From assembly GCA_020073385.1 (NCBI GenBank), contig JAIQFH010000024.1:1-64000 (forward strand): a stretch of DNA of 64,000 nt. Reading direction: 5' to 3'. The notes below the pieces were generated by a model. It saw nothing but the letters and a program-made list of their open reading frames with translations, was not told the DNA's origin and searched no databases. Positions within the stretch are counted from its first letter, which is position 1; each line of letters opens with the position of its first letter. This document shows, piece after piece, positions 1 to 64,000 of this stretch. Made by a program: the position numbers and the translations under genes. The DNA comes from Terriglobia bacterium (GTDB lineage Bacteria; Acidobacteriota; Terriglobia; Terriglobales; Acidobacteriaceae).

Positions 1-1262
1 TAGACCCGCCCGCCGTACGCAGCTAGCCCGTTGTAGTCGCCGAAGAACAGTCCGCCCGCCTCGAAGGCCTCATCCGTCCACGCATAATTGTTGAACGTGT
101 GCCCCTTGTCGGTGGAGCGTGCCAAGACCACGATCTGCTTCCGGTTTTTGGGGTCGTTCCGGCGATCGTAGAAAACTACATTCACCGAGCCGTCGACAGG
201 GTCCACCGCCAGCCACTGAAAAAACTGCTCAGCTCCGTTGTGCACCGCATCGTTGTTCACTCTAGCCGCAGGAGTCCAGTGTTTCCCGCCATCGCCAGAA
301 CTCGAGATAAACACATCGAGGTCGCCGTTTCGATAATCGCTCCAAGTAACGTATAGGCGCTTGCTCTTCGGATCTACTCCGATCTGAGGAAATCCGTTCG
401 CGCGGTCCAGCGTGTCGATCGCGAACATAATAGGTGCGGTATGAATGATGGGACGCGCATGGGAGAACGTCTTTCCGCCATCGCGCGAAGAGGTGAACAT
501 GAGGTCGTAGTCCTGGCTCCAGATCACATAGAGCGTGCCGTCGGGGCCGACCGCTCCATCAAATCCTTCCGCGGCACCATTGTCATCGCGCGGCAATCCA
601 GGGTGGGCGTCTATCTCGACCGGTTCGGACCAGGTCTTTCCATCGTCGTTCGAACGTGAGATCACCATCTGCGAGTCAGTTAACCGCCAGCGCGTCCATC
701 CCACGTAGAGATTGCCGGCGAACTTACTCTTCGAGTTGTCGGCGACAATATAGGGCTTGTCTTCGAAGGGAATGCCTGCGGCAGTCGGCTGCTCCGCCAC
801 TGGGATATGGTCTGCCTCCCAGGTCTTCCCGCCATCTAGCGAGCGCCGGACGAAGATGCCATTGCGCGTCGCGCCATGCGCCCAATAATTGAACGTTCCA
901 AGCTTGTCGAATGCGATGTAGCAGATGAATGCGTGACCCTGGTTATCGAAGGCCGTCGAGACGTCGCCCGATACCCGATAATTCTTCGGATCGACTCCTT
1001 CTGCGACTTGCCAAGTCTCCCCAGCGTCCCGCGAGTAAGAGGCGTGAGCGTTGTCCTGAAACACGGCCACCACTTGCTGCGGGTTCGCAGGGTTCACGGC
1101 AACACCCGGCTCGGTGAAATATCCAGGTGCAGGAGTCAGAGCAAATACGTGCGCTTGCGACGCCTTCGGCAACTCCTGGCCATGCAGCATCAGACTAGCG
1201 CCAAGGCACAAAATGAGCGCGAGACAAATGATCCGTACACAATCGCGGAATAACCTATTCAT
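1..1262 (-). CDS. Asp-box (BNR) sialidase-like secreted protein, 3' end cut by window edge
   Basis: The frame opens with ATG at the right end and stays open to the window edge, so about 420 residues are visible and the C-terminus is missing. The N-terminus has a basic start and a hydrophobic stretch (about residues 9-26), as expected of a signal peptide. The body holds repeated Asp-box motifs of the S-x-D-x-G-x-T-W type (SRDAGETW, SLDGGKTW, SNDDGKTW, SRDGGKTF, SGDGGKHW), which mark sialidase-like six-bladed beta-propellers. An AAGAGG ribosome-binding site precedes the start, and the gene begins only 29 nt after the ROK kinase ends, so it is probably the last gene of the mannosidase operon. 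True sialidase activity cannot be claimed because the arginine triad is not recognised. A structural or carbohydrate-binding propeller is equally possible. Confidence 0.85.
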   Translation of the reverse strand, partial: MNRLFRDCVRIICLALILCLGASLMLHGQELPKASQAHVFALTPAPGYFTEPGVAVNPANPQQVVAVFQDNAHASYSRDAGETWQVAEGVDPKNYRVSGDVSTAFDNQGHAFICYIAFDKLGTFNYWAHGATRNGIFVRRSLDGGKTWEADHIPVAEQPTAAGIPFEDKPYIVADNSKSKFAGNLYVGWTRWRLTDSQMVISRSNDDGKTWSEPVEIDAHPGLPRDDNGAAEGFDGAVGPDGTLYVIWSQDYDLMFTSSRDGGKTFSHARPIIHTAPIMFAIDTLDRANGFPQIGVDPKSKRLYVTWSDYRNGDLDVFISSSGDGGKHWTPAARVNNDAVHNGAEQFFQWLAVDPVDGSVNVVFYDRRNDPKNRKQIVVLARSTDKGHTFNNYAWTDEAFEAGGLFFGDYNGLAAYGGRV

Positions 1263-1291
1263 TCGTGGCCTCTTAAATTTGCGACAGCACG

Positions 1292-2263
1292 TTAAGCGGG
1301 TCCCCTGGAACACAGCGCCGCACCTCCGGCAATTCCTGCATCAGCGCCGTAGTGCGCCATCAGCAGCGGAATTTCTGAGGCACGCGGATTTACACACCAG
1401 TCCGGAAGTCCACGTTTGATCTCCTCAAAGAAACTTCTCAGCATTGCAGCCACTCCGCCGCCCACCACGATGACGTCGGGATCGAGCAGGTCAACAATGT
1501 TCCCCAACCAGATCGTCAGGAGGTGGACCGTATCTTCAAGGACCTCGCGTGCTACCGGATCGCCGGACTCGAATGCCTCGCGTACGTGTTGGCTAGTAAT
1601 CGAGTTGGCGTCTCCCTTGACCAAATCAAGCAGCGCCTTTGCTCGCGAAGAATCGGCGACGACCTTGTCCCGCGCCCGAGCGCCGATCGCTGGGCCGGCA
1701 GCAAGGATCTCGATGCAGCCACGCTTGCCGCATCCGCAGACCGGCCCTCGATAGTCAATGCTCACGTGACCGCCCTCTCCTGCCGATCCCGTTTTTCCGT
1801 GATAGATTGCGCCATCGAAGACGATCCCGGTTCCAATCCCGGTGCCAATCGTTGCGTAGAAGACGTAATGAAAACCCTGAGCCGCTCCCCAGAGAGTCTC
1901 AGCCAATGCTGCGGCGTTTGCATCATTGTCGATCTTCACCGGCACGCTGTATTTCGTGCGAACTTTCTCGGCTAATGGAAAATTCCGCCAGCATGGAAGG
2001 TTCGGAGGATTGAGAACGACGCCGGTCTTCGGATCGAGCGGCCCCGGCGCACAGATGCCAATACCCTCGATGTCCACCGCGGAAGCGGACAACATCGAAT
2101 CGATCGCGCAGATTACGGCATCGAAAGCGGCCTCCGGCGTTCCGTTGGCAACCATCGGCGTCCGCCCCTGAGCGAGAATCTTGCCAGAACGGTCGACAAT
2201 TCCTACAGCGATCTTCGTTCCTCCGATGTCAACTCCCAGTACAGCTTTGGCGCCTGCAGTCAT
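1292..2263 (-). CDS. ROK-family sugar kinase (glucokinase-like)
   Basis: This 323-residue protein is a ROK kinase, a cytoplasmic enzyme that phosphorylates a hexose with ATP. The phosphate-binding motif DIGGTK lies at residues 12-17. The catalytic region DNDANAAALAE follows at about 112-122, and the ROK zinc site is His166 with the cysteines of the C-x-C-G-x-x-G-C-x-E motif (Cys176, Cys178, Cys183). Its start codon overlaps the stop of the GH38 gene by 4 nt (ATGA), so the two are translationally coupled. The natural reading is phosphorylation of sugar released by the upstream mannosidase, but sugar specificity (glucose, mannose, N-acetylmannosamine) cannot be read from sequence. It could also be a fructokinase or ManNAc kinase; the lack of an N-terminal helix-turn-helix argues against a ROK repressor. 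Confidence 0.92.
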   Translation of the reverse strand: MTAGAKAVLGVDIGGTKIAVGIVDRSGKILAQGRTPMVANGTPEAAFDAVICAIDSMLSASAVDIEGIGICAPGPLDPKTGVVLNPPNLPCWRNFPLAEKVRTKYSVPVKIDNDANAAALAETLWGAAQGFHYVFYATIGTGIGTGIVFDGAIYHGKTGSAGEGGHVSIDYRGPVCGCGKRGCIEILAAGPAIGARARDKVVADSSRAKALLDLVKGDANSITSQHVREAFESGDPVAREVLEDTVHLLTIWLGNIVDLLDPDVIVVGGGVAAMLRSFFEEIKRGLPDWCVNPRASEIPLLMAHYGADAGIAGGAALCSRGPA

Positions 2264-5200
2264 TGCCGATCCCCTGCCGCTTCGCTCATGCCAGAGAATC
2301 GCACTTCAATTGTCTTAATCTCGTAGGGTTTCGTGGGCACTTTCACCTCACCGTTGGAAACAGGAAGGTTGCCCAACGGCCTCTCCATCAAATCCGTATC
2401 CGAAGCCGACGCTGCGCCCGTAGGAAGCTGAATTGTCACATCGCCTTGCTTTCCAGCCCACTCATAGAATCGGACGATCAGTGCGTTGTCGTCTTCAGCC
2501 TTCTTGACCGCAGTAACAATGACATTGTCCGACTTCGCTTGCACAAAAGAGTATTTCCCGGGAAGTTTCCCCTCGTGCCTTCCCGAAGGGAGTGCGATCA
2601 ATTTGTAATTCAGTTCGTAGCCGCAGCGAATGGTCAGCGCATTCTTCCATCCTCCTGCATGCGGATACAAGGAATAGGTGAACTCGTGATGTCCCTCATC
2701 GGCGTGCGGATCAGGCCACTCGGGCGACCGCAACAAAGATAGCCGCAGGACATTGCCCTTTGCGTCGTACCCGTACTTGGAATCGTTCAACAGGCTGAGT
2801 CCGTGCTTGCCATCGGAGATGTCGGCCCAGCGCTGGGCTGGAACCTCAAACTGCGCTTGCTCGGCGGGAGTATTGCGCGTGGTGGGGCGCTCCACGGAAC
2901 CGAATGGAATCTCGTAGGTCGCCTTGTCGCTATGTGCGCTCACTGGGAATGCAACCTTCAGCAGGATGTGTTTCTCGTGCCACTCTGCATCCATCTTCAC
3001 GTCAACCCGCGGCACGCCAGCATACAAAATGATGTCGCGCACAAACGTCGAATTCTGAAAATGATTCTTCACGCGAATGATCGATCGCAGCGGACCATTC
3101 TCCACGAGTTTGACCTCGTCGGCTTTAACCAGATCCCAGTGCTGCTTCTCGAAATCTGCGTCGATATTCCACGCGTCCCATTGCTTGGGTTTATCAACGA
3201 AAGTCTGCAGAAGATTGCCGCACGTGGCGTTCCTCGGGCCGCCCGTATCCGTCTCGGCAGGAGCCAGCGCTTCCGTCCCGCTCTTCTTGTCGAATAAGCT
3301 CGTCATGCAGCCGGTCTGCGGATCAATCTTCACTCGGATGAACTCATTTTCCAGCGAATCTGCCGAGGCTTTCAGAACTGAGTGCTCCGGAACAGCCGAC
3401 GCCGCCCCACGAGCAAAATAAGTCTGATATCCAAGGGGCGGAGTATTCGAGAGCACTAAGAAGCGCGCGCGATGCGTTTCCCCATCAATCGATAACAACT
3501 GCGCTTCTGCAGCCTTGCCATTGGAGTCGACCACCTCGATCTGGCGAGCCGGAGCCGGCAGTTGAACCTCCACCTCGCTTACTTCAGTTCGAGGCCACGA
3601 GAGTGAGTTGAACAACAGCACCGGCGCGCCTTCTCGCTCTGTGTTTACATGGGCCGCAATCTCCCGCAGGGATGCAAACGTGACGTCATTCGCAGCCCGG
3701 TCCACATTCTCCATGTTGCGCTTGGCATCCAAATAGTTCACGGCAATGCCCGATCCCGGCATGATGTCGTGGAAGTGCTCAAACAGCAGGTTCTTCCATG
3801 TCTGCGTCATTAGCTCTTGTGGGTAGGGCCGTCCATACAGCGAGGCAATCGACGCAAACTTCTCGGCGTTCAACACATTCTCTTCCGAGCGCCGAATCCT
3901 CCGCTTGGTCTCCGCCTGTGTCGTGAAGACGCCTCGGTGATACTGAAAGTACAGTTCCCCATCCCAGGTCGGGACCTGCATCGAGGGCAACTTCTTCTCC
4001 ATGTCGCTGAAGAACTCGCTGGCAAAACTGAACTCCAGCCTGGGGAAAACTGTATCGGGTGATCGCAGTTGTTCGGCATGATCGAGCATCACCCGAGTAG
4101 GCCCGCCACCGTGATCGCCAACACCATACAGGTGCATCATCTCGGGCTTGTCGGGGATCTTCGGGCCGTAGATCGAAGGCATCCATTGCGCCACCTGACT
4201 CCCCATCGGTTCCGCATCGATCCCATCCGCATAATCGTGCGGAAAATACGTCAGCAGGCGGCTGCCATCCGGCGCTTGCCACCAGAAGAATTTGTAGGGG
4301 AACGTCGTGAATTCGTGCGCCCACATCAGCTTCTGGGTCACGAAATAGTCCATGCCTGATCGCTTATAGATCTGCGGCAGCTGATAGTTGTAACCGAACG
4401 AATCCGGATTCCATCCGATCTTCACGTCCACGCCAAAGTTTTTCTGGAAATATCGTTTGCCCACCAGGATTTGTCGAACCAGCGACTCACCGTCGGGCAT
4501 ATTCAGGTCCGGTTCAACCCACATCCCGCCAATGATCTCCCATCGACCCTCTTTCACGCGCTGCTCGATCTGATGGTAGATATCCGGATACTTCTCCTGC
4601 ATCCATTCATAGGTCCGGGCCGAGGACATCGTGAACTTGAAGTCGGGATACTCGCGCATCAAATCGAGCACGCTATTGAATGTATTGCGAACCACTTCGA
4701 CGGTTTCGGTCCATGGCCAGAGCCATGCCATGTCAATGTGAGAGTTGCCGACGGCGCGAATCGTGAATTGCTGCAGCCACGGTTTCAGGACTTCCAGTTT
4801 GGCGTGTGCCGATTTGAGTGACGCATCAAACGCCGCTTGATCACCCTTATCGAGCGGAGAGAAATCAATCGCCTTGACTGCCGCATCCAGTTGGCGTTCG
4901 CGTTCTGCCTTTCCATCCTCATAGGCCGCGATAATCGGACGAGCAGCCAGCAGGTCCAGCCGCAGCCGGGCGGGATCCGGACGTGATTTCGGAGCATCGA
5001 TTGTGAGTTCGCTACGGAAGAACTCCGACTGCACCGTATCTCCCCCAACCACGCGGGCAGCCACCAGAAACTTCTGCCCCGGTTGCGCACTCTCGGTCAA
5101 CAGTACCGGCAAGATGTTGTCATCATCGCCCCGGTAAAGAACAGCGCCGTTGGAGAAGACCGTGATCATCAGGCTGCTCGCGCTCCCGAAACGCAAGTCC

Positions 5201-5541
5201 AGCTTAATGCTCGCCCCCTGCGTGGCATAACCGTTGATCTTCACGGGAATCTGAATCCAGCTCCGGAAGACGCGAGTCCCAGTCCAATGTGCCTCATTCG
5301 CGTTTTGCCCCCCTGGACCGGACATATTTTTCACGATCCAGGCACCCCAGTCCGTGTCGCTCAGGCCGGGATCTTCCGGATGAGGGATGTCATCATGAAA
5401 GCGCCACTCAGATTCTGGTTGATGAGTCAGCGAGTTGAGCCGATCGAGAGTCGCCTTGTAAGGATCCGCAGCATTGTTCTGGCACAAGCCGGCGATAGTG
5501 AAGACCAGCGGAAAGAGAACTAAAACAGCGCGACGCATCAT
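2260..5541 (-). CDS. Glycoside hydrolase family 38 alpha-mannosidase, secreted
   Basis: This large enzyme (about 1,093 residues from the chosen start) hydrolyses alpha-mannosides with retention. An N-terminal signal peptide MMRRAVLVLFPLVFTIAG is followed by a linker. The GH38 catalytic domain shows the zinc-binding HID motif (Asp about 270) and the nucleophile aspartate in WNPDSFG (about 380), as well as HEFTTFPY. The C-terminal half is the beta-rich middle and C-terminal GH38 region. The frame is open 23 codons further upstream, but the signal peptide fits the start given here, where an AAAGG-like site lies about 13 nt away. It is the first gene of the operon with the ROK kinase and the Asp-box protein, and it is divergent from the sulfite reductase leader. 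A substrate such as N-glycan or plant or fungal mannan is inference. Confidence 0.93.
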   Translation of the reverse strand: MMRRAVLVLFPLVFTIAGLCQNNAADPYKATLDRLNSLTHQPESEWRFHDDIPHPEDPGLSDTDWGAWIVKNMSGPGGQNANEAHWTGTRVFRSWIQIPVKINGYATQGASIKLDLRFGSASSLMITVFSNGAVLYRGDDDNILPVLLTESAQPGQKFLVAARVVGGDTVQSEFFRSELTIDAPKSRPDPARLRLDLLAARPIIAAYEDGKAERERQLDAAVKAIDFSPLDKGDQAAFDASLKSAHAKLEVLKPWLQQFTIRAVGNSHIDMAWLWPWTETVEVVRNTFNSVLDLMREYPDFKFTMSSARTYEWMQEKYPDIYHQIEQRVKEGRWEIIGGMWVEPDLNMPDGESLVRQILVGKRYFQKNFGVDVKIGWNPDSFGYNYQLPQIYKRSGMDYFVTQKLMWAHEFTTFPYKFFWWQAPDGSRLLTYFPHDYADGIDAEPMGSQVAQWMPSIYGPKIPDKPEMMHLYGVGDHGGGPTRVMLDHAEQLRSPDTVFPRLEFSFASEFFSDMEKKLPSMQVPTWDGELYFQYHRGVFTTQAETKRRIRRSEENVLNAEKFASIASLYGRPYPQELMTQTWKNLLFEHFHDIMPGSGIAVNYLDAKRNMENVDRAANDVTFASLREIAAHVNTEREGAPVLLFNSLSWPRTEVSEVEVQLPAPARQIEVVDSNGKAAEAQLLSIDGETHRARFLVLSNTPPLGYQTYFARGAASAVPEHSVLKASADSLENEFIRVKIDPQTGCMTSLFDKKSGTEALAPAETDTGGPRNATCGNLLQTFVDKPKQWDAWNIDADFEKQHWDLVKADEVKLVENGPLRSIIRVKNHFQNSTFVRDIILYAGVPRVDVKMDAEWHEKHILLKVAFPVSAHSDKATYEIPFGSVERPTTRNTPAEQAQFEVPAQRWADISDGKHGLSLLNDSKYGYDAKGNVLRLSLLRSPEWPDPHADEGHHEFTYSLYPHAGGWKNALTIRCGYELNYKLIALPSGRHEGKLPGKYSFVQAKSDNVIVTAVKKAEDDNALIVRFYEWAGKQGDVTIQLPTGAASASDTDLMERPLGNLPVSNGEVKVPTKPYEIKTIEVRFSGMSEAAGDRQ

Positions 5542-5705
5542 AATAAGGACGCTACCTTTCGAGTGGAATGAAGGTGAACACAAGCTGCCGAAGCAAAGGA
5601 AGATTATCACTGAACCGTTTGCATGGAAGCTAAGTTGTTGATTTTACAGTGTCGCGAGCTGGTGTGCCTGGGAATGCAAAAATTCTGATTCCTTTCATCG
5701 AAATT

Positions 5706-5733
5706 TTGAGTCTAAGCCGGAGAACAGTAATAT
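5706..5733 (+). promoter_or_regulatory. Candidate sigma-70 promoter of the cysteine leader
   Basis: A TTGAGT -35-like box at 5706-5711 and a TAATAT -10-like box at 5728-5733 are separated by 16 bp. Transcription would start near 5740, about 30 nt before the leader-peptide ATG and about 210 nt before the sulfite reductase start. This is a visual match only; the -10 box is good and the -35 box is fair. Confidence 0.5.
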
Positions 5734-5771
5734 TGACGGGCGCCAGCCGGGCCCGTAAAATCGAAACTCGA

Positions 5772-5867
5772 ATGTCAGATAGCTCCAATCTTCGCGCAAC
5801 GTGCTGCTGCATCTGTTGTTGTTGTTGTGGATGCGTGCGCTCTGGCGCGGGGAGGCTGCTGACTTAA
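5772..5867 (+). CDS. Polycysteine leader peptide (31 residues) of the sulfite reductase operon
   Basis: A short open frame upstream of sulfite reductase encodes 31 residues, nine of them cysteine: residues 11-13, 15-19 and 21, from TGC and TGT codons between 5802 and 5834. The run reads ATCCCICCCCCGCV. Such a density of a rare amino acid just before the cysteine-biosynthesis operon is the signature of a ribosome-mediated attenuator. A ribosome short of Cys-tRNA would stall in the run. The stop codon lies 30 nt before the terminator hairpin, and the antiterminator strand lies inside codons 24-27. No clear Shine-Dalgarno site precedes the ATG; the frame also stays open to the left, so the exact start is uncertain. 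The peptide itself probably has no function. Polycysteine leaders are known in mycobacteria; I know of none described in Acidobacteriota. Confidence 0.85.
   Translation: MSDSSNLRATCCCICCCCCGCVRSGAGRLLT
5841..5852 (+). promoter_or_regulatory. Antiterminator strand of the cysteine attenuator
   Basis: TCTGGCGCGGGG can pair with CCCACCGCCAGA (5900-5911), the 5' arm of the terminator, giving 10 of 12 Watson-Crick pairs. It begins 6 nt after the last leader Cys codon and ends 12 nt before the leader stop codon. A ribosome stalled early in the Cys run leaves it free, and a ribosome on the stop codon would cover it. This matches classical attenuation geometry; the pairing was done by eye. Confidence 0.72.
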
Positions 5868-5897
5868 GAATATCTTCTTAAAGTAAAAGCACTCATC

Positions 5898-5933
5898 AAC
5901 CCACCGCCAGACGGATCTGGCGGTGGGTTTTTT
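5898..5933 (+). terminator. Intrinsic terminator in the 5' leader of sulfite reductase (attenuator)
   Basis: AACCCACCGCCAGA (5898-5911) and TCTGGCGGTGGGTT (5916-5929) form a perfect 14-bp GC-rich stem with a 4-nt loop. The 3' arm runs into six T residues (5928-5933). The hairpin ends only 17 nt before the sulfite reductase ATG, so it must be conditional or the operon would be silent from this promoter. Almost the same stem occurs upstream of aspartate kinase on the other strand. Confidence 0.88.
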
Positions 5934-5950
5934 ATTGCCCGAAAATAGCA

Positions 5951-7675
5951 ATGACCAACACAACAAACACGAAGAAAGAGACGGCAGCCCAGCGGGCGGA
6001 GCGACTGAAGCGGGCCAAGAATCCGTGGGACGGGTTGGACGAGATCCGCCGCTTTGCGCGTGAGGGATTCGATTCTATCCCGCCCGAGTGGATCGGCACC
6101 TACTTCCGCTGGTGGGGCGTTTACACCCAGGGCGACGGTGCTGGCGTCACCGGCGGCCAGGGAGGCGTGGGGCGCGCGTTGCAGCGTTTCATGGTGCGCA
6201 TCCGGATTCCCAACGGCATCATGAGCTCTCATCAGTTGCGCGCCATTGCAGACCTCACCCGCCGCTACGCTAACGGAATCGCCGACCTCACGGTTCGTCA
6301 GAATATTCAACTGCACTGGGTCACGATTGAGTCCTTGCCGGAAGTTCTTGAAGGCCTGTGGCGCGTGGGACTCAACACCACGGGTGCTTGCGGAGATGTC
6401 GTACGCAACGTGACGGGTTGCCCAGTTGCAGGCGTCGATGCTGACGAAATTATCGATGCGTCCCCTCTGGTGCTCGAGACATCGCAACTGCTGGCGGGAA
6501 ACTCGAAGTTCTACAACCTGCCGCGGAAGTTTAAGATCTCGATTGCCGGATGCCACTCCTGGTGCTCCTATCCTGAAATCAATGATATTGGCCTGACCGC
6601 GATTTCCCGCACGGCCGGCGGGAAGCGTGAAGTTGGATTTTCCCTGCGTGTAGCCGGTGGCCTTTCGGCGGAACCATATCTAGGTGCACGGCTCGATGCA
6701 TTTGTTCAGCAGGGTCAGGTCGTGCCCGTTATCAAGTGTATTGCCGAACTTTTCCGCGATTCCGAGGTTCTCCGCGAGCACCGCGAACGCGCTCGACTGA
6801 AATTCCTCTTCCTTCGTCATGGATGGACGGCTGAGCAATTTCTCGATGAATTGCATCAGCGCCTCGGCTTCCATCTCGATCCCGCAGCCGCAGAGCATCC
6901 TCCAGACGATGTTTACCGCGACCACGTTGGCATTCACCCACAAAAACAGCCCGGTCTTTCCTACGTCGGAGCTGTAGTGCTGCGGGGACGAATTACAGCC
7001 GACCAGATGCACTCGGCCGCCGATGTGGCCGAGCGCTATGCAAGCGGCGAACTCCGTGCCACCACTATGCAGAACTTGCTGGTCGTCAATGTCCCCACGA
7101 TCAATGCCGACGCATTGGCCAAAGAGCTTGACGCGATTGGATTCCAGGTGAGTGGGTCAGCCTTCGCGCGCGGTGCCGTAGCTTGCAGCGGCACGGAATT
7201 CTGCAAGCTGGCCATCACAGAAACCAAGAGCTTCTCGCGTTGGCTGGTCGAGGAAATGGAAGAGCGCCTCCCCGGTTTCGATCAGCATCTGAAGCTGCAC
7301 GTCACAGGCTGCCCCAACAGTTGCGGACAGCACTGGATCGCCGACGTCGGGATCGAGGGCAAGAAGATCAAAGTCGACGGCGGCCTGGCCGATGCTTACT
7401 ACTTCTGCGTCGGCGGCGCCCTCGGTCTTCATCAGTCGACGGCGCGCCCAGTGGGCTATCGCTGCCTCGCCACTGAAGTGCCCGATGCGCTGGAGCGTTT
7501 GCTCGGGCGATATCTGGCTGACCGCAACCCCGGGGAGAATCTACGCAGATTCTTTTCCCGTCACAGCGACTCTGAGTTGCGCGAGTTTTTAGCGGGCGAA
7601 AGTGTGCCCGCAGTAGTACGCGATCTGCCCTCTCCCCAAAATTTGGTTCACCTGGCAGGAGGAATCGGTGACTAG
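5951..7675 (+). CDS. sir: Siroheme/[4Fe-4S] sulfite reductase (nitrite/sulfite reductase family)
   Basis: This 574-residue cytoplasmic enzyme reduces sulfite to sulfide with six electrons, probably from ferredoxin. The siroheme-[4Fe-4S] ligands are visible as CSGTEFC (Cys412, Cys418) and TGCPNSC (Cys454, Cys458). Two ferredoxin-like half-domains (about residues 60-130 and 330-400) flank siroheme-binding segments. Length fits the monomeric ferredoxin-dependent type. Family members reduce nitrite or sulfite. Sulfite is preferred here because siroheme synthesis genes and cysH follow in one overlapping operon and because the leader senses cysteine. No Shine-Dalgarno site is visible between the leader terminator and the ATG. 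Expression is predicted to depend on antitermination under cysteine shortage. Confidence 0.9.
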   Translation: MTNTTNTKKETAAQRAERLKRAKNPWDGLDEIRRFAREGFDSIPPEWIGTYFRWWGVYTQGDGAGVTGGQGGVGRALQRFMVRIRIPNGIMSSHQLRAIADLTRRYANGIADLTVRQNIQLHWVTIESLPEVLEGLWRVGLNTTGACGDVVRNVTGCPVAGVDADEIIDASPLVLETSQLLAGNSKFYNLPRKFKISIAGCHSWCSYPEINDIGLTAISRTAGGKREVGFSLRVAGGLSAEPYLGARLDAFVQQGQVVPVIKCIAELFRDSEVLREHRERARLKFLFLRHGWTAEQFLDELHQRLGFHLDPAAAEHPPDDVYRDHVGIHPQKQPGLSYVGAVVLRGRITADQMHSAADVAERYASGELRATTMQNLLVVNVPTINADALAKELDAIGFQVSGSAFARGAVACSGTEFCKLAITETKSFSRWLVEEMEERLPGFDQHLKLHVTGCPNSCGQHWIADVGIEGKKIKVDGGLADAYYFCVGGALGLHQSTARPVGYRCLATEVPDALERLLGRYLADRNPGENLRRFFSRHSDSELREFLAGESVPAVVRDLPSPQNLVHLAGGIGD

Positions 7676-8300
7676 CTTATTTCCAATGTTCATGAAACTG
7701 GAAGGGAAGCAGTGCCTGGTCGTCGGGGCCGGAAAGGTCGGCGAACCGAAGATCGCTGGCTTGCTTGAAACGGGAGCGCGCATTCGGGTCGTCGCTCTCG
7801 ATGCCAGCCCTGCCGTTCGCGAATGGGCGCGCTCGGGAAGGATCGAACTCGAACTGCGCGCCTTTACCAATGACGATTTGCACGGAGCGTTTCTGGTCGT
7901 CGTCGCCACTGCTTCGCGCTCGTTGAATGAACGCGTCTATCACGAGGCGCAGAGACTGAGCATCCTCTGCAATGTAGTCGATGTTCCGGATCTCTGCGAC
8001 TTCTTCTATCCGTCAATTGTTCGCCGCGGCGATTTGCAGATTGCCGTTTCGACCGCTGGGAAGAGTCCCTCCCTGGCGCAGAAGATCAGGCAACAGCTCG
8101 AAAAGCAGTTCGGGCCAGCCTATGCCGCATGGGTGGCCGAACTGGGCGAAACCAGGCAACTCATCCTGGCCAGTGATCTCGACAAAGAGCGCAAGCTCGA
8201 CCTCCTTCATTCGCTGGCGAGCAGGGAGGCCGTCGAAGCGGCTCTGGCCGAGAACCGCGAATTGGCAGTCGCACTCGCTGAGCATGGGGAGAAAGCATGA
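7668..8300 (+). CDS. Precorrin-2 dehydrogenase / sirohydrochlorin ferrochelatase (CysG N-terminal type)
   Basis: This 210-residue protein matches the N-terminal half of CysG (Met8p/SirC type), which oxidises precorrin-2 with NAD and inserts iron to give siroheme. The Rossmann segment begins near residue 12 (CLVVGAGKVGEPK), and the typical segment NVVDVPDLCDFFYPSIVRRG follows near residue 105. The GTG start lies inside the sulfite reductase gene with an 8-nt overlap, and the stop overlaps the next ATG, so translation is coupled. It works with the following methyltransferase to supply siroheme to the reductase just upstream. In many bacteria these activities are fused in one CysG protein; here they are separate genes. 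Confidence 0.9.
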   Translation: MTSLFPMFMKLEGKQCLVVGAGKVGEPKIAGLLETGARIRVVALDASPAVREWARSGRIELELRAFTNDDLHGAFLVVVATASRSLNERVYHEAQRLSILCNVVDVPDLCDFFYPSIVRRGDLQIAVSTAGKSPSLAQKIRQQLEKQFGPAYAAWVAELGETRQLILASDLDKERKLDLLHSLASREAVEAALAENRELAVALAEHGEKA

Positions 8301-9109
8301 AGGGAAAAGTTTCTCTAGTTGGTGCAGGACCCGGCGATCCAGAGTTGCTCACGGTGAAAGCTCTGCGATTGCTTAGGACAGCGGACGCTGTCTTGTATGA
8401 CGAACTGGTCTCGGCTGAGATCCTGAAGCTCATTTCCCCAGCGGCCCAGTTGCATAACGTCGGCAAGAGATGCGGAACGAAAAAGATCCAGCAGGAAGAG
8501 ATCAACTTCTTGATGATCGCACTCGCGGACTCAGGTTTGAATGTAGTTCGATTGAAGTCCGGAGACCCCATGATCTTCGGCCGCGCCGGCGAGGAGATCG
8601 AGGCTCTTCGCAAAGCGAACATTGATTGCGAGATTGTCCCGGGTGTGACGTCGGCGCTGGGAGCCGCGGCATCGGCGCAGATACCGCTGACGCATCGGCG
8701 CGAGTCGTCAGCCGTGGTCTTCCTCACAGCGCATCAAGCTTCGAACAGCGAGGCTGCTGACTGGAGCAAGCTGGCCGGAAGCGGCGCTACTCTCGTCATC
8801 TACATGCCCGGCCACAATTACGCGGACATGTCGGCAAGATTGAAAGCCGCGGGCCTGGCAAGCGATACACCCTGCGCTATCGTTTCTCGCGCGACGACGC
8901 CTGACCAGGAGACTTTCCGTACGAGCGTCGGGAAACTGCAGACCTCTCCAACGTTGCCCGCTCCCACTCTGCTTGTAGTCGGTGATGTTGTCCGACACGC
9001 CGTGGACGAGAAGTTCGAATTTGCTTCGAGCGGCAGCGAGATTTCTATCCCTGCTGAATTGGTTTCGGGTTTCCGTGCAGAGTCCATTCAAGAGGAGCCA
9101 GTCGCGTGA
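8297..9109 (+). CDS. cobA: Uroporphyrinogen-III C-methyltransferase (SUMT)
   Basis: This 270-residue enzyme adds two SAM-derived methyl groups to uroporphyrinogen III to give precorrin-2, the first committed step to siroheme. The N-terminal SAM-binding motif VGAGPGDPELLT is at about residues 6-17. The family segments VLYDELVS, RLKSGDPMIFGRAGEE and PGVTSALGAAA follow in the expected order. Length is normal for the stand-alone enzyme. The start overlaps the preceding gene by 4 nt (ATGA), and the stop overlaps the GTG of cysH by 4 nt. The last 20 or so residues extend past the usual fold. In this operon its product most likely feeds siroheme rather than cobalamin. Confidence 0.94.
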   Translation: MKGKVSLVGAGPGDPELLTVKALRLLRTADAVLYDELVSAEILKLISPAAQLHNVGKRCGTKKIQQEEINFLMIALADSGLNVVRLKSGDPMIFGRAGEEIEALRKANIDCEIVPGVTSALGAAASAQIPLTHRRESSAVVFLTAHQASNSEAADWSKLAGSGATLVIYMPGHNYADMSARLKAAGLASDTPCAIVSRATTPDQETFRTSVGKLQTSPTLPAPTLLVVGDVVRHAVDEKFEFASSGSEISIPAELVSGFRAESIQEEPVA

Positions 9110-9879
9110 AAGATCTCATTCAGCCCTCCACCCCAATCGACGGCCAACTTCAGGTCGGCAAAGTGCAGGCCGTCGCCGAAACCTGGTCTCCGCAGCACGT
9201 CCTAACTTGGGCCTTTCAAACCTTTGGCAAAAGCGTGGCCATCTCGTCGGCATTCGGCGCCGAAGGAATGGTGCTGATCGACATGGCGTCTCGTATCAGC
9301 AGGGAGTTCCGTTTGTTCACCATCGATACGGAATTTCTTTTTCCTGAAACCTACAATTTGATGGACAGGATCGAAGAGAAATACGGGATCACGATCGAGA
9401 GGGTGTACTCCGCGCTCTCGCCGGAAGAGCAACAGCGGGTTCATGGCGAAGCTCTATGGAGCCGCAACCCTGATCTATGCTGCAATCTGCGCAAGGTCGA
9501 ACCGCTGCGCCGGAAACTGGGCGAACTGAGCGCGTGGATCACGAGCATCCGTCGAGATCAGACGTCAGTACGATCGGCCGCGAGACGGATCGAGTGGGAT
9601 GCGAAGTTCGGTTTGGTGAAAGTCAACCCCATTGTGGACTGGACGTCGAAGCAAGTGTGGCGCTACATCCATGACCATGATGTCCCGTACAACGCGCTTC
9701 ACGATCAGGACTACCCCAGCATCGGCTGCACCCATTGCACCCGCTCTGTCCAGCCCGGCGAAGACCCGCGCGCCGGCCGTTGGCCCGGCTTTAACAAGAC
9801 TGAGTGCGGGCTACACATTATCGAGCCGGTTCCTGCATCGTCACAGGTGCAAGCACCGGCCGCAGAAGGCGGCGATTAA
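9106..9879 (+). CDS. cysH: Assimilatory adenylylsulfate (APS) reductase, [4Fe-4S] type
   Basis: This 257-residue cytoplasmic enzyme reduces activated sulfate to sulfite using thioredoxin. The cysteine pairs CC (Cys125-Cys126) and CxxC (Cys208, Cys211) that bind a [4Fe-4S] cluster are present. These mark the APS-using branch rather than the PAPS-only enzyme, which lacks them. The catalytic KTECGLH motif puts the nucleophile at Cys234. The GTG start overlaps the stop of the methyltransferase gene. Its product is the substrate of the sulfite reductase two genes upstream, so the operon covers APS to sulfide plus the cofactor. ATP sulfurylase is not in the window. The gene ends 9 nt from the end of the convergent aspartate kinase gene, with no terminator visible between them. 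Confidence 0.93.
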   Translation: MKDLIQPSTPIDGQLQVGKVQAVAETWSPQHVLTWAFQTFGKSVAISSAFGAEGMVLIDMASRISREFRLFTIDTEFLFPETYNLMDRIEEKYGITIERVYSALSPEEQQRVHGEALWSRNPDLCCNLRKVEPLRRKLGELSAWITSIRRDQTSVRSAARRIEWDAKFGLVKVNPIVDWTSKQVWRYIHDHDVPYNALHDQDYPSIGCTHCTRSVQPGEDPRAGRWPGFNKTECGLHIIEPVPASSQVQAPAAEGGD

Positions 9880-9888
9880 CAGCGGCTT

Positions 9889-11334
9889 CTATCCGGCCTC
9901 ACAGAATGCGCTGGAGATTCCTCCCCAGTCGCGCGCCGGCTCAAGCTTGGGAAAGAAGACGCTGTGCAGGCGGCGGACCGATTCCTCCGCCCTCGACTCA
10001 TCCACTAGGAACGATAACGTCCGTTCCGATGCCCCCTGGCAAAGGACACGCACATCCATGTCAGAAACAGTCGCGAACAGTTGGCTCGCCACTTCTGGCT
10101 GACGGCGGATATTCTCACCGACAAGGCAAACGAGCGCCTTATGATTTTCCCAACACACGTCGGCGACTTGCCGCAGATCTTCGACAATTTTTGGCAGAGC
10201 GACGTTGGAGCCCACCAACAGTGAGATTCGGTCGATCGAAGTTCCCATCACGTCCACCGCACAGGTGTGTTGCTCAAGGACTCCAAACACAGTATTCAGC
10301 AAAGCAGCATCGACCCCACGCCGAGACTGGATTTCAAGCGAGACGACATTCCGTTTCGCCGTAATCGCGCTCACCCGGTTCCCCGTGCTCGCACGCGCCG
10401 TAATTTCAGTTCCATGGCCCTCCGGGTGCCGCGAGTTCAACACATAAACCGGAATATTCTCGCGCATCGCGGGCGCAAGGGTTGCCGGATGCAGCACCTT
10501 GGCTCCAAAATGGGCCAGGTCAGCGGCTTCGTCGAAGCTGAGCTTGCGAATGACGCGAGCGTCGGAACAGACCTTCGGGTCCGTCGTCATGACTCCGTCA
10601 ACATCCGTCCAGATTTCGACTCGCGATGCACCAACCGCCGCTCCGACAATAGCGGCGCTGAAGTCCGAGCCCCCGCGCCCCAGCGTGGTGGGAACTCCAT
10701 CGATGGTCGAGGCAATAAACCCACCCAGAACCGGGACGCTTCCCGACTGCAGCAGAGGATTTAATGCATCTCGAAGGCGCTGGTTGGTTACATCCCAAAG
10801 TGGACTTGCCTGACCGTGGCGCGCGTCGGTGACGACGCAATTACGGGCATCGACATGCGCAGCCTGCAGTCCGGCTTCACAGAGCGCCCAACTGACCAGC
10901 CTGCTGGAGAAGCATTCCCCAAAGCTCAAAAGCCGATCCTGTGCCTTAAGGTCAAAGTGGCGGGACGTTTCCAATTCGTGCAGGAGCGATTCCAATGCCT
11001 GTAGTTCGCCGCGCAGTTCTCGGTCCAGCGAGCCATGCGCCGAGGCGCTCAGAAGGGAATCAGCCAGGTCTTCGTGGCGGACGTAAATGTTTCGAACGAT
11101 CGCCAGGGCCGATCCCAGATGTCCTTTGGCAGCAGCGTTCCCGGCCTCCAGTAACTGATCGGTAACTTTTGCCAACGCGCTGATAATTAACACCGGCTGC
11201 GCGCCAAGCCTGCTCTCGACGATACCGACGAGTCGTCGAATGGCGGCTGCGTCTTCGACCGACGTCCCGCCGAACTTCATCACCACCACATCCTCGCCAC
11301 GCTCAAATCTGCTTTGTCGCTGTGAACCGCTCAT
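9889..11334 (-). CDS. lysC: Aspartate kinase
   Basis: This 481-residue enzyme phosphorylates aspartate, the first step towards lysine, threonine, methionine and isoleucine. The N-terminal kinase motif KFGGTS is at residues 20-25, and GRGGSDFSAAIVG and the segment around EIWTDVDGVMTTDP follow. The C-terminal 170 or so residues carry paired ACT regulatory domains. There is no homoserine dehydrogenase domain, so it is monofunctional. The leader encodes a Thr/Ile-rich peptide followed by a terminator, which argues for feedback by threonine and isoleucine supply. It converges on cysH. The close presence of sulfur genes fits a role in methionine and cysteine metabolism, but the enzyme serves the whole aspartate family. 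Confidence 0.94.
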   Translation of the reverse strand: MSGSQRQSRFERGEDVVVMKFGGTSVEDAAAIRRLVGIVESRLGAQPVLIISALAKVTDQLLEAGNAAAKGHLGSALAIVRNIYVRHEDLADSLLSASAHGSLDRELRGELQALESLLHELETSRHFDLKAQDRLLSFGECFSSRLVSWALCEAGLQAAHVDARNCVVTDARHGQASPLWDVTNQRLRDALNPLLQSGSVPVLGGFIASTIDGVPTTLGRGGSDFSAAIVGAAVGASRVEIWTDVDGVMTTDPKVCSDARVIRKLSFDEAADLAHFGAKVLHPATLAPAMRENIPVYVLNSRHPEGHGTEITARASTGNRVSAITAKRNVVSLEIQSRRGVDAALLNTVFGVLEQHTCAVDVMGTSIDRISLLVGSNVALPKIVEDLRQVADVCWENHKALVCLVGENIRRQPEVASQLFATVSDMDVRVLCQGASERTLSFLVDESRAEESVRRLHSVFFPKLEPARDWGGISSAFCEAG

Positions 11335-11374
11335 GTTCTTTCAGCTCCGTTCTGCGAAATCGCCCAAAAAGCAA

Positions 11375-11409
11375 AAACCCACCGCCAGATCGCTTCTGGC
11401 GGTGGGTTT
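11375..11409 (-). terminator. Intrinsic terminator in the 5' leader of aspartate kinase (attenuator)
   Basis: Read on the minus strand, AAACCCACCGCCAGA and TCTGGCGGTGGGTTT form a perfect 15-bp stem with a 5-nt loop, followed by TTTTTGCTTTTT. The T-rich side faces the aspartate kinase gene, so it terminates transcripts entering that gene. The stem is nearly identical to the one before sulfite reductase. It ends about 40 nt before the gene start, so it is probably conditional. Confidence 0.85.
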
Positions 11410-11440
11410 CGGTGATCTTGCTTAAGATTGCTTTACTTCA

Positions 11441-11536
11441 TCATCCGTTCCCATCCTCCAGAAGACACGTAATTCGTGTCGACATGCCTGTGCCTGTCGA
11501 TGTAATTCGCTTCGCCTTCTGGATGAGGGTGCTCAT
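11441..11536 (-). CDS. Thr/Ile-rich leader peptide (31 residues) of aspartate kinase
   Basis: This minus-strand frame of 31 codons contains the segment RITSTGTGMSTRIT. In all it holds six Thr codons (residues 3, 12, 14, 16, 20, 23), three Ile codons (5, 11, 22) and two Met codons. A leader enriched in the end products of the aspartate pathway directly before aspartate kinase parallels the Thr/Ile leader of the enterobacterial thr operon. Its stop codon lies 31 nt before the terminator hairpin, nearly the same distance as in the cysteine leader. The antiterminator strand lies in codons 25-29. A clear ribosome-binding site is not visible. Composition alone would be suggestive; geometry and shared RNA structure make the case stronger. 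Confidence 0.75.
   Translation of the reverse strand: MSTLIQKAKRITSTGTGMSTRITCLLEDGNG
11450..11462 (-). promoter_or_regulatory. Antiterminator strand of the aspartate kinase attenuator
   Basis: On the minus strand TCTGGAGGATGGG can pair with CCCACCGCCAGA of the terminator 5' arm, with one mismatch and one bulged A, giving 11 pairs. It starts 5-6 nt after the last Thr codon of the leader and ends 6 nt before the leader stop codon, the same layout as in the cysteine leader. Pairing was judged by eye. Confidence 0.65.
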
Positions 11537-11639
11537 GAAATCAGGAACTGCAAAATGCACAAAAAGGATATCGGACGAATGCTGTCCAGGTTAAATTCAA
11601 AATTATGATGTTACGAATCGAAATTTCAGGTTTCGGCTG

Positions 11640-12542
11640 CTACGCATCCACCTTCTTCATGTGGGTCGCAAACTGCCGTAAAAGGGCCACGAACGCAGTC
11701 GACGCCACTGAAAGCGTGCGGTCGCGACGGTAAGCCAGGCCCAGTTCACGATAGAGTTCCGCATCTTCAAGGTCGATTAACTTAACCCGTCCTGCATCCA
11801 CTTCATCGCGAGCAAACGACGCGCTGATGAGTGACACACCCAGGTCGGCCGCCACAAAGCTCTTGATCATCCCAATACTCGGCAACTCCATCCGCACCTG
11901 CAGTTCAGAGTTATGCGGACGAAAGAGTTTGTCCAGGAGCCTGCGCGTATGACCGGTCTTCGGAAACAGCAGCGGATGTTTGACGATCTCGCTAACCGGC
12001 ACGACTTTGTGCTTGGCCAGCGGATTCTTCGGGCTCACCATCAACATCAGCTTGTCGCGAAAAATCGGCTGGATTTTCAGGCTGGGAGACTGAATCGGCA
12101 GCGTAAGAATGCCCACTTCCACGGCACCGTTCTCCAGTTTCTCCACGATCTTGTAGCTGAAATTTCGATAGATGCTGATCTGCACCGGGGGATACCGCCT
12201 GCAGTATTCGCCAAAGACCTCCGGCAGCACATACAAACAAGTGGCCTCGTTCGCCCCGACGCGCAGAGTGCCGCGGGGCGTGGTGCTGTGGTCCGCAACC
12301 GCTGTGAGCGACTCATCCCGCAGATTCTTCAGGCGCTCGGCATATTCGTAGAAAATCTGTCCGGCGGGCGTCAGTTTCACGGTTTTGCCGGAGCGGTCCA
12401 GTAGGCGGTCACCGTACTCCTGCTCAAGTTGGCGGATCTGCGCGCTGACCGCCGATTGTGAGCGAAAGACCTTTTCCCCCGCACGGGAAAAACTGCCCTG
12501 TCTGGCGACTTCCAGGAACGTAATGAGTTGATCAAAGTCCAT
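11640..12542 (-). CDS. LysR-type transcriptional regulator
   Basis: This 300-residue protein has the LysR layout. The N-terminal winged helix-turn-helix covers about residues 1-62 (FSRAGEKVFRSQSAVSAQIRQLE is the recognition region), and the C-terminal periplasmic-binding-like effector domain spans about 90-295. It lies upstream of and on the same strand as aspartate kinase, whose attenuator fills the gap, and it diverges from gltB. By position it could control gltBD, aspartate kinase or the nearby sulfur genes. Members of this subgroup include sulfur (CysB/CysL-like) and carbon-fixation regulators, so the target cannot be fixed from sequence. The 250-bp gap to gltB holds AT-rich repeats but no operator I can assign. 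Confidence 0.88.
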   Translation of the reverse strand: MDFDQLITFLEVARQGSFSRAGEKVFRSQSAVSAQIRQLEQEYGDRLLDRSGKTVKLTPAGQIFYEYAERLKNLRDESLTAVADHSTTPRGTLRVGANEATCLYVLPEVFGEYCRRYPPVQISIYRNFSYKIVEKLENGAVEVGILTLPIQSPSLKIQPIFRDKLMLMVSPKNPLAKHKVVPVSEIVKHPLLFPKTGHTRRLLDKLFRPHNSELQVRMELPSIGMIKSFVAADLGVSLISASFARDEVDAGRVKLIDLEDAELYRELGLAYRRDRTLSVASTAFVALLRQFATHMKKVDA

Positions 12543-12794
12543 GGGATGGCCGAATTATAGCGGAGTCGCCCCGACATGGCGGTTAATTCCTGAAAGTCTG
12601 CACGATACCGATCGTCCGGAATTTTGCATGGGAGCCATCGAAATTCTGCATTGTACTTTGCTGCCCCTTAAGCCTTATTAAAGATAGTCGGAACCAATAG
12701 TCCTGAGCAGAAGTGTGCCGTGTAGAATAGCCTCGCCGGTGCGCCCAAGAACAGGTGATCCAGACCACTTTCAATCCGTGCGACGGAGTCCTCG

Positions 12795-15700
12795 ATGACG
12801 CGTCTAAACCCAACCAATGGCCTGCCTCCAGCGCAGGGTCTCTACGACCCGGCGCATGAGCACGACGCCTGCGGAATCGGGTTCGTCGCCAGCGTCTCGG
12901 GTCAAAAGAGCCACGACATCATCAAGAAGGGAATTCAGGTCCTTCTGAATCTCGCCCATCGCGGCGCCTGCGGCTGCGATCCCGAAACCGGCGATGGCGC
13001 CGGCGTTCTGATCCAGATTCCTCACAAATTCTTCGCGCGCGAATGCGAAAAACTCGGCTTTACCTTGCCCAAAACGGGGACGTACGGCGTCGGCATGACC
13101 TTTTTGCCGGTCGAGAAGCACCAGCGTCTAACCTCCGAAGGAATCCTTGAGCGAATCATCAAGGAAGAAGGTTTATCGCTGCTCGGCTGGCGCGACACGC
13201 CCGTCTATGCATCGGCAATAGGCCGCGTAGCGCGCGCTTCGCAACCCTACATCCAGCAGATCTTCGTGCGCTGCGCTCCCGGGATGGACGAAGATGCTTT
13301 CGAGCGCAAGCTATACGTGGTTCGTAAGCGTGCCGAAAGCGAAATTCGCGAGTCCGGAATCGAAGACGCGGAGATGTTCTACATTCCGTCGCTCTCCTGC
13401 CGGACGATCGTTTACAAAGGGCTCCTGCTGGCGCAGCAGATCACGAACTTCTATCGCGAACTGGCCGACCCTGATGTTGTGAGTGCGTTGTGCCTCGTGC
13501 ACCAGCGGTTTTCCACGAACACGTTTCCAAGCTGGCAGCGGGCTCACCCCTACCGTTACGTCGCGCACAACGGCGAGATCAACACGCTGCGCGGCAATGT
13601 GAACTGGATGCATGCGCGCCAGTCGCTGCTCAGTTCGCCGCTCTTCGGGAATGACATTAAGAAGCTCTATCCCATCATTGCCCCTGACGGCAGCGATTCC
13701 GCCAATTTCGACAACGCAGTCGAATTGCTGCTGCAGGCCGGACGCAGCCTGCCACACGTCATGGCCATGCTGATTCCCGAGGCCTGGTCCGGCAATCCGC
13801 ACATGAAGCCGGAGAAGCGCGCTTTCTACGAGTACCACGCCTGCGTGATGGAACCTTGGGATGGTCCGGCGGCCATCGCCTTCACCGATGGTCGCGTAAT
13901 CGGCGCGACCCTCGATCGCAACGGCCTTCGTCCCGGCAGGTATGTCGTGACGCATGATGGCCTGGTCGTCATGGCTTCTGAAGCGGGCGTACTTGATGTG
14001 GCTCCCGAGCAGGTGAAGAAAAAGGGCCGGTTGCAGCCGGGCAAGATGTTTCTCGTGGATACGATCGAAGGCCGCATCGTCTCCGACAAAGAAATCAAGC
14101 AGAAGCTCGCTTCGCGACATCCCTATGCCGAGTGGCTGAAGGAAAATCAGATCACGATCGACCAACTGCCCGAGCCGTCACGCATGCATTATCCCGATGC
14201 CGAGACCCTGCTCCGCCGACAGCGGGCCTTCGGTTACTCCGATGAGGACCTGCGCATGATCCTCAGCCCGATGGCAACCAAGGGTGAAGAGCCCGTCGGT
14301 TCCATGGGCACCGACACTCCTCTGGCCTGCCTTTCCGACAAGCCGCAATCCCTCTTTAACTATTTCAAGCAGTTGTTCGCCCAGGTCACGAATCCTCCCA
14401 TCGATCCGATTCGCGAAGAGATGGTCATGTCGCTCATCAGCTACATCGGCAGTGAGCGCAACATTCTCGAGGAAGCGCCTGAGAACTGCCACATGCTGAA
14501 GTTGGCGCATCCGCTGCTGACGAATCGCGAATTGGAAAAACTGCGCCGGGTTTCGAACCGCGACTTGCTGGCGACTACGTTGCCGGCTCTCTTCCGCGCC
14601 AAAGAGGGCGAAGCAGGACTGAAGCGCGCCCTCGATGAGTTGTGCCAGCGCGCCTCGTTGGCGGTGAAAGCTGGATACTCGCTGATGATCCTTTCTGATC
14701 GCGGCGTCGACAAAGATTACGCGCCCATTCCGTGCTTGCTGGCGCTCGCCGCCGTTCACAATCTGCTCGTGCGAGAGGAAACTCGAACGCAGGTGGCCCT
14801 GATCACCGAATCCGGCGAGCCGCGCGAGGTCATGCATTTCGCCTTGCTCAGCGGCTATGGGGCCAGCGCAATTAATCCTTATCTTGCGTTGGAAAGCGTC
14901 GAAAACCTTGCCTGGCGCGGAGAGTTGGGCGAAGGCATTACTCGGGATCTGGCTGTCAAGCATTTCCTGAAAGCGATCAAGAAGGGCTTGCTCAAGACGT
15001 TTTCAAAGATGGGGATCTCCACTCTGCAGAGCTATCAGGGAGCGCAGGTCTTCGAAGCGATTGGCTTGAATAAAGACTTGGTCGATGCTTATTTCGCCGG
15101 CACGACGTCGCGCATCGAGGGGGTTGGCCTCTCTGTTTTAGCGAATGAAGCCCTGTTGAAGCATGACTACGCGTTCCGGCCTCTGACTGATTTCGAAACT
15201 GAACTGACGGTCGGCGGTAACTATCACCAGAGGGTCAACGGTGAATACCATCTGCTCAATCCGCTGACCATCAGCAAGCTCCAGCACGCGGTTCGGCAGG
15301 ATAGTTTCAAGACGTTCCAGGAATACACTGACCTGATCGACAAGCAAAGCGCACAGCTCTGCACCTTGCGCGGACTGATGAAATTGAAGAAGAGCGCTGC
15401 GCCGGTCCCCTTGGAAGACGTCGAGCCCGCGAAGGAAATCGTCAAGCGCTTCACGACCGGCGCCATGTCGTTCGGTTCCATTAGTAAAGAGGCCCATGAG
15501 ACGCTGGCCATCGCGATGAACCGAATCGGCGGCAAATCGAATACGGGCGAGGGCGGGGAAGATGAAGAGCGCTTCAAGCCCGACCCCAACGGCGATCTAC
15601 GCCGCAGTGCGGTCAAGCAAGTGGCTTCGGCGCGATTCGGGGTTACGGCGAATTACCTGGTGAACGCCGACGAACTCCAGATCAAGATGGCCCAGGGCGC

Positions 15701-17396
15701 CAAGCCGGGTGAGGGTGGGCAACTTCCGGGACACAAGGTGGACGAGGTCATCGCGCGGCTGAGGCACTCGATCCCCGGCGTAGGACTTATCTCTCCGCCA
15801 CCGCACCACGACATCTATTCGATCGAAGATCTCGCTCAGCTGATCTACGACCTGAAGAACGTCAATCCTCATGCTCGAATTGCGGTGAAGTTGGTCGCGG
15901 AAGTCGGAGTGGGAACGGTTGCCGCTGGCGTGGCCAAGGCTCACGCCGACGTCGTACTCATCAGTGGAGACTCTGGAGGAACAGGCGCATCTCCACTCAG
16001 TTCCATCAAACATGCGGGCATTCCGTGGGAGCTTGGCCTGGCAGAGACGCAGCAGGTTCTCTTGTTAAATGACCTGCGCAGCCGGATTCGGGTTCAGACC
16101 GATGGCAAACTCCAGACTGGCCGCGACGTCGTGATTGCCGCATTGCTCGGCGCCGAAGAGTTCGGCTTCGCCACGACCCCGCTGATCGCTATGGGCTGCG
16201 TCATGATGCGGAAATGCCATCTCAACACCTGCTCGGTCGGCATCGCCACGCAAGATCCCGTGCTTCGGCAAAAATTCCAGGGCCAACCGGAGCATGTGAT
16301 CAATTTCTTCTTCTTCCTCGCCGAGCAGATTCGCCAGTACATGGCGGAAATGGGCTTCAGCTCGATGGACCAGATGATCGGCCGTGTCGACATGCTCGAA
16401 GTGGATGCGGCGGTCGCGCATTGGAAGGATCATTGGAAGGCCCAGGGACTCGACTTCTCCTCGATCCTCTACAACCCACCAGTTCCTTCGCGCGTCGTGA
16501 GGCGCTGCGTCCATAAGCAGGACCATGGATTAGAGCAAGCGCTCGACCACAAGATCCTCGGGCAGGTGCATGACACGCTCGAAACGCTTTCCCCGATTGA
16601 TGTCAAGCTGCCGATCCGTAATATTCATCGCTCCGTGGGCACGATGCTGAGCGGCGAAGTTGCACGCCGTTATGGATCCGCCGGACTTCCCGACGACACC
16701 ATTCGTGTCCATCTTTCCGGGTCTGCGGGCCAGAGTCTCGGTGCGTTCCTTGCTAAAGGCGTTACGCTCACGCTGGAAGGCGAAGCGAATGACTACGTCG
16801 GTAAAGGTCTTTCTGGCGGACGGCTCATCGTCTATCCGCCGCGCGGATCGGGCTTTGCGGCTGAAGAAAACATTATTGTCGGCAACGTCGCGCTTTATGG
16901 CGCCACCAGTGGGGAAGTCTTCCTCAACGGCGTGGCGGGCGAACGCTTTGCGGTTCGCAATTCTGGGTCGACCGCTGTGGTGGAAGGCGTCGGCGATCAC
17001 GGCTGCGAGTACATGACGAATGGATTGGTCGTTGTGCTGGGCTCCTGCGGGCGCAATTTCGCCGCCGGAATGAGCGGCGGCATCGCTTATGTCTTCGATG
17101 AGCGCGGCGACTTTACCGAAAAGCGCTGCAATCTGGAATCGGTCGACCTTGAACCTCTCACGGAAACGAAGGATCTGCAGGTCGTTCGCGATCTGGTTCA
17201 ACGTCACGCGGAATTCACCGGTAGCCAGCGCGCCAAGTGGATTCTCGTTAACTGGAACGAAGCCGTATCCCGCTTCATAAAAGTGTTCCCGCACGAATTC
17301 AAGCGCGTTCTCGGAATTGCACGAGCCGAGCAAGCGTACATTCCAGGCGAACCCCTCGCGGTCTTGGCCAACGCGGAGCAGGTGCAACATGGGTAA
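12795..17396 (+). CDS. gltB: Glutamate synthase (NADPH) large subunit
   Basis: This 1,533-residue subunit converts 2-oxoglutarate and glutamine-derived ammonia to glutamate. After a 25-residue propeptide comes Cys26 (HDACGIGFV), the class-II glutaminase nucleophile. The amidotransferase domain, central domain, FMN-binding synthase barrel and C-terminal GXGXG beta-helix follow in the normal order. The [3Fe-4S] cysteines are Cys1135, Cys1141 and Cys1146 in [12 protein letters not shown]. The gene overlaps gltD by 8 nt and diverges from the LysR gene. A TAGAAT box at about 12,723 could be its -10 element. Length is typical. Many long open frames lie antisense to it and are shadows. Confidence 0.97.
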
Positions 17397-18855
17397 GACC
17401 ACCGGTTTCATGGACTACTCCCGCGAGTTGGCTCCGCGCAGGCCTGTGCTCGAACGCGTCAATGATTGGTTCGAGATCTATCAGGATTTCCCCGAAGAAG
17501 AGCTCCGCAAGCAGGGTGCGCGGTGCATGGACTGCGGTGTTCCATTCTGCCAGACCGGATGTCCGGTAAACAATCTCATTCCCGACTGGAATGACCATGT
17601 GTACCGGGGGAACTGGAAAGAGGCTGTCCGTCAGCTACATGCGACCAACAACTTCCCGGAGTTTACCGGCCGCATCTGTCCCGCGCCGTGCGAAGCCTCG
17701 TGCGTTCTAGGTATCACTGAGCCTGCGGTCACGATCAAGCAGAATGAAAAGAACATCGTCGAGCGTGGGTTCCTCGAGGGTTGGATTCACCCCGTTCTGC
17801 CAAAACATCGTAGTGGCAAGACCGTAGCAATCGTAGGTTCAGGTCCGGCTGGGCTTGCGGCCGCGCAGCAACTCTGTCGCGCCGGTCACGCGGTAACCGT
17901 GTACGAAAAAGCAGATCGCATCGGCGGATTGCTTCGCTACGGCATCCCCGAGTTTAAGCTGGAGAAGCACATCATCGATCGCCGCCTCGAGCAGATGACC
18001 GCCGAGGGCGTGAAGTTCGTAGCCAACGCCCACGTCGGAGGAAATGTACCGGTCGAGGAGTTGCGTCGTGACTTCGATGCGATCGTTTTAGCCGGCGGTG
18101 CCGAACAGCCTCGCGAGCTCAAGATTCCGGGCCGTGAGTTGAAGGGAATTCACTTCGCTATGGAATTCCTGCCGCAACAGAACAAACGCTGCCATGGCGA
18201 TGTGATCGATCCTGCAACTGACATTCTGGCGACAGGTAAGCGCGTCGTCATCATCGGTGGTGGCGACACTGGCGCGGATTGTCTCGGTACCTGCCATCGC
18301 CAGAAGCCGATTTCGGTTCACCAGTTTGAGATCATGCCGAAACCACCGGAGGAGCGCTCTCCGCAAACGCCGTGGCCGTTGTGGCCGTTGCAGCTTCGCG
18401 TCGAAGGCGCACACGAAGAAGGCGGCATCCGCGACTGGAGCATTGCCACGACCAGCTTTACAGGCGACGAGAACGGGAACGTGAAGCAGCTTCACGCAGT
18501 ACGCGTCGGTCCGCCTCCCAAGTTCGAGGCAATCGCCGGTACCGAATTTACGATGGATGCCGATCTTGTCCTGATTGCCATGGGATTCCTCGGTCCCGTC
18601 CGCAATGGAATGATCGAACAGTTGGGCGTTCAACTGGATAATCGCGGAAACGTCTCCACCGACCAGAACTGCATGTCTTCGGTCCCTGGCGTTTTTGCCG
18701 CCGGAGATATGCGGAGAGGGCAGTCGCTTGTGGTGTGGGCGATTTCAGAAGGCCGCAAGGCCGCAGCTTGCGTGGATCAATACCTGAAGCAGTTCAGCGT
18801 TCAGCCCCGCGTCGAACCCGCGCAGGCCTATCCCAACGCTATTCGGATCGCATAG
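17389..18855 (+). CDS. gltD: Glutamate synthase small (beta) subunit
   Basis: This 488-residue FAD/NADPH subunit passes electrons to GltB. The N-terminus has two cysteine clusters ([17 protein letters not shown] and CPAPCEASC) for [4Fe-4S] centres. FAD-binding [12 protein letters not shown] follows near residue 150, and an NADPH-binding segment [13 protein letters not shown] follows near 287. The frame is open 24 codons upstream, but the start used here has a GGAG site 9 nt before the ATG and keeps the conserved N-terminus. It overlaps gltB by 8 nt, so the two are co-translated. The 3' end overlaps the convergent transglutaminase gene by 17 nt. Confidence 0.96.
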
Positions 18856-21034
18856 CTGCAGCGACTTCTTCAAACAACCGGGAGAGCCGGCTCGCATCTT
18901 CCGCAGAGTTCCCGAAGCGTGCCGACTCGTACACGCGAGTGAACTGCGCCACGGGCAGACGAAGTCTGCTGTCAGGGATCTTCCTCAGGAATTCGTGGGG
19001 AGTCTCCGCCTCGGCCTTCTCCATTCCGCGTCGTGCCAGAATCCTGGCCATCCGTTGATACCAGATGGACGCAGCTTGTTCCGGAGAGCGTTCCGGATGC
19101 GCTCGTAACCAGTGTTCGTGCAGCGCGCGCAGAAGGCGTCCGAGGTTAGCCAAAAGAACGAGGGCCAAAACGATTCCGCCTCCGATGAGGGTCCACCGTC
19201 GAGGAGAATTCTCAACCCGATCCTGGCTGCGCTGTGCCCATTCAAGCATCGAGGCGTAATGCGTTCGGGCCCACATCCGCGCGCCTTCCCACATCCCGCG
19301 CGAAGTGTTGATCGCAGCCTTGCCGAGAACGTATTGGTTCGAGCTGTCGTAGCTGACGACCCAATCTCGCCAGAAGGAAGCGGCAGCGTCCATGTACAGA
19401 GAAAGTCGTGCCCATCCCTGTGGAGTGCCTACGTTTCCCGCAGGCGTTGGATCGAACGTCTGCCAGCCGTAGCCCGGAAAGTACGCTTCGACCCACGAGT
19501 GCGCATTCTTGGCGCGCACCACATAGCTGCCCGTGATGTCATTGAATTCGTCGCTGCGGAACCCATTCACCACGCGGGAAGGAATTCCTAGAGTACGCAA
19601 CATGACAGCCATGGACGAAGCGAAGTACTCGCAATGCCCCTGCTTGCGCTCGAAGAGAAAATTCGCAATGGGATCTTTGGTTTCGGTCCGCGGCAGTTGC
19701 AACGTATACCCGAAACGAGTCCGAAGATAATTCTCGATGACTACCGCTCGGTCGTAGTTGGTCTTGGCTGAACTTGTGATCTGTGACGCCAACTGAGGGA
19801 TTCGCGGATCTACGTCCGGAAGGCGAAGGTAGATGTTCGCAATGCTCGCAGGGTAGTTTTGTCCGGCTGCGCGTAGTTGGGGAGCAGTCGGCGTCGCGAT
19901 ATCCGATGTCGCCTCATAACGAGTGATGGCGTGCTGGAAGTCGTAGTCGTAGATGCTGCCGCCGGAATCGGCTGCAATCAGGCGATAGTCGCCGCGCAGA
20001 CTGAACGCCCAGGGAGCGAGAAAGAAGACGTTCGTCCCAATCGGCTCCATCAGCACTTTGTAGTGGATGAGCTTCTCGTGTTGCAGGCTGGCGGTCGCGT
20101 ACGACCTTGGAGCGCGGCCGTCGCTGGGCAAAGCGAAACTAGTGTCCGGTCGCCGCGGCAGACTGGAAGCGTCGCGCGGATTGGTCCAGGCATGCCCATC
20201 GAAATCTGCCAGCGATACTCCGCGCCAGTGGAGATCGTAGAGGCCAGCTTGATCTCCATCGATCTGAACGTGCATCACGACTGAATCCGACTGCTGAATC
20301 TGGCCAATCTGTCCCAGTTGGACGTGATCGCTGAAGCCGGAAGAAAAGTCGGTGCCGTAGGAATATCCGCCCAAGTAGCCCGCGGACATGCGGGGCATGA
20401 CAAAGAACAGCGCAGCGGCGCAAAAGAGAATCACCAGCATCAGCGCGACCGTGAAACGGACGAGGGAAAAAGCGAGATGCCGATGCTCCTGCGGATCGCT
20501 TGAATGCCGGGCTTGGATATTTGCGGCGGCTCCGGAACGCCGCATCTCCATCAGCACGAACGTGGCGACAGCCATCAGCATGAAAGCCGCGAACGAAAAC
20601 AGAAATATGCTGTCGACGGTCAGGACGGCTGAGGCGAGCACCATCAGAAAGGCGAGAATCGCCAGCGTGATGTGATCACGCTCGCGCCGAAGGGAGAAGG
20701 TTCGTACTACAACTCCGAACAGGGCAAGGTGGACAGTAGTAGGAAGGAAGCTGCGGGAGAATACCAAATAGTCGATGGCGAAGAAGACAAAATAGGCGAT
20801 CGACAACGGTGTGGTCCATCGATCGGAAATCACGAAGCTGCGGCGCTTTGCCAGCAGATATCCGCGGATCGCGAGCGCGGTCGAAACAAAAATGATCGAG
20901 GGGAGATCTAGACCTCCGGTTCCAGCCAGTGTTGCAAATCCTGTCAGAACCAAAAGATACAGCGCCACTTCAAAGTAGTGGTCGATCGCTCGCTGTAGCG
21001 GGATTACGCCGGAATTTGCAGAAGGCGACGACAT
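18839..21034 (-). CDS. TgpA-like membrane protein: DUF3488, transglutaminase and DUF4129 domains
   Basis: This 731-residue integral membrane protein has about six hydrophobic segments in the first 230 residues (DUF3488). A periplasmic transglutaminase-like domain has Cys468 (KQGHCEYFASS), His512 (NAHSWVEAYF) and Asp528 (TFDPTPAG) as the catalytic triad. Another membrane segment lies near 625, and a C-terminal DUF4129 region ends the protein. The family includes Pseudomonas TgpA, which is essential there. The usual partners (MoxR ATPase, DUF58 protein) are not next to it. Natural substrates are unknown. It overlaps gltD tail to tail. Confidence 0.92.
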   Translation of the reverse strand: MSSPSANSGVIPLQRAIDHYFEVALYLLVLTGFATLAGTGGLDLPSIIFVSTALAIRGYLLAKRRSFVISDRWTTPLSIAYFVFFAIDYLVFSRSFLPTTVHLALFGVVVRTFSLRRERDHITLAILAFLMVLASAVLTVDSIFLFSFAAFMLMAVATFVLMEMRRSGAAANIQARHSSDPQEHRHLAFSLVRFTVALMLVILFCAAALFFVMPRMSAGYLGGYSYGTDFSSGFSDHVQLGQIGQIQQSDSVVMHVQIDGDQAGLYDLHWRGVSLADFDGHAWTNPRDASSLPRRPDTSFALPSDGRAPRSYATASLQHEKLIHYKVLMEPIGTNVFFLAPWAFSLRGDYRLIAADSGGSIYDYDFQHAITRYEATSDIATPTAPQLRAAGQNYPASIANIYLRLPDVDPRIPQLASQITSSAKTNYDRAVVIENYLRTRFGYTLQLPRTETKDPIANFLFERKQGHCEYFASSMAVMLRTLGIPSRVVNGFRSDEFNDITGSYVVRAKNAHSWVEAYFPGYGWQTFDPTPAGNVGTPQGWARLSLYMDAAASFWRDWVVSYDSSNQYVLGKAAINTSRGMWEGARMWARTHYASMLEWAQRSQDRVENSPRRWTLIGGGIVLALVLLANLGRLLRALHEHWLRAHPERSPEQAASIWYQRMARILARRGMEKAEAETPHEFLRKIPDSRLRLPVAQFTRVYESARFGNSAEDASRLSRLFEEVAAAMRSE

Positions 21035-21735
21035 TGGGGATAGTTTCGCGGTGGAGTTCTATTGTTCGATAGTTCGATCAAAAAAGGGAAGGGTCGGAGA
21101 GAGAATTCTTGCACCGAAAGTCACGTGGAAGATGAAGTCGTGGGCAGGCATCTGGCGTTCGCAAGACTTGGTTTGTTTCTGATTTTGGGAATCTGGGGGA
21201 ATGCGGGGTATCCCCCCTCCCCCTGGCCTATTGGAATCTTCAACTTGCGGGGAAATTGCGAGTTAAATCTCGGGGCTCAAGCACTTAGGGGCAAAATCCT
21301 GAGCCGCAAGGAGTTACGGTGCGACTTTTCTCTCAAAATCGCGACTATATGGAACCATCATAGCGGCTTGGCTAGGGGGGTCAAGAGATTCCGGCGGGAT
21401 ATTTATGTTGTGTTCCCAGAACGGGAATGCGTCTTTGGAGTTAAACAAGTGTCTTGTACTGGAAATCACCCGCAGGTGGCGGATCACCCTGTCTTCCCAA
21501 ACTTCGCCCCACGCGCGCTCCCCAGTCGACAACATGCCCTTCTGAGGGCTACATCTTTTCTTACCCTCAGCATCTAATCCTCACTTTATGGGCCAACCGC
21601 CGAAGCCCCGGTAGGGAATTGTGACGGGAAAGTCCGTTGGTCCGTGACTTGCCGTGACCACCATGCACGCCGCGCCTGATTGGTAGTTTTTTTCGGTGCT
21701 TTTCGGCTCGCTTAGACTCTGGCCGGAGGTGCACG
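21035..21735. other. Intergenic region, 700 bp, no convincing gene
   Basis: No frame here shows coding character. Visible features are a C-rich and G-rich stretch with the small palindrome GGGGTATCCCC near 21,205 and a segment with repeated short words (CTTAGGGGCAAAATCCTGAGC). The latter resembles dispersed intergenic repeats that I associate with acidobacterial genomes. A T-run lies near 21,687. It probably holds the promoters of the two divergent flanking genes. No known riboswitch consensus was recognised. Confidence 0.5.
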
Positions 21736-22386
21736 TTGGGATACACATTTATCAACATCTCCAAGCACGAAGAACCGCGCGAGAAGTCGTACTGGAAGCT
21801 CTGGCTGGTTGGCATTTTCGCCGTGCTAACTATTTGCTTCTTCCATTGGGGTGGTTATCTGCTTGTTGTGGGGGACTCGGTGCCGGAACACGTCGATGCC
21901 GCCGTGGTTCTGCAGGGATCCATAGCCAGTGAGAAAGCGCGAACAGCCGCCGCGATGTTACTGTTGCAGCGGGGTTCCGCGAACCGAGTTGCAATCAGCG
22001 TGCCGAGGGAATCTTATTGGGACGAAGAAATACCTCCGATTGCGCGCCCGTACCTCGAAAGGAAATACGGGACTGAGTTGGCTGGGAGAGTAGATTTCTG
22101 CAACACCGAGCCGGACGTGACCTCCACGCAGCAGGAAGCAAGGGCGCTGAGCACGTGCATCGAGGAACATGGGTGGAAAAACATTGCGCTATTGACTTCA
22201 AACTACCAGAGTCGCCGGGTTGGAATGATTTGGAAAAAGACTTTGCCCAAGGGGGATACACCGGTTTACGTTTCAGTGGAGGGTTTGCCCGATCCCGACT
22301 ATCAACCACGCGGATGGTGGCGACAACGACTCTACCTGGAAACTTGGCTAAAGGAGTCTGCCAAACTCACGTGGGCCAGTCTGTAG
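21736..22386 (+). CDS. YdcF/DUF218-like membrane-anchored protein
   Basis: This 216-residue protein has one N-terminal membrane segment (about residues 21-46). A soluble domain then begins VDAAVVLQGS, as in DUF218/YdcF proteins, and continues with a conserved mid-section (EPDVTSTQQEARAL, then NIALLTSNYQSRR). The TTG start is set by a good GGAGGT site 5 nt upstream. DUF218 members include SanA and ElyC, linked to envelope barrier function. The biochemical activity of most members is unknown, and no role is assigned here. It is followed by a 144-bp gap before the next gene. Confidence 0.75.
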   Translation: MGYTFINISKHEEPREKSYWKLWLVGIFAVLTICFFHWGGYLLVVGDSVPEHVDAAVVLQGSIASEKARTAAAMLLLQRGSANRVAISVPRESYWDEEIPPIARPYLERKYGTELAGRVDFCNTEPDVTSTQQEARALSTCIEEHGWKNIALLTSNYQSRRVGMIWKKTLPKGDTPVYVSVEGLPDPDYQPRGWWRQRLYLETWLKESAKLTWASL

Positions 22387-22530
22387 GCCGATATTTCACC
22401 GACCGGGATGCAAGTCCCCTGTTTCTGTAAGCGGAGTTGCTGGATCGACGACGAAAAACCCTAGTTATTGCAGGCTAAAGGACGTTCTTACTCTGCCCCT
22501 TCACATAAGACCGTTTAGTCTGTTAGGGGT

Positions 22531-23097
22531 ATGAACTGGCTGGCCCATCTCTACTTGTCCGAACCTAACGCCGAGTTTCGGGTGGGAAATCTCTTGCCGG
22601 ATCTGACATCCAGAGCCCAACTTGCGTTTCTTCCGGAACCTTATCAAAAGGGCATTCGCTGCCATCGCCAGATCGATCTGTTCACCGATTCACATCCCCG
22701 AGTGCGGTCGTGCGTGCGGCGTTTTCCGCCGCCATACCGGCGCTTCGGCGGCATCCTGACGGATGTTTATTTTGATCATTTTCTCGCCCGCGATTGGAGC
22801 GAGTATTCCGCCGTGTCTCTGCCCGACTTCATCGGCGAGTTCTACCGCGACATCGAAACCTGCTCTGCGGTCATCCCCGCCGCAGCGACCCAACGGCTGC
22901 AACGGATGCGGGAGGAGGACTGGCTCGGGCGCTACCACCACACTGCAGGGGTGGCCGATATCCTGGGGCGCATCGGTCGCCGCTTCCGACGGCCGTTGGA
23001 TCTCAGGGACTCGCTGTCTATATTTCAAAAACATGAGACTGCCTTTCTGGAGGACTTTCTGAGCTTTTTCCCAGAGTTGATAACGCACCTGCAATGA
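22531..23097 (+). CDS. acpH: Acyl carrier protein phosphodiesterase-like (AcpH/DUF479)
   Basis: This 188-residue protein begins MNWLAHLYLS and has the AcpH-family segments GNLLPDL, GIRCHRQIDLFTDSHP and GGILTDVYFDHFLARDW, rich in the metal-binding His and Asp of the HD-like fold. E. coli AcpH removes the phosphopantetheine arm from acyl carrier protein. Length matches. It precedes the SRP RNA gene and lies about 840 bp before the two fabH genes, so a loose link with fatty acid synthesis is possible but not proven. Confidence 0.85.
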   Translation: MNWLAHLYLSEPNAEFRVGNLLPDLTSRAQLAFLPEPYQKGIRCHRQIDLFTDSHPRVRSCVRRFPPPYRRFGGILTDVYFDHFLARDWSEYSAVSLPDFIGEFYRDIETCSAVIPAAATQRLQRMREEDWLGRYHHTAGVADILGRIGRRFRRPLDLRDSLSIFQKHETAFLEDFLSFFPELITHLQ

Positions 23098-23171
23098 GCA
23101 GGAAAATCGCGGATGTCGAGGCGGGTCGGTGGTGACCGTTGGTTTCTGATTGCGAATGCTAAAATGATTCA

Positions 23172-23280
23172 GGTCAGGCATCGGTCTCACGCGACGTACT
23201 CCCGCCAACCCCGCCAGGTCCGGAAGGAAGCAACGGTAACGGGCTCTTGCGTGTGCAGTGAGTTCCCGGTGCCTGACTTA
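23172..23280 (+). ncRNA. ffs: Signal recognition particle RNA (bacterial small type)
   Basis: The conserved apical core CCAGGTCCGGAAGGAAGCA (23,214-23,232), where Ffh binds, is present. The ends pair (AGGTCAGGCATCGG with CCGGTGCCTGACTT) to close a single long hairpin of about 105 nt, the size of the bacterial 4.5S type without an Alu domain. A TAAAAT box at 23,160-23,165 fits a -10 element 7 nt before the 5' end, with a weak TTGGTT at 23,139. The closing stem runs directly into TTATTTTTT, so the helix plus T-run serves as terminator. Confidence 0.95.
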
Positions 23281-23421
23281 TTTTTTCCACAGCAACCTTC
23301 GCAAGGTTCCACAACCTCTGATTACCGGGTTTTACATTCTTTTACCACTCTTTTCGCAGGAAACGTTTTTCCGGGCCATCTATAGAGTGAGAGGTTGAGA
23401 TTGATCCGCCCGAGGAGAAAC

Positions 23422-23694
23422 ATGGAAAGTCGCAATATTTCCGCTTCTTACCACGTCACCATCCAGGTATCCGGCAAACTGTTCAAAGGGCATTTGGCGT
23501 CTCTGGACCAGCTTGTTCGATCTGCGATCGAGTGCCATCTGTGGCCTCTGCTGAGCCTTTCACGTCTGGAGGAATTGGACCGCGATGCGGTCTTGTACTT
23601 GCTCAACGGCGAGAACCGTGAATTCGGAATCATCTCCTGCCCTGCGTTTATTCGTGAGTGGATTGATCAGGAAAGGGATCGGGCGGCGGCTTGA
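23422..23694 (+). CDS. Small hypothetical protein (90 residues)
   Basis: I do not recognise this protein. The ATG is preceded by GAGGAG at 4-5 nt, a strong site that supports translation. The product is soluble and mixed in charge, with a beta-rich first half (SYHVTIQVSGKLFKGH) and an amphipathic second half that ends in acidic and alanine residues. There is no signal peptide or membrane segment. It stands alone between the SRP RNA and the first fabH gene. Confidence 0.65.
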   Translation: MESRNISASYHVTIQVSGKLFKGHLASLDQLVRSAIECHLWPLLSLSRLEELDRDAVLYLLNGENREFGIISCPAFIREWIDQERDRAAA

Positions 23695-23717
23695 ATCGAG
23701 GCCTGTGAGAAGCTAAA

Positions 23718-23757
23718 CGCAGAGAGCGCGGAGGATTCGCAGAGGGCGCGGAGAAAA
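23718..23757. repeat. Two tandem units of a 20-bp purine-rich repeat
   Basis: CGCAGAGAGCGCGGAGGATT is followed directly by CGCAGAGGGCGCGGAGAAAA. Words of this kind (CGCAGAG..GCGGAG) recur in intergenic regions of many bacteria. It lies in the 239-bp gap before fabH and has no visible coding or terminator role. Confidence 0.6.
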
Positions 23758-23933
23758 TCACGAGGAGCGACGCGCAAACGGAGGTAGCCTGCGGGATTGT
23801 GCTAGCGCCTGCTGGCCCTAGCCCGAAGTGTGGAATCTTGAGCCCGCCTCTGCGCACCGACTGATGCGAGACGTTAGACATTCTTGCCTGCATCCTGCAA
23901 AATACTCAGTTTCATATATTCCAGGAGCTCTCA

Positions 23934-24926
23934 TTGACTACTACGCGCGCCAAAATCACCGCGCTCGGCACCTATGTGCCTCCGCGCGTTCTCAGCAACG
24001 CCGATCTGGAGAAGATGGTTGATACCACGAGCGAATGGATTCTCGAACGCGTCGGCATTCGCGAGCGTCACATTGCCGACAAGGGAGTGGCGGCCAGCGA
24101 TCTGGCGGTCGCCGCGGTGAAGAATCTGCTTGAGTCCCATCCCTTTGATTTGCAGGAAGTCGACCTTATCGTGGTGGGCACCGTCACGCCTGACATGATG
24201 TATCCGTCAACCGCTTGCCTGGTGCAGCACAAACTTGGGATTCAGAACACGTGGGGATTCGACGTTTCCGCGGGATGTTCCGGCTTTGTCTATGCTCTCA
24301 ACACAGGCGTGAAGTTTGTGGAGTCAGGCCAGTACAAGAAGGTTCTGGTGATCGGCTCCGACGTTAACTCGTCGATGACGGACTACACGGATCGCGCCGT
24401 GTGCATCATTTTTGGGGACGGAGCGGGCGCCGTGCTACTCGAGCCTTGCGCGGATGGCGAAGGGGTGATCGACCACGTCGCCCAGGTGGAAGGCATGGGC
24501 GGACAGTATCTCTTCATGCCGGGGGGAGGGAGCCTGAATCCTGCGAGCCATGAGACGGTTGACCAGAAGATGCATTACATCCATCAAGATGGGAAGAATG
24601 TGTTCAAGTATGCCGTGAAGAAGATGGCGGAGATGACGGAGCGGGTCCTGGAGCGGAACAAACTGACGGGAAAAGATGTGGACTGCTTCATTGCGCATCA
24701 GGCGAACCGGCGCATTATCACGGCGACCGCGGATCGGCTGGGGATGCCACTGGAAAAAGTAATCATCAACATCGATCGTTTCGGCAACACGACAGCAGGG
24801 ACGATTCCCATCGCCATGCGAACCGCGATTGACGAAGGTAAATTGAGGAAAGGTGACATGCTGTTGATCGCCGCGGTGGGCGCTGGCTTTACGTCGGGAG
24901 CGACGCTGATGCGCTGGGAGTTTTAA
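23934..24926 (+). CDS. fabH: 3-oxoacyl-ACP synthase III (KAS III), first copy
   Basis: This 330-residue condensing enzyme starts fatty acid synthesis by joining an acyl-CoA primer to malonyl-ACP. The catalytic triad is Cys115 (VSAGCSGF), His255 (FIAHQANRR) and Asn285 (RFGNTTAG), all in place. The start is TTG with a CCAGGAGCTC site upstream. Length is normal. A paralogue follows after 167 bp. It lacks the usual plsX, fabD and acpP neighbours. A role in making branched or unusual primers, or another Claisen condensation, is possible. Confidence 0.95.
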   Translation: MTTTRAKITALGTYVPPRVLSNADLEKMVDTTSEWILERVGIRERHIADKGVAASDLAVAAVKNLLESHPFDLQEVDLIVVGTVTPDMMYPSTACLVQHKLGIQNTWGFDVSAGCSGFVYALNTGVKFVESGQYKKVLVIGSDVNSSMTDYTDRAVCIIFGDGAGAVLLEPCADGEGVIDHVAQVEGMGGQYLFMPGGGSLNPASHETVDQKMHYIHQDGKNVFKYAVKKMAEMTERVLERNKLTGKDVDCFIAHQANRRIITATADRLGMPLEKVIINIDRFGNTTAGTIPIAMRTAIDEGKLRKGDMLLIAAVGAGFTSGATLMRWEF

Positions 24927-24927
24927 A

Positions 24928-25033
24928 GCGGGCGTCGGACTTCAGACCTCGGACTTCGGACCTCGATTCGCGCCGGGGTGATTAACGGCTCTGTCGGTCT
25001 TTGCCTGAGGTCTGACGCCTGACGCCCGGGTTC
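24928..25033. repeat. Imperfect inverted-repeat cluster downstream of first fabH
   Basis: Short words GTCGGACTTCAGACCTC are repeated three times with changes. They face complementary words (CCTGAGGTCTGACGCCTGACGCCC) about 40 nt later, so the RNA could fold into a long imperfect hairpin. A similar block follows the second fabH. It may act as a terminator or RNA stabiliser, or be a dispersed repeat. Confidence 0.65.
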
Positions 25034-25093
25034 CATGGTTAGACATTCTTTCGTCAATCCTTCACAATAAATAATCTCTCTCAGGGGTTCTAT

Positions 25094-26092
25094 TTGACCA
25101 AAGCGATCCGCGCCAAGATCAGTGCTCTGGGCACGTACGTGCCGCCTCGTCTTCTCACCAATGCCGACCTCGAACGGATGGTTGACACCAACAACGAATG
25201 GATCATGACGCGCGTGGGCATCCGCGAACGCCACATTGCCGAAAAGGGAGTGGCCACGAGCGATCTCGCGGTGGAGGCTTCGCGAAAGGCGCTGGCTCAG
25301 CGCGGTATGGAACCGAGCCAGATCGAGGCCATTGTCGTCGGCACTGTGACCCCTGACATGTTCTTCCCATCGACCGCTTGCATCGTGCAAAACAAACTTG
25401 GCGCCAAGGGAGCCTGGGGGTTTGATCTCTCTGCCGCGTGCTCTGCTTTTGTCTATTCGGTGCAGGTGGGAGCGCAGTTCATTGCCAGCGGCGCGCATAA
25501 GCGAGTGCTGGCGATTGGTTCCGATGTAATGTCTTCGATCATTGATTACACCGACCGGGCGACATGCGTGATCTTCGGCGACGGAGCCGGCGCAGCGATT
25601 CTCGAGCCGGCCGAGAATGATTCGGAAGGGCTCATCGACTTCATTCACGAGGTCGACGGTTCCGGCGGGCAATTCCTCTACATGCCCGGCGGAGGCAGCT
25701 TGCATCCCACCAGCAAAGATACGATCGCGAAGAAGATGCACTATGTGCACCAGGATGGCCAGCAGGTGTTCAAGTTTGCTGTGCGCAAGCAAACAGAACT
25801 GTGCCTGAAACTGCTGGAGAGAAATGGGCTAAAGGGCTCCGATGTCGACGTGTTCATTCCGCATCAGGCCAATCTGCGGATTATTAATGCTACCGCCGAG
25901 CGGCTTGGGCTGCGGGCAGAGAGCGTGATTGTCAACATCGACCGCTATGGCAACACGACGGCGGGCACCATACCGTTAGCCATGAACACCGCGATGGAAG
26001 AGGGAAAACTGAAGAAGGGAAGTTTGGTGCTGCTGGCGTCGGTGGGGGCGGGGTTCACGATTGGCGCCACACTGCTGCGGTGGGCTTTCTGA
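25094..26092 (+). CDS. fabH: 3-oxoacyl-ACP synthase III (KAS III), second copy
   Basis: This 332-residue paralogue of the preceding gene carries the triad Cys116 (LSAACSAF), His257 (FIPHQANLR) and Asn287 (RYGNTTAG). The two proteins share most family segments ([35 protein letters not shown]) but differ around the acyl pocket (residues 85-125), which suggests different primer use. The start is TTG, as in the first copy. The pair probably arose by tandem duplication, perhaps with the flanking repeat. Both look intact. Confidence 0.94.
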
Positions 26093-26192
26093 AGCGGGCG
26101 TCGGGCGTCAGACGTCAGACCTCAGACCTCGGACATCAGACATCAAACCTGCTCCCTGAGGTCCGAGGGCGGCGGTCTGAGGTCCGGTTTTA
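26093..26192. repeat. Imperfect inverted-repeat cluster downstream of second fabH
   Basis: The block starts with the same word as the one after the first fabH (AGCGGGCGTCGG) and has several units of CAGACCTCAGACCTCGGAC. It then has the complementary GTCCGAGG and GGTCTGAGGTCCGG and ends in TTTTA. It could fold into a large hairpin and may terminate fabH transcription. Its likeness to the first block suggests it was copied with the gene or belongs to a dispersed family. Confidence 0.65.
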
Positions 26193-26302
26193 TGACGTTG
26201 GTAACTCTCCCAATTGTATTTTTATAGCGCCACCCTGATTTCCACTGTTATTGTCGTCGCACGTTCGCCTGCACGTCGGGATGCCGGTGGCGTGTACTCG
26301 CA

Positions 26303-26743
26303 ATGATCCGCACCATCTCCTGTTGCCTTCTGTTAGCCCTTAGCGCAGTCAGTTTGGCTGCGCAACAGGCTGATCCTCGCGAAAGTAAACTCATGGTTCT
26401 TGAGCGCCTGTGGAATGAAGCGCAGGTGAATCGCGACTCAGCGGCCCTCGATGCCCTGGTTTCCAGCCGCTTCGTCAATACGGAATGGGACGGCGAAGTG
26501 AGCGACAAGCAGAAATTTCTAGCCGATATCAAGGATCCGCGTTTCAAGCCGGCGCAAGCGAACATTCAGGGCTTGAAGATGAACTTCTTCGGGGAGACCG
26601 CCGTCGTTACCGGCATTTATCACACCCAAGGCACGTATCAGGGCAAGTCCTACGATCACGTGGGACGGTTTACCGACACATGGGTTTTCGACCAAGGTAA
26701 ATGGCAGTGCGTTGCCAGCCATACCAGCCTGCTGAAGAAGTAA
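26303..26743 (+). CDS. Secreted DUF4440/SnoaL-like (NTF2 fold) protein
   Basis: This 146-residue protein has a signal peptide (MIRTISCCLLLALSAVSLAA, cleavage likely near 20-22). A short NTF2-like domain of the DUF4440 type follows: an N-terminal helix with LERLWNEAQVNRD, a strand LVSSRFVNTEWDG, and the end strands TGIYHTQG, FTDTWVFDQGKWQCVASHTSLL. Such domains bind small ligands or have lost activity. No catalytic residues can be assigned. It stands alone. Confidence 0.75.
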   Translation: MIRTISCCLLLALSAVSLAAQQADPRESKLMVLERLWNEAQVNRDSAALDALVSSRFVNTEWDGEVSDKQKFLADIKDPRFKPAQANIQGLKMNFFGETAVVTGIYHTQGTYQGKSYDHVGRFTDTWVFDQGKWQCVASHTSLLKK

Positions 26744-26879
26744 TCGCCCTCGCCGCTTCTCAATGATTCAGAGCGTTTCGGCTTATACCCCCATAAAATC
26801 TTTTTATGCGGCGAGTCCGCGTCCGCGCGTAAGAGCAGTGATCTAATCAGGCTGAAGCGAATGCTTCGCGGGATTGATC

Positions 26880-27836
26880 ATGGAAGCTACGTCCGCTCCT
26901 CGCGCGTGGAAAGTGCTGCTCGCCTTCGCCATCATCTACTTCGTATGGGGTTCTACTTTCCTCGCGATCCGGATTGGCGTGCGCGAGGTTCCACCGTTCT
27001 TGCTTGCAGGAATCCGGTTTCTGATAGCGGGAGGGGTTCTGTTTGCGTGGATGCGCGCTAAAGGGACGGTCTCGCCCACCGCGCGAGAGTGGTTCTCGGC
27101 GACCCTACTGGCTGTCCTGATCTTTGTTCTGGACTACGGCCTGCTTTTCTGGGCGGAGCGACGGGTGCCCTCGGGGATCGCAGCGGTGATGATGGCTACG
27201 ATTCCGGTGTTCATGACATTGTCCGAAATCTTGTTCCTGAAGACGCAACGCCTGACTATGCGACTGGGCGCCGCGCTGCTTGTTGGGATCGGGGGAGTGC
27301 TGGTGCTGGTCAGCCGGAGTATCAGCTTCGGGGATGCGCCGATCGATACAGTCGGAGGCATTGCGCTGATCGTGGCGGCAATCGCATGGTCGGTGGGATC
27401 CGCGTTGACGCGCAAGCTCCCGCTGCCTTCGTCAAAGGCGATGAGCTCCGGTGCGCAGATGTTGGCGGGCGGAGTTTTACTGACGCTGACATCGACCGCG
27501 CTGGGGGAGTTCCATGGATTCCGCTTGCAGGCGGTGTCGTTCAAAGCTTGGCTTGCGCTGGCATATCTGATTGTTGCGGGATCGATTGTTGCGTTCACTG
27601 CTTACGTTTGGTTGATCCATCACGAATCGCCGACGAAAGTAGGGACTTACGCTTACGTGAATCCAGTGGTCGCCGTGCTGCTGGGATACTTCCTGGGTGG
27701 AGAGGGGCTTTCTCTGCGCACGATCGTCGGGACGATGCTGGTGCTGGTGAGCGTGGTGGTGATTACGACTACGCCCAAGAAGCAAGGCAGCACATTGCCA
27801 CAGGTGGGTGAATCGGCTGAAGCGGTGAATTCGTAG
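26880..27836 (+). CDS. EamA-family (DMT) transporter, YedA-like
   Basis: This inner-membrane protein of about 318 residues has two EamA repeats, with ten hydrophobic segments expected. The family start FAIIYFVWGSTFLAIRIGVRE is visible near residue 14, and PVVAVLLGYFLGGE lies in the last repeat. Members export amino acids or other small metabolites; the substrate here is unknown. An alternative TTG start two codons upstream is possible. A hairpin terminator lies between this gene and convergent fumC. Confidence 0.88.
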   Translation: MEATSAPRAWKVLLAFAIIYFVWGSTFLAIRIGVREVPPFLLAGIRFLIAGGVLFAWMRAKGTVSPTAREWFSATLLAVLIFVLDYGLLFWAERRVPSGIAAVMMATIPVFMTLSEILFLKTQRLTMRLGAALLVGIGGVLVLVSRSISFGDAPIDTVGGIALIVAAIAWSVGSALTRKLPLPSSKAMSSGAQMLAGGVLLTLTSTALGEFHGFRLQAVSFKAWLALAYLIVAGSIVAFTAYVWLIHHESPTKVGTYAYVNPVVAVLLGYFLGGEGLSLRTIVGTMLVLVSVVVITTTPKKQGSTLPQVGESAEAVNS

Positions 27837-27862
27837 AAACTATAGGGATGCTTCGACTGCGG

Positions 27863-27888
27863 CTGAGCTTCGCATTCGCGAAGCTCAG
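27863..27888. terminator. Bidirectional hairpin between the transporter and fumC
   Basis: CTGAGCTTCGC and GCGAAGCTCAG form a perfect 11-bp stem with the loop ATTC between two convergent genes. There is no long T-run on either side, so it may be a weak or factor-assisted terminator, or a copy of a dispersed palindrome. Confidence 0.6.
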
Positions 27889-27953
27889 TCCTCGCTCAGC
27901 ATGACAGGGTCTCAGGGAATCTTTATGAGATAGCTGTAAGCGGCCAGCGAGGA

Positions 27954-29363
27954 CTACGGATGGGTCATCTTTTCCGGCTTCACCAGTTGATCGAACTCTT
28001 CGCCTGTTAGATATCCCAGCTTCAGCGCGGCTTCGCGCAGGCTTGAATGTTCTACGTGTGCCGTGTGGGCGATCTGCGCAGCTTTGTCATAGCCAACCTT
28101 CGGAGCAAGAGCCGTGACCAGCATCAGCGAATTCTTCACGTACCAATCGACCTTGGCGCGGTCGACCTCGATGCCCTTAATCATGTATTCGACATAACCG
28201 TGGCAGGCATCGGTGATCAGCGTGACGGAGTGCAGGAAGTTGTAGATGATCACCGGCTTGAAGACGTTGAGTTCAAAGTTTCCCTGTGATCCACCAAAGC
28301 CAACGGCAGCGGTTGCGCCATGCACCTGCACGCAGACCATGGTCATGGCCTCGCACTGCGTCGGGTTCACCTTGCCCGGCATAATCGAGGACCCCGGTTC
28401 ATTTTCTGGAATCGACAACTCGCCCAGTCCGCAGCGCGGGCCAGAGGCCAGCCAGCGAATGTCGTTGGAAATCTTCATGAATGATGCTGCCAGGGTCTCC
28501 ATGGCGCCTTGTGCGAAGACGATCTCATCGTGGGCCGAGAGGGCGGCAAACTTGTTGCCGTGCGAGCGGAAGGGAAGTCCGGAGAGTTCGGCAATCTTTT
28601 TGGCCGCGCGCTCGGCAAACTCGGGATGCGTGTTGAGACCGGTTCCCACAGCAGTCCCGCCTATCGCCAAGTCGTAGAGACCTTCAAGGGTCTGCTCCAG
28701 GCGCTTGATGTCGCGCTCCAGCAAGCTCGCCCAACCGCCGAATTCCTGGCCGATGGTCAGAGGGACCGCGTCCTGTAAATGCGTGCGGCCGATTTTGACG
28801 ATGTCGTGAAATTCCTTTGCCTTGGCAGCGATGGCATTGTGAACAGTCTTGACCGCCGGAATCAGGGCATTCTTCACTCGGTCCGCCGCCGCGATGTGCA
28901 TAGCTGCCGGGAACGTATCGTTCGACGACTGCGACATGTTGACGTGGTCGTTGGGATGAATCGGTTTCTTCGATCCAAGCTCGCCGCCCGCAATTTCAAT
29001 GGCGCGGTTCGAGATGACCTCATTCACGTTCATGTTGGTCTGCGTCCCACTGCCGGTTTGCCATATACGGAGCGGGAACTGATCGTTCAGTTTGCCGGCA
29101 ATCACTTCGTCAGCCGCTTGTGCGATCAGCTTTGCCTTGTCAGCCGGCAGTTTCCCAAGATCCTGATTCACTAACGCGCAGGCTTTTTTCAGAATCCCAA
29201 ACGCGCGAATTAATTCCGGCGGCATGGTGTCGCGTCCGATGTTGAAGTGCAGCAAAGATCGCTGAGTCTGCGCTCCCCAATAGACATTCGAGGGGACCTC
29301 GATCTTGCCCATGCTGTCGGATTCCATGCGGGTCTTGGTGGCTGGTTCGGTGACGGTAGACAT
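27954..29363 (-). CDS. fumC: Fumarate hydratase, class II
   Basis: This 469-residue cytoplasmic tetrameric enzyme interconverts fumarate and L-malate in the citric acid cycle. The family signature [11 protein letters not shown] is present, as are the substrate-binding segments [12 protein letters not shown] and [13 protein letters not shown]. No iron-sulfur cysteines are needed in this class. L-malate is also a substrate of the BshA enzyme encoded further right, and the next gene is ypdA. That may be chance. It runs convergent to the EamA transporter. Confidence 0.96.
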
Positions 29364-29526
29364 GAGGGCTCCTGAGGCGAGCGGAGATATGAAGGTAACC
29401 GCAAATTATAGCGCGGAGTGTGGATGGCAGAGGCTCGCGATGGCCTCTTAAGGTCCGCATGCTAGAATCAAAAGTTTCGGATTGCGCTCGAACCCTCGTC
29501 GACTCGAGCTGTCCACAGCTTAATCC

Positions 29527-30576
29527 ATGCCCGAATTCCTCGCCGCCGAAGATATCGACACGCTGCCGAAAGCCAAGACGAAGCCTCGCGCGGAAATGCG
29601 GACTGACGTCATCGTGATAGGCGCCGGACCGACGGGATTGGCTTGCGCGATCGAGGCACAGAAGGTCGGACTGAAGGTCATCGTGCTCGACAAAGGATGC
29701 CTGGTCAACTCATTGTTTCACTATCCGGCGAACATGGTTTTCTTCACCACGCCGGAGCTGCTCGAAATCGGCGACATCCCATTCACTACTGCGCAGCAGA
29801 AGCCCACCCGAGAGGAAGCGCTGGAGTACTACCGCAAGGTTGCCGAGCACTATCATGTTGACGTTCGCCAGTACGAGTGGGTCAAGACCGTCATGGGAGA
29901 AGACGGGAATTTCAGCATTACCGCGACGGATCGGGCTGGCCGTCCGCATGACTATCTTGCGAAGAAAGTGATCGTGTCGACCGGTTATTACGATCTGGCG
30001 AACCAGTTGAACATCCCGGGCGAGGACCTGCCGAAAGTGTCGCACTATTACGGCGAACCTCATCCCTACTACGACACGGATGTGCTGGTCATTGGGGGCA
30101 AGAATTCCGCAGCGATTGCGGCGCTCGATCTGTGGCGTCACGGGGCGCGCGTGTCCCTGGTGCACAGGGAGTCGCAGCTCCACCATCACGTCAAATACTG
30201 GATCAAACCTGACCTGGAGAACCGCATCAAAGCGGGAGAGATTGAAGCCTACTTCAACAGCTACGTGCAGGAGATTGGGATTGATCACGTCGTGGTGGTT
30301 ACGCCCAGGGGACCCATTCGCCTGAAGAATGATTTCGTGCTGGCCCTCATCGGGTATCACCCCGACTACGATTTCCTGCGGAGTATGGGGATCGAATTGT
30401 CAGAGCAGCAGTGCCGGCCGGTCTGCGACCCGGTGTCGTTGGAAAGTAACGTCCGCGGAATCTATGTTGCGGGCGTGATCGTGGCGGGCTCGCGCACCAA
30501 CGAGATTTTCATCGAGAATGGGCGCTTTCACGGCAAGCAGATCGCCGAAGACTTAAAGAGGAAGCTGCACTGCTGA
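29527..30576 (+). CDS. ypdA: YpdA-type flavin reductase, probable bacillithiol disulfide reductase
   Basis: This 349-residue FAD/NADPH oxidoreductase looks like thioredoxin reductase but lacks the CxxC active site, as in YpdA. The FAD motif VIGAGPTGLACAIEA starts at about residue 30. The typical YpdA stretch CLVNSLFHYPANMVFFTT follows near 58, and the NADPH motif VLVIGGKNSAAIAALDLW near 186. YpdA reduces bacillithiol disulfide in Firmicutes. With bshA in the same window, bacillithiol or a close relative is likely the low-molecular-weight thiol here. It is transcribed alone and followed by a hairpin. Confidence 0.88.
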   Translation: MPEFLAAEDIDTLPKAKTKPRAEMRTDVIVIGAGPTGLACAIEAQKVGLKVIVLDKGCLVNSLFHYPANMVFFTTPELLEIGDIPFTTAQQKPTREEALEYYRKVAEHYHVDVRQYEWVKTVMGEDGNFSITATDRAGRPHDYLAKKVIVSTGYYDLANQLNIPGEDLPKVSHYYGEPHPYYDTDVLVIGGKNSAAIAALDLWRHGARVSLVHRESQLHHHVKYWIKPDLENRIKAGEIEAYFNSYVQEIGIDHVVVVTPRGPIRLKNDFVLALIGYHPDYDFLRSMGIELSEQQCRPVCDPVSLESNVRGIYVAGVIVAGSRTNEIFIENGRFHGKQIAEDLKRKLHC

Positions 30577-30607
30577 ATCAAACAGCTAGCTAGCGGAACG
30601 TGAAAAT

Positions 30608-30641
30608 CCCCACTTCTCCCCAAAATCAGGGAGAAATGGGG
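30608..30641 (+). terminator. Hairpin downstream of ypdA
   Basis: CCCCACTTCTCCC and GGGAGAAATGGGG pair over 12 of 13 positions with an 8-nt loop, 31 nt after the ypdA stop. No long T-run follows, so it may be a factor-assisted terminator or a dispersed repeat. The rest of the 274-bp gap to the next gene shows no coding character. Confidence 0.5.
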
Positions 30642-30850
30642 CACCCATGCTTGATGAAAGGGTCGGGCCGCGTTCATCCTTTATTTATTTTTCGCCGCAC
30701 CGCACCGGCTAGAGCGATGAGGCCAGTTCCGAGTAGAGTCGACGAACATCAGCTCATTCTTCTTCCTAACGAAGCCGTGCCCTTCGTCCTTATCCAGACA
30801 TACAATCCGCTTTGCTACAAACGGCCGCACGGTTACCCTAGCCATTCCTT

Positions 30851-32164
30851 ATGGAACCCGAACCAGAACACGGCGCGGCTACGATTTCGCTCGCTTCTTA
30901 TACGCGATTGATCGGGGCGAACCGCAACTTCCGGCGGCTCTGGCTGGCGCAGATCGTGAGCGAGATTGGCGACTGGTTCTATACGCTTTCGATCTACACG
31001 TTGTTACTGCAGCTAACGGGACACGCCAGTTCCGTCGCTCTAGCCCTGGTGCTGCAAGTTCTTCCTCAAACCCTGGTGGGGCCGACCGCGGGAGTGGTGA
31101 ACGATCGGTTGAAGCGCAAGTACGTGATGATCGCCGCCGATCTGGTGCGCTTCGTGATTGTGCTCTCCATGCTTCTGGTGCGGTCGAGATCGATGGTGTG
31201 GCTGGTCTATCCCCTGCTGGTGGCTGAGACGACGATGGCCGCATTCTTCGAGCCGGCGCGTAGCGCGGTGATTCCCAACATTTCTGAGGCGAGCGAGGTT
31301 CTCGTGGCCAACACGCTCTCGTCAGCGACATGGTCGGTCAATCTGCTGATTGGAGCGTCGGTGGGTGGGGTGGTCGCTGCGTTCCTGGGACGAGATGCCG
31401 CATTTGTCCTCAACGCGCTTTCGTTTCTGACCTCGGCTGTGCTGATCAGCGGAATGCGGTTTGCGGAGCCTCATGCTGATGCAGCGCCTCCGCTCCGCCC
31501 GCGCGACCTTGTCGACTTCTCGCCGGTGATGGAGGGTATCCGCTATATCCGAAGCCATCCGGTGCTCGTGCCTGCTGTGTTTGCCAAGGCGGGAGAACTG
31601 ATGGTAGGGCCGAGCTGGGTGATTTTTACAGTCATGGGCGCACGGGAATTCGCGGTCCATGGCAGAGGTATCAATCCTGCGGGCGGAGCCATGCTCGGGA
31701 TGAGTATTCTGCTGGGCGGGCGTGGTCTGGGCGCACTGGTTGGTCCGCTGATCTCAGCGCGATGGGCGGGCCAGAACGATCACAGGTTGCGACTTGGCAT
31801 TCTGTTCGGATACGTCACCATCGCCGTGGGCTATGGGCTGATCGGAGTCAGTCGCAGCGTCTGGATGGCCGCAGCCTGCGCCATGTTGGCGCACGCGGGA
31901 GGCTCGACCGTTTGGGTTTTCTCTACGACATTGTTGCAACTCAGAACGGAAGATCGTTTTCGAGGCCGCGTCTTTTCCGCCGACCTGGGGCTCGCCAGCT
32001 TTACCTTTGCAACTACGGCATATTTGTGCGGCCATTTTCTCGATCTGGGCATACCGGTCCGCACGATGGCTGTTGGCACCGGCTTCTTTATGCTGATTCC
32101 GGCGGCGCTGCTGGCGTGGGTGCTGCGCGCTGATCGTTTCCGCCAAGGGCAAAAGGCGGCGTGA
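30851..32164 (+). CDS. Major facilitator superfamily transporter (MFS_3/enterobactin-exporter-like)
   Basis: This 437-residue membrane protein has about twelve hydrophobic segments. The N-terminal region FRRLWLAQIVSEIGDWFYTLSIYTLLL and the cytoplasmic-loop motif GVVNDRLKRKYVMI (the DRxxRK-type MFS loop) are typical of the MFS_3 group, which includes drug and siderophore exporters. The substrate is not inferable. It stands alone, with no regulator beside it. Confidence 0.88.
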   Translation: MEPEPEHGAATISLASYTRLIGANRNFRRLWLAQIVSEIGDWFYTLSIYTLLLQLTGHASSVALALVLQVLPQTLVGPTAGVVNDRLKRKYVMIAADLVRFVIVLSMLLVRSRSMVWLVYPLLVAETTMAAFFEPARSAVIPNISEASEVLVANTLSSATWSVNLLIGASVGGVVAAFLGRDAAFVLNALSFLTSAVLISGMRFAEPHADAAPPLRPRDLVDFSPVMEGIRYIRSHPVLVPAVFAKAGELMVGPSWVIFTVMGAREFAVHGRGINPAGGAMLGMSILLGGRGLGALVGPLISARWAGQNDHRLRLGILFGYVTIAVGYGLIGVSRSVWMAAACAMLAHAGGSTVWVFSTTLLQLRTEDRFRGRVFSADLGLASFTFATTAYLCGHFLDLGIPVRTMAVGTGFFMLIPAALLAWVLRADRFRQGQKAA

Positions 32165-32389
32165 GTTGCCGTGTGCCGGTTTTTCACTTACACTCGCGTT
32201 CAGGCGTGCTCCTCCCCCCGGGCTGTGATCCCTGTTATGCAGTTTTTCGAGTCAGATCGTGGGCAAGATGTCTCGCGCCCTCAGGTAGAAACGGATTTTC
32301 CCGTTTGCCACGTGATTCGTTTTCCCCTAAACTGACCGGCGAAAGACGGTCGCCTCCCCCCTGCGAAAGGCCTTCCGAAGGAGCCACTC

Positions 32390-32854
32390 ATGGGCCGGTC
32401 GGAGATTCGCACCAGCATCAACCGCAATCTCAAACATGTTTTTGAAACCTACGCTCAGCCGGATCCGTGGCGTTGGTCCGATATTCTTAGCGTGCGTTGG
32501 ACCCACGGAGAACCATGGGAGGTCGAGAGTCGTATGCGCATTGAACCCGCCAACTCTTTCGGCGTGATCGTCGATCAGGTCGTAACGCACTTCGAACCAT
32601 ACCGCCGGGTGGGTTTCATCAGCCATTTCGGCGGGGTGACGATGATCTCGCACGTTGTTTTCAGTGCGCTGGGCGACGAGGTCACCGAGGTTCGGAGCAA
32701 CCTGGAGTTTGTCGGATCGTTTTCCCGCGTGGCTGGTTTAGCCTTGGGCCCGGCAATTGAGTACGGAGCGCGGAGGTTCTATGAATTTTTGAAGCAAGAG
32801 TGCGAACGGGAGAGTCCGGCACAAATTCCCCCGGGCAGTTCAGACGCAGGATAG
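32390..32854 (+). CDS. SRPBCC-family protein (START-like fold)
   Basis: This 154-residue soluble protein probably belongs to the SRPBCC/polyketide-cyclase superfamily: an N-terminal helix, then strands with VRWTHGEPWEVESRMRIEP, and a long C-terminal helix (SRVAGLALGPAIEYGARRFYEFLKQE) lining a hydrophobic pocket. Ligand and function are unknown. It converges on the pterin dehydratase gene, with 7 nt between stops. The 225-bp region upstream shows no gene. Confidence 0.65.
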   Translation: MGRSEIRTSINRNLKHVFETYAQPDPWRWSDILSVRWTHGEPWEVESRMRIEPANSFGVIVDQVVTHFEPYRRVGFISHFGGVTMISHVVFSALGDEVTEVRSNLEFVGSFSRVAGLALGPAIEYGARRFYEFLKQECERESPAQIPPGSSDAG

Positions 32855-32861
32855 GTCGGTT

Positions 32862-33194
32862 TTAGACAGCGCCCAACCGGTCAATCTTCGCGGCCATAAT
32901 AAAGTCACTCTCGGTCAGGCCATCGATCTTGTGGGTCCAAAGTGTGACTTCCACCTTACCCCACTTAAGAAGAATGTCGGGATGGTGGCCCTGGCTTTCG
33001 GCGATCTCGCCCACCTGATTCACGAACTCCAGGGCCTGCTTGAAATCGGGGAAACGGAATTCGCGGTGGAGGTGATGCTCGTTGGTGACCGTCCATTTGG
33101 ACACGCCGGAGTGGAGTTTCTCCAGTTCTTTTCCACGCAACGGAGGCACACCGCCTTTGCAGGGCACGCATTGCTTGTCAGCAAGTTCAGTCAT
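32862..33194 (-). CDS. Pterin-4a-carbinolamine dehydratase
   Basis: This 110-residue enzyme dehydrates 4a-hydroxy-tetrahydropterin, recycling the cofactor of aromatic amino acid hydroxylases. The catalytic histidines lie in GHHPDILLKW and LWTHKIDGLTESD. The N-terminus has a CVPC pair (KQCVPCKGGVPPL) common in bacterial members. No aromatic hydroxylase is in the window, so a molybdopterin-related or other role is possible. Confidence 0.9.
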   Translation of the reverse strand: MTELADKQCVPCKGGVPPLRGKELEKLHSGVSKWTVTNEHHLHREFRFPDFKQALEFVNQVGEIAESQGHHPDILLKWGKVEVTLWTHKIDGLTESDFIMAAKIDRLGAV

Positions 33195-33347
33195 AGATTC
33201 CTCAAAAGCGCGAAGGGTGAGGTCGGCAGAACAGGCTCACCGTTCTCATCTTACCAGCGGCAATTGCGGCGGGAATTCAGGGTTCCCTGTGTACAATGAG
33301 GTACTCCCAGCCGGTTCGCGATTCGATTCATCGGAAAGGAAACGATA

Positions 33348-34325
33348 GTGGTCGTTCTAGTCATCGGCGGCGCTGGATATATCGGAAGTCACACCGCCCG
33401 GGCGCTGAAAGCTGTCGGTCACGAAGTCATTATTTTTGACAATCTCAGCACGGGGTACGAATTCCTGGCGGCCGGGTTCAAACTGGTGAAGGGGGATGTC
33501 CTTGATAAAAGCGCTCTCACCAGCGTTCTCTCGGGCTGCGATGCGATCATGCACTTCGCGGCTCACGCGTATGTGGGAGAGTCTGTCACGAATCCGAGAA
33601 AATATTTCCGCAACAACGTTGAGGGAGGTTTGGCGCTACTGAATGCAGCGGTTGATGCCGGGATCAACAAGATTATTTTTTCGTCCACGTGTGCCGTGTA
33701 TGGCGTCCCCGCTAAAGTTCCGATCGAAGAAAACATTCCGCGCCAGCCGGTGAATCCTTACGGCGTCTCGAAATTGTTCTTTGAGCAGGCGCTGGAAGCG
33801 TATGACCGCGCCTACGGTTTTCGCTACGCCAGCCTGCGATACTTCAATGCCGCGGGGGCGGACGAAAGCGGCGAGATCGGCGAACTGCATGAGCCCGAGA
33901 CTCACCTGATCCCCCTGGCGCTTCGCGCCGCAGCAGGCGTTGGACCTGCGCTGCAGGTCTTTGGTTCAGACTATCCGACGCCGGACGGGACCTGCATCCG
34001 CGATTACATACACGTGAATGATCTGGCCACTGCACACCTGCGGGCACTCGAGCATCTGGAGGCCGGGAAGGAAAGCGTCGCGGTCAACGTCGGGACGGGA
34101 GTCGGCGAGTCTGTCCGGGAGGTAATTTCCGCAGTCGAAAAGGTTACGGGTAAGAGCGTGCCTCATACAGTGGTGCCGCGGCGTCCTGGGGATCCGCCGG
34201 CACTGGTCGCCAATCCGGCCAAGGCGCAATCTTTGCTCAACTGGAAGGCCACGCGCGGCCTGAACGAGATCGTGAGCACAGCGTGGAGTTGGGAAGAGCA
34301 TCGTCGGGGCGTAAGGGTTCGGTGA
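33348..34325 (+). CDS. galE: UDP-glucose 4-epimerase
   Basis: This 325-residue short-chain dehydrogenase interconverts UDP-glucose and UDP-galactose. The NAD motif GGAGYIGSHTARAL starts at residue 7. The catalytic SSTCAVYG segment and Tyr138/Lys142 (YGVSK) are present, and DYIHVNDLATAHL follows. The start is GTG with AAAGGAAA upstream. Specificity for N-acetylated sugars cannot be excluded. proC follows on the same strand after 71 bp. Confidence 0.93.
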   Translation: MVVLVIGGAGYIGSHTARALKAVGHEVIIFDNLSTGYEFLAAGFKLVKGDVLDKSALTSVLSGCDAIMHFAAHAYVGESVTNPRKYFRNNVEGGLALLNAAVDAGINKIIFSSTCAVYGVPAKVPIEENIPRQPVNPYGVSKLFFEQALEAYDRAYGFRYASLRYFNAAGADESGEIGELHEPETHLIPLALRAAAGVGPALQVFGSDYPTPDGTCIRDYIHVNDLATAHLRALEHLEAGKESVAVNVGTGVGESVREVISAVEKVTGKSVPHTVVPRRPGDPPALVANPAKAQSLLNWKATRGLNEIVSTAWSWEEHRRGVRVR

Positions 34326-34396
34326 AATTCTGTACTGCTCGTCTGCGCTCTCTGTCATGAGATTTTGAAATCAAGAAGGGGAAATCGTACGTACCC

Positions 34397-35221
34397 ATGG
34401 CAAATGATCTGACTGGGAAGAAGGTAGCGTTTCTGGGCGCCGGAAAAATGGGCGGAATCATCCTGCAGGCGCTCCTGAACAATGGCCTGCTTTCGGCGAA
34501 ATCAACATGCGCTACTGTCGCCCATGAGGAGCGCGCCAAGGCATTGTCAGCGAAGTTAAACGTAAAAGTCGGCACCAACAACGTGAAGGCCGCCCAGGGC
34601 GCCGACATCATCGTGATTGGCGTGAAGCCTCAAGTGGTTGAAGACGTTATCCGCGAAATCAGCGAGCACATTACTCCGAAGCAGATGATCGTGTCGGTGG
34701 CGGCTTCAGTGCCTACCGCGATGATCGAGAAGAATCTTCCTCCAAATGTCCCGGTCATTCGTGCCATGCCGAACACTCCGTGCCTACTGGGTGTGGGCAT
34801 GACTGCAGTTTGCAAAGGCAAGCATGCGAACGCCGAGCATGTGGCCCTAACCTGTCACATGTTCGATGTTGTCGGACGCACCGTGGTGGTCGACGAGAAG
34901 CACATGGATGCGGTCACCGCACTTTCGGCGAGCGGTCCGGCCTATATCTACATCATTCTCGAGTCGCTGGCGGAGGCGGGCGTGAAGGTAGGTCTGCCGC
35001 GAGACATCGCGACATTGCTGGCAGCGCAGACGACTCTCGGCGCTGCGAAAGTTGTACTTGAGACCGGAGACCATCCGGCCCTGCTCAAAGATGCAGTCAC
35101 AACGCCTGCCGGCTGTACCATCGACGCGATCATGGAACTTGAAGAAGGAAAGTTACGTGTCACCTTGATCAAGGCGGTGGTCAAGGCTGCCCAGCGCGCA
35201 AAGGAACTAGCGTACGGATAG
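34397..35221 (+). CDS. proC: Pyrroline-5-carboxylate reductase
   Basis: This 274-residue NADPH enzyme makes proline from pyrroline-5-carboxylate. The Rossmann motif FLGAGKMGG begins at residue 12. RAMPNTPCLLGVGMTAV and the C-terminal signature DAVTTPAGCTIDAIMELE are typical. Length and motifs are normal. It is the last gene of the rightward galE-proC pair and converges with the next, unknown, gene. Confidence 0.95.
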   Translation: MANDLTGKKVAFLGAGKMGGIILQALLNNGLLSAKSTCATVAHEERAKALSAKLNVKVGTNNVKAAQGADIIVIGVKPQVVEDVIREISEHITPKQMIVSVAASVPTAMIEKNLPPNVPVIRAMPNTPCLLGVGMTAVCKGKHANAEHVALTCHMFDVVGRTVVVDEKHMDAVTALSASGPAYIYIILESLAEAGVKVGLPRDIATLLAAQTTLGAAKVVLETGDHPALLKDAVTTPAGCTIDAIMELEEGKLRVTLIKAVVKAAQRAKELAYG

Positions 35222-35243
35222 ACGCCGGGCACTTCCGATTGAT

Positions 35244-36188
35244 TTAGTCTACGACTGGAGCATATGCAGGTGAAGAATTCAACTCCGGACCACTGCTGAA
35301 ACAACTGGAAGCCTTCCCGCGGGTTACGAACTTTATCTTCCCCGACTCATCCGTGCAGAAAGTTTTTCCTTGTGACTCCGAATCGATCGGAACTGCGGAG
35401 AGACGATATTTCGAGGACGGAGTTCCGCCACATCCGTTGAGGGTGAATCGATAGCCATTCCACTCCTCATTGCCTTGTCCGGGATCGAAGGGGGCGCTGA
35501 AATCCGGGCCCGAGGTACTTTTCGGCGGCGCCAGACTGGGCAAGGCGCAGGCATAGCCGATCTCCGGATGAGCAGCGGAATAGGCCTTCTGGCTGTTAAT
35601 AATCATGTTCATGCGCATCTGGGCCGATTGCTCATTGGCTTCGTCTTGCTGCTTCCGCAGTCCCTTGAGATAGTCCGAATCGGTCAGGGGTATGTGTCCA
35701 GCAACCGTGATTTCCGTCAGTTGCCAAACGTCTTTCTCCTGCTGCATGGTGAAGATGAGGCGGGGGATGACCGGCAGATTTTCTTCTACTCCGTCTTTAT
35801 AGCCATGGACCGAGAGTTCGATCTCGTCCTGGTCTCCCATCAGGCTGTCGTGCTCGACGGCCACTTCGACCCTTTCGTGGTCCGGCTCCTCGGTGACGAG
35901 GATGTTTGGGCCCGTGTCGAATGTTTCGACCGTTCGTCCCTGTGCGGCCATCGAACGGCCGGCTGTCGCAATGCGAAGCACGATCGATGATTCAGGCGAT
36001 TCATCCTTGCGGATCAAGGCTTTGCGTGTGATGTCGGGCAGGTGTTTGGCTAAGTCGTTTTCTCCCTTACCCAGGAACATCTCAATCAGGGCCTGGCGGG
36101 CGGATTGCGGTGGTGGCGCTTGCTGGTTTTGTGCAGCTAGTAAGGTGCCAGCCAAGGTAATGGCCAGCGCGCATAGAACCTGTCGCAT
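35244..36188 (-). CDS. Secreted hypothetical protein (314 residues)
   Basis: I do not recognise a family with certainty. The start is set by TCGGAGGAAGC directly before an ATG that opens a signal peptide (MRQVLCALAITLAGTLLAA). The mature part begins with a Q/P-rich stretch and has a helical region with LIEMFLGKGENDLAKHLPD. A beta-rich domain follows (VEVAVEHDSLMGDQDEIELSVHGYKDGVE). The C-terminal third (SAHPEIGYACALPSL to GSKYRLSAVP-like text) resembles the pilin-like domain of DUF4190/GSPII-type minor proteins, judged weakly. Probably periplasmic or surface exposed. Confidence 0.7.
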   Translation of the reverse strand: MRQVLCALAITLAGTLLAAQNQQAPPPQSARQALIEMFLGKGENDLAKHLPDITRKALIRKDESPESSIVLRIATAGRSMAAQGRTVETFDTGPNILVTEEPDHERVEVAVEHDSLMGDQDEIELSVHGYKDGVEENLPVIPRLIFTMQQEKDVWQLTEITVAGHIPLTDSDYLKGLRKQQDEANEQSAQMRMNMIINSQKAYSAAHPEIGYACALPSLAPPKSTSGPDFSAPFDPGQGNEEWNGYRFTLNGCGGTPSSKYRLSAVPIDSESQGKTFCTDESGKIKFVTRGKASSCFSSGPELNSSPAYAPVVD

Positions 36189-36307
36189 GCTTCCTCCGAT
36201 CGCGACATCCTGCCGTAGGTATCTTACAATCCTAAGACTCCGCGGAGGGTGTTGTGGTTCCTCAGCAGGGTGCAGAAAACTCTTTCTCATGCCGGGAATT
36301 TATCCCA

Positions 36308-36361
36308 GCGGCTGAAGCCGCGACTGATTGTGAGGCATTTACAGTGCGGCTGAAAAGCCGC
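36308..36361. repeat. Pair of palindromes (REP-like)
   Basis: Two copies of a GC hairpin lie 24 nt apart: GCGGCT-ga-AGCCGC (36,308-36,321) and GCGGCT-gaaa-AGCCGC (36,346-36,361). They are followed by a T/C-rich stretch (GCCCTTTCAAAG). Nothing else is seen in the 279-bp gap between the unknown secreted protein and the dehydrogenase. It may be a dispersed repetitive extragenic palindrome. Confidence 0.65.
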
Positions 36362-36467
36362 GCCCTTTCAAAGTGAGATGCTGAATTGGGTTCTTCAGCA
36401 GCCTGTCAGGGGTCAATAGCGAGAGGTTTCGGTGCGGTTGAGGTTCTGTGTTTAAATCTGCATACCC

Positions 36468-37454
36468 ATGAAATTGCTGATCGTGATCCATCACCGGTTC
36501 GAGTTATGGAGAGCGCCGGGATGGTTTGGACAGCGGTTGGCTGAGCATTTCCCGGAACTCGAGGTCGTCCAGCGCGACTCATACGAAGGCGTCGACGAGC
36601 ATCTGCGCGACGCTGAGATCATCTTTACAATATCCCTCCGGCCGGAGCAGCTTGCCGCGACGCGCCACCTCCGGTGGATTCATGCTCCAACTGCGGCGGT
36701 ACATCAGTTTTTGTTTCCTGAGTTGGTCGACAGCGATGTCATTCTGACCAACTCTACCGAGGTTCATGGGCCTGTCGTCGCCGAACACGTCATCGCGTTG
36801 ATCTTCGCTCTGGCGAAGAAGATTCCCCAGGCGACCGTCCTGCAACAAAGGCATGTCTGGGGCAAGGAGACCATGTGGAGAGAGGGATACTGCCCCCGCG
36901 AAATTGCGGGTTTAACCCTTGGACTCATTGGTTTGGGAAGTATCGGGCGCCGAGTCGCACTGATGGCTTCGGCAGTGGGCATGCGCGTCATCGCCGTGCG
37001 TGAACACACAAGCAAAGGCGCGCCAGAGGGAGTGGAGGTGGTTTTCCCGCCGTCAGAACTTGACACGCTTCTCGCACAGTCAGACTTCGTGGTCATGGCA
37101 GCGCCGCTCGTATCCGCGACGCAGGGCCTTTTGAACAGCGAGCGCATCGCTCGGATGAAGCCGGATTCTTTTCTGATCAACGTGGGTCGAGGTCCGCAGG
37201 TCGATGAAGGTGCGCTCGAGGACGCGCTTCGCAGTCGCCGCATCGCCGGCGCCGCGCTTGATGTGTTCGAACATGAGCCACTGCCGCCGGAATCACCGTT
37301 GTGGGATCTCGACAACCTTCTGATTACTCCTCATACTGCGGGGCTGACGGCGAAGCTGTGGGACCGTCACTACGACCTGTTCTCTGACAACCTGCGACGG
37401 TATCTGTCGCGTCAGCCACTCCGGTACGTTGTCGATAAGCACAAAGGCTACTGA
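36468..37454 (+). CDS. D-2-hydroxyacid dehydrogenase family protein
   Basis: This 328-residue NAD(P)-dependent oxidoreductase has the Rossmann motif GLGSIGRRVALMA near residue 155. The catalytic residues Arg241 (NVGRG), Glu270 (VFEHEPLP) and His289 (TPHTAG) are all present. The family includes glyoxylate/hydroxypyruvate reductases and phosphoglycerate dehydrogenase; the lack of an ACT domain argues against the latter. The exact substrate is unknown. The next gene begins 43 nt later on the same strand. Confidence 0.88.
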   Translation: MKLLIVIHHRFELWRAPGWFGQRLAEHFPELEVVQRDSYEGVDEHLRDAEIIFTISLRPEQLAATRHLRWIHAPTAAVHQFLFPELVDSDVILTNSTEVHGPVVAEHVIALIFALAKKIPQATVLQQRHVWGKETMWREGYCPREIAGLTLGLIGLGSIGRRVALMASAVGMRVIAVREHTSKGAPEGVEVVFPPSELDTLLAQSDFVVMAAPLVSATQGLLNSERIARMKPDSFLINVGRGPQVDEGALEDALRSRRIAGAALDVFEHEPLPPESPLWDLDNLLITPHTAGLTAKLWDRHYDLFSDNLRRYLSRQPLRYVVDKHKGY

Positions 37455-37497
37455 ACTCAGCGTTCATGCTACAGTTCTGAGAGAGCCCCTCATCTTT

Positions 37498-38850
37498 ATG
37501 GAACCACGTCTCATCCTGATCAATCTGCTGATCAAGTTGGGCGTTGCTGCGGCCGTTTCCAGCAGCCTGGTGCGTTCCAAAGAGTTCAAGTCGCTTCTGT
37601 TTCGCGAAGAGCGCACATTTAGGCAAAAAGTGTTTCTCGTGCTCTGGTTGGGACTGCCGATCGTGATCGGGGTCCTGATCCGGATTTCACAAACCAGTTT
37701 TCAGGCAAGCGATCTGAGCTTTGAGACGGCGATGTTGCTGGGCGTCATCGGCGGGCGCTGGGCCGGTTCACTCGGCGGCGCGCTGATGAGTGCTCCTTCT
37801 CTGTTACACGGGGAATGGGCCGCTCTGCCATTCCACGTCCTTAGCGGTTTTCTCGCCGGGCAGTTGCGCACCATGGCGGCCGACAAAGACGATATTTGGT
37901 CATTTTCACCGTTTATCGATCAGAGCATTTTCCGCCTGATTCGCCGAAACTTGCCACGTCCCCGCCTCTTCGACTGGCAGATCATGTTCTTTACCACGAT
38001 TGTCGGTCTGCGCTTTGTGCAAACCGAGCTGGCTCGCTATTTTCCAAGGTCGATCTATAGCATCGAGAGTCCCGATAATCTATGGGTCTTTGGACTCATC
38101 TATGCGGCAACGGTCGCGGCCATCGGAATCGAAATCAAGGTCTTCAACAGCGTGCGCATCCAGATCAAACTGGAAGAGCAAGAGCGTCTTCTGCTGCATG
38201 CCCGCATGGAGGCGCTCCAGAACCAGATCAATCCGCATTTCCTGTTCAACACTCTGAACTCGATTTCGTCACTGGTGCGCTTCGATCCCGACACCGCCAG
38301 GGACATGATCTTCAAGCTCGCGACCATTTTGCGACGCCTCCTTAATAGCAGCGAAGCGTTTGCACCTCTTCGCGAAGAGTTTGAGTTTATCGACAACTAT
38401 CTGGATATCGAGGTCGTCCGCTTCGGAAGGGAAAAACTGCGAGTGGTGAAAGAACTCGATCCCGCGTCACTCGACGTCGTGGTCCCCAGCATGCTGCTGC
38501 AACCGCTGATTGAGAACTCCATCAAGCATGGCCTTGCTCCCAAGATCGAGGGAGGTAGCATCTATCTGCGCAGCCGCGTCACCAATTCACGGTTGATTAT
38601 TGAAGTTGAAGACGACGGTGTCGGCATGGGCAGCGCCCAACTGGATGAAAGCAGCAGTTGGTCGGGCATGGGAATCGGCATGGCGAATATCTCTGAGCGC
38701 CTGCAGGTTCTTTACGGGGATATCGCGCGCATGACCATCGACAGCCATCAGGGGAAGGGAACTCTGGTTCGCATCCGCCTGCCTCTGTTTGAGCCTGACA
38801 GTTCGGTCCCGGAAGGTTTTTACGCCGAGCGCTCGAGCACGCGACGGTAG
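37498..38850 (+). CDS. LytS-type sensor histidine kinase
   Basis: This 450-residue membrane kinase has about five to six hydrophobic segments in the first 220 residues (5TM-5TMR_LYT-like sensor). A His_kinase domain with the phosphoacceptor His247 in QINPHFLFNTLNSISSLV follows. A HATPase domain has the N-box NSIKHGL and the G-box DDGVGMG. This is the LytS/YehU family, which usually signals to a LytTR response regulator, but none lies beside it. The frame is open further left, but that start would lie inside the preceding gene. The 3' end overlaps convergent bshA by 31 nt. Confidence 0.9.
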   Translation: MEPRLILINLLIKLGVAAAVSSSLVRSKEFKSLLFREERTFRQKVFLVLWLGLPIVIGVLIRISQTSFQASDLSFETAMLLGVIGGRWAGSLGGALMSAPSLLHGEWAALPFHVLSGFLAGQLRTMAADKDDIWSFSPFIDQSIFRLIRRNLPRPRLFDWQIMFFTTIVGLRFVQTELARYFPRSIYSIESPDNLWVFGLIYAATVAAIGIEIKVFNSVRIQIKLEEQERLLLHARMEALQNQINPHFLFNTLNSISSLVRFDPDTARDMIFKLATILRRLLNSSEAFAPLREEFEFIDNYLDIEVVRFGREKLRVVKELDPASLDVVVPSMLLQPLIENSIKHGLAPKIEGGSIYLRSRVTNSRLIIEVEDDGVGMGSAQLDESSSWSGMGIGMANISERLQVLYGDIARMTIDSHQGKGTLVRIRLPLFEPDSSVPEGFYAERSSTRR

Positions 38851-39965
38851 AAGTCTTCGTACTGCTTAACGATCTTGGTGGAGCAGAAGCGCTCCATGGC
38901 GACGGCCCTGGCCCGCTTTCCCATCTCCCGCAGCTTCTGTTCATCATTCAGAAGTTCAATCGCATATCGCGCCATCGTATCCACGTCGCCCACGTCGGCC
39001 AGAAATCCGCTTATGCCGTGATCGATCACCTCGGGCACGCCGCCTGCGCGGGTTGAGATGGGAACGACTTCGCACGCCATGGCTTCCAGTGCCGCGAGGC
39101 CAAATGATTCCAGTTCGCTGGGCAGCAACATGATGTCGGCAATCGAAAGCTTCTCGTAGATCTGATCCTGCTTCCCGAGAAACAGGACATCGTCATGAAT
39201 GCCCTTTTGCACTGCAAGCCATTCCGCGACCGACCGGTCCGGGCCGTCGCCGATCAGCAACAACCTTGATGGAATCTGCTTGCGGACGCGGTCGAAGATC
39301 TCGATCACATCGGTTACGCGCTTGACGGGACGAAAGTTGGACAAGTGAACCAGCACGCGTTGATTATTCGGCGCGTACTCACGGCGCAGTTTCTCGGCGA
39401 TCTCCGTATTGCGGTAATAGATATCGCAATTCACGGAGTTGTAGATCACTTCGATCTTGTTTTTCACGTCGAACACGCGTTGTGTCCGTTCGCGGAGATA
39501 GTTTGAAATCGCCGTAACGCCATCGCTCTGCTCGATGGAATATCGAGTAATCCCCAAGTAGGACCGGTCCAGTCCCACAAGTGTGATGTCGGTTCCGTGG
39601 AGTGTCGTGACAAATGGCAGGCGACGGCCGCGTGGGCCGGAAGCCAGCATCTGCCGCGCCAGCATCGCGCTCACCGAATGCGGGATGGCGTAATGAACGT
39701 GCAGCAGGTCCAAGTCGTAGAGCTGGGCCACCTCGGCCATGCGGGTCGCGAGCGCGAGATCGTAGGGGGGGTAATCGAACAGGGGATAACGAGAAACTTC
39801 GACCTCGTGATAATGAATGTTGGGTTCGGCGCCCCGCAACCGGATCGGCTGGGCGTAAGAAATGAAGTGAATCTCGTGGTCGCGCTGCGCCAGTTCCAAT
39901 CCCAATTCGGTGGCCACCACGCCACTGCCGCCGTAGGTTGGATAACAGGTAATCCCGATCTTCAT
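38820..39965 (-). CDS. bshA: N-acetyl-alpha-D-glucosaminyl L-malate synthase
   Basis: This 381-residue GT-B glycosyltransferase (GT4) joins GlcNAc from UDP-GlcNAc to L-malate, the first step of bacillithiol synthesis. The N-terminus MKIGITCYPTYGGSGVVATE is diagnostic for BshA. HVHYAIPHS, LSNFRPVKRV and the nucleotide-sugar motif ELESFGLAALEAMACE follow. The deacetylase BshB and ligase BshC are not adjacent. Together with ypdA it indicates bacillithiol-type redox control. The gene starts after a 117-bp gap from the PilZ gene and overlaps the LytS-type kinase tail to tail. Confidence 0.93.
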   Translation of the reverse strand: MKIGITCYPTYGGSGVVATELGLELAQRDHEIHFISYAQPIRLRGAEPNIHYHEVEVSRYPLFDYPPYDLALATRMAEVAQLYDLDLLHVHYAIPHSVSAMLARQMLASGPRGRRLPFVTTLHGTDITLVGLDRSYLGITRYSIEQSDGVTAISNYLRERTQRVFDVKNKIEVIYNSVNCDIYYRNTEIAEKLRREYAPNNQRVLVHLSNFRPVKRVTDVIEIFDRVRKQIPSRLLLIGDGPDRSVAEWLAVQKGIHDDVLFLGKQDQIYEKLSIADIMLLPSELESFGLAALEAMACEVVPISTRAGGVPEVIDHGISGFLADVGDVDTMARYAIELLNDEQKLREMGKRARAVAMERFCSTKIVKQYEDFYRRVLERSA

Positions 39966-40082
39966 GCGCGCCCGATTTTCATTTGCAGAAGTTCACCGCT
40001 CGCTTGGAGGTTCGATGGCCGGAACTAGCGGCGGATGCAGATTCTACACGAGTATCTGATGCAGAAGCAGTGGGCAGGCCGA

Positions 40083-40763
40083 TTATTGGCCGTCTTTGGG
40101 GCCAAATGCGTTGCCGGGATCGATCTTGTCCAGGTGTGCCTGGAATTTCTTCTTCGATTCCTCAGGCAATCCGGTGAACTCGATTCCCATACCAACGCCG
40201 GGGTCGCGGGTGCGAACCACAGCACTCGGAGTGAGCCGATCTTCTCCCATCCACAGATCAACACGTAGTGCCGTGCCGACAGACAAGGGCATGACGGTCT
40301 CAACATAACAGCCATTTCCGCTGATGTCCGTAGCATTGATGCGCAGTGGAGTGTTCACTCGTTCATCGCGCAGTTCCAGCGGAAAAGAGATCTTATGGCG
40401 CAGAAATTTCCTGCGATTGTCCTGGCGAATCTGGGTACGCTCTTCGGCCATCATTTCAGCGGGAAGGGCAATCGCCCAGGGACAATCCTGGTCTGCTACC
40501 AACTGCACGCCCGCCTGAGTCTTCTTCAGCGCTCCAGCGTCGACGACCCAGACCACCTTGCAGCGGGCTTTCTTGCCTTCATACTGCACGCCGATGACGT
40601 CGCCCACCTTTAATTCAGGCTCAATACCGTAAATACACGCACCGGTCGCACTGATGTTCTGGGCCATGGCGTTCTGGAAGAAGGGCTGGTTGTTCGCACC
40701 CATTCCCCATACCTTGACCTTCAAGTCCAGAGTCGCACGCGGAGCTGACCCTTGGGCCGACAT
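40083..40763 (-). CDS. Tandem PilZ-domain protein
   Basis: This 226-residue soluble protein has two PilZ-like domains. The first (residues 1-105) has NISATGACIYG but no clear RxxxR. The second (residues 115-220) has RRKFLRHKISFPL with ATDISGNGCYVE, the RxxxR and D/NxSxxG motifs that bind cyclic di-GMP. It is therefore a likely c-di-GMP receptor. The partner pathway is unknown, and no cyclase or phosphodiesterase is nearby. A GGAGG site lies 11 nt before the ATG. Confidence 0.85.
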   Translation of the reverse strand: MSAQGSAPRATLDLKVKVWGMGANNQPFFQNAMAQNISATGACIYGIEPELKVGDVIGVQYEGKKARCKVVWVVDAGALKKTQAGVQLVADQDCPWAIALPAEMMAEERTQIRQDNRRKFLRHKISFPLELRDERVNTPLRINATDISGNGCYVETVMPLSVGTALRVDLWMGEDRLTPSAVVRTRDPGVGMGIEFTGLPEESKKKFQAHLDKIDPGNAFGPKDGQ

Positions 40764-40895
40764 GAGTGCTTAAGCCTCCAACGAACAGAAAACGTTGAAT
40801 TGTAAACTAATCTTACTACTTGGGGCTAATTCGTAAGGTTACGAGAGTACCCCAGCCCTGGGTGCAGGAGCCATCCGCGTACGGAAAACAGTTGG

Positions 40896-41774
40896 TTAGG
40901 CTACATTATTCGCCAACAAAGCGCGATACGAGATGAGTTGAATCCCCGCCCGTGCCAGCACTTCACGAGCCGCGGGCATAGTCAGTACCTTTAGTTCAAG
41001 TTCCCGAGACTCCCGTAAGCGCGTCTTCGCAGCCGCCAGATCGGGATCGTTGTAGCCGGGATGGCAAACGAACTCCCAGGTCCCGTCGGGGATGCTTTGG
41101 GCGATCGCTTGGAAGAGCTTTTCATCCAGCGTTCCTGTGACCTCAATGCCGAGCGTCCCGTCGGGCGCTACGAATCCCTCTCGATGGACAGCCCGGCGAA
41201 ACTGTCCAGCAAAGCGGCTCAGAATGCGGACCTCAGCGAAGCGTGTCCACAGATTGGGCCGCGTCAGGAGTTGGCTGGAGCGGAGTGGAAGTCGCGGGCC
41301 GAATGGATTCCGCATCGCCCGCACGCCACAATCATGTGTCGCTCGCAGCAACGGCCTCAGGATTTGCGGAAAAATATGAGTGTGTTTGTGCGTGTCTACG
41401 TGAGAAACCGCAATTCCAGCAGACTGAATCCTTTGAATCTGCGCCCGGGCCTCGGTCTCAATTTCGCGAGCATTCATTCGTCCTGTAAGGGCACGCGCAG
41501 CGAACGTCTTGAGTCCGTCGTGGAATCTTCGCGAATCAGTAATGGTTGGAAGCCCGGGGGCGTCAAGTACCGGCTCGCCATCGATCAGCACGATGTGGCA
41601 GCCGACGCTCAGGCCCGGTAAGGCTTTTGCCATCTGTACGGCCTCGTCGAACGCCCGACTGTTTGCCATAAGCGTGGATGATGTGACGATGCCGCGCGTA
41701 TGTGCCTGGACAATGGCGCGGTTCACGCCCGAAGTAAATCCGAAGTCGTCCGCGTTGATGATGAGCCGCCGCAA
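40896..41774 (-). CDS. hpnK: ChbG/HpnK-family deacetylase (YdjC-like)
   Basis: This 292-residue protein has the polysaccharide-deacetylase-like fold of the ChbG/YdjC/HpnK family. The metal-binding NADDFG motif is at residues 7-12, GCHIVLIDGEPVL near 58 and HVDTHKHTHIFPQI near 125. HpnK members are tied to hopanoid biosynthesis; ChbG removes one acetyl from chito-oligosaccharides. No hopanoid genes are seen here. The start is TTG. It is the last chromosomal gene before the tRNA-Val island. Confidence 0.85.
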   Translation of the reverse strand: MRRLIINADDFGFTSGVNRAIVQAHTRGIVTSSTLMANSRAFDEAVQMAKALPGLSVGCHIVLIDGEPVLDAPGLPTITDSRRFHDGLKTFAARALTGRMNAREIETEARAQIQRIQSAGIAVSHVDTHKHTHIFPQILRPLLRATHDCGVRAMRNPFGPRLPLRSSQLLTRPNLWTRFAEVRILSRFAGQFRRAVHREGFVAPDGTLGIEVTGTLDEKLFQAIAQSIPDGTWEFVCHPGYNDPDLAAAKTRLRESRELELKVLTMPAAREVLARAGIQLISYRALLANNVA

Positions 41775-41968
41775 GCAGTCAGTCTAGCAGGAGGTGAGGA
41801 AGGATCTGCACCCACGAATCCTGAGGTGAGGCCGGGCTGCGGCGTTCAGGGGTTGCGAGGTTTGACCGGTTTTTCCGCCGCCACGTATACTCAGCAAAGG
41901 CGCGCTTCGCGCGGATGCCACTCATTTGATTTCCACCGCCCGGCTATCAGGTCGCGCGAACGCGTGAG

Positions 41969-42045
41969 GGGCGGTTAGCTCAGCTGGTTAGAGCGCCTGC
42001 CTTACAAGCAGGAGGTCGCAGGTTCGAGTCCTGCACTGCCCACCA
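41969..42045 (+). tRNA. tRNA-Val (TAC)
   Basis: This is a 77-nt cloverleaf with encoded CCA. The acceptor GGGCGGT pairs with ACTGCCC with one G-T, the D-arm is GCTCAGCTGGTTAGAGC, and the anticodon loop is CTTACAA with TAC. The T-arm is GCAGGTTCGAGTCCTGC. The 3' half (from the anticodon loop) is the attachment site of the adjacent island, so the gene was reconstituted by integration and remains intact. Confidence 0.97.
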
Positions 42046-42046
42046 T
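42001..42046 (+). repeat. attL, left 46-bp direct repeat within tRNA-Val
   Basis: The repeat starts at CTTACAAGCAGG in the anticodon loop and ends one base after the CCA. It is identical to the copy at the other end of the island, 3,562 bp away. The last 30 or so bases of a tRNA are the usual target of this integrase class. Confidence 0.95.
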
Positions 42047-42102
42047 CCCCTCAACAACTTACAGCTTGACTAGTTTATCAGGTCAGCGTAAGGTCAGCAC
42101 AA

Positions 42103-43242
42103 GTGAAGCGACAAGACGGCTATCTGACGCAGAAGTCCGGCGCATGGCTGGGGCACTACTCCCGCTGGGTCACTGATCCTCGCAACGGGGAAAAGAAGCG
42201 TCAGCAGCGATCATTCAAGATCGGGCCGGTACGTACCACGACCAAAACGCAGGCCCGGAACAAGCTACGGGAACGCATCGTCTCCGAACTCGGCATAACC
42301 GCCGACTCCCGCGCCACACTAGCATGGTTCATAGAGCATCGCTGGAAGCCTGTCTACGAAGGAAACTGGCGCGAATCCACGAAGGCAGTCAACGGCGAAC
42401 TGCTCAAGTTCGTGATTGACCGATTCGGCACAACCCCGATTGAGGACATGGACAGGGTAGCCATGCAGCGATGGCTGGCCGATCTAGCGAAACGCAAATC
42501 AGCCTCACTCGTGCGCCACTGCTATATTTTTCTGCGCTCGATTCTGACGGAAGCTACCGAGCAGGACTACTGCCGCAAGAATCCCGCCCGCTTGCTGCAA
42601 GTGCCACGGCAACTGAAAGCAGTGAAGAAAATTTATCTGACGTTGCCTGAGATACAAGCCCTGCTTGAGGCTGCCACGTTCCAACCCCGTGAGCGGGCCT
42701 TGCTGCGTCTGATTCTCGTGACTGCCCTCCGTCCCTCCGAACTGTTCGCCCTCAAGTGGAAATGCCTCGACATGGTGAATAACACGCTGACCATCACAGA
42801 GACGGTGTACCGTGGCAAGATTCGACCGTATACCAAGACCACGGAAGAGGGGCAGGCTCCACGGCTGGCAGTCCCCGAGGACGCAGTTATGGCCCTCGTA
42901 GAATGGCACTCCCAGAGCAAGCGCAACGGGGATGAGGACTACATCTTCCCGAATGAAGTAGGCGGGTTTCTCCTGAAAGAGAACTATAGCAAGCGAGTCC
43001 TGAAGGAACTGGCAAAGCAGGCCGGTATCCCCAAGCTGAATTTTCAGATACTCCGCAGGACTGTAGCAACCCACGCCCAGCACCTAGGCAGTCTCAAGGA
43101 CGTGCAGACCATCTTACGGCACAAGCAGGCCGAGACAACCTCGCAGCATTACATCCAAGCGATTGAGCAGACGGTGCGGGAGACTGGGAACTTGCTTGCA
43201 GCCAAGATGCTAGAGCAGCCCAAGGGCAACCCCATGAAGTGA
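42103..43242 (+). CDS. int: Tyrosine recombinase / integrase of the tRNA-Val island
   Basis: This 379-residue phage-type integrase has an N-terminal arm-binding and SAM-like core-binding region (about residues 1-165) and a catalytic domain with Arg210 (TALRPSELFAL), Arg318 (QILRRT), His340 (LRHKQ) and the nucleophile Tyr350 (SQHYIQ). The usual histidine of box II (HxxR) is Gln315. The start is GTG after AAGGTCAGC; two direct AGGTCAGC copies at 42,080 and 42,091 could be arm-type sites. It lies right beside attL, as expected. Its last 34 codons are found again as a relic 550 bp downstream. Confidence 0.94.
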   Translation: MKRQDGYLTQKSGAWLGHYSRWVTDPRNGEKKRQQRSFKIGPVRTTTKTQARNKLRERIVSELGITADSRATLAWFIEHRWKPVYEGNWRESTKAVNGELLKFVIDRFGTTPIEDMDRVAMQRWLADLAKRKSASLVRHCYIFLRSILTEATEQDYCRKNPARLLQVPRQLKAVKKIYLTLPEIQALLEAATFQPRERALLRLILVTALRPSELFALKWKCLDMVNNTLTITETVYRGKIRPYTKTTEEGQAPRLAVPEDAVMALVEWHSQSKRNGDEDYIFPNEVGGFLLKENYSKRVLKELAKQAGIPKLNFQILRRTVATHAQHLGSLKDVQTILRHKQAETTSQHYIQAIEQTVRETGNLLAAKMLEQPKGNPMK

Positions 43243-43244
43243 CT

Positions 43245-43439
43245 TTAGCCACGAGGGAAGGAGAACGCAGGGAGAGGACCACTCACGTGGACTTCGATCG
43301 GTTTTTCCTGCTGAGTGACGATCCCCTGTATCCGTCTGGTTGTTCGTGTGGTTCCGATAGCAACTGTAAGCTCTACATCCTCAACATCAACCGGATCACC
43401 TAGGGGTTTGCCATCGCAGACTAACTGAATCTTTTGCAT
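43245..43439 (-). CDS. Small hypothetical protein (64 residues)
   Basis: I do not recognise this protein. The ATG is preceded on the minus strand by AAAGGGA at about 7 nt. The product MQKIQLVCDGKPLGDPVDVE and onward is beta-rich and soluble, with no membrane segment. It lies tail to tail with the integrase and 17 nt after the broken membrane-protein gene, so the two may form a small operon. Confidence 0.55.
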   Translation of the reverse strand: MQKIQLVCDGKPLGDPVDVEDVELTVAIGTTRTTRRIQGIVTQQEKPIEVHVSGPLPAFSFPRG

Positions 43440-43456
43440 GTGCAGTCCCTTTCCAT

Positions 43457-43650
43457 TTAGTTCTGAACGTGTGAGAATCCGTCCAATACCCAGAAGCACA
43501 CCCTCAAAATGACGAACCAAGCCACATTTAAGATAGCGAGGAACCCGATGAACTGCCACGAATCTTTCGCCGGTGCGCATAATCTTGGACTACGGCGAAC
43601 AGTGCGAACAGATCGTAGGCGACAGCGAGCACGATTGATAATCGAGTCAT
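43457..43650 (-). pseudogene. Small membrane protein, apparently frameshifted
   Basis: Two overlapping minus-strand frames each give one hydrophobic helix. The first is MTRLSIVLAVAYDLFALFAVVQDYAH in one frame; the second is DSWQFIGFLAILNVAWFVIL, then RVCFWVLDGFSHVQN to a stop, in another. Read together they make a two-helix protein of about 63 residues of a common small-membrane type. A single-base change near 43,575 would join them. It may be a decayed gene, a sequencing error or two separate small genes. Confidence 0.45.
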
Positions 43651-43791
43651 TCCCCGCTTGACTGACTGTAGCGTTATCGCCATTTCCAGCCCTGTGCTGC
43701 CCCTTTGCCATTGTCTGTGCCGGAAGAACCCCGCTACTAGATAACCCACGTAACCCCGCCTTGTGGCCTAGGCTGCCCGCTGTGATCCTGA

Positions 43792-43893
43792 CATCAGCAC
43801 TACATCCAAGCGATTGAGCAGACGGTGCGGGAGACAGGGAACCTGCTGGAAGGGAAGATGCTAGAGCAGCCCAAGGGCAATCCCATGAAGTGA
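43792..43893 (+). pseudogene. Integrase C-terminal relic (second copy)
   Basis: About 33 codons match the end of the nearby integrase almost base for base, from the nucleophile segment QHYIQAIEQTV to the stop, ending GNPMK. Differences are few and mostly in the NLLxxKML section (NLLEGKM against NLLAAKM). It has no start and no N-terminal part. The sequence in front of it is unrelated. It is probably the end of a related element joined here by recombination, or the result of an internal deletion. Confidence 0.88.
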
Positions 43894-43903
43894 CAGCGCC
43901 CGG

Positions 43904-43948
43904 CCGGGCCGCAAGGCCGTGCAGGTTCAAGTCCTGTTCCGGGCACCA
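43904..43948 (+). pseudogene. 3' fragment of a tRNA-Leu-like gene
   Basis: Just after the integrase relic come a long variable-arm-like stem (GGGCCGCAAGGCC), a T-arm (GCAGGTTCAAGTCCTGT), a 3' acceptor strand TCCGGGC, discriminator A and encoded CCA. The long variable arm and these words fit tRNA-Leu. The 5' half of a tRNA is not visible in front of it. This looks like the attachment-site end of another island that used a tRNA-Leu gene. Identity as Leu rather than Ser is inferred. Confidence 0.7.
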
Positions 43949-43975
43949 TCTGCAAAGACGGTCTACCTTGAAGCC

Positions 43976-44164
43976 TTATCGGGAGTGTACAACCGCGATA
44001 TGCTCCGAGAATTGACGGTCTAATATTGCCTGATTGTCCTCGGCAGTGCCCACTCTAGTGACAGCGAAATACACATCAGGGTATGGGCATATCGTGCATT
44101 CTCCCCGCACGGGCCTACCGTCAAGGAACTCAAGTACATGCAATTCAGGTTTCTTCATAACCAT
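43976..44164 (-). CDS. Small hypothetical protein (62 residues)
   Basis: I do not recognise this protein. The minus-strand start MVMKKPELHVLEFLDG is preceded by AGAGGAG at 4-5 nt, a strong site. It has one CxxC pair (GECTICPYPDVY) but no second pair, so a stable zinc site is unlikely. It ends 12 nt after the immunity-like gene upstream on the same strand, consistent with a two-gene operon. Confidence 0.6.
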   Translation of the reverse strand: MVMKKPELHVLEFLDGRPVRGECTICPYPDVYFAVTRVGTAEDNQAILDRQFSEHIAVVHSR

Positions 44165-44176
44165 TCAACTCCTCTT

Positions 44177-44602
44177 TCACGGTTTCTGAGCAGCTTTTGC
44201 ACACGGAAACGCGCTCTTCGTTGCCAAGACAACCAAAGTCGCCGTTCGCTCGTGGGCCTGCTCGGGGTGCTCCTTAATGTACTTGAGAACAATGTGGACC
44301 GTCTGCCTCAACTCTACCTCTGGCGGCACACATGCTCCCAAATCCTCCATAGAACCCGATGCGTTTTTCACCACAGCAAAAGACATGCCGACTCCATCGT
44401 CCAGTCCCAACATATAACCCTCGCAGATTCCCGCATTGAGAAAGTCCATTTCATCCAATTGCGCTGTTGGTTTGTCGAGGGCTGAACATATCTCCAAAAA
44501 CCTGTTGCCTGAGGTGGAGATATTGGCTTTTTGCGCGTTAACCGGAAACGATAAGATACAGAAGAACGCGAGCACGAAAGCTGTGCATATGCTGTGCTTC
44601 AT
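44177..44602 (-). CDS. Rap1a/Tai-family immunity protein, secreted
   Basis: This 141-residue protein has a signal peptide (MKHSICTAFVLAFFCILSF, cleaved near NAQ). A small alpha-helical domain then has two cysteine pairs (LEICSAL with GICEGYMLG; LGACVPPE with AFPCAKA) and the Rap1a/Tai pattern G-x2-D, then KYIKEHPEQAHERTATLVV. Family members sit in the periplasm and block T6SS peptidoglycan amidases such as Ssp/Tae. No toxin gene is seen in the island. An AAGGAA site supports this start; an upstream ATG in frame is less likely. A different ligand for this fold is possible. Confidence 0.75.
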   Translation of the reverse strand: MKHSICTAFVLAFFCILSFPVNAQKANISTSGNRFLEICSALDKPTAQLDEMDFLNAGICEGYMLGLDDGVGMSFAVVKNASGSMEDLGACVPPEVELRQTVHIVLKYIKEHPEQAHERTATLVVLATKSAFPCAKAAQKP

Positions 44603-44626
44603 TCTGATTTCCTTCTTGTCCAATTA

Positions 44627-44905
44627 CTAGGACGCCCTCGCCATCTCTCTCAGATCCGCGTCGCGTTCGTCTGGTGCGACCCATTCCCCTTTCGGGCGTT
44701 TACATGTTTGGCAGCGCATGACGTATGCACGTTCAGTGACTAAAATAGGTTCAGCGGGGTTTCTGCACTGCTTCCCCCATTCCGGCCTCACTTCGGTGCC
44801 ACAGTCGTCACAAATGAACCGTCCGTTCTCGTGATGGAAGTTTACTGGGCGCATACCGGAAGAGTGCCCCTCGAAGTCCTCCACTGTCAATCCCCTTGTA
44901 GACAT
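44627..44905 (-). CDS. Zinc-ribbon-like hypothetical protein (92 residues)
   Basis: This is a small soluble protein with paired cysteines in CDDCGTE and CQTCKRPK and a further Cys (GKQC), suggesting a zinc ribbon. It begins MSTRGLTVEDFEGHSSGM. The frame stays open far to the right, but the upstream part looks non-coding (low-complexity, many Ser/Pro). The start has no clear ribosome site, so it is a guess. It precedes the immunity-like gene on the same strand by 24 nt. Confidence 0.5.
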   Translation of the reverse strand: MSTRGLTVEDFEGHSSGMRPVNFHHENGRFICDDCGTEVRPEWGKQCRNPAEPILVTERAYVMRCQTCKRPKGEWVAPDERDADLREMARAS

Positions 44906-45171
44906 CCCAAAATTGGGGGCTGACCTGCGGGACACGGGGCTGGGTACAGCCGGTACGTTACGACATACCATGCTCTGCGGTGTTAAGTCCCTCACCCGCC
45001 AGTCCCCGAAGTGGGAGATTCCCGCCGACCGAATCCTAGGTGACAGAACTGGCACACTATCGGCGGGGCCGGTAATGGGATGACAGTACTGCACTCTGTC
45101 ACGGTAACAGTTCGTACTGTAAAGCCTTTGATTACTGGCAGTTACCGATGGGCATGGCAGTGGGATTGCTA

Positions 45172-45457
45172 GTGGGATGCCGGTGCCGATCTGCTTTACC
45201 GCTGGGATGCCACGGGATGCCGCAGCAAGGCTGCTGCATGGGCACTTCAGAAGAAACAAGAACTCAAGACAAAACGGGCACTAGAACTGATAGGCACAGC
45301 GGGCGCATCGGCCACTGCTGCGCCTGACCCGCGCCTAGAGACTGTCGTATATGACGGGGTGTGCATGAGCCGTGCCGAGGCTGACGAACTCCAAGAGCGG
45401 GCATGGCGTGCCCAGCAGCCACGGCGCTACTCGTGGGGCAGTGCGAGGGGAGTCTAG
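45172..45457 (+). pseudogene. Possible coding remnant without a start
   Basis: This plus-strand frame of about 94 codons follows a stop at 45,169. It reads as helical protein text (LQKKQELKTKRALELIG, then VCMSRAEADELQERAW) with coding-like composition. It has no ATG or GTG near its beginning, only an internal ATG late in the frame, so it looks like a broken gene or the end of one cut by rearrangement. The 260-bp region to its left has short repeats of TGGGATGCC. Confidence 0.3.
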
Positions 45458-45562
45458 GACAGCACATGGGACAGCAGTGCAGCCCTCTGATTTCCTGCTT
45501 TATATGCTAAGTTTAGCCCGAAAATCGCGTAATGGTTTCAAGGGCTTAGCCATATTGTGAAA

Positions 45563-45608
45563 CTTACAAGCAGGAGGTCGCAGGTTCGAGTCCTGCACTG
45601 CCCACCAT
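45563..45608 (+). repeat. attR, right 46-bp direct repeat (tRNA-Val 3' copy)
   Basis: This is identical over 46 bp to the anticodon-loop-to-CCA part of tRNA-Val. The bases before it do not continue the tRNA, so it is only the displaced 3' fragment that was the original chromosomal end, and not a working tRNA gene. Confidence 0.95.
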
Positions 45609-45676
45609 TTAACCATTCCTCTGATTGCGTTCGAAGTCGCTGGATCGCACGCACTTCCGAATGTAGATTCCATTAT

Positions 45677-46465
45677 GTGATACGAGGCGTGCTGCTGAGG
45701 TCTCTTGCGCTTGTCTTCTTGCAATGGCCAAGACTTCTTAGGCCACGAACTCGTGATAAAGACATCTGGAGGACCATAAACGATTTGGAGTCTTCATCGC
45801 GCCAAAGTAACCGGATATTCCTGCTCTCGCCGGCAAATCTCGCAGGCGTGCGGGCAGGGTACGTGATGGCGGAGAATGCAGGATCAGACCTTTCTCGCCG
45901 CCTGCGCGGGCAGGGCGTGACGCTCGCAGAAGTGTTCAGTTTTATCAGTGGGCTTTACTTTCGCGGCAAGTTGGCATATGCCCAGGCCTTCTCCTCGCCG
46001 CCATGCGGTGTATGTGGATGCCACGTTATTACCGCCGGCGGAGGCTTGCTTCCTCCAGAAACAGTGGTGAATCTGGACAAACTGCGTGAATTCGCAGCCA
46101 ACGGAATTGATCCATGCAACCAGCACTATCGCGCTCCGCTTGACCGCGATTGCATCGCGCTTTCGGACGCCGTAGGAAATTCATGTGAAATTGTTCTTCT
46201 CGGCAGCATCGCGACCCCCAAGTATGTTGAGCCCTTGCTTCAGATTTTTCGGGAGCGTCTAGTGTTTCCTGCGGACTTTGTCGGGCGTGGAGACATGAGC
46301 CGAGGTGGCCTGATGCTGCGATGCGTCGAAGCGGGAAAGGAACTTGTCTATACTCCGATTCTTGCTGCAACGCGGCGAGGGGCGAGGCCTCCAAAGCTTT
46401 CCCCATTCGCTGTTTCGCGAAAACTGCGTCAAGGCTCGAAGGACCGTTTCAATGAAGCGGGCTAG
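45677..46465 (+). CDS. Hypothetical protein, start uncertain
   Basis: I cannot assign a function. The conserved-looking part begins near NRIFLLSPANLAGVRAGYV and continues with EVFSFISGLYFRGKLAYAQ, the cysteine segment PPCGVCGCHVITAGGGLLPP and a C-terminal basic tail. I judge it to be one exon-like soluble protein of roughly 200-260 residues, and it looks to belong to a conserved acidobacterial family. The frame is open back through attR, but that part is tRNA sequence and cannot be protein. GTG at 45,677 is used here; GTG 45,689 and TTG 45,719 or 45,785 are alternatives. It lies just outside the island and was probably the original right neighbour of tRNA-Val. Confidence 0.65.
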   Translation: MIRGVLLRSLALVFLQWPRLLRPRTRDKDIWRTINDLESSSRQSNRIFLLSPANLAGVRAGYVMAENAGSDLSRRLRGQGVTLAEVFSFISGLYFRGKLAYAQAFSSPPCGVCGCHVITAGGGLLPPETVVNLDKLREFAANGIDPCNQHYRAPLDRDCIALSDAVGNSCEIVLLGSIATPKYVEPLLQIFRERLVFPADFVGRGDMSRGGLMLRCVEAGKELVYTPILAATRRGARPPKLSPFAVSRKLRQGSKDRFNEAG

Positions 46466-46711
46466 AGCTGCGTGCTTAACCTCCCGCACTTCGCACCGGA
46501 CTTGCCAGGCCCGCGCTTTCCCAAAGGTGCAGTGTGGAGGAACTGATTCCCAGAATTCGCGCGGTCTATCCCACAGTCAGACCGCACACTCTTTGACATG
46601 GAAGGTGCGCCTTGAATTCTTTTTGAGTCGCTAGCAAGTAGTAGTAGCGCGTAATCTTATGCGATGTGAAATCCTGGCAACGCACCGCATCTTGGAAGGG
46701 GACAAGAAATA

Positions 46712-47974
46712 ATGAGATCAGGCGTGTCGAATGGAAAAGCCGAAGTGTCGCGTCGCAAATTTCTGGCAGGTTCAACCGCGCTGGCGACGGCGGTGGGCGC
46801 TCTCTCCGGTGTCGGGACGGCTCAGGAAGCACAAGAGAGTGTTCGCAAGGCGAGTGATAAAAGCAAAAGCGATCCCGGCCCGACGAACTCATCCATTGAT
46901 GCGCAGAACCCTAGTTCAGTCGTGCCGCCTGTCACGGACGCGGGATCGGTGCCAATGTTTAAGTACCCCTTCTCGCTCTCGCACAAGCGTCTTCACCAGG
47001 GAGGATGGTCTCGGGAGGTCACGGTGCGTGAGTTACCGGTTTCGAAATCGATAGCCGGGGTTGATATGCGGCTCACCGCCGGGGGGATTCGCGAATTGCA
47101 TTGGCATGCCGCCGCCGAGTGGGCGTTCATGCTTTATGGAAGCGCACGAATTACCGCGATTGACGCCAACGGCAAGAGCTTTGTCGCGGATGTGAACGAA
47201 GGCGATCTTTGGTACTTTCCCACGGGGATTCCCCATTCCATTCAAGGGCTGGGACCCGATGGCGCCGAGTTCTTACTGGTATTCGATGACGGAAATTTTT
47301 CGGAATATGCCACTGTGCTGCTTTCCGAGTGGATGGCGCACACGCCAAGGGAAGTACTGGCCAAAAATTTCGGAGTTGGGACGCAGGCTCTGAACAAGCT
47401 GCAGACCCAGGAACTGTTTATCTTCCAGTCGGAAGTTCCGCCACCGTTGACCGCCGATCAGCGCGCGGCCGCAGGAGCAATGGGCCCATCTGCGCTGGAC
47501 TTTGCCTTTCGCCTCACGCAACAGCCGGTTACCCAGCGCACCAAAGGAGGAGAAGTGCGCATCATCGATTCCAGCCTCTTTAAAGCGTCGACCACGATCG
47601 CGGCGGCGATCGTAACCGTGCACCCGGGAGGGATGCGTGAACTTCACTGGCATCCCAATGCCGACGAGTGGCAATACTACATCAGCGGCAAGGGACGAAT
47701 GACGGTGTTCGCTACCGGATCGCGTGCTCGGACTGCGGATTTCGAAGCGGGCGACGTGGGTTACGTGCAACAGACCCTGCCCCATTACATCGAGAATACG
47801 GGCGATACAGATTTGCGCTTTTTGGAGATGTTCAAGAGTAGCTTCTATCAGGATCTGTCACTTTCGGAATGGTTGTCGCATACGCCGCCTGAACTTGTAA
47901 TGGCTCACCTTAACATCGACAAGGCGACGCTTGACGCGCTGCCAAAAGAGAAGTTGGTAATCGTACCGCACTAG
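46712..47974 (+). CDS. oxdC: Bicupin oxalate decarboxylase, Tat-exported
   Basis: This 420-residue enzyme probably converts oxalate to formate and CO2 with manganese. A Tat signal (SRRKFLAGSTALATAVG, residues 13-29) and a linker lead into two cupin domains, each with HxH, Glu and a later His: RELHWHAAAEW and GIPHSI in the first, RELHWHPNADEW and LPHYIENTG in the second. The lid has Glu198 in FSEYAT, at the place of the SENST lid whose glutamate is needed for decarboxylation rather than oxidation in B. subtilis. Substrate is inferred from family. The 246 bp upstream holds no gene. Confidence 0.9.
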   Translation: MRSGVSNGKAEVSRRKFLAGSTALATAVGALSGVGTAQEAQESVRKASDKSKSDPGPTNSSIDAQNPSSVVPPVTDAGSVPMFKYPFSLSHKRLHQGGWSREVTVRELPVSKSIAGVDMRLTAGGIRELHWHAAAEWAFMLYGSARITAIDANGKSFVADVNEGDLWYFPTGIPHSIQGLGPDGAEFLLVFDDGNFSEYATVLLSEWMAHTPREVLAKNFGVGTQALNKLQTQELFIFQSEVPPPLTADQRAAAGAMGPSALDFAFRLTQQPVTQRTKGGEVRIIDSSLFKASTTIAAAIVTVHPGGMRELHWHPNADEWQYYISGKGRMTVFATGSRARTADFEAGDVGYVQQTLPHYIENTGDTDLRFLEMFKSSFYQDLSLSEWLSHTPPELVMAHLNIDKATLDALPKEKLVIVPH

Positions 47975-48360
47975 ACTCAGACTTCGAGTTCGTGTCGCGG
48001 GAATGATCCCCCTCGCGATTCTTCCGACGGTTCCTGTCCGTATTGGTGATGGACGGCAGGGATTGGGGTAATCGATCGGGACATATCGCTGCGTGACGAC
48101 CCTGGGAGCGGTCGTGCCCCGCCCAGTGTGGTGAATGGCCGTCTCCAGTAAGGGGGACGGCAGTCCATACTTCATTCCTGCCCTTTCGCGTTCTGCGAGA
48201 AGCTGTTAGGATAATTTTGTGACGACGATTTACTCCAATTCTCATGGGCGGTTTATTGGCTGTCTCAATCTGGGTCGCCCGGAGCAGATTGGGCAATTTA
48301 TGCAATTCGTGCAACGCCGCATAAACCCTGGCGATTGCGCATCTCGTTGATTTGGCGAGT
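47975..48360. other. Intergenic region between oxalate decarboxylase and tRNA-Asp
   Basis: This 386-bp stretch shows no convincing coding frame. It has short imperfect palindromes (for example GTCCGTATTGGTGATGGAC near 48,035) and a TATAAT-like word is absent. It presumably carries the tRNA-Asp promoter. No known RNA family was recognised. Confidence 0.45.
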
Positions 48361-48437
48361 GGGGACGTAGTTCAGTTGGTTAGAACGCTGCCCTGTCACG
48401 GCAGAGGCCGCGGGTTCGAGTCCCGTCGTCCCCGCCA
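48361..48437 (+). tRNA. tRNA-Asp (GTC)
   Basis: This is a 77-nt cloverleaf with encoded CCA. Acceptor GGGGACG pairs with CGTCCCC, the D-arm is GTTCAGTTGGTTAGAAC, the anticodon loop is CTGTCAC with GTC, and the T-arm is GCGGGTTCGAGTCCCGT. The integrase of a large element ends about 107 bp downstream, so the 3' end of this tRNA is the probable attachment site. Confidence 0.97.
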
Positions 48438-48544
48438 TTCTTTTCAAGCACTTGCAACCCTAATGTCCAGCAACTCAGGGGATGTTAGGGGACGATAAGC
48501 GCCGAACGAGAATGGTCCCATCCGAGAATACTCCCAAGCAGCGC

Positions 48545-49756
48545 TCATTGGATTAGGTTTGTCTTCGGCAAAATACCTGTCGGCAAAATAGCGTCGACCA
48601 GTTTGTCCTGCGCCAAACGCTTGGTCTTCGATGTTGCCTGCAGGTACTTGTTCGTGACATGAAGGTTGCTGTGCCGCAAGTAGTCGCGGATTGTGAGCTG
48701 ATGTTCGCCCATCTCCGCCAGCATGCTTCCTACCGAGTGCCGAAACGTGTGCCAGCCCACACCTGTGATACCGATTCGTCTGAATGCAGGCTGAATCTTC
48801 TTCTTTAACACTGAAGCTAGATCTAACGGCTTGCTGCCCTGTAGTCTTTCGGAAGGGAATACGAAATCTTCCGGTTTGTTGTAGAGGCTTTGCGATCTCC
48901 ACTCCTGCAAGGAATGCTTCAGGCTTGGATGCATCGGCAGCAGTTTTGCAGATGCTTCCGTTTTGGTGCTCTTCAGATTTCCACCTCGACGCCAGTAGTA
49001 CGAGTGTTGGACGCTGATGCTCAGGTTGTCGAAATCGCACGACAGCCAGCGTAGCGCTCCGAGTTCGCCTTGACGTATACCCAAGGCACCTTCCAGAAAC
49101 ACGAGCAACTGATCCCGAAACTCCAGTTCCGCCAAACCGAGCTTGACCTGTTCCGATGACAAAACCATGGGGGATCTCTGACGTTTGGCGCTGATCCGCA
49201 CGCCGGTGCTCGGGCCTCGCTTGCCCCCCGTTCCCACCGGTATCCCTGAAGAGATTGGATTGTGGCCACAAAACTCCCATCGAACAGCGTGCGAAAACAA
49301 AGCCGACATCACACACTTGATTTTGGCTTTGGTCCCATCCGCAACTCCGGTCGCCCGTAGCCACCGCTCTACCTCGACAGTTTTGACTTGTTCTAGTGGT
49401 AGATTGCCCCAGCGTGGCACAATCCAGTTCTTTGCGTAAATTACGTACGCGTCCTGTGTGGATAAGGCTTTGAGAGGCAACTCCTCTTGAGTGTAATGCT
49501 CCCAGAGCGTATTGATTGTTGTTCGCCGCAGGTTCCTGTGTTCGCAGCGATTGTTTATGGTTAGCCGAAGAGCGTCTGCCGCTGAGTGTGCCGCAGATTC
49601 GGTCGGGTATTTCTTGACATCCCCAACCTGTGCTTTGCGATGCACCAGTTTCCCGTTGATGTCTTCTTCCCACCATCGGTAGACCCAGACTGCCGGTCCC
49701 TTCTTCCGCTCTTCTCGTTCGACGCTTCCGTGTTGATAACGTGTCCGTTTAAACAA
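48545..49756 (-). CDS. int: Tyrosine recombinase / integrase of the tRNA-Asp element
   Basis: This 403-residue phage-type integrase has an N-terminal MFKRTRYQHGSVERE, an arm-binding region, a core-binding helix domain (about residues 85-180), and catalytic segments GIRQGELGALRW, GWHTFRHSVGSM and DYLRHSNLHVTNKYLQ (nucleophile Tyr). The frame is open further upstream, but the TTG chosen here has an excellent AAAGGAG site 5 nt away. A strong inverted repeat covers that site and the start. It lies next to the tRNA and downstream of the excisionase-like gene on the same strand, the usual layout of integration modules. Confidence 0.93.
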   Translation of the reverse strand: MFKRTRYQHGSVEREERKKGPAVWVYRWWEEDINGKLVHRKAQVGDVKKYPTESAAHSAADALRLTINNRCEHRNLRRTTINTLWEHYTQEELPLKALSTQDAYVIYAKNWIVPRWGNLPLEQVKTVEVERWLRATGVADGTKAKIKCVMSALFSHAVRWEFCGHNPISSGIPVGTGGKRGPSTGVRISAKRQRSPMVLSSEQVKLGLAELEFRDQLLVFLEGALGIRQGELGALRWLSCDFDNLSISVQHSYYWRRGGNLKSTKTEASAKLLPMHPSLKHSLQEWRSQSLYNKPEDFVFPSERLQGSKPLDLASVLKKKIQPAFRRIGITGVGWHTFRHSVGSMLAEMGEHQLTIRDYLRHSNLHVTNKYLQATSKTKRLAQDKLVDAILPTGILPKTNLIQ

Positions 49757-49778
49757 AGTTTCTCCTTTGTTCAAACGG
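49745..49778 (-). promoter_or_regulatory. Inverted repeat over the integrase ribosome-binding site and start
   Basis: CCGTTTGAACAAAG and CTTTGTTTAAACGG on the coding strand pair over 13 of 14 positions, with the Shine-Dalgarno AGGAG in the loop and the TTG start inside the 3' arm. Just upstream is a second palindrome, GGTGTC-CGCC-GACACC (49,778-49,793). It could hide the ribosome site, terminate transcription or be an operator for excisionase binding. Confidence 0.6.
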
Positions 49779-49854
49779 TGTCGGCGGACACCGTCAGAAT
49801 AGATCGGCGATTCGTTTCGGTCGAGATGTTTTTTGTTCCTCACCCTGCCGATGG

Positions 49855-50103
49855 TCAGCTAGCGAGTTTGCCGAGCCAACGGTCCAGCGTGGAGGCACGA
49901 AAGCGCCAACGTTTTCCAACCTGGACAGCGGGAATTGATCCACGCCGTGCTTTCGTGCGAAGAGTTCGAGGGTGCATTCTGAGAAGTCTCGCGGCTTCTT
50001 CGGTGTCTAGCAGAGGCTCAAAATCTCGCTGGCTCTGAACCTGTTTTCTGTCTTTAACATCCTCGGTTGCCGAGTCGATAGTTTCATTCGCGCTCTCTAA
50101 CAT
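49855..50103 (-). CDS. xis: Excisionase-like helix-turn-helix protein
   Basis: This 82-residue protein ends in a MerR/HTH_17 domain, LLDTEEAARLLRMHPRTLRTKARRGSIPAVQVGKRWRF, in shorter words from residue 30 to 65. This is the winged HTH of excisionases and small DNA-binding proteins. The first 25 residues are acidic and polar. It starts the integrase operon. It may direct excision of the element or repress the integrase. Confidence 0.85.
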   Translation of the reverse strand: MLESANETIDSATEDVKDRKQVQSQRDFEPLLDTEEAARLLRMHPRTLRTKARRGSIPAVQVGKRWRFRASTLDRWLGKLAS

Positions 50104-50786
50104 TGGGGCACCACCTCACACCGCTGTGCTGGGTCAAAGTCCAGTTGATCTCCCAGCCAATCATCGGGTTCTAAACTGGAAGCAAATATTGGTCAAACGG
50201 GTTCACGCGTCGTCTCTCGCGTGTTTAGCAAGTCGTGTGATGCCTGCAGAGTAACCACTTGCCGCACAATCATTTAGCGCGTTGCATCGAAGACCTCTGA
50301 TGGTACGGTGACTGGGTGACTGCAGATCTATGAGGGGCTCATGCATCCGTTGCGTGCGGCTCGTAACTGCTTTGAACTGTGGTGGTTGAGCCAGAGAACC
50401 GCACGTGTAACTGGGAAGGATTCGATTATGGCTTATTGAGTCACCACCCGTAGCGATCTCAGTTGAAAAGTCGCACCGATTAGATGCGCGATTGATTGCT
50501 CGGTGCCCCAAGCGCCAATGCCGACGTTCGGCATACGCTTTGCAAGAGGGATGCGATTTCGAAACTTCGGTATTTCCCTAGAGTTTGTCTTGATTAAGAT
50601 ACTGTTGTCCTTCAGAGGAGCCGCCGTGTATCGACTTCTGAGTCTAGCCATTTACTCTTCAAGACCTGTCACTACCGCTTCTTCCGATCCAACCCTCCTC
50701 CGACAGAGCACGGGTAATCCGTTTATCGTCGCAAGCGATCCGATCGTTGTTTTCGTACGTGTCACAGATCGGGACGGATCTCTCCC
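50104..50786. other. Intergenic region between excisionase and Mrr-like gene
   Basis: This 683-bp stretch lies between two divergent genes. I find no convincing coding frame with a ribosome site. A few short palindromes are visible, including CCGCTGTGCTGGG-like words near 50,120, but nothing that I can name. It likely holds the promoters of the integration module and of the nuclease gene. Confidence 0.4.
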
Positions 50787-51968
50787 ATGACTAGCAAAGG
50801 GAAGAAAGTCCGAGTTGGCGCGCGCAGTATCGATGAGCCGTCTTTGCTGACCGAGCTTTCGGACGTACAGAAGAGAATCGAGACTTGGGCGACTGAAAGG
50901 GAGCTGTGGCACGACAGCGGCTTCCGAACGCCGTTCATCTTCCATGACGAACCTCCGCAGTCCCACGACACCCTTCTCCTAATAACAGAAGGGCCTCTGA
51001 TGAGGATCTATGAATCAGATGAGATTGAGGGCCCATTTCATAAGCTCTTAGAGGAGCTTGGCTATTGGTACGAGATGGAGAACCACTATACGTTCTCGCT
51101 TTACCCGGTCGATGATGTGCGCCGCGAAGATTTTCTTAGCTTGTACAGATGGCAGTGGCTCCAGAAGCTATCGGAAAAGAGGACGGTTGAGTTGCACACC
51201 GAAGTCTTCGAGCATTTCGCTAAATACCCGGACGATATGAACGATTTGCATTGGCGGAAGTTCGAAGAACTGCTGGACGCTATTTTCAAGAATCAGGGCT
51301 ATCGAACTGAGCTTGGTCCTGGCTCGAACGACGGTGGCATTGACCTACGGCTTTACGAAAACACGGCGAGGCCGGAGCTTGTCACCATCGTTCAGGCCAA
51401 GCGTTACTCAAACCCAATCAAGTTCGACTCTGTCGCGTCGCTCTTCGGCGTTACAACTATGGAAGGCGCACCGAAGGCGCTCTTTGCAACGACGTCCCGT
51501 TTTCAGCCAAAAGCTCAGAAGTTCGCTCTGATGAGCGAGTCCAAGGTTGATCTCCCGACATTGGAGTTGGCTGACGGCACTAGGATCGGCGAATGGTGCG
51601 GGGAAATCAGCAAGAATCTTAACCGGTACTTCACCGATGGAGTGAATGCGCCTCCAATGGTGTCTGAAGCAAAAGGAGAACTCACCGGAAAGATTGTTGT
51701 TGCGCGTGGGGGCTACAACTGCACGAACAATTTCTTCGCTAAGATCGAAGCCGACTTTCCCCATGAAGTGATCCTGCGCCCTATCGGTGACGAAATTGTC
51801 TCAGGAGACTGGACGGCAGGACATCATGTCGCGTCGGAAGCGAAGCCCGCAACATGGACTCAGGAATCGCGGTTATTGGCCGAGAAGACAAGTCCGACGG
51901 ACTTCAAGGTGTTGAGGAAGCATTTCTCGATCTGGGATGGCACTCCGCAATACTTCAACTCCAACTGA
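50787..51968 (+). CDS. Mrr-like restriction endonuclease domain protein
   Basis: This 393-residue protein has a PD-(D/E)XK nuclease core in the middle: HWRKFEELLDAIF (about residue 154), the Asp in SNDGGIDLRLY (about 181) and VQAKRYSN (about 202). It is followed by FATTSRFQPKAQKFA. Mrr enzymes cut methylated DNA; other members act in repair. The first 140 residues (with LLEELGYWYEMENHYTFSL) and the last 130 are not recognised. It stands alone in the element and could be an anti-invader or a self-protection function. No cognate methyltransferase is seen. Confidence 0.8.
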   Translation: MTSKGKKVRVGARSIDEPSLLTELSDVQKRIETWATERELWHDSGFRTPFIFHDEPPQSHDTLLLITEGPLMRIYESDEIEGPFHKLLEELGYWYEMENHYTFSLYPVDDVRREDFLSLYRWQWLQKLSEKRTVELHTEVFEHFAKYPDDMNDLHWRKFEELLDAIFKNQGYRTELGPGSNDGGIDLRLYENTARPELVTIVQAKRYSNPIKFDSVASLFGVTTMEGAPKALFATTSRFQPKAQKFALMSESKVDLPTLELADGTRIGEWCGEISKNLNRYFTDGVNAPPMVSEAKGELTGKIVVARGGYNCTNNFFAKIEADFPHEVILRPIGDEIVSGDWTAGHHVASEAKPATWTQESRLLAEKTSPTDFKVLRKHFSIWDGTPQYFNSN

Positions 51969-52131
51969 GGTGTGCGGCGAATCCCGCTGTTTGAAACGAA
52001 AGCTCTTCATCGGCCCTGATAAACGGGCTTGTAGTAATTTATGGGCCGCGCCCCGGATCGTCGCCAATGCAGAATAATCACTGACGGACAGAATCGAAGA
52101 CCGCGGTTTTGCGATTCGACAGCGGATAGTA

Positions 52132-52884
52132 TCAAAACACCCGGATGGGATATCGGGTCCACTCAAGACCAGCCTGCCGAAGCCCAAGAGAATATGCCCC
52201 CGCCTGTACGCCACTAAGGTCAAGGTCAACCCGTAGATCAGTAATGTGGTCGTGCAGTTCTGCCATCCCCGTCGCGCGCAAGATCTGGTCACCCGTTCCT
52301 GTGAGCAGACCGACGTCGTAGGGTCCCTCTTTGCTCCCAATCGGAAGATCAACAACCAGGTGTTTAGTAGTTCGCGAGATTTCCAGAGGTGCCTGATCCG
52401 CCTCAGGCTGGCTCTGCCCGCGCGCTACCGACCGCTCTCGAAGATCCAAGACGGCGGTCTCCGTCGCTTGCACCGAGTGTCGGTTTCGCACCCACAACCA
52501 TCCCCCGACCGCGAAGAGCAGAACAGCAGCAGCAGCCACCCAAGTCAGTACGCGTCGACGCTGGATCGCCGATTGCCTGCGAAACTCCTTGAATTCTTGG
52601 AAACACGGACTGCATGCGCCGAGGTGGTCAAGCCAAGGCTCCGCTTCGGTGAGAGACACCTTGCCTTGCGCTATGCCCTTGAGTAGAGCATTCCCCGGAC
52701 AGCCGATCCTCTCGGGGTTAGGGAACTCTGTCGCTAAGCCTTGCCGGAGAATATCAAGCAAGCGCTTGTCCGCCGCGTTGGATTGGCTTTCGGTGCTCAG
52801 AGAGAGTCCACTCGCTATTAGTTCAATCTGAAAATCAGCCCAAGTGTAACTGAAGGAGAGCGCAACGACACATTGACATTTCAT
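52132..52884 (-). CDS. ZAS-type anti-sigma-like membrane protein
   Basis: This 250-residue protein has a zinc-binding HxxxCxxC motif (DHLGACSPCFQEF, about residues 86-98), as in ZAS anti-sigma factors. One membrane segment follows (about 112-131, TWVAAAAVLLFAVGGWLWV), then a beta-rich outer domain. The start overlaps the stop of the upstream sigma-like gene by 4 nt, the classic arrangement of sigma and anti-sigma pairs. The target is presumably that protein. The first 40 residues look unusual for the family, so a later start is possible. Confidence 0.7.
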   Translation of the reverse strand: MKCQCVVALSFSYTWADFQIELIASGLSLSTESQSNAADKRLLDILRQGLATEFPNPERIGCPGNALLKGIAQGKVSLTEAEPWLDHLGACSPCFQEFKEFRRQSAIQRRRVLTWVAAAAVLLFAVGGWLWVRNRHSVQATETAVLDLRERSVARGQSQPEADQAPLEISRTTKHLVVDLPIGSKEGPYDVGLLTGTGDQILRATGMAELHDHITDLRVDLDLSGVQAGAYSLGLRQAGLEWTRYPIRVF

Positions 52885-53477
52885 CTACCTCCAGACAAAC
52901 GTGCTCGTAGAATTTTCAAGCGGCGTCGGAAACGAAGCATGACGCTATCTCCAGGAATTCCCAGAACGCGGCCAATGTGTTTCCAGGTATAGCCGTACTC
53001 GCGCGCAACCCAGACTTTGCGGCTCCAAGCGTCCATCCGATCAAGAATCTCCTGAGCATGAAGGGTGCCTTCAATGTCTTGCTGCTCCGCCTGATTCGCC
53101 GCACCAAGGACTTCCAACTCCTCGATGGAAGACACAAGACGGATCGTCTCCTCACGGAGTTGTTCCTTCTTCAGAGCCCGGTTAAGCCGATGGTAAAAGC
53201 TTCCGAGAAGATAGGCCTCCAGATCCCCGATCTCACCCCGCCTTCCCTTCATCCGATCGAGCGTCATGGAAACAGATTGCAGAACGCTTTCCCACACCTC
53301 AGCGACCAAGAGTCCGTCGTCATTGAATGGATTTTGTGATTGAACTTGTCGAACGTGGGCCAATGCCTTCGGCCACGCTGATCTAGCCGCTTTCAAGAGT
53401 TCGCTTTCGGTGGCCGAGTCTGGACGAGGGTTGACACCTGAAAGGACCCACTCCGGACCGGGTTCGGGGGCTGGCAT
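52881..53477 (-). CDS. Sigma-70-like (ECF-type) regulator
   Basis: This 198-residue protein has the outline of an ECF sigma factor: an N-terminal helical region with LEAYLLGSFYHRLNRALKKE (about residues 86-105), then a C-terminal helix-turn-helix of region 4 type, GYTWKHIGRVLGIPGDSVMLRFRR in short words over residues 162-186. Region 2 is poorly conserved, so promoter recognition is uncertain. It is translationally coupled to a ZAS-like anti-sigma protein. It may sense a signal at the membrane and switch on element genes. Confidence 0.65.
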   Translation of the reverse strand: MPAPEPGPEWVLSGVNPRPDSATESELLKAARSAWPKALAHVRQVQSQNPFNDDGLLVAEVWESVLQSVSMTLDRMKGRRGEIGDLEAYLLGSFYHRLNRALKKEQLREETIRLVSSIEELEVLGAANQAEQQDIEGTLHAQEILDRMDAWSRKVWVAREYGYTWKHIGRVLGIPGDSVMLRFRRRLKILRARLSGGR

Positions 53478-53691
53478 ACCAGTGCCTCACATCAGCAATT
53501 GCGTGGTACCCGGCCAGAGGGCTAACGCAAGCGTGCCATCCGACAGAAAGGGATGTCAAGAAGAACCCGAACGAGAACAGAAAGTAACGAAAATATTTTC
53601 GATAGGTTCGGTACTGTTTTGGTTCCTTTTATAGGTATGGGGCAACTGTGATTCTCGGAAGCAGAAGTCAGATGCACCGGTCGATTTGCCT

Positions 53692-54846
53692 ATGGAAGAT
53701 GGAATCAATCCCGACAGACAGAAGCAAAGCCAATCCTTCCGTTGGTTCCACGAGATAGACCAGATCCTCGTCGTCGGGATGAAATATGGTCCGAGAGGTA
53801 CTCAAGAGGCCGTCAAAAGGGTACGGCAGCTCACCCCGGAGCTAGTGCCTGCCCAGGTCTGGCACCGAATGCGACATTTGCGCGAGAAGGAGCGCGGCAA
53901 GAGTGCGACACCGGTCGATTGGAGTGAATCTGCGATCGAAATTCTTCGCGAGGGCTATCGAAGCGGAGGCTGGAAAAAGACCGAAGCAATCAAGACCGTA
54001 AGGGCGTTATATCCGGGACTCGCGGGCTACGTGGTGTCGAGATTCGCCCGAAGTCAAGGTTGGCTGAACAAAGAGCAGGCAGACAAACGAAAGGGAGATC
54101 GACGACCTTGGACAAGGGAAGAGGAACAAGAACTATTTGCGCGCGCCGGTTATGAGCCGGTCAAAGCCATCGCCGAAAAGCTCAAACGCTCAGAACAATC
54201 AGTTCGATTCCGGCTTAAAGGCCGGGCCATAAGCGCGAGAGTTACAGACGGCTGGTCATTGCGAAGAATCCAGCAAACCTTGCACGTAAGCCATCGCCGG
54301 CTGCAACGTTTGATTGGTACTGGTCTTCTAAGAGTCCGCGATCCGCGGGTCTCTGCAATCTCCCTGGCTGAATTCTGCCGCAAACATGGAACCATGACCC
54401 TACCGGGGATGGAGGCAGAAACCGATGCGGCCGTGTGTAACAAGAACGGAGGCTACTCGTGGGGACGAGTTGCGAAACTCTTGGGTGTCACTACTGTCGA
54501 GGTCGGGAAATGGGTCGCCGATGGGGAGCTCAAGGTAATGGATAGCTCCGTGACTGACCGAGCATTCGAGGCATTCTGTCTTCGGCACAGCTCGGAGTTA
54601 AATTTCGGCCTCATGGACCCAGCTGTCGCGAAGTGGCTCATTGATGAGTATGGCCTTGAAACGGTGACTCCGGAGCGAAACCGCCCTGTGGCGCCTTCGC
54701 AGAAACAGGCGCTCGTGGTTAGACCTTGCCCAAAGTGCAAGCGCGGTATTCGAGGGAACGGATATTTTGGACATGTCCCAGCGTGTCGCGGAGCAATGTC
54801 GGAGGGCAATCCCGGACAATTGCGCGTTGATCAGCAAGCTAGCTGA
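53692..54846 (+). CDS. Multi-domain DNA-binding protein with zinc-hook-like C-terminus
   Basis: This protein of about 384 residues contains at least three helical SANT/Myb- or HTH-like repeats. [19 protein letters not shown] lies near residue 20, [19 protein letters not shown] near 80, and [20 protein letters not shown] near 140, where the WTREEEQEL phrase recalls Myb repeats. Two more HTH-like parts follow ([38 protein letters not shown]). The end has CPKCKRG with a later HVPAC, a possible zinc site. I do not recognise the whole protein. A regulator of transfer, or a DNA-binding partner for the element, is a guess. Confidence 0.6.
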
Positions 54847-54884
54847 GATGGGCTGGCAACACCGCTGCAATCACGATTACTAGT

Positions 54885-55589
54885 CTAGAAGAGCAGTTGA
54901 TTCTGTGCCTCGACGAGATCCACCTGTGCGGAACATGCTGCATCGTCGTTAATCACCTGGTTGACGCGAGTGCTCACAGGATAAGACCGCATGATCTTGG
55001 CATTGCAGGGCTTCAATAGTTCGGAAACCAAACCCACATCCTTCATCCCCGGATCGAGCCACAGATCGTAAGAGTCGAGATCAAGGATGACCGGCATGCG
55101 GTCGTGGACAACAGCGGCCACGGCGTTTGGCGTTGTGGTCAAAATCGAGAAGGTTTCCACTGCGTTGCCACTGGCGTTCTTCCAGCGATCCCAAATCCCA
55201 GCGAAAGCGAACAACCCGCCTTCGTTGACTTCGAAACAGTATGGCTGTTTCGATTTCCCGATCCTCTTCCACTCGTAGAACGCGTCCGCAGGAATCAGGC
55301 ACCTGCGAGATTTCAGTGCATCCCAGAACGCAGGCTTCATGCTCGCAGTTTCGGATCTTGCATTGATCATCTTTGCCGCAACAGACGAGTCTTTTGCCCA
55401 CGATGGAATGAGTCCCCAGCGAACAAACGACATTTCCCGGACAGGTTCTTTCGGATTGTGGCGGATGATGGGGACACTCTGGGTAGGGGCGATGTTGTAT
55501 CGGGGATTCCAGTCATGCTCCACCGGGGCGGTGTCGAAATACTCTTCAACAACCTGTTTCCTCCGCGATAGACGATAACGCCCGCACAT
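54885..55589 (-). CDS. yedK: SRAP (YedK/HMCES) protein, abasic-site sensor
   Basis: This 234-residue protein begins MCGRYRLS, so the catalytic Cys2 is exposed after Met removal. The SRAP motifs NIAPTQ, NARSET, FYEWKR and VHDRMPVIL (conserved His) follow. SRAP proteins form a thiazolidine cross-link to abasic sites in single-stranded DNA. Relatives are often carried by mobile elements. The frame is open 29 codons upstream, but starting there would hide Cys2. Next to it lies a uracil-DNA glycosylase, whose product is an abasic site. Confidence 0.92.
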   Translation of the reverse strand: MCGRYRLSRRKQVVEEYFDTAPVEHDWNPRYNIAPTQSVPIIRHNPKEPVREMSFVRWGLIPSWAKDSSVAAKMINARSETASMKPAFWDALKSRRCLIPADAFYEWKRIGKSKQPYCFEVNEGGLFAFAGIWDRWKNASGNAVETFSILTTTPNAVAAVVHDRMPVILDLDSYDLWLDPGMKDVGLVSELLKPCNAKIMRSYPVSTRVNQVINDDAACSAQVDLVEAQNQLLF

Positions 55590-55774
55590 AAGAAAATTAT
55601 TGCAGACCAGAGTGGCATTCGGCATCTCTCGCACAGGAAGATCGGATGGCCGACGGTCGAGCACACCTGTCACCACGTTAGACTCGAACGTGAAGATCTA
55701 TTTTGTTTTCGAGTTGCTCGTAATACGCTCAAAAAGAGCACTGGCCGCCACGATGAGTGTAATCAATGCTTACA

Positions 55775-56401
55775 TCAGTCGGCGGATTCTTCGAGGCTCT
55801 TGGTGAGATCGTTCAAGGTGTTCTCGCGCATACTCTTCTTGTAGGTCATTAGATATGAGGGATGCAGGATGGCTATTGCTTTGTGTCCGCTGGGCAATTT
55901 AAGCGGACGGCCTCTCCATTCTTTAATCCCCTCCTTCTGTGCGACGATTCGGAGGGCGTGGCCGCCAACAAGGTCCACACGATTCCATTTGCGAGAGCGA
56001 AGCAGCGGATCGACGTGCTTTTCCTTGCAATGGCGAACAGCTTTAACGCCATCTTCTTTCGAGATGTACCTCCGTTTTGACTTCGACGACCAAGCCCTGC
56101 GGTCTGTGGGGAAAATATTGTCTGGAGGACGACAGGACAGGCAATTCGTAATCGTGAGTCCATCGCGCTGAATTCCAGCGTCCTCCAAGAGCTTGTCAAA
56201 GAACTGGCCCGCCTTGCCCCTTAGCGGCTCACCGACTTCCGATTCTCGTTCACCGGGCGCTTCTGCAATCACCAGTCGCACAAGGTCGTGGTCGGGATTG
56301 TTCGGCTTTTGCGGAGGTACGAAATGGTGGTCAGGGAACCTCTCCCGCATCGGGCACCCTTCGCAGCCAAGGGTTTCACTTACGCTTTTGATCGTTGGCA
56401 T
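55775..56401 (-). CDS. Uracil-DNA glycosylase, family 4/5-like (Fe-S)
   Basis: This 208-residue protein has the UDG fold of the Fe-S families. The N-terminal CxxC (Cys13, Cys16) pairs with later cysteines (NCLSC, Cys87 and Cys90, and one near 125). The active-site region AEAPGERESEVGEPLRGKAG (about 46-65) and the C-terminal LHPSYLM motif are in place. It removes uracil from DNA, leaving abasic sites. Located beside the SRAP gene on the same strand, it may form a small repair or DNA-maturation unit of the element. Confidence 0.82.
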   Translation of the reverse strand: MPTIKSVSETLGCEGCPMRERFPDHHFVPPQKPNNPDHDLVRLVIAEAPGERESEVGEPLRGKAGQFFDKLLEDAGIQRDGLTITNCLSCRPPDNIFPTDRRAWSSKSKRRYISKEDGVKAVRHCKEKHVDPLLRSRKWNRVDLVGGHALRIVAQKEGIKEWRGRPLKLPSGHKAIAILHPSYLMTYKKSMRENTLNDLTKSLEESAD

Positions 56402-56612
56402 TTGTATGCCTTAAGTTGATACGAAGGGTATCACGTGGTTCGCGTAACATCGCAATAGCACTCACAAGCCTGGAATCGGCTCGCCACTCGTTTGGTCGGC
56501 AAGCCAGAAGGAACTCCGCTTAAGTTAGCGCTCGTGCGTGTCACCACCCGCATTGTTCTCAGGGAAAAAAAGCTGTGAAGCTTTGCATTGTGGCCGTCAA
56601 GACCACGTGCAG

Positions 56613-56652
56613 AACGATTCGCAGATGCAGTTGTCCTTAATTGCGAATCGTT
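56613..56652. promoter_or_regulatory. 11-bp inverted repeat upstream of virB2 (possible oriT or operator)
   Basis: AACGATTCGCA and TGCGAATCGTT are perfect inverted copies separated by 18 bp, in the 423-bp gap before the transfer genes. Relaxases of the MobF type recognise inverted repeats near their nick site, so this is a candidate origin of transfer. It could equally be an operator for a regulator or part of a terminator. The rest of the gap has no gene. Confidence 0.5.
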
Positions 56653-56824
56653 TACAGGGCGCTCTCACGCGCACTTCGACAACAACTCCTTCCATAGGGT
56701 CGCGCTAATCTTCGTGGATGTTCTTCTCCGGCACAACTGATCGCAGCAGTGCCGTTGGACTTGTTGATTGGACGAGGTTAGTTTGCCCGAAAGGCAGCCG
56801 CATTAAGGCGCTGCGGAGGTGGAC

Positions 56825-57160
56825 ATGTCACGTTTAGGAAGATTCTGTTTCGGTCACTCAATAAAACCCCTTCGACGATCGAAATCAGCGCTGATAAGCG
56901 CCGCTCTGTTCACCCTACTCGTTTTCATGCCCATGAGAGTACTGGCACAGGGTTCACCGTTCGATACCGGCTTTAACGCTATCCAGAGTCTTTTCACCGG
57001 GACGATCGCGAAGGTTGCAAGTCTGGTTGCGATCGTGATCGGCGGGTACGGCTTCGCCCACGGGGAACCCGGCGCAAAAAAGGCGCTCGCAGGCGTCGCT
57101 GCTGGAACCGGCATTGCTGTTCTCGCCGTGAATGTCCTGAGTTGGCTCTGGGGAGTGTAG
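56825..57160 (+). CDS. virB2: VirB2/TrbC-like pilin
   Basis: This 111-residue protein has a long signal sequence (cut after FMPMRVLAQG) and two hydrophobic helices (TIAKVASLVAIVIGGYGFAHG, ALAGVAAGTGIAVLAVNVLSWLW in short words) joined by a short polar loop. This is the shape of VirB2/TrbC major pilin subunits of type IV secretion. A GGAGG site 5-6 nt upstream sets the start. It is the first gene of the transfer set and leads into virB3. Confidence 0.85.
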   Translation: MSRLGRFCFGHSIKPLRRSKSALISAALFTLLVFMPMRVLAQGSPFDTGFNAIQSLFTGTIAKVASLVAIVIGGYGFAHGEPGAKKALAGVAAGTGIAVLAVNVLSWLWGV

Positions 57161-57218
57161 CGGCTGTTTGTCGCTCTGCCCGCGATCCCGTTGCGTGCCA
57201 CGCTGATATGAGAACGAT

Positions 57219-57521
57219 ATGCCCGACAAAGCACAGCAGAAACGCCGCACAAATCGAGTCTTCAAGAGCCTGCACAAGCCTCTCACCTACTTGGGAGTCG
57301 AACGGACGCTGTTCTACTTCGTCTGCGTCGGCGCGGTGGGGGCCTTCAACCTCTTCAATTCCATCCTGGCCGGGATCGCCGTCTTCATTGGGGGTTTTGC
57401 CTTCGGCCATTGGGTCACGAACAGCGATCCTGCGTTCCTCCGTATCCTGGCCAAGTCCGAACGCTACAAGCTGCGCTACGACGCCGCGAAGCAGCAAGTT
57501 CCGCGCGTGGAGGTAGTGTGA
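57219..57521 (+). CDS. virB3: VirB3/TrbD-like inner-membrane protein
   Basis: This 100-residue protein has an N-terminal polar part (FKSLHKPLTYLGVERTLFYF) and two close hydrophobic helices, ending in a basic tail. That is the typical layout of VirB3/TrbD, which joins the inner-membrane complex with VirB4. Its stop TGA overlaps the virB4 ATG by 1 nt. Confidence 0.85.
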   Translation: MPDKAQQKRRTNRVFKSLHKPLTYLGVERTLFYFVCVGAVGAFNLFNSILAGIAVFIGGFAFGHWVTNSDPAFLRILAKSERYKLRYDAAKQQVPRVEVV

Positions 57522-60244
57522 TGCTGCGCCTCGATAAAGTCATCAAGCCCTGGAAAGAGAGTGCGGCTCTCAACGACCACATCAACCTCTATGGCTTCTG
57601 GAACGAGACGGCCTTCCTTACCAAGAGCGGTGATGTCGGCATGATTCTCAGCGTTCCCGGCGTGGACTACGAAAGTCTTGACCGCTCGGAACAGGAGTAT
57701 GCGGTGAAGCGGTTGGAGGCGGCGCTGAAAGCCTTTGGCCCAGGCTTCCATGTTTACCAATACCTCTTCAAATCGAACCGCCCCGACATACCGTTCGCAA
57801 CATATGATGACCCCATTGTTGAAGCGGCTATTGACCAGCGACGGAAGTTCTTTGAAGCGAAGGCCGACCATCTTTATCAGGTTGAAATCTTCTATTGCAT
57901 CCTGCTCGAAGGCTCCCGATCGAAAACCGGCGTCGGCACGGCGCTAGCTCGCCTGTTACGCGACCCAGAGGGCGCGATTGCCGAACTCAAATCGCAATTC
58001 ACCAACGACAGCATGAAGAAGTTGTTGCGGACGCACATCGAGCGCGATCTTCAACGGATCGACCAGCAAGTGCAGGCATTCGCCCGACAGCTCGCGGATT
58101 TCATGCAAGTCGAAGTCTTGAATCGGCAGGGGCAATTCACGTTTTTCCGCCGCTTGCTGAATTATGACGACTGGCGTGTTGCCGGCCGACCGCAGTCCAG
58201 CCAGTTTCTCGACTATCAGGTGGTCAACTCCGACATCGAAGCAGAACGCGATCATCTCCGCGTTGGCGATCACATCGTCCGGGTGCTGACGATGAAAGAG
58301 GCCATCACCGAAACGAGGCCCCTGGTAATGGACGGGCTGTTGAAGATCCCCGCCAACTTCTATGTGGTCACGGAGTGGACGCCGCTCCCCGCAAACAAAG
58401 CCCGCAAAGAGGTGAACAAGCGCCGACGCCACTTCAATATGTCCAAAACAGGGTTTGTCTCCCAGATGGGCAACGATGCCACGAAGACGAACCCACGTGA
58501 TGTGCTCGTGGACGAGTCCAAACAGGCTGACATCGAAAATCTTGGCGATTGCTTGCGCGCTCTCGGTGACGGTCAATCGCTGGGAGATTTCTCGCTCACT
58601 ATTGTGCTGTATGGCCAGTCACGAACGGAACTCGATCAGCTCGTGGCGGAATTTACTGGCATCTTCACCAACTCGGATGGCAATCTGTTTGCAGAAACCT
58701 ACAACCAGCTGAACGCTTATTTCGCCACTGTGCCGGGCAACTATGCGCTCAACCTCCGCCAGTTGTATCTGCTGAACACGAATTACGCCGACCTGTCTTT
58801 CCTCTTTACGATCCTTACCGGCGAAAAGACGAACGAGCATCTCGGCACTGAGTATTTGGCAGTCGTCGAAACCGACAACAGCACGCCCTACTTTCTCAAC
58901 CTGCACACCCGCGACGTTGCCCATACGCTAATTCTCGGGATGACGGGCAGTGGCAAGACTATGATCATGCTCCAAATTCTTCGCCAGATAAAACATCGTG
59001 GCGATTCCGCGATCGTCTACGACCCCGCACGGGAGTTCGTCAAACGCTTTTACGACCCGAAAAACGGCGACCTTATCCTGAATCCGCTCGATAAGCGGTG
59101 TCCCTACTGGGGGCCCTCTGAAGAACTCCGCCGACGCTCCGAGGCGAAGGCTCTAGCGGTGTCCCTCTTCCAGCCGCCGCAGGACAAGAAGGGTGAGTTC
59201 TTCATCGAGTCCCCGCAGAAAATCTTCGCTTTCCTGATGGCCTATGGCCCGACGCCAGAGGAGTTGGTGAAGTGGATGTCGGACCCGCAGGAGATCGACC
59301 GAAGGCTGAAAGGAACAGAGCATGCCCACCTGATCGACCCGAGGGCGCACCAACAGCGTGCCGGAGTTCTTGGCTCGCTTGGACTCGTCGCCGACAGCCT
59401 CCGTCTTCTCCCCAAGAAGGGCGAGGGGAATGGCGAGTGGTCGGCCACAGAGTGGGCCGAGACGCGGCAGGGCTGGATCTTCATTACTTCACTCCCGGCA
59501 GAACGTGAGGCACTTCGACCGCTTCAAAGTCTATGGATCGACCTGCTCGTCTTGCGTCTGCTAAACGAGCCGAAGGAGGGGCAGAAGCGGGCATGGTTCG
59601 TGATCGACGAATTGGCCAGTTTGCAAAAGCTCCCCCAGCTCCATACCGCCATTACAGAAAATCGAAAGAGCAACAACCCTGTGATTCTGGGTTTCCAAGG
59701 AAAGGCCCAACTTGAATACCTTTACGGCCACCTGGCCGAGGTCATGCTGTCCCAACCGGCAACTAGCATTTGGCTAAAGACAAAAGAGCCGACTGCTGGA
59801 GAGTGGGTCAGCAAGTTCATCGGAAAGGTCGAGATCGAACGGCTACGAGAAACCCATTTCGACGGCTCCCGCGCTGGGAGAAACTTCGCGCTGGACCGGC
59901 AGGTTGAGCCGCTGGTAATGGAGTCCGAAATCTCTGGACTGCCGGACCTCCACGCCTATATGAAGTACGAGAACTATGTGACGCGGTTCTCATTCCCGTA
60001 CTTCGATATGCCGGTTGTCGCGGGTGACTTCGATCTCCGCGATACGCCCGAAGACAAACTCCCCTACGATCCAAGAAACATAGGAGCAACTAAGCCCGAG
60101 TTGCGTCCGCATGAACTGAAGCCGGACGCAAATGTGCCCACGCCGCCGCGAAAATCGCCACGGACCGCGACGGAGATCGTGCCACAGGAGAGCGAGGCTG
60201 AGCGGAACGTCAACGCCCAACAAAGCCTCAATCTTCGGGGGTAG
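57521..60244 (+). CDS. virB4: VirB4/TrbE-type secretion ATPase
   Basis: This 907-residue ATPase powers pilus assembly and DNA transfer. Its N-terminal domain (about residues 1-400) carries the CagE/TrbE/VirB family region. Walker A is in TLILGMTGSGKTMIM (near 472) and Walker B in RAWFVIDELASLQKL (near 690). The length matches TrbE-type members. The frame runs back into virB3, but the overlapped TGATG start is clear. No VirB5-VirB11 genes follow within the window. Confidence 0.95.
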   Translation: MLRLDKVIKPWKESAALNDHINLYGFWNETAFLTKSGDVGMILSVPGVDYESLDRSEQEYAVKRLEAALKAFGPGFHVYQYLFKSNRPDIPFATYDDPIVEAAIDQRRKFFEAKADHLYQVEIFYCILLEGSRSKTGVGTALARLLRDPEGAIAELKSQFTNDSMKKLLRTHIERDLQRIDQQVQAFARQLADFMQVEVLNRQGQFTFFRRLLNYDDWRVAGRPQSSQFLDYQVVNSDIEAERDHLRVGDHIVRVLTMKEAITETRPLVMDGLLKIPANFYVVTEWTPLPANKARKEVNKRRRHFNMSKTGFVSQMGNDATKTNPRDVLVDESKQADIENLGDCLRALGDGQSLGDFSLTIVLYGQSRTELDQLVAEFTGIFTNSDGNLFAETYNQLNAYFATVPGNYALNLRQLYLLNTNYADLSFLFTILTGEKTNEHLGTEYLAVVETDNSTPYFLNLHTRDVAHTLILGMTGSGKTMIMLQILRQIKHRGDSAIVYDPAREFVKRFYDPKNGDLILNPLDKRCPYWGPSEELRRRSEAKALAVSLFQPPQDKKGEFFIESPQKIFAFLMAYGPTPEELVKWMSDPQEIDRRLKGTEHAHLIDPRAHQQRAGVLGSLGLVADSLRLLPKKGEGNGEWSATEWAETRQGWIFITSLPAEREALRPLQSLWIDLLVLRLLNEPKEGQKRAWFVIDELASLQKLPQLHTAITENRKSNNPVILGFQGKAQLEYLYGHLAEVMLSQPATSIWLKTKEPTAGEWVSKFIGKVEIERLRETHFDGSRAGRNFALDRQVEPLVMESEISGLPDLHAYMKYENYVTRFSFPYFDMPVVAGDFDLRDTPEDKLPYDPRNIGATKPELRPHELKPDANVPTPPRKSPRTATEIVPQESEAERNVNAQQSLNLRG

Positions 60245-60252
60245 TAACTGCC

Positions 60253-62970
60253 ATGCTGACGATTTCAAAACCGCTCTCCGCAGGCCAGGCGCAGACCTAC
60301 CACCAGGCGGAGTTCACAGCGAAGGAACAGAACTATTGGTCGCAACGCGGCGTCATCGCGGGCGAATGGCAAGGACGACTGGTCGCGCAGTTCGGCCTTG
60401 CCGGGACCGTTTCTACCGAAGACTTTGCGAAACTCAGCCAAGGGCAGCATCCACAGACCGGCGAGCAGCTTGTGCGACAACGAGCGTCCTATGAATATCA
60501 GGATGCCGACGGCAAGACCATCAAGACAATGGAACATCGTGCCGGTTGGGATGCAACATTTTCCGCGCCCAAATCCGTCTCGCTAACCGCCCTTGTCGGC
60601 GGCGATGAGCGTGTCCGTGAAGCCCACCGGGAGAGCGTCCGCGTTGCCCTCGACCAGCTCGAACACTACTCCCAGGCCCGCATAGGCGGGAATCATCCGC
60701 CCGAGACCACTGGCAAATTTATAGCCGCCAAGTTCGAGCACGATACCGCCCGTCCTGTCGATGGCTACGTCGCGCCACAACTGCATACTCACGCGGTCGT
60801 TTTCAACGTGACCGAGCGCGACAACGGCCAGCCTCGCGCCATCCAGCCCCAGAGCCTCTTCGCCTCGCAGCAGTTCGCCACCGCCGTTTACCAATCCGAA
60901 CTCACCTACAAACTGCGCCAACTCGGATACGAGATTACGGCGGGCAGGAGCGGCGCGCCCGAGATCAAGGGATACACACAGGAATATCTCGACGCATCCA
61001 GCCCTCGAAGCCAGCAAATTCGTGAATACCTCGAACGCACGGGCCGCTCGGGGAAGGAAGCTGCCGAGATCGCTGCGCACTCGACCCGTGACCGCAAGCA
61101 AATTCATTCGCCGGGAGAGGTGATGGCCGCGCACAGGAAGCTAGCGGCAGACTTCGGACACCAAGCGGACGCTGTGGTCCGTGCTGCTCGGGAACGGTCT
61201 CAGCTTCAGGAGAAACCCGGAAACTCGCTTGACCGCGTTCGCGAGTCTCTAACCTTTTCCCGTGACAAGAACTTCGAGCGCGAGGCGGTTGTGGATGAAC
61301 GTGCGTTGATCCGGGATGGCCTTCGCCGAGGGATGGGCGAGATCACACATGCCCAGGTCCGCGCCAATCTTGACGCCCGCTTTGCGTCCGGTGAATTTCA
61401 GATCGTCGAGCGTCCTCAGAGCAGTCTTGGCCGTCAGTTCACCACCACCAAAACCATCGAGGCGGAACATGAAATTATCCGCAGAGTCCGCGAGGGACAA
61501 AACGATATCGAGCCGGTTCTTCCGCGTCCGCAGGCCATCGCCCTTGCCGATCAGCACCCGCATCTCAACCCGGCACAAAAGACCGTAGTGGAGGACGTGC
61601 TCAGCTCGCCGGACCGCATTCAAGGTATCCAAGGCTTTGCCGGCTCAGGCAAGACGACCACCCTCACAGCCATCCGCAGTGCCGCGGAAAGCCAGGGGTA
61701 TCAGGTTGAGGGCTTCGCGCCGACCTCCCGCGCTGCGCGACAACTGAATCAGGCAGGAATTGAAGCCCGAACCTTGCAAAGCTTCCTGGCCCGCACCGCA
61801 GATCCAGACGTAGGGGAGCGAAAGCACTTCTACCTTGTCGATGAATCGAGCCTTGCAAGCACCAACCAGATGCGCGAGTTCCTTACGCGGCTTGCTTCCC
61901 ACGACCGCGTGGTTCTTATAGGGGATATCCGTCAGCATCAGGGCGTTGAGGCGGGCCGCCCCTTCGAGCAACTACAGGAAGCCGGAATGCGCACAGCCAG
62001 ACTGGATGAGATCGTTCGCCAGCAGGACCCGGCTCTGAAATCTGCCGTCGAACTATTGGCTACGGGCAAAGTTTCCGCCGCGCTCGACGTGCTCCAACAG
62101 CAGGATCGCCTGAAGGAAATTCCCGATCGGGAGGACCGCGTCCGCACCATCGCCAAGAGCTACATCGAATCGCCCGAAAACACGCTTATCGTCTCACCGG
62201 ACAATGCGTCCCGCCGCGAGCTGAACGTCGCTGTTCGGCAGGAGTTGAAGACCGCTGGAAGCCTTGCCCCAGAAGATCATGCTTTTCGCGTCTTGGTTCA
62301 GCGTCAGGACATGACCGGAGCCGACCGATCCTGGGCAAACCACTACGAGATCAGCGACGTGATTCGCTACGCACGTGGCAGCAAAACCATCGGAATCGAA
62401 GCTGCTGCCTATGCAACGGTCGTCGCGATCAACCCAGCCGCGAACCACCTCACCGTAGAGAAAGCGAACCAACAACTTGCCACCTATGATCCCCGCCGTC
62501 TCACAGGCGTCACCGTTTACCGCGAAATGGAACGCGAGTTATCAGTAGGCGACCGCATTCAGTTCACCGCACCTGACAAAGCGCTCGGCGTGGCAAATCG
62601 CGACATGGCCGCGGTCGAGGCGATCCATCCCGATGGCCGCCTCTCAGCACGCCTGGACAACAATCGCCGGATCGAGTTCAGCGCCATCGAGCATCGGCAT
62701 TTCGACCACGGCTATGCCATCACCAGTCACAGCTCCCAGGGCCTCACCGCTGAACGCGTCCTCGTTCACGCTGACACCAGCGTCCACCCGGACTTGCTTA
62801 ACTCTCGCTTCGCCTACGTCTCCATCTCCCGCGCCAGCCATCAGGCCACGCTCTTCACCGACGACATGGCAAAACTCGGGCCTCGACTCGGAGCAGATGT
62901 CTCGAAGACCTCCGCCTTGGAAATCAATCCAGCTTCATCCGTCGCCCAGGGTATGGGGATAGGACTCTGA
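60253..62970 (+). CDS. trwC: MobF relaxase-helicase (TraI/TrwC type)
   Basis: This 905-residue protein nicks oriT and unwinds DNA. The relaxase domain (residues 1-300) has candidate nucleophiles Tyr16 and Tyr28, and a metal-binding His triad that includes LHTHAVVFN (His178, His180). The helicase part has Walker A (FAGSGKTTTL, near 462), YLVDESSLAS as Walker B, and further RecD-like motifs to the end (AITSHSSQGLTAERV). Length fits TrwC of R388. It follows virB4 by 8 nt. A TrwB/VirD4 coupling protein is not visible between them. Confidence 0.94.
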   Translation: MLTISKPLSAGQAQTYHQAEFTAKEQNYWSQRGVIAGEWQGRLVAQFGLAGTVSTEDFAKLSQGQHPQTGEQLVRQRASYEYQDADGKTIKTMEHRAGWDATFSAPKSVSLTALVGGDERVREAHRESVRVALDQLEHYSQARIGGNHPPETTGKFIAAKFEHDTARPVDGYVAPQLHTHAVVFNVTERDNGQPRAIQPQSLFASQQFATAVYQSELTYKLRQLGYEITAGRSGAPEIKGYTQEYLDASSPRSQQIREYLERTGRSGKEAAEIAAHSTRDRKQIHSPGEVMAAHRKLAADFGHQADAVVRAARERSQLQEKPGNSLDRVRESLTFSRDKNFEREAVVDERALIRDGLRRGMGEITHAQVRANLDARFASGEFQIVERPQSSLGRQFTTTKTIEAEHEIIRRVREGQNDIEPVLPRPQAIALADQHPHLNPAQKTVVEDVLSSPDRIQGIQGFAGSGKTTTLTAIRSAAESQGYQVEGFAPTSRAARQLNQAGIEARTLQSFLARTADPDVGERKHFYLVDESSLASTNQMREFLTRLASHDRVVLIGDIRQHQGVEAGRPFEQLQEAGMRTARLDEIVRQQDPALKSAVELLATGKVSAALDVLQQQDRLKEIPDREDRVRTIAKSYIESPENTLIVSPDNASRRELNVAVRQELKTAGSLAPEDHAFRVLVQRQDMTGADRSWANHYEISDVIRYARGSKTIGIEAAAYATVVAINPAANHLTVEKANQQLATYDPRRLTGVTVYREMERELSVGDRIQFTAPDKALGVANRDMAAVEAIHPDGRLSARLDNNRRIEFSAIEHRHFDHGYAITSHSSQGLTAERVLVHADTSVHPDLLNSRFAYVSISRASHQATLFTDDMAKLGPRLGADVSKTSALEINPASSVAQGMGIGL

Positions 62971-63105
62971 CAGTGTCAACCATTGCGAGCGAATCTCTAT
63001 AATCTGCAAGCGGGTTAGGACGGAACGCACTTCCATCGGATATCGACTGATAAAGGACGTTTATAATTCACGAAGATTCCGACGCTTGCCTAGAAAAGAG
63101 GGGGG

Positions 63106-63828
63106 ATGTTCACGAGTGAAATATCCGACCAGCTCAAGTACTACGTCTACCGGCTAATCGACCCTCGGAACGGCGAAACATTCTACGTCGGAAAAGGAAC
63201 GGGAAATCGAGTGTTCGCCCACGTGAAGGGTGAGCTGGGCAGCGAAGCTGACACTCTTACCGATAAGCTCCAGCGAATACGGGATATCCGCGTCGATGGA
63301 TTTGAGGTCGCGCACGTTATTCACAGGCACGGCTTAGACCAAGAGACTTCGTTCGAAGTCGAGGCGGCCTTGATAGATGCATACCCTGAAGCGACGAATG
63401 CGGTGGGTGGTAGAGCGTCAGACGAACGCGGGCTGATGCACGCTAATCAGATTATTGAGCGCTACAAAGCGCAAGAGGCTGTTTTCAAGCACAAAGCGAT
63501 TCTCATTAATGTGAACCGCTCCGCCGCAGAAAAGGACAGCGTCTACGAGGCCGTGCGTTATGCATGGAAACTTGACCCGAAGAAGGCGGCAAAAGCGGAG
63601 ATTGTGCTGGCCGTATTACAGGGACTGATCATTGGAGTATACGTTGCTGACCAGTGGCTTGCCGCAACACCCACTAATTTTCCTCATACTCCTGCGGAAC
63701 GGCCGGGTAGATGGGGATTCGTGGGCCGCGAGGCCCCGGAGGACATTGCGCGCCTCTATCTGCGACGACGGCTTCCGGACTCAATGCGAAAGCGTGGGGC
63801 AGCAAATCCAGTCAAATATGCGTTTTAG
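63106..63828 (+). CDS. GIY-YIG-like (LEM-3 type) nuclease-domain protein
   Basis: This 240-residue protein opens with a GIY-YIG-like core: YYVYRLIDPRNG and FYVGKGTGNRVFAHVKG (residues 12-40), where the YVY and YVGKG words replace GIY and YIG as in the LEM-3/ANKLE1-like subgroup, followed by EVEAALIDAYPEATNAVGG. The later part is unknown. A GGGGGG-containing site lies 5 nt before the ATG. It could be a structure-specific or anti-invader nuclease of the element. Catalytic Arg and Glu are present in the pattern but unproven. Confidence 0.7.
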   Translation: MFTSEISDQLKYYVYRLIDPRNGETFYVGKGTGNRVFAHVKGELGSEADTLTDKLQRIRDIRVDGFEVAHVIHRHGLDQETSFEVEAALIDAYPEATNAVGGRASDERGLMHANQIIERYKAQEAVFKHKAILINVNRSAAEKDSVYEAVRYAWKLDPKKAAKAEIVLAVLQGLIIGVYVADQWLAATPTNFPHTPAERPGRWGFVGREAPEDIARLYLRRRLPDSMRKRGAANPVKYAF

Positions 63829-63854
63829 TTCTTGGCGCAGCGAAACGAAGCCGT

Positions 63855-64000
63855 CTATCCATCTGCGGTAAGCCAATCCTGAATCGGTTTGGGAACCCAA
63901 GTGCACTGGATCTTCGGGCCAGCAACCGCCTCAATTCGGCGTGCTGCGTCCTGGTCAGGATTGACGATGATCACCTCGGCCGCCCCCGTAGGAGGATACC
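63855..64000 (-). CDS. C-terminal end of an unknown protein, cut by the window edge
   Basis: On the minus strand a frame enters from the right edge and ends with TAG. It encodes about 47 residues: GAAEVIIVNPDQDAARRIEAV, then KIQCTWVPKPIQDWL and a short tail. It looks like real protein, with a strand-helix pattern. Toprim- or relaxase-associated domains come to mind, but this is too short to say. It converges with the GIY-YIG gene. Confidence 0.5.
   Translation of the reverse strand, partial: YPPTGAAEVIIVNPDQDAARRIEAVAGPKIQCTWVPKPIQDWLTADG

Follow-up and report, generated by a model that had tools for sequence, protein, structure and literature searches.

The sulfite reductase operon and its upstream region

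The window is the whole stretch of 64,000 nucleotides that was analysed, and its own genome has a size of 8.2 Mb. It contains a NirA-type sulfite reductase gene, followed by genes for a siroheme synthase N-terminal-domain protein, a uroporphyrinogen-III C-methyltransferase and CysH (Table 1). These four genes are an apparent operon because their reading frames overlap. No NCBIfam family scores above its cut-off for the sulfite reductase. Its closest solved relative is NirA (1zj8, E 2.4e-90), which was deposited as a probable nitrite reductase. The siroheme and cysH genes in the operon point to an assimilatory sulfite reductase role. The gene at 2260-5610 (minus strand) is divergent from the sulfite reductase gene and the leader region sits between the two, so the terminator at 5898-5929 serves no upstream operon. 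Across the whole window, Rfam 15 at the gathering score reports two tRNAs and an SRP RNA and no T-box or riboswitch.

Table 1. Positions of the genes and of the observed or predicted leader elements in the window
Feature	Position	Strand	Description
Candidate transcription factor site	5687..5712	+	Conserved element GATTC-N16-GAGTC; centre about 68 nt before the predicted start
Sigma-70-like promoter (predicted)	5733..5761	+	TTGACG-17-TAAAAT; predicted start near 5767-5769, 5' UTR about 3-5 nt
Leader ORF	5772..5867	+	MSDSSNLRATCCCICCCCCGCVRSGAGRLLT, 31 codons, nine Cys; ATG 5772, TAA 5867
Strand 1 (protector)	5774..5797	+	Pairs with 5845-5863 in the minimum-energy fold; fixed-register support in relatives weak
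Sensor	5802..5834	+	Cys codons 11-13, 15-19 and 21 in the leader reading frame
Strand 2	5841..5857	+	Pairs with strand 3 (antiterminator) or partly with strand 1 (protector); from folding and pairing tests
Small hairpin	5862..5884	+	Lies over the stop codon; apical part of the antiterminator; from folding
Strand 3	5888..5911	+	AGCACUC (5888-5894) and terminator 5' arm CCCACCGCCAGA (5900-5911); from folding and pairing
Intrinsic terminator (3:4)	5898..5933	+	14 bp; stem 5898-5929, loop of 4, U run 5928-5933
NirA-type sulfite reductase	5951..7675	+	Pfam NIR_SIR and NIR_SIR_ferr; function inferred from operon company
Siroheme synthase N-terminal-domain protein (precorrin-2 dehydrogenase type)	7668..8300	+	TIGR01470, 150 bits (cut-off 62)
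Uroporphyrinogen-III C-methyltransferase	8297..9109	+	TIGR01469, 285 bits (cut-off 185)
cysH, phosphoadenylyl-sulfate reductase	9106..9879	+	NF002537, 271 bits (cut-off 154)

The region upstream of the sulfite reductase gene contains a short, Cys-rich ORF and an intrinsic terminator. The preliminary description gave the ORF as a 31-codon leader with nine cysteines, and the reading frame contains exactly these. It ends 30 nt before the 14-bp terminator, and the T run ends 17 nt before the ATG at 5951, also as described. The terminator had been called a perfect 14-bp stem with six T residues. All 14 pairs and all six T are present, but two of the T are already part of the stem; the structure can be counted either as 14 bp with 4 T or as 12 bp with 6 T. 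By chance, 0.6 terminator-like sites are expected in such a stretch, so the case for the terminator is its strength and its conservation and not that it is the only one.

When the 420 bases upstream of the gene are shuffled with dinucleotides preserved, none of 60 shuffles gives a Cys cluster as strong as the observed one (7 Cys in 8 residues). The DNA pattern for CCCxCC has 30 matches in the whole genome, 23 of which are in a (TGT)n microsatellite, one in the window and six elsewhere. Four of these six lie opposite open frames of 391-1005 codons and two lie in a CTGTTG-repeat stretch about 200 bases from an apparent tRNA gene (recognised by eye); none of the six looks like a leader. No second copy of the Cys leader was found in the genome. 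On contig C45, some 28 units of TGT form an almost pure (TGT)n tract (near 2344-2427) that encodes a Cys run in a 33-codon open frame; this tract looks like a microsatellite.

The predicted promoter is the only sigma-70-like promoter in 5600-6100 and matches the consensus at 10 of 12 positions, where shuffles give 0.2 promoters. Its -10 box ends 10 nt before the leader ATG, which by the predicted start makes the leader near-leaderless. The same kind of promoter, with a spacer of 17-18 nt and 9-12 nt to the start codon, is present at 28 of 32 loci in the genus. In one of the genus loci (L004), the stretch with the -10 box and the leader start seems to be deleted, and an ATG stands directly before the Cys run. 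In 22 of 24 leaders from other genera of the family, 6-8 nt separate the predicted -10 box from the start codon, so most of the leaders could be leaderless; this count is a lead and not a measurement, as the script takes the best-scoring start and has no shuffled control.

The candidate transcription factor site lies upstream of the promoter. The pattern GATTC-N5-ATC-N2-AATTTTGA, with at most one mismatch, occurs in the genome only at this site and at 11597-11619 (minus strand). The second copy is at the aspartokinase promoter, and the element is thus common to the promoters of two leaders (see below). At two mismatches, there is one further genomic match and the reversed control pattern has two, so matches at this level mean nothing. 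The genome search is also partly circular, since the pattern was drawn up from the two sites that it returns. The better evidence for the element is its conservation at the cys promoter. Its consensus is found with three or fewer mismatches of 18 at 28 of 31 genus loci (L014 was left out), and the reversed pattern is never below 6. A gene for a LysR-type regulator (11640-12542) adjoins the second copy. Binding of this regulator to the element is conjecture.

A separate leader, MSTLIQKAKRITSTGTGMSTRITCLLEDGNG, which contains six Thr and three Ile, precedes the aspartokinase gene (9889-11334, minus strand). The region at 11376-11560 (minus strand), with this Thr/Ile-rich leader and a terminator, is likely a second attenuator. 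A UUCUGG strand in it can pair with CCAGAA of the terminator, and the upstream AUCCAGAAG can pair with the same UUCUGG strand; both 1:2 and 2:3 pairings can be drawn. A Thr leader of the same kind is present in all four close relatives with a readable upstream region (L165, L166, L167 and L185). The search for a second Cys leader in the genome led to the aspartokinase terminator instead. The terminators at 5898-5929 and 11373-11409 are nearly identical (94% over 36 bases), and the leader peptides differ. Apart from the aspartokinase terminator, no genome match at E 1 or better covers the cys terminator.

Alternative RNA folds and ribosome geometry

Attenuators of the trp, thr and his type consist of strands 1-2-3-4, with the regulatory codons between strands 1 and 2 and a terminator before the first gene. 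In the window, the elements follow one another in the same order as in trp: strand 1, the sensor, strand 2, the stop codon (5865-5867), strand 3 and the terminator stem.

The RNA from 5767 to 5937 folds with a z of -6.3, and 0 of 200 shuffles are as low. In the fold of the full RNA, codons 1-9 pair with codons 25-31, and the stop-codon hairpin and the terminator form downstream (-71.4 kcal/mol). When the RNA is free past the Cys codons and the 3' arm of the terminator is not yet made, the 2:3 fold is found (-29.1). In this fold, 5841-5847 pairs with 5905-5911, 5849-5857 pairs with 5888-5894 and 5900-5902, and the stop-codon hairpin is the tip. Hiding the RNA as far as 5873 or 5878 leaves the terminator. 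All three helices of a trp-like attenuator (1:2, 2:3 and 3:4) can therefore be drawn. The pairing that had been noted between the post-Cys strand UCUGGCGCGGGG (5841-5852) and the terminator 5' arm (5900-5911) is present, with 10 of 12 pairs. The 1:2 protector, which spans the ORF and is seen by folding, had been missed. By energy alone, the full-length RNA prefers the terminator, so a switch must be kinetic.

To place a ribosome on the leader, its footprint was assumed to run from -12 to +15 relative to the P-site. If one of the first eight Cys codons (11-13 and 15-19) is in the A-site, this footprint extends no further than 5838, upstream of the start of strand 2 at 5841. At Cys 21, it reaches 5844. 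The proposal that a ribosome stalled in the Cys run would leave strand 2 free is thus borne out, under this footprint, for the first eight Cys codons. The companion proposal, that a ribosome at the stop codon would cover strand 2, applies to the second half of the strand only. Such a ribosome covers approximately 5850-5877 and leaves the UCUGGCG core uncovered.

Conservation of the leader, the terminator and the pairings

The search covered 61 genomes and gave matches at E 0.001 or better in 55, some of which have distant homologues only. Upstream regions were taken at 33 genus loci; one (L005) is cut off, and 32 are readable. A search for homologous leaders in related Terriglobia had been suggested as a check, and a Cys-bearing ORF and a terminator are present at all 32 of these loci. 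Most of the leaders (29 of 32) have at least five Cys in eight residues. At 30 of 32 loci, 0 of 60 shuffles contain as good a Cys ORF; the exceptions are L024 (two shuffles) and L017 (three). The Cys run is reduced to three Cys in eight residues in L017 and L024 and to four in L023, and all three keep the 2:3 pairing. Conservation in the genus falls on three parts of the ORF: codons 6-8, which belong to strand 1; the majority of the Cys codons; and, ahead of the stop codon, G-x-G-x-L-L-T, which belongs to strand 2. Gaps in the ORF are multiples of three in 31 of the 32 aligned leaders. The exception, L014, is cut by a contig end and frameshifted. L004 has no start codon at the usual place.

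A strict DNA pattern, made up of the Cys run and the sequence that follows it, is found in 25 of 45 genus genomes, once in each. All 25 sites are directly before the sulfite reductase gene (20 by coordinates and five by tblastn). The window's own genome has no match to this pattern because Gly stands in place of Ala. The loci described here were found through the sulfite reductase, so their gene context is given by construction; the pattern search is an independent test of the context, for the genus only.

Leaders were located with a finder that takes the best Cys cluster, with at least 3 Cys in 8 residues, in an ORF of 45 codons or fewer. The finder can pick a wrong frame, and its frame looks wrong in L250 and L259. 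The 184 loci examined overlap; 169 share no 60-mer, and 101 of these have a leader. L048 was dropped as the same place as L122, and L005, L037, L212 and L261 were dropped as too short. In other genera of the family, a Cys-rich short ORF is present at 24 of 27 sulfite reductase sites, and the finder reports no Cys-rich leader at the other three (L086, L089 and L093). At most 3 of 60 shuffles are as good for 18 of these 24 ORFs, and the finder reports a terminator behind all 24. In the same genera, none of 13 upstream regions of paralogues, which are 32-35% identical to the window protein, contains a leader. The next family of the order has eight readable orthologues; each is preceded by a short ORF that contains CC or CCC, and seven of the eight leaders have at least three Cys in eight residues. 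Elsewhere in the class and phylum, 26 further sites were read in other families, many next to distant homologues, and the finder reports leaders at three (L048, L103 and L107).

Among the best 80 of the matches listed, 78 named loci are readable, with taxon names taken from record titles. A leader is present at 42 of the 47 loci titled Acidobacteria or a group of it. Cultured relatives that carry such a leader are Edaphobacter modestus, Terracidiphilus gabretensis, Silvibacterium bohemicum and Granulicella sp. S156. The finder reports none at the other five, nor at one more, the Blastocatellia locus L268. Within the same best 80, a leader is found at 1 of 7 loci from Actinomycetota, 2 of 4 from Gemmatimonadota (one of them convincing, L258), 1 of 2 from Verrucomicrobiota and 1 of the 4 remaining named loci, where L268 is counted. 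Misbinning is possible for the records from Betaproteobacteria and Opitutia that have such leaders. In the actinobacterial homologues (L230, L267 and L269-L273), there is one Cys-rich ORF, at -283 in L272, and no terminator by the finder.

By the finder, the Rokubacteria and Methylomirabilota have a leader at 0 of 14 homologues among the best 80 of the matches listed (L204, L210, L211, L213-L215, L218, L219, L223, L225, L228, L238, L254 and L262), which suggests gene transfer without the switch. Their sulfite reductases are 62-70% identical to that of the window. In several cases, a small ORF with a CPRCK or CKRCK-like motif lies upstream of the gene.

Of the 184 loci, 113 have such an ORF, and the finder reports a terminator behind it at 103 of these. 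Seven of the other ten have one by eye (L036, L206, L221, L231, L235, L240 and L243). In L034, L042 and L272, none is found by the finder or by eye. L034 and L042 are sister-family leaders, and L034 contains six consecutive Cys codons; these two loci perhaps have another output device. In the genus, the terminator pairs covary. Four pairs are changed on both sides, a result reached by 2 of 500 shuffles.

The antiterminator core in the genus consists of seven pairs, UCUGGCG:CGCCAGA. Six of them can form in 30-32 of the 32 sequences and the outermost in 19 of 32. With so little variation in this core, its covariation does not rise above shuffles (63 of 500 reach the score), and covariation of the antiterminator in 13 family leaders is likewise not above shuffles (160 of 500). 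Support for the pairing therefore comes from other clades, where different sequences pair. For example, in a group of other genera, CUUUGC:GCAAAG is nested in GUGCGC:GCCCAC; 93% of cells are paired, and slid versions reach at most 60% (L088 aligned poorly and was left out of this alignment, A2). In L221 and similar loci, CUCUGGC:GCCAGAG occurs with GAACUU:AAGUUC (by eye). For the protector, one fixed 1:2 register gives 70% of cells paired in the genus, with a covariation reached by 288 of 500 shuffles; subclades seem to use different 1:2 registers. The RNAalifold consensus contains the terminator and weak helices in the ORF and does not show the alternative fold.

The duplex between strands 2 and 3 was assessed in one representative of each of 53 clusters, where the post-Cys segment was paired with the stretch ahead of and within the terminator 5' arm and compared to dinucleotide shuffles of itself; clusters below the identity cut-off may still share ancestry. 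The pairing has p < 0.05 in 19 of the 53, with a median p of 0.083 and a Fisher p of 1.7e-17. The other 34 clusters are not individually significant, and L035, L088, L233, L244 and L250 clearly are not. At 51 of these loci (L250 and L259 were left out), leaders from other loci were also put in place of the native one. The native leader ranks better overall (median rank 0.20, KS p 1.2e-8), and in 45 of 51 the post-Cys segment gives stronger pairing than a control segment from further upstream. In a fold-based test, the mean energy z is -2.1 for 32 genus loci, -2.3 for 24 family loci and -2.3 for seven other loci. The share of the terminator 5' arm in upstream pairing is 0.50 in the family leaders and 0.41 in shuffles, a small excess. 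Taken across clades, the recurrent predicted 2:3 pairing is collective evidence for an antiterminator.

A probable cysteine-sensing attenuator and its alternatives

The leader is very probably a ribosome-mediated transcription attenuator that senses cysteinyl-tRNA. Several parts of this class of regulator are present in the window. A short leader rich in the end product (nine Cys of 31 codons) precedes a sulfate-assimilation operon, and an intrinsic terminator lies between the leader ORF and the first gene. The regulatory codons are placed, under the assumed -12 to +15 footprint, as in such attenuators. Folding and the multi-clade duplex test predict an antiterminator that is exclusive with the terminator. 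A cysteine-sensing transcription attenuator agrees with the order and spacing of the parts, with the conservation that keeps the reading frame, with the gene context and with the alternative pairing that recurs between clades. The trp- or thr-like design recognised in the preliminary description is the best supported reading, with a predicted 1:2 pairing now added to it.

In the proposed mechanism, transcription would start a few bases before the ATG, and a ribosome would begin translation of the leader almost at the 5' end of the RNA. When charged tRNA-Cys is plentiful, the ribosome would pass the Cys codons, reach the stop codon and cover the second half of strand 2. The 3:4 terminator would then form, and the operon of sulfite reductase, siroheme and cysH genes would be off. 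When charged tRNA-Cys is short, the ribosome would stall in the Cys run and displace strand 1, which would leave strand 2 free. Free strand 2 would pair with strand 3, the terminator would be blocked and the operon would be transcribed. If no ribosome is present at all, strand 1 would hold strand 2 and the terminator would form.

Four other explanations were considered, and all of them explain less than the attenuator. The first is translational control of the sulfite reductase by the polycysteine leader, as in mycobacteria, with a terminator that is incidental or sets a fixed low level. The leader type, the near-leaderless start and the regulated NirA homologue match the mycobacterial case, and the two sister-family leaders without a detected terminator are in keeping with it. 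Translational control alone is nevertheless improbable, given that nearly all leaders have a terminator between the ORF and the gene, that the sequence of the terminator changes between clades while its place is kept, and that in the window the terminator 5' arm takes part in the alternative pairing.

The second explanation is that a Cys-rich peptide, nascent or free, binds metal or sulfide or senses redox state and either stalls the ribosome or acts in trans. A cluster of Cys could bind metal, and the genus also conserves residues other than those of the Cys run. However, the number and spacing of the Cys vary widely between clades, with no fixed spacing, and the non-Cys codons that the genus conserves lie in RNA strands 1 and 2. 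By inspection, conservation of these codons ends with the genus and its closest relatives. A role for the peptide itself is accordingly somewhat less probable still than translational control.

The third explanation, a metabolite riboswitch, a T-box or a Rho-dependent device with no role for the short ORF, would account for a long structured leader before a sulfur operon. It has a very low probability, as no Rfam family reaches its gathering threshold at the leader, and the conserved unit is an ORF with frame-keeping indels, whereas the RNA outside the ORF differs between clades. Finally, a chance (TGT)n microsatellite beside an ordinary terminator, suggested by TGT five times in a row at 5814-5828 and by the (TGT)n tract elsewhere in the genome, is refuted by the conservation of mixed TGC/TGT codons over the family and beyond at a fixed place before one gene and has a negligible probability.

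Polycysteine leaders are known in mycobacteria, as the preliminary description had stated. The passages available from PMC1262725 (Seliverstov 2005) predict Cys leaders in Mycobacterium without conserved terminator hairpins, and those from PMC4633059 (Shell 2015) describe leaderless Cys-rich ORFs before cysA2, Rv0485 and nirA. Canestrari 2020 is cited in excerpts of PMC9031893 and PMC13236596 for cysteine-dependent attenuation of translation. Like the mycobacterial ORFs in these excerpts, the leader in the window has a cluster of Cys codons before cysteine genes, and the nirA product is the closest solved relative of the sulfite reductase. The start codon is at the 5' end of the RNA in the mycobacterial ORFs, and the 5' end is predicted to adjoin it in the window. 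Unlike the mycobacterial case as these sources present it, with translational control and no conserved terminator, the window has an intrinsic terminator and a predicted competing antiterminator.

A predicted Cys attenuator with a terminator, uORFC-8-2, occurs before cysS in Rhodobacterales (PMC8632094). In the passages that describe it, it resembles the leader in the window in its Cys codons in a short ORF and its intrinsic terminator, and readthrough on stalling is proposed for both. The same passages place uORFC-8-2 in Alphaproteobacteria, with two tandem Cys codons before a cysteinyl-tRNA synthetase gene, whereas the leader in the window precedes a sulfite reductase operon in Acidobacteriota. 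A near-leaderless start is predicted in the window and is not described in the passages on uORFC-8-2. According to excerpts of PMC8079986, leuL2 and ilvL of Streptomyces lividans encode leaderless leader peptides with Rho-independent terminators, and leaderless genes are predicted at 9.7-19.4% in three Acidobacteria genomes in the part of PMC3160421 that treats them.

The leader in the window shares the strand order, codon placement and terminator of trp-, thr- and his-type attenuators. It differs from them in that Cys would be sensed, in its phylum, Acidobacteriota, and in being known here from sequence. A cysteine switch of this kind seems to be undescribed in Acidobacteriota, and similar switches are known for other amino acids. 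Among the matches listed from the main texts of open-licence PMC papers, no paper on a cysteine attenuator in Acidobacteriota was found. The earlier statement that none has been reported in this phylum agrees with this literature, but Cys attenuators with terminators are known, as the excerpts on uORFC-8-2 show. A terminator survey from 2010 (PMC2965389) may list the window site without a function; in its available passages, almost no predicted elements of this class in Acidobacteriota have associated functions.

It is possible, at somewhat less than even chances, that NirA-type polycysteine leaders are one recurrent scheme in at least two phyla, in which a Cys sensor at or near the 5' end of the RNA is kept and the output device is replaced. 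The output would be a terminator with an antiterminator of new sequence in the acidobacterial clades, perhaps with none in a few, and translational control in mycobacteria. The Cys-rich leader on the homologous mycobacterial gene, as described in the excerpts above, makes common ancestry and convergence testable against each other. The many natural variants, with diverged sensors and terminators, would be useful for the study of how antiterminators evolve. If the proposed switch operates, a class of elements would gain a function in the Acidobacteriota, abundant soil bacteria with few worked-out regulators, and sulfur assimilation in these bacteria would be set by cysteinyl-tRNA through the ribosome.
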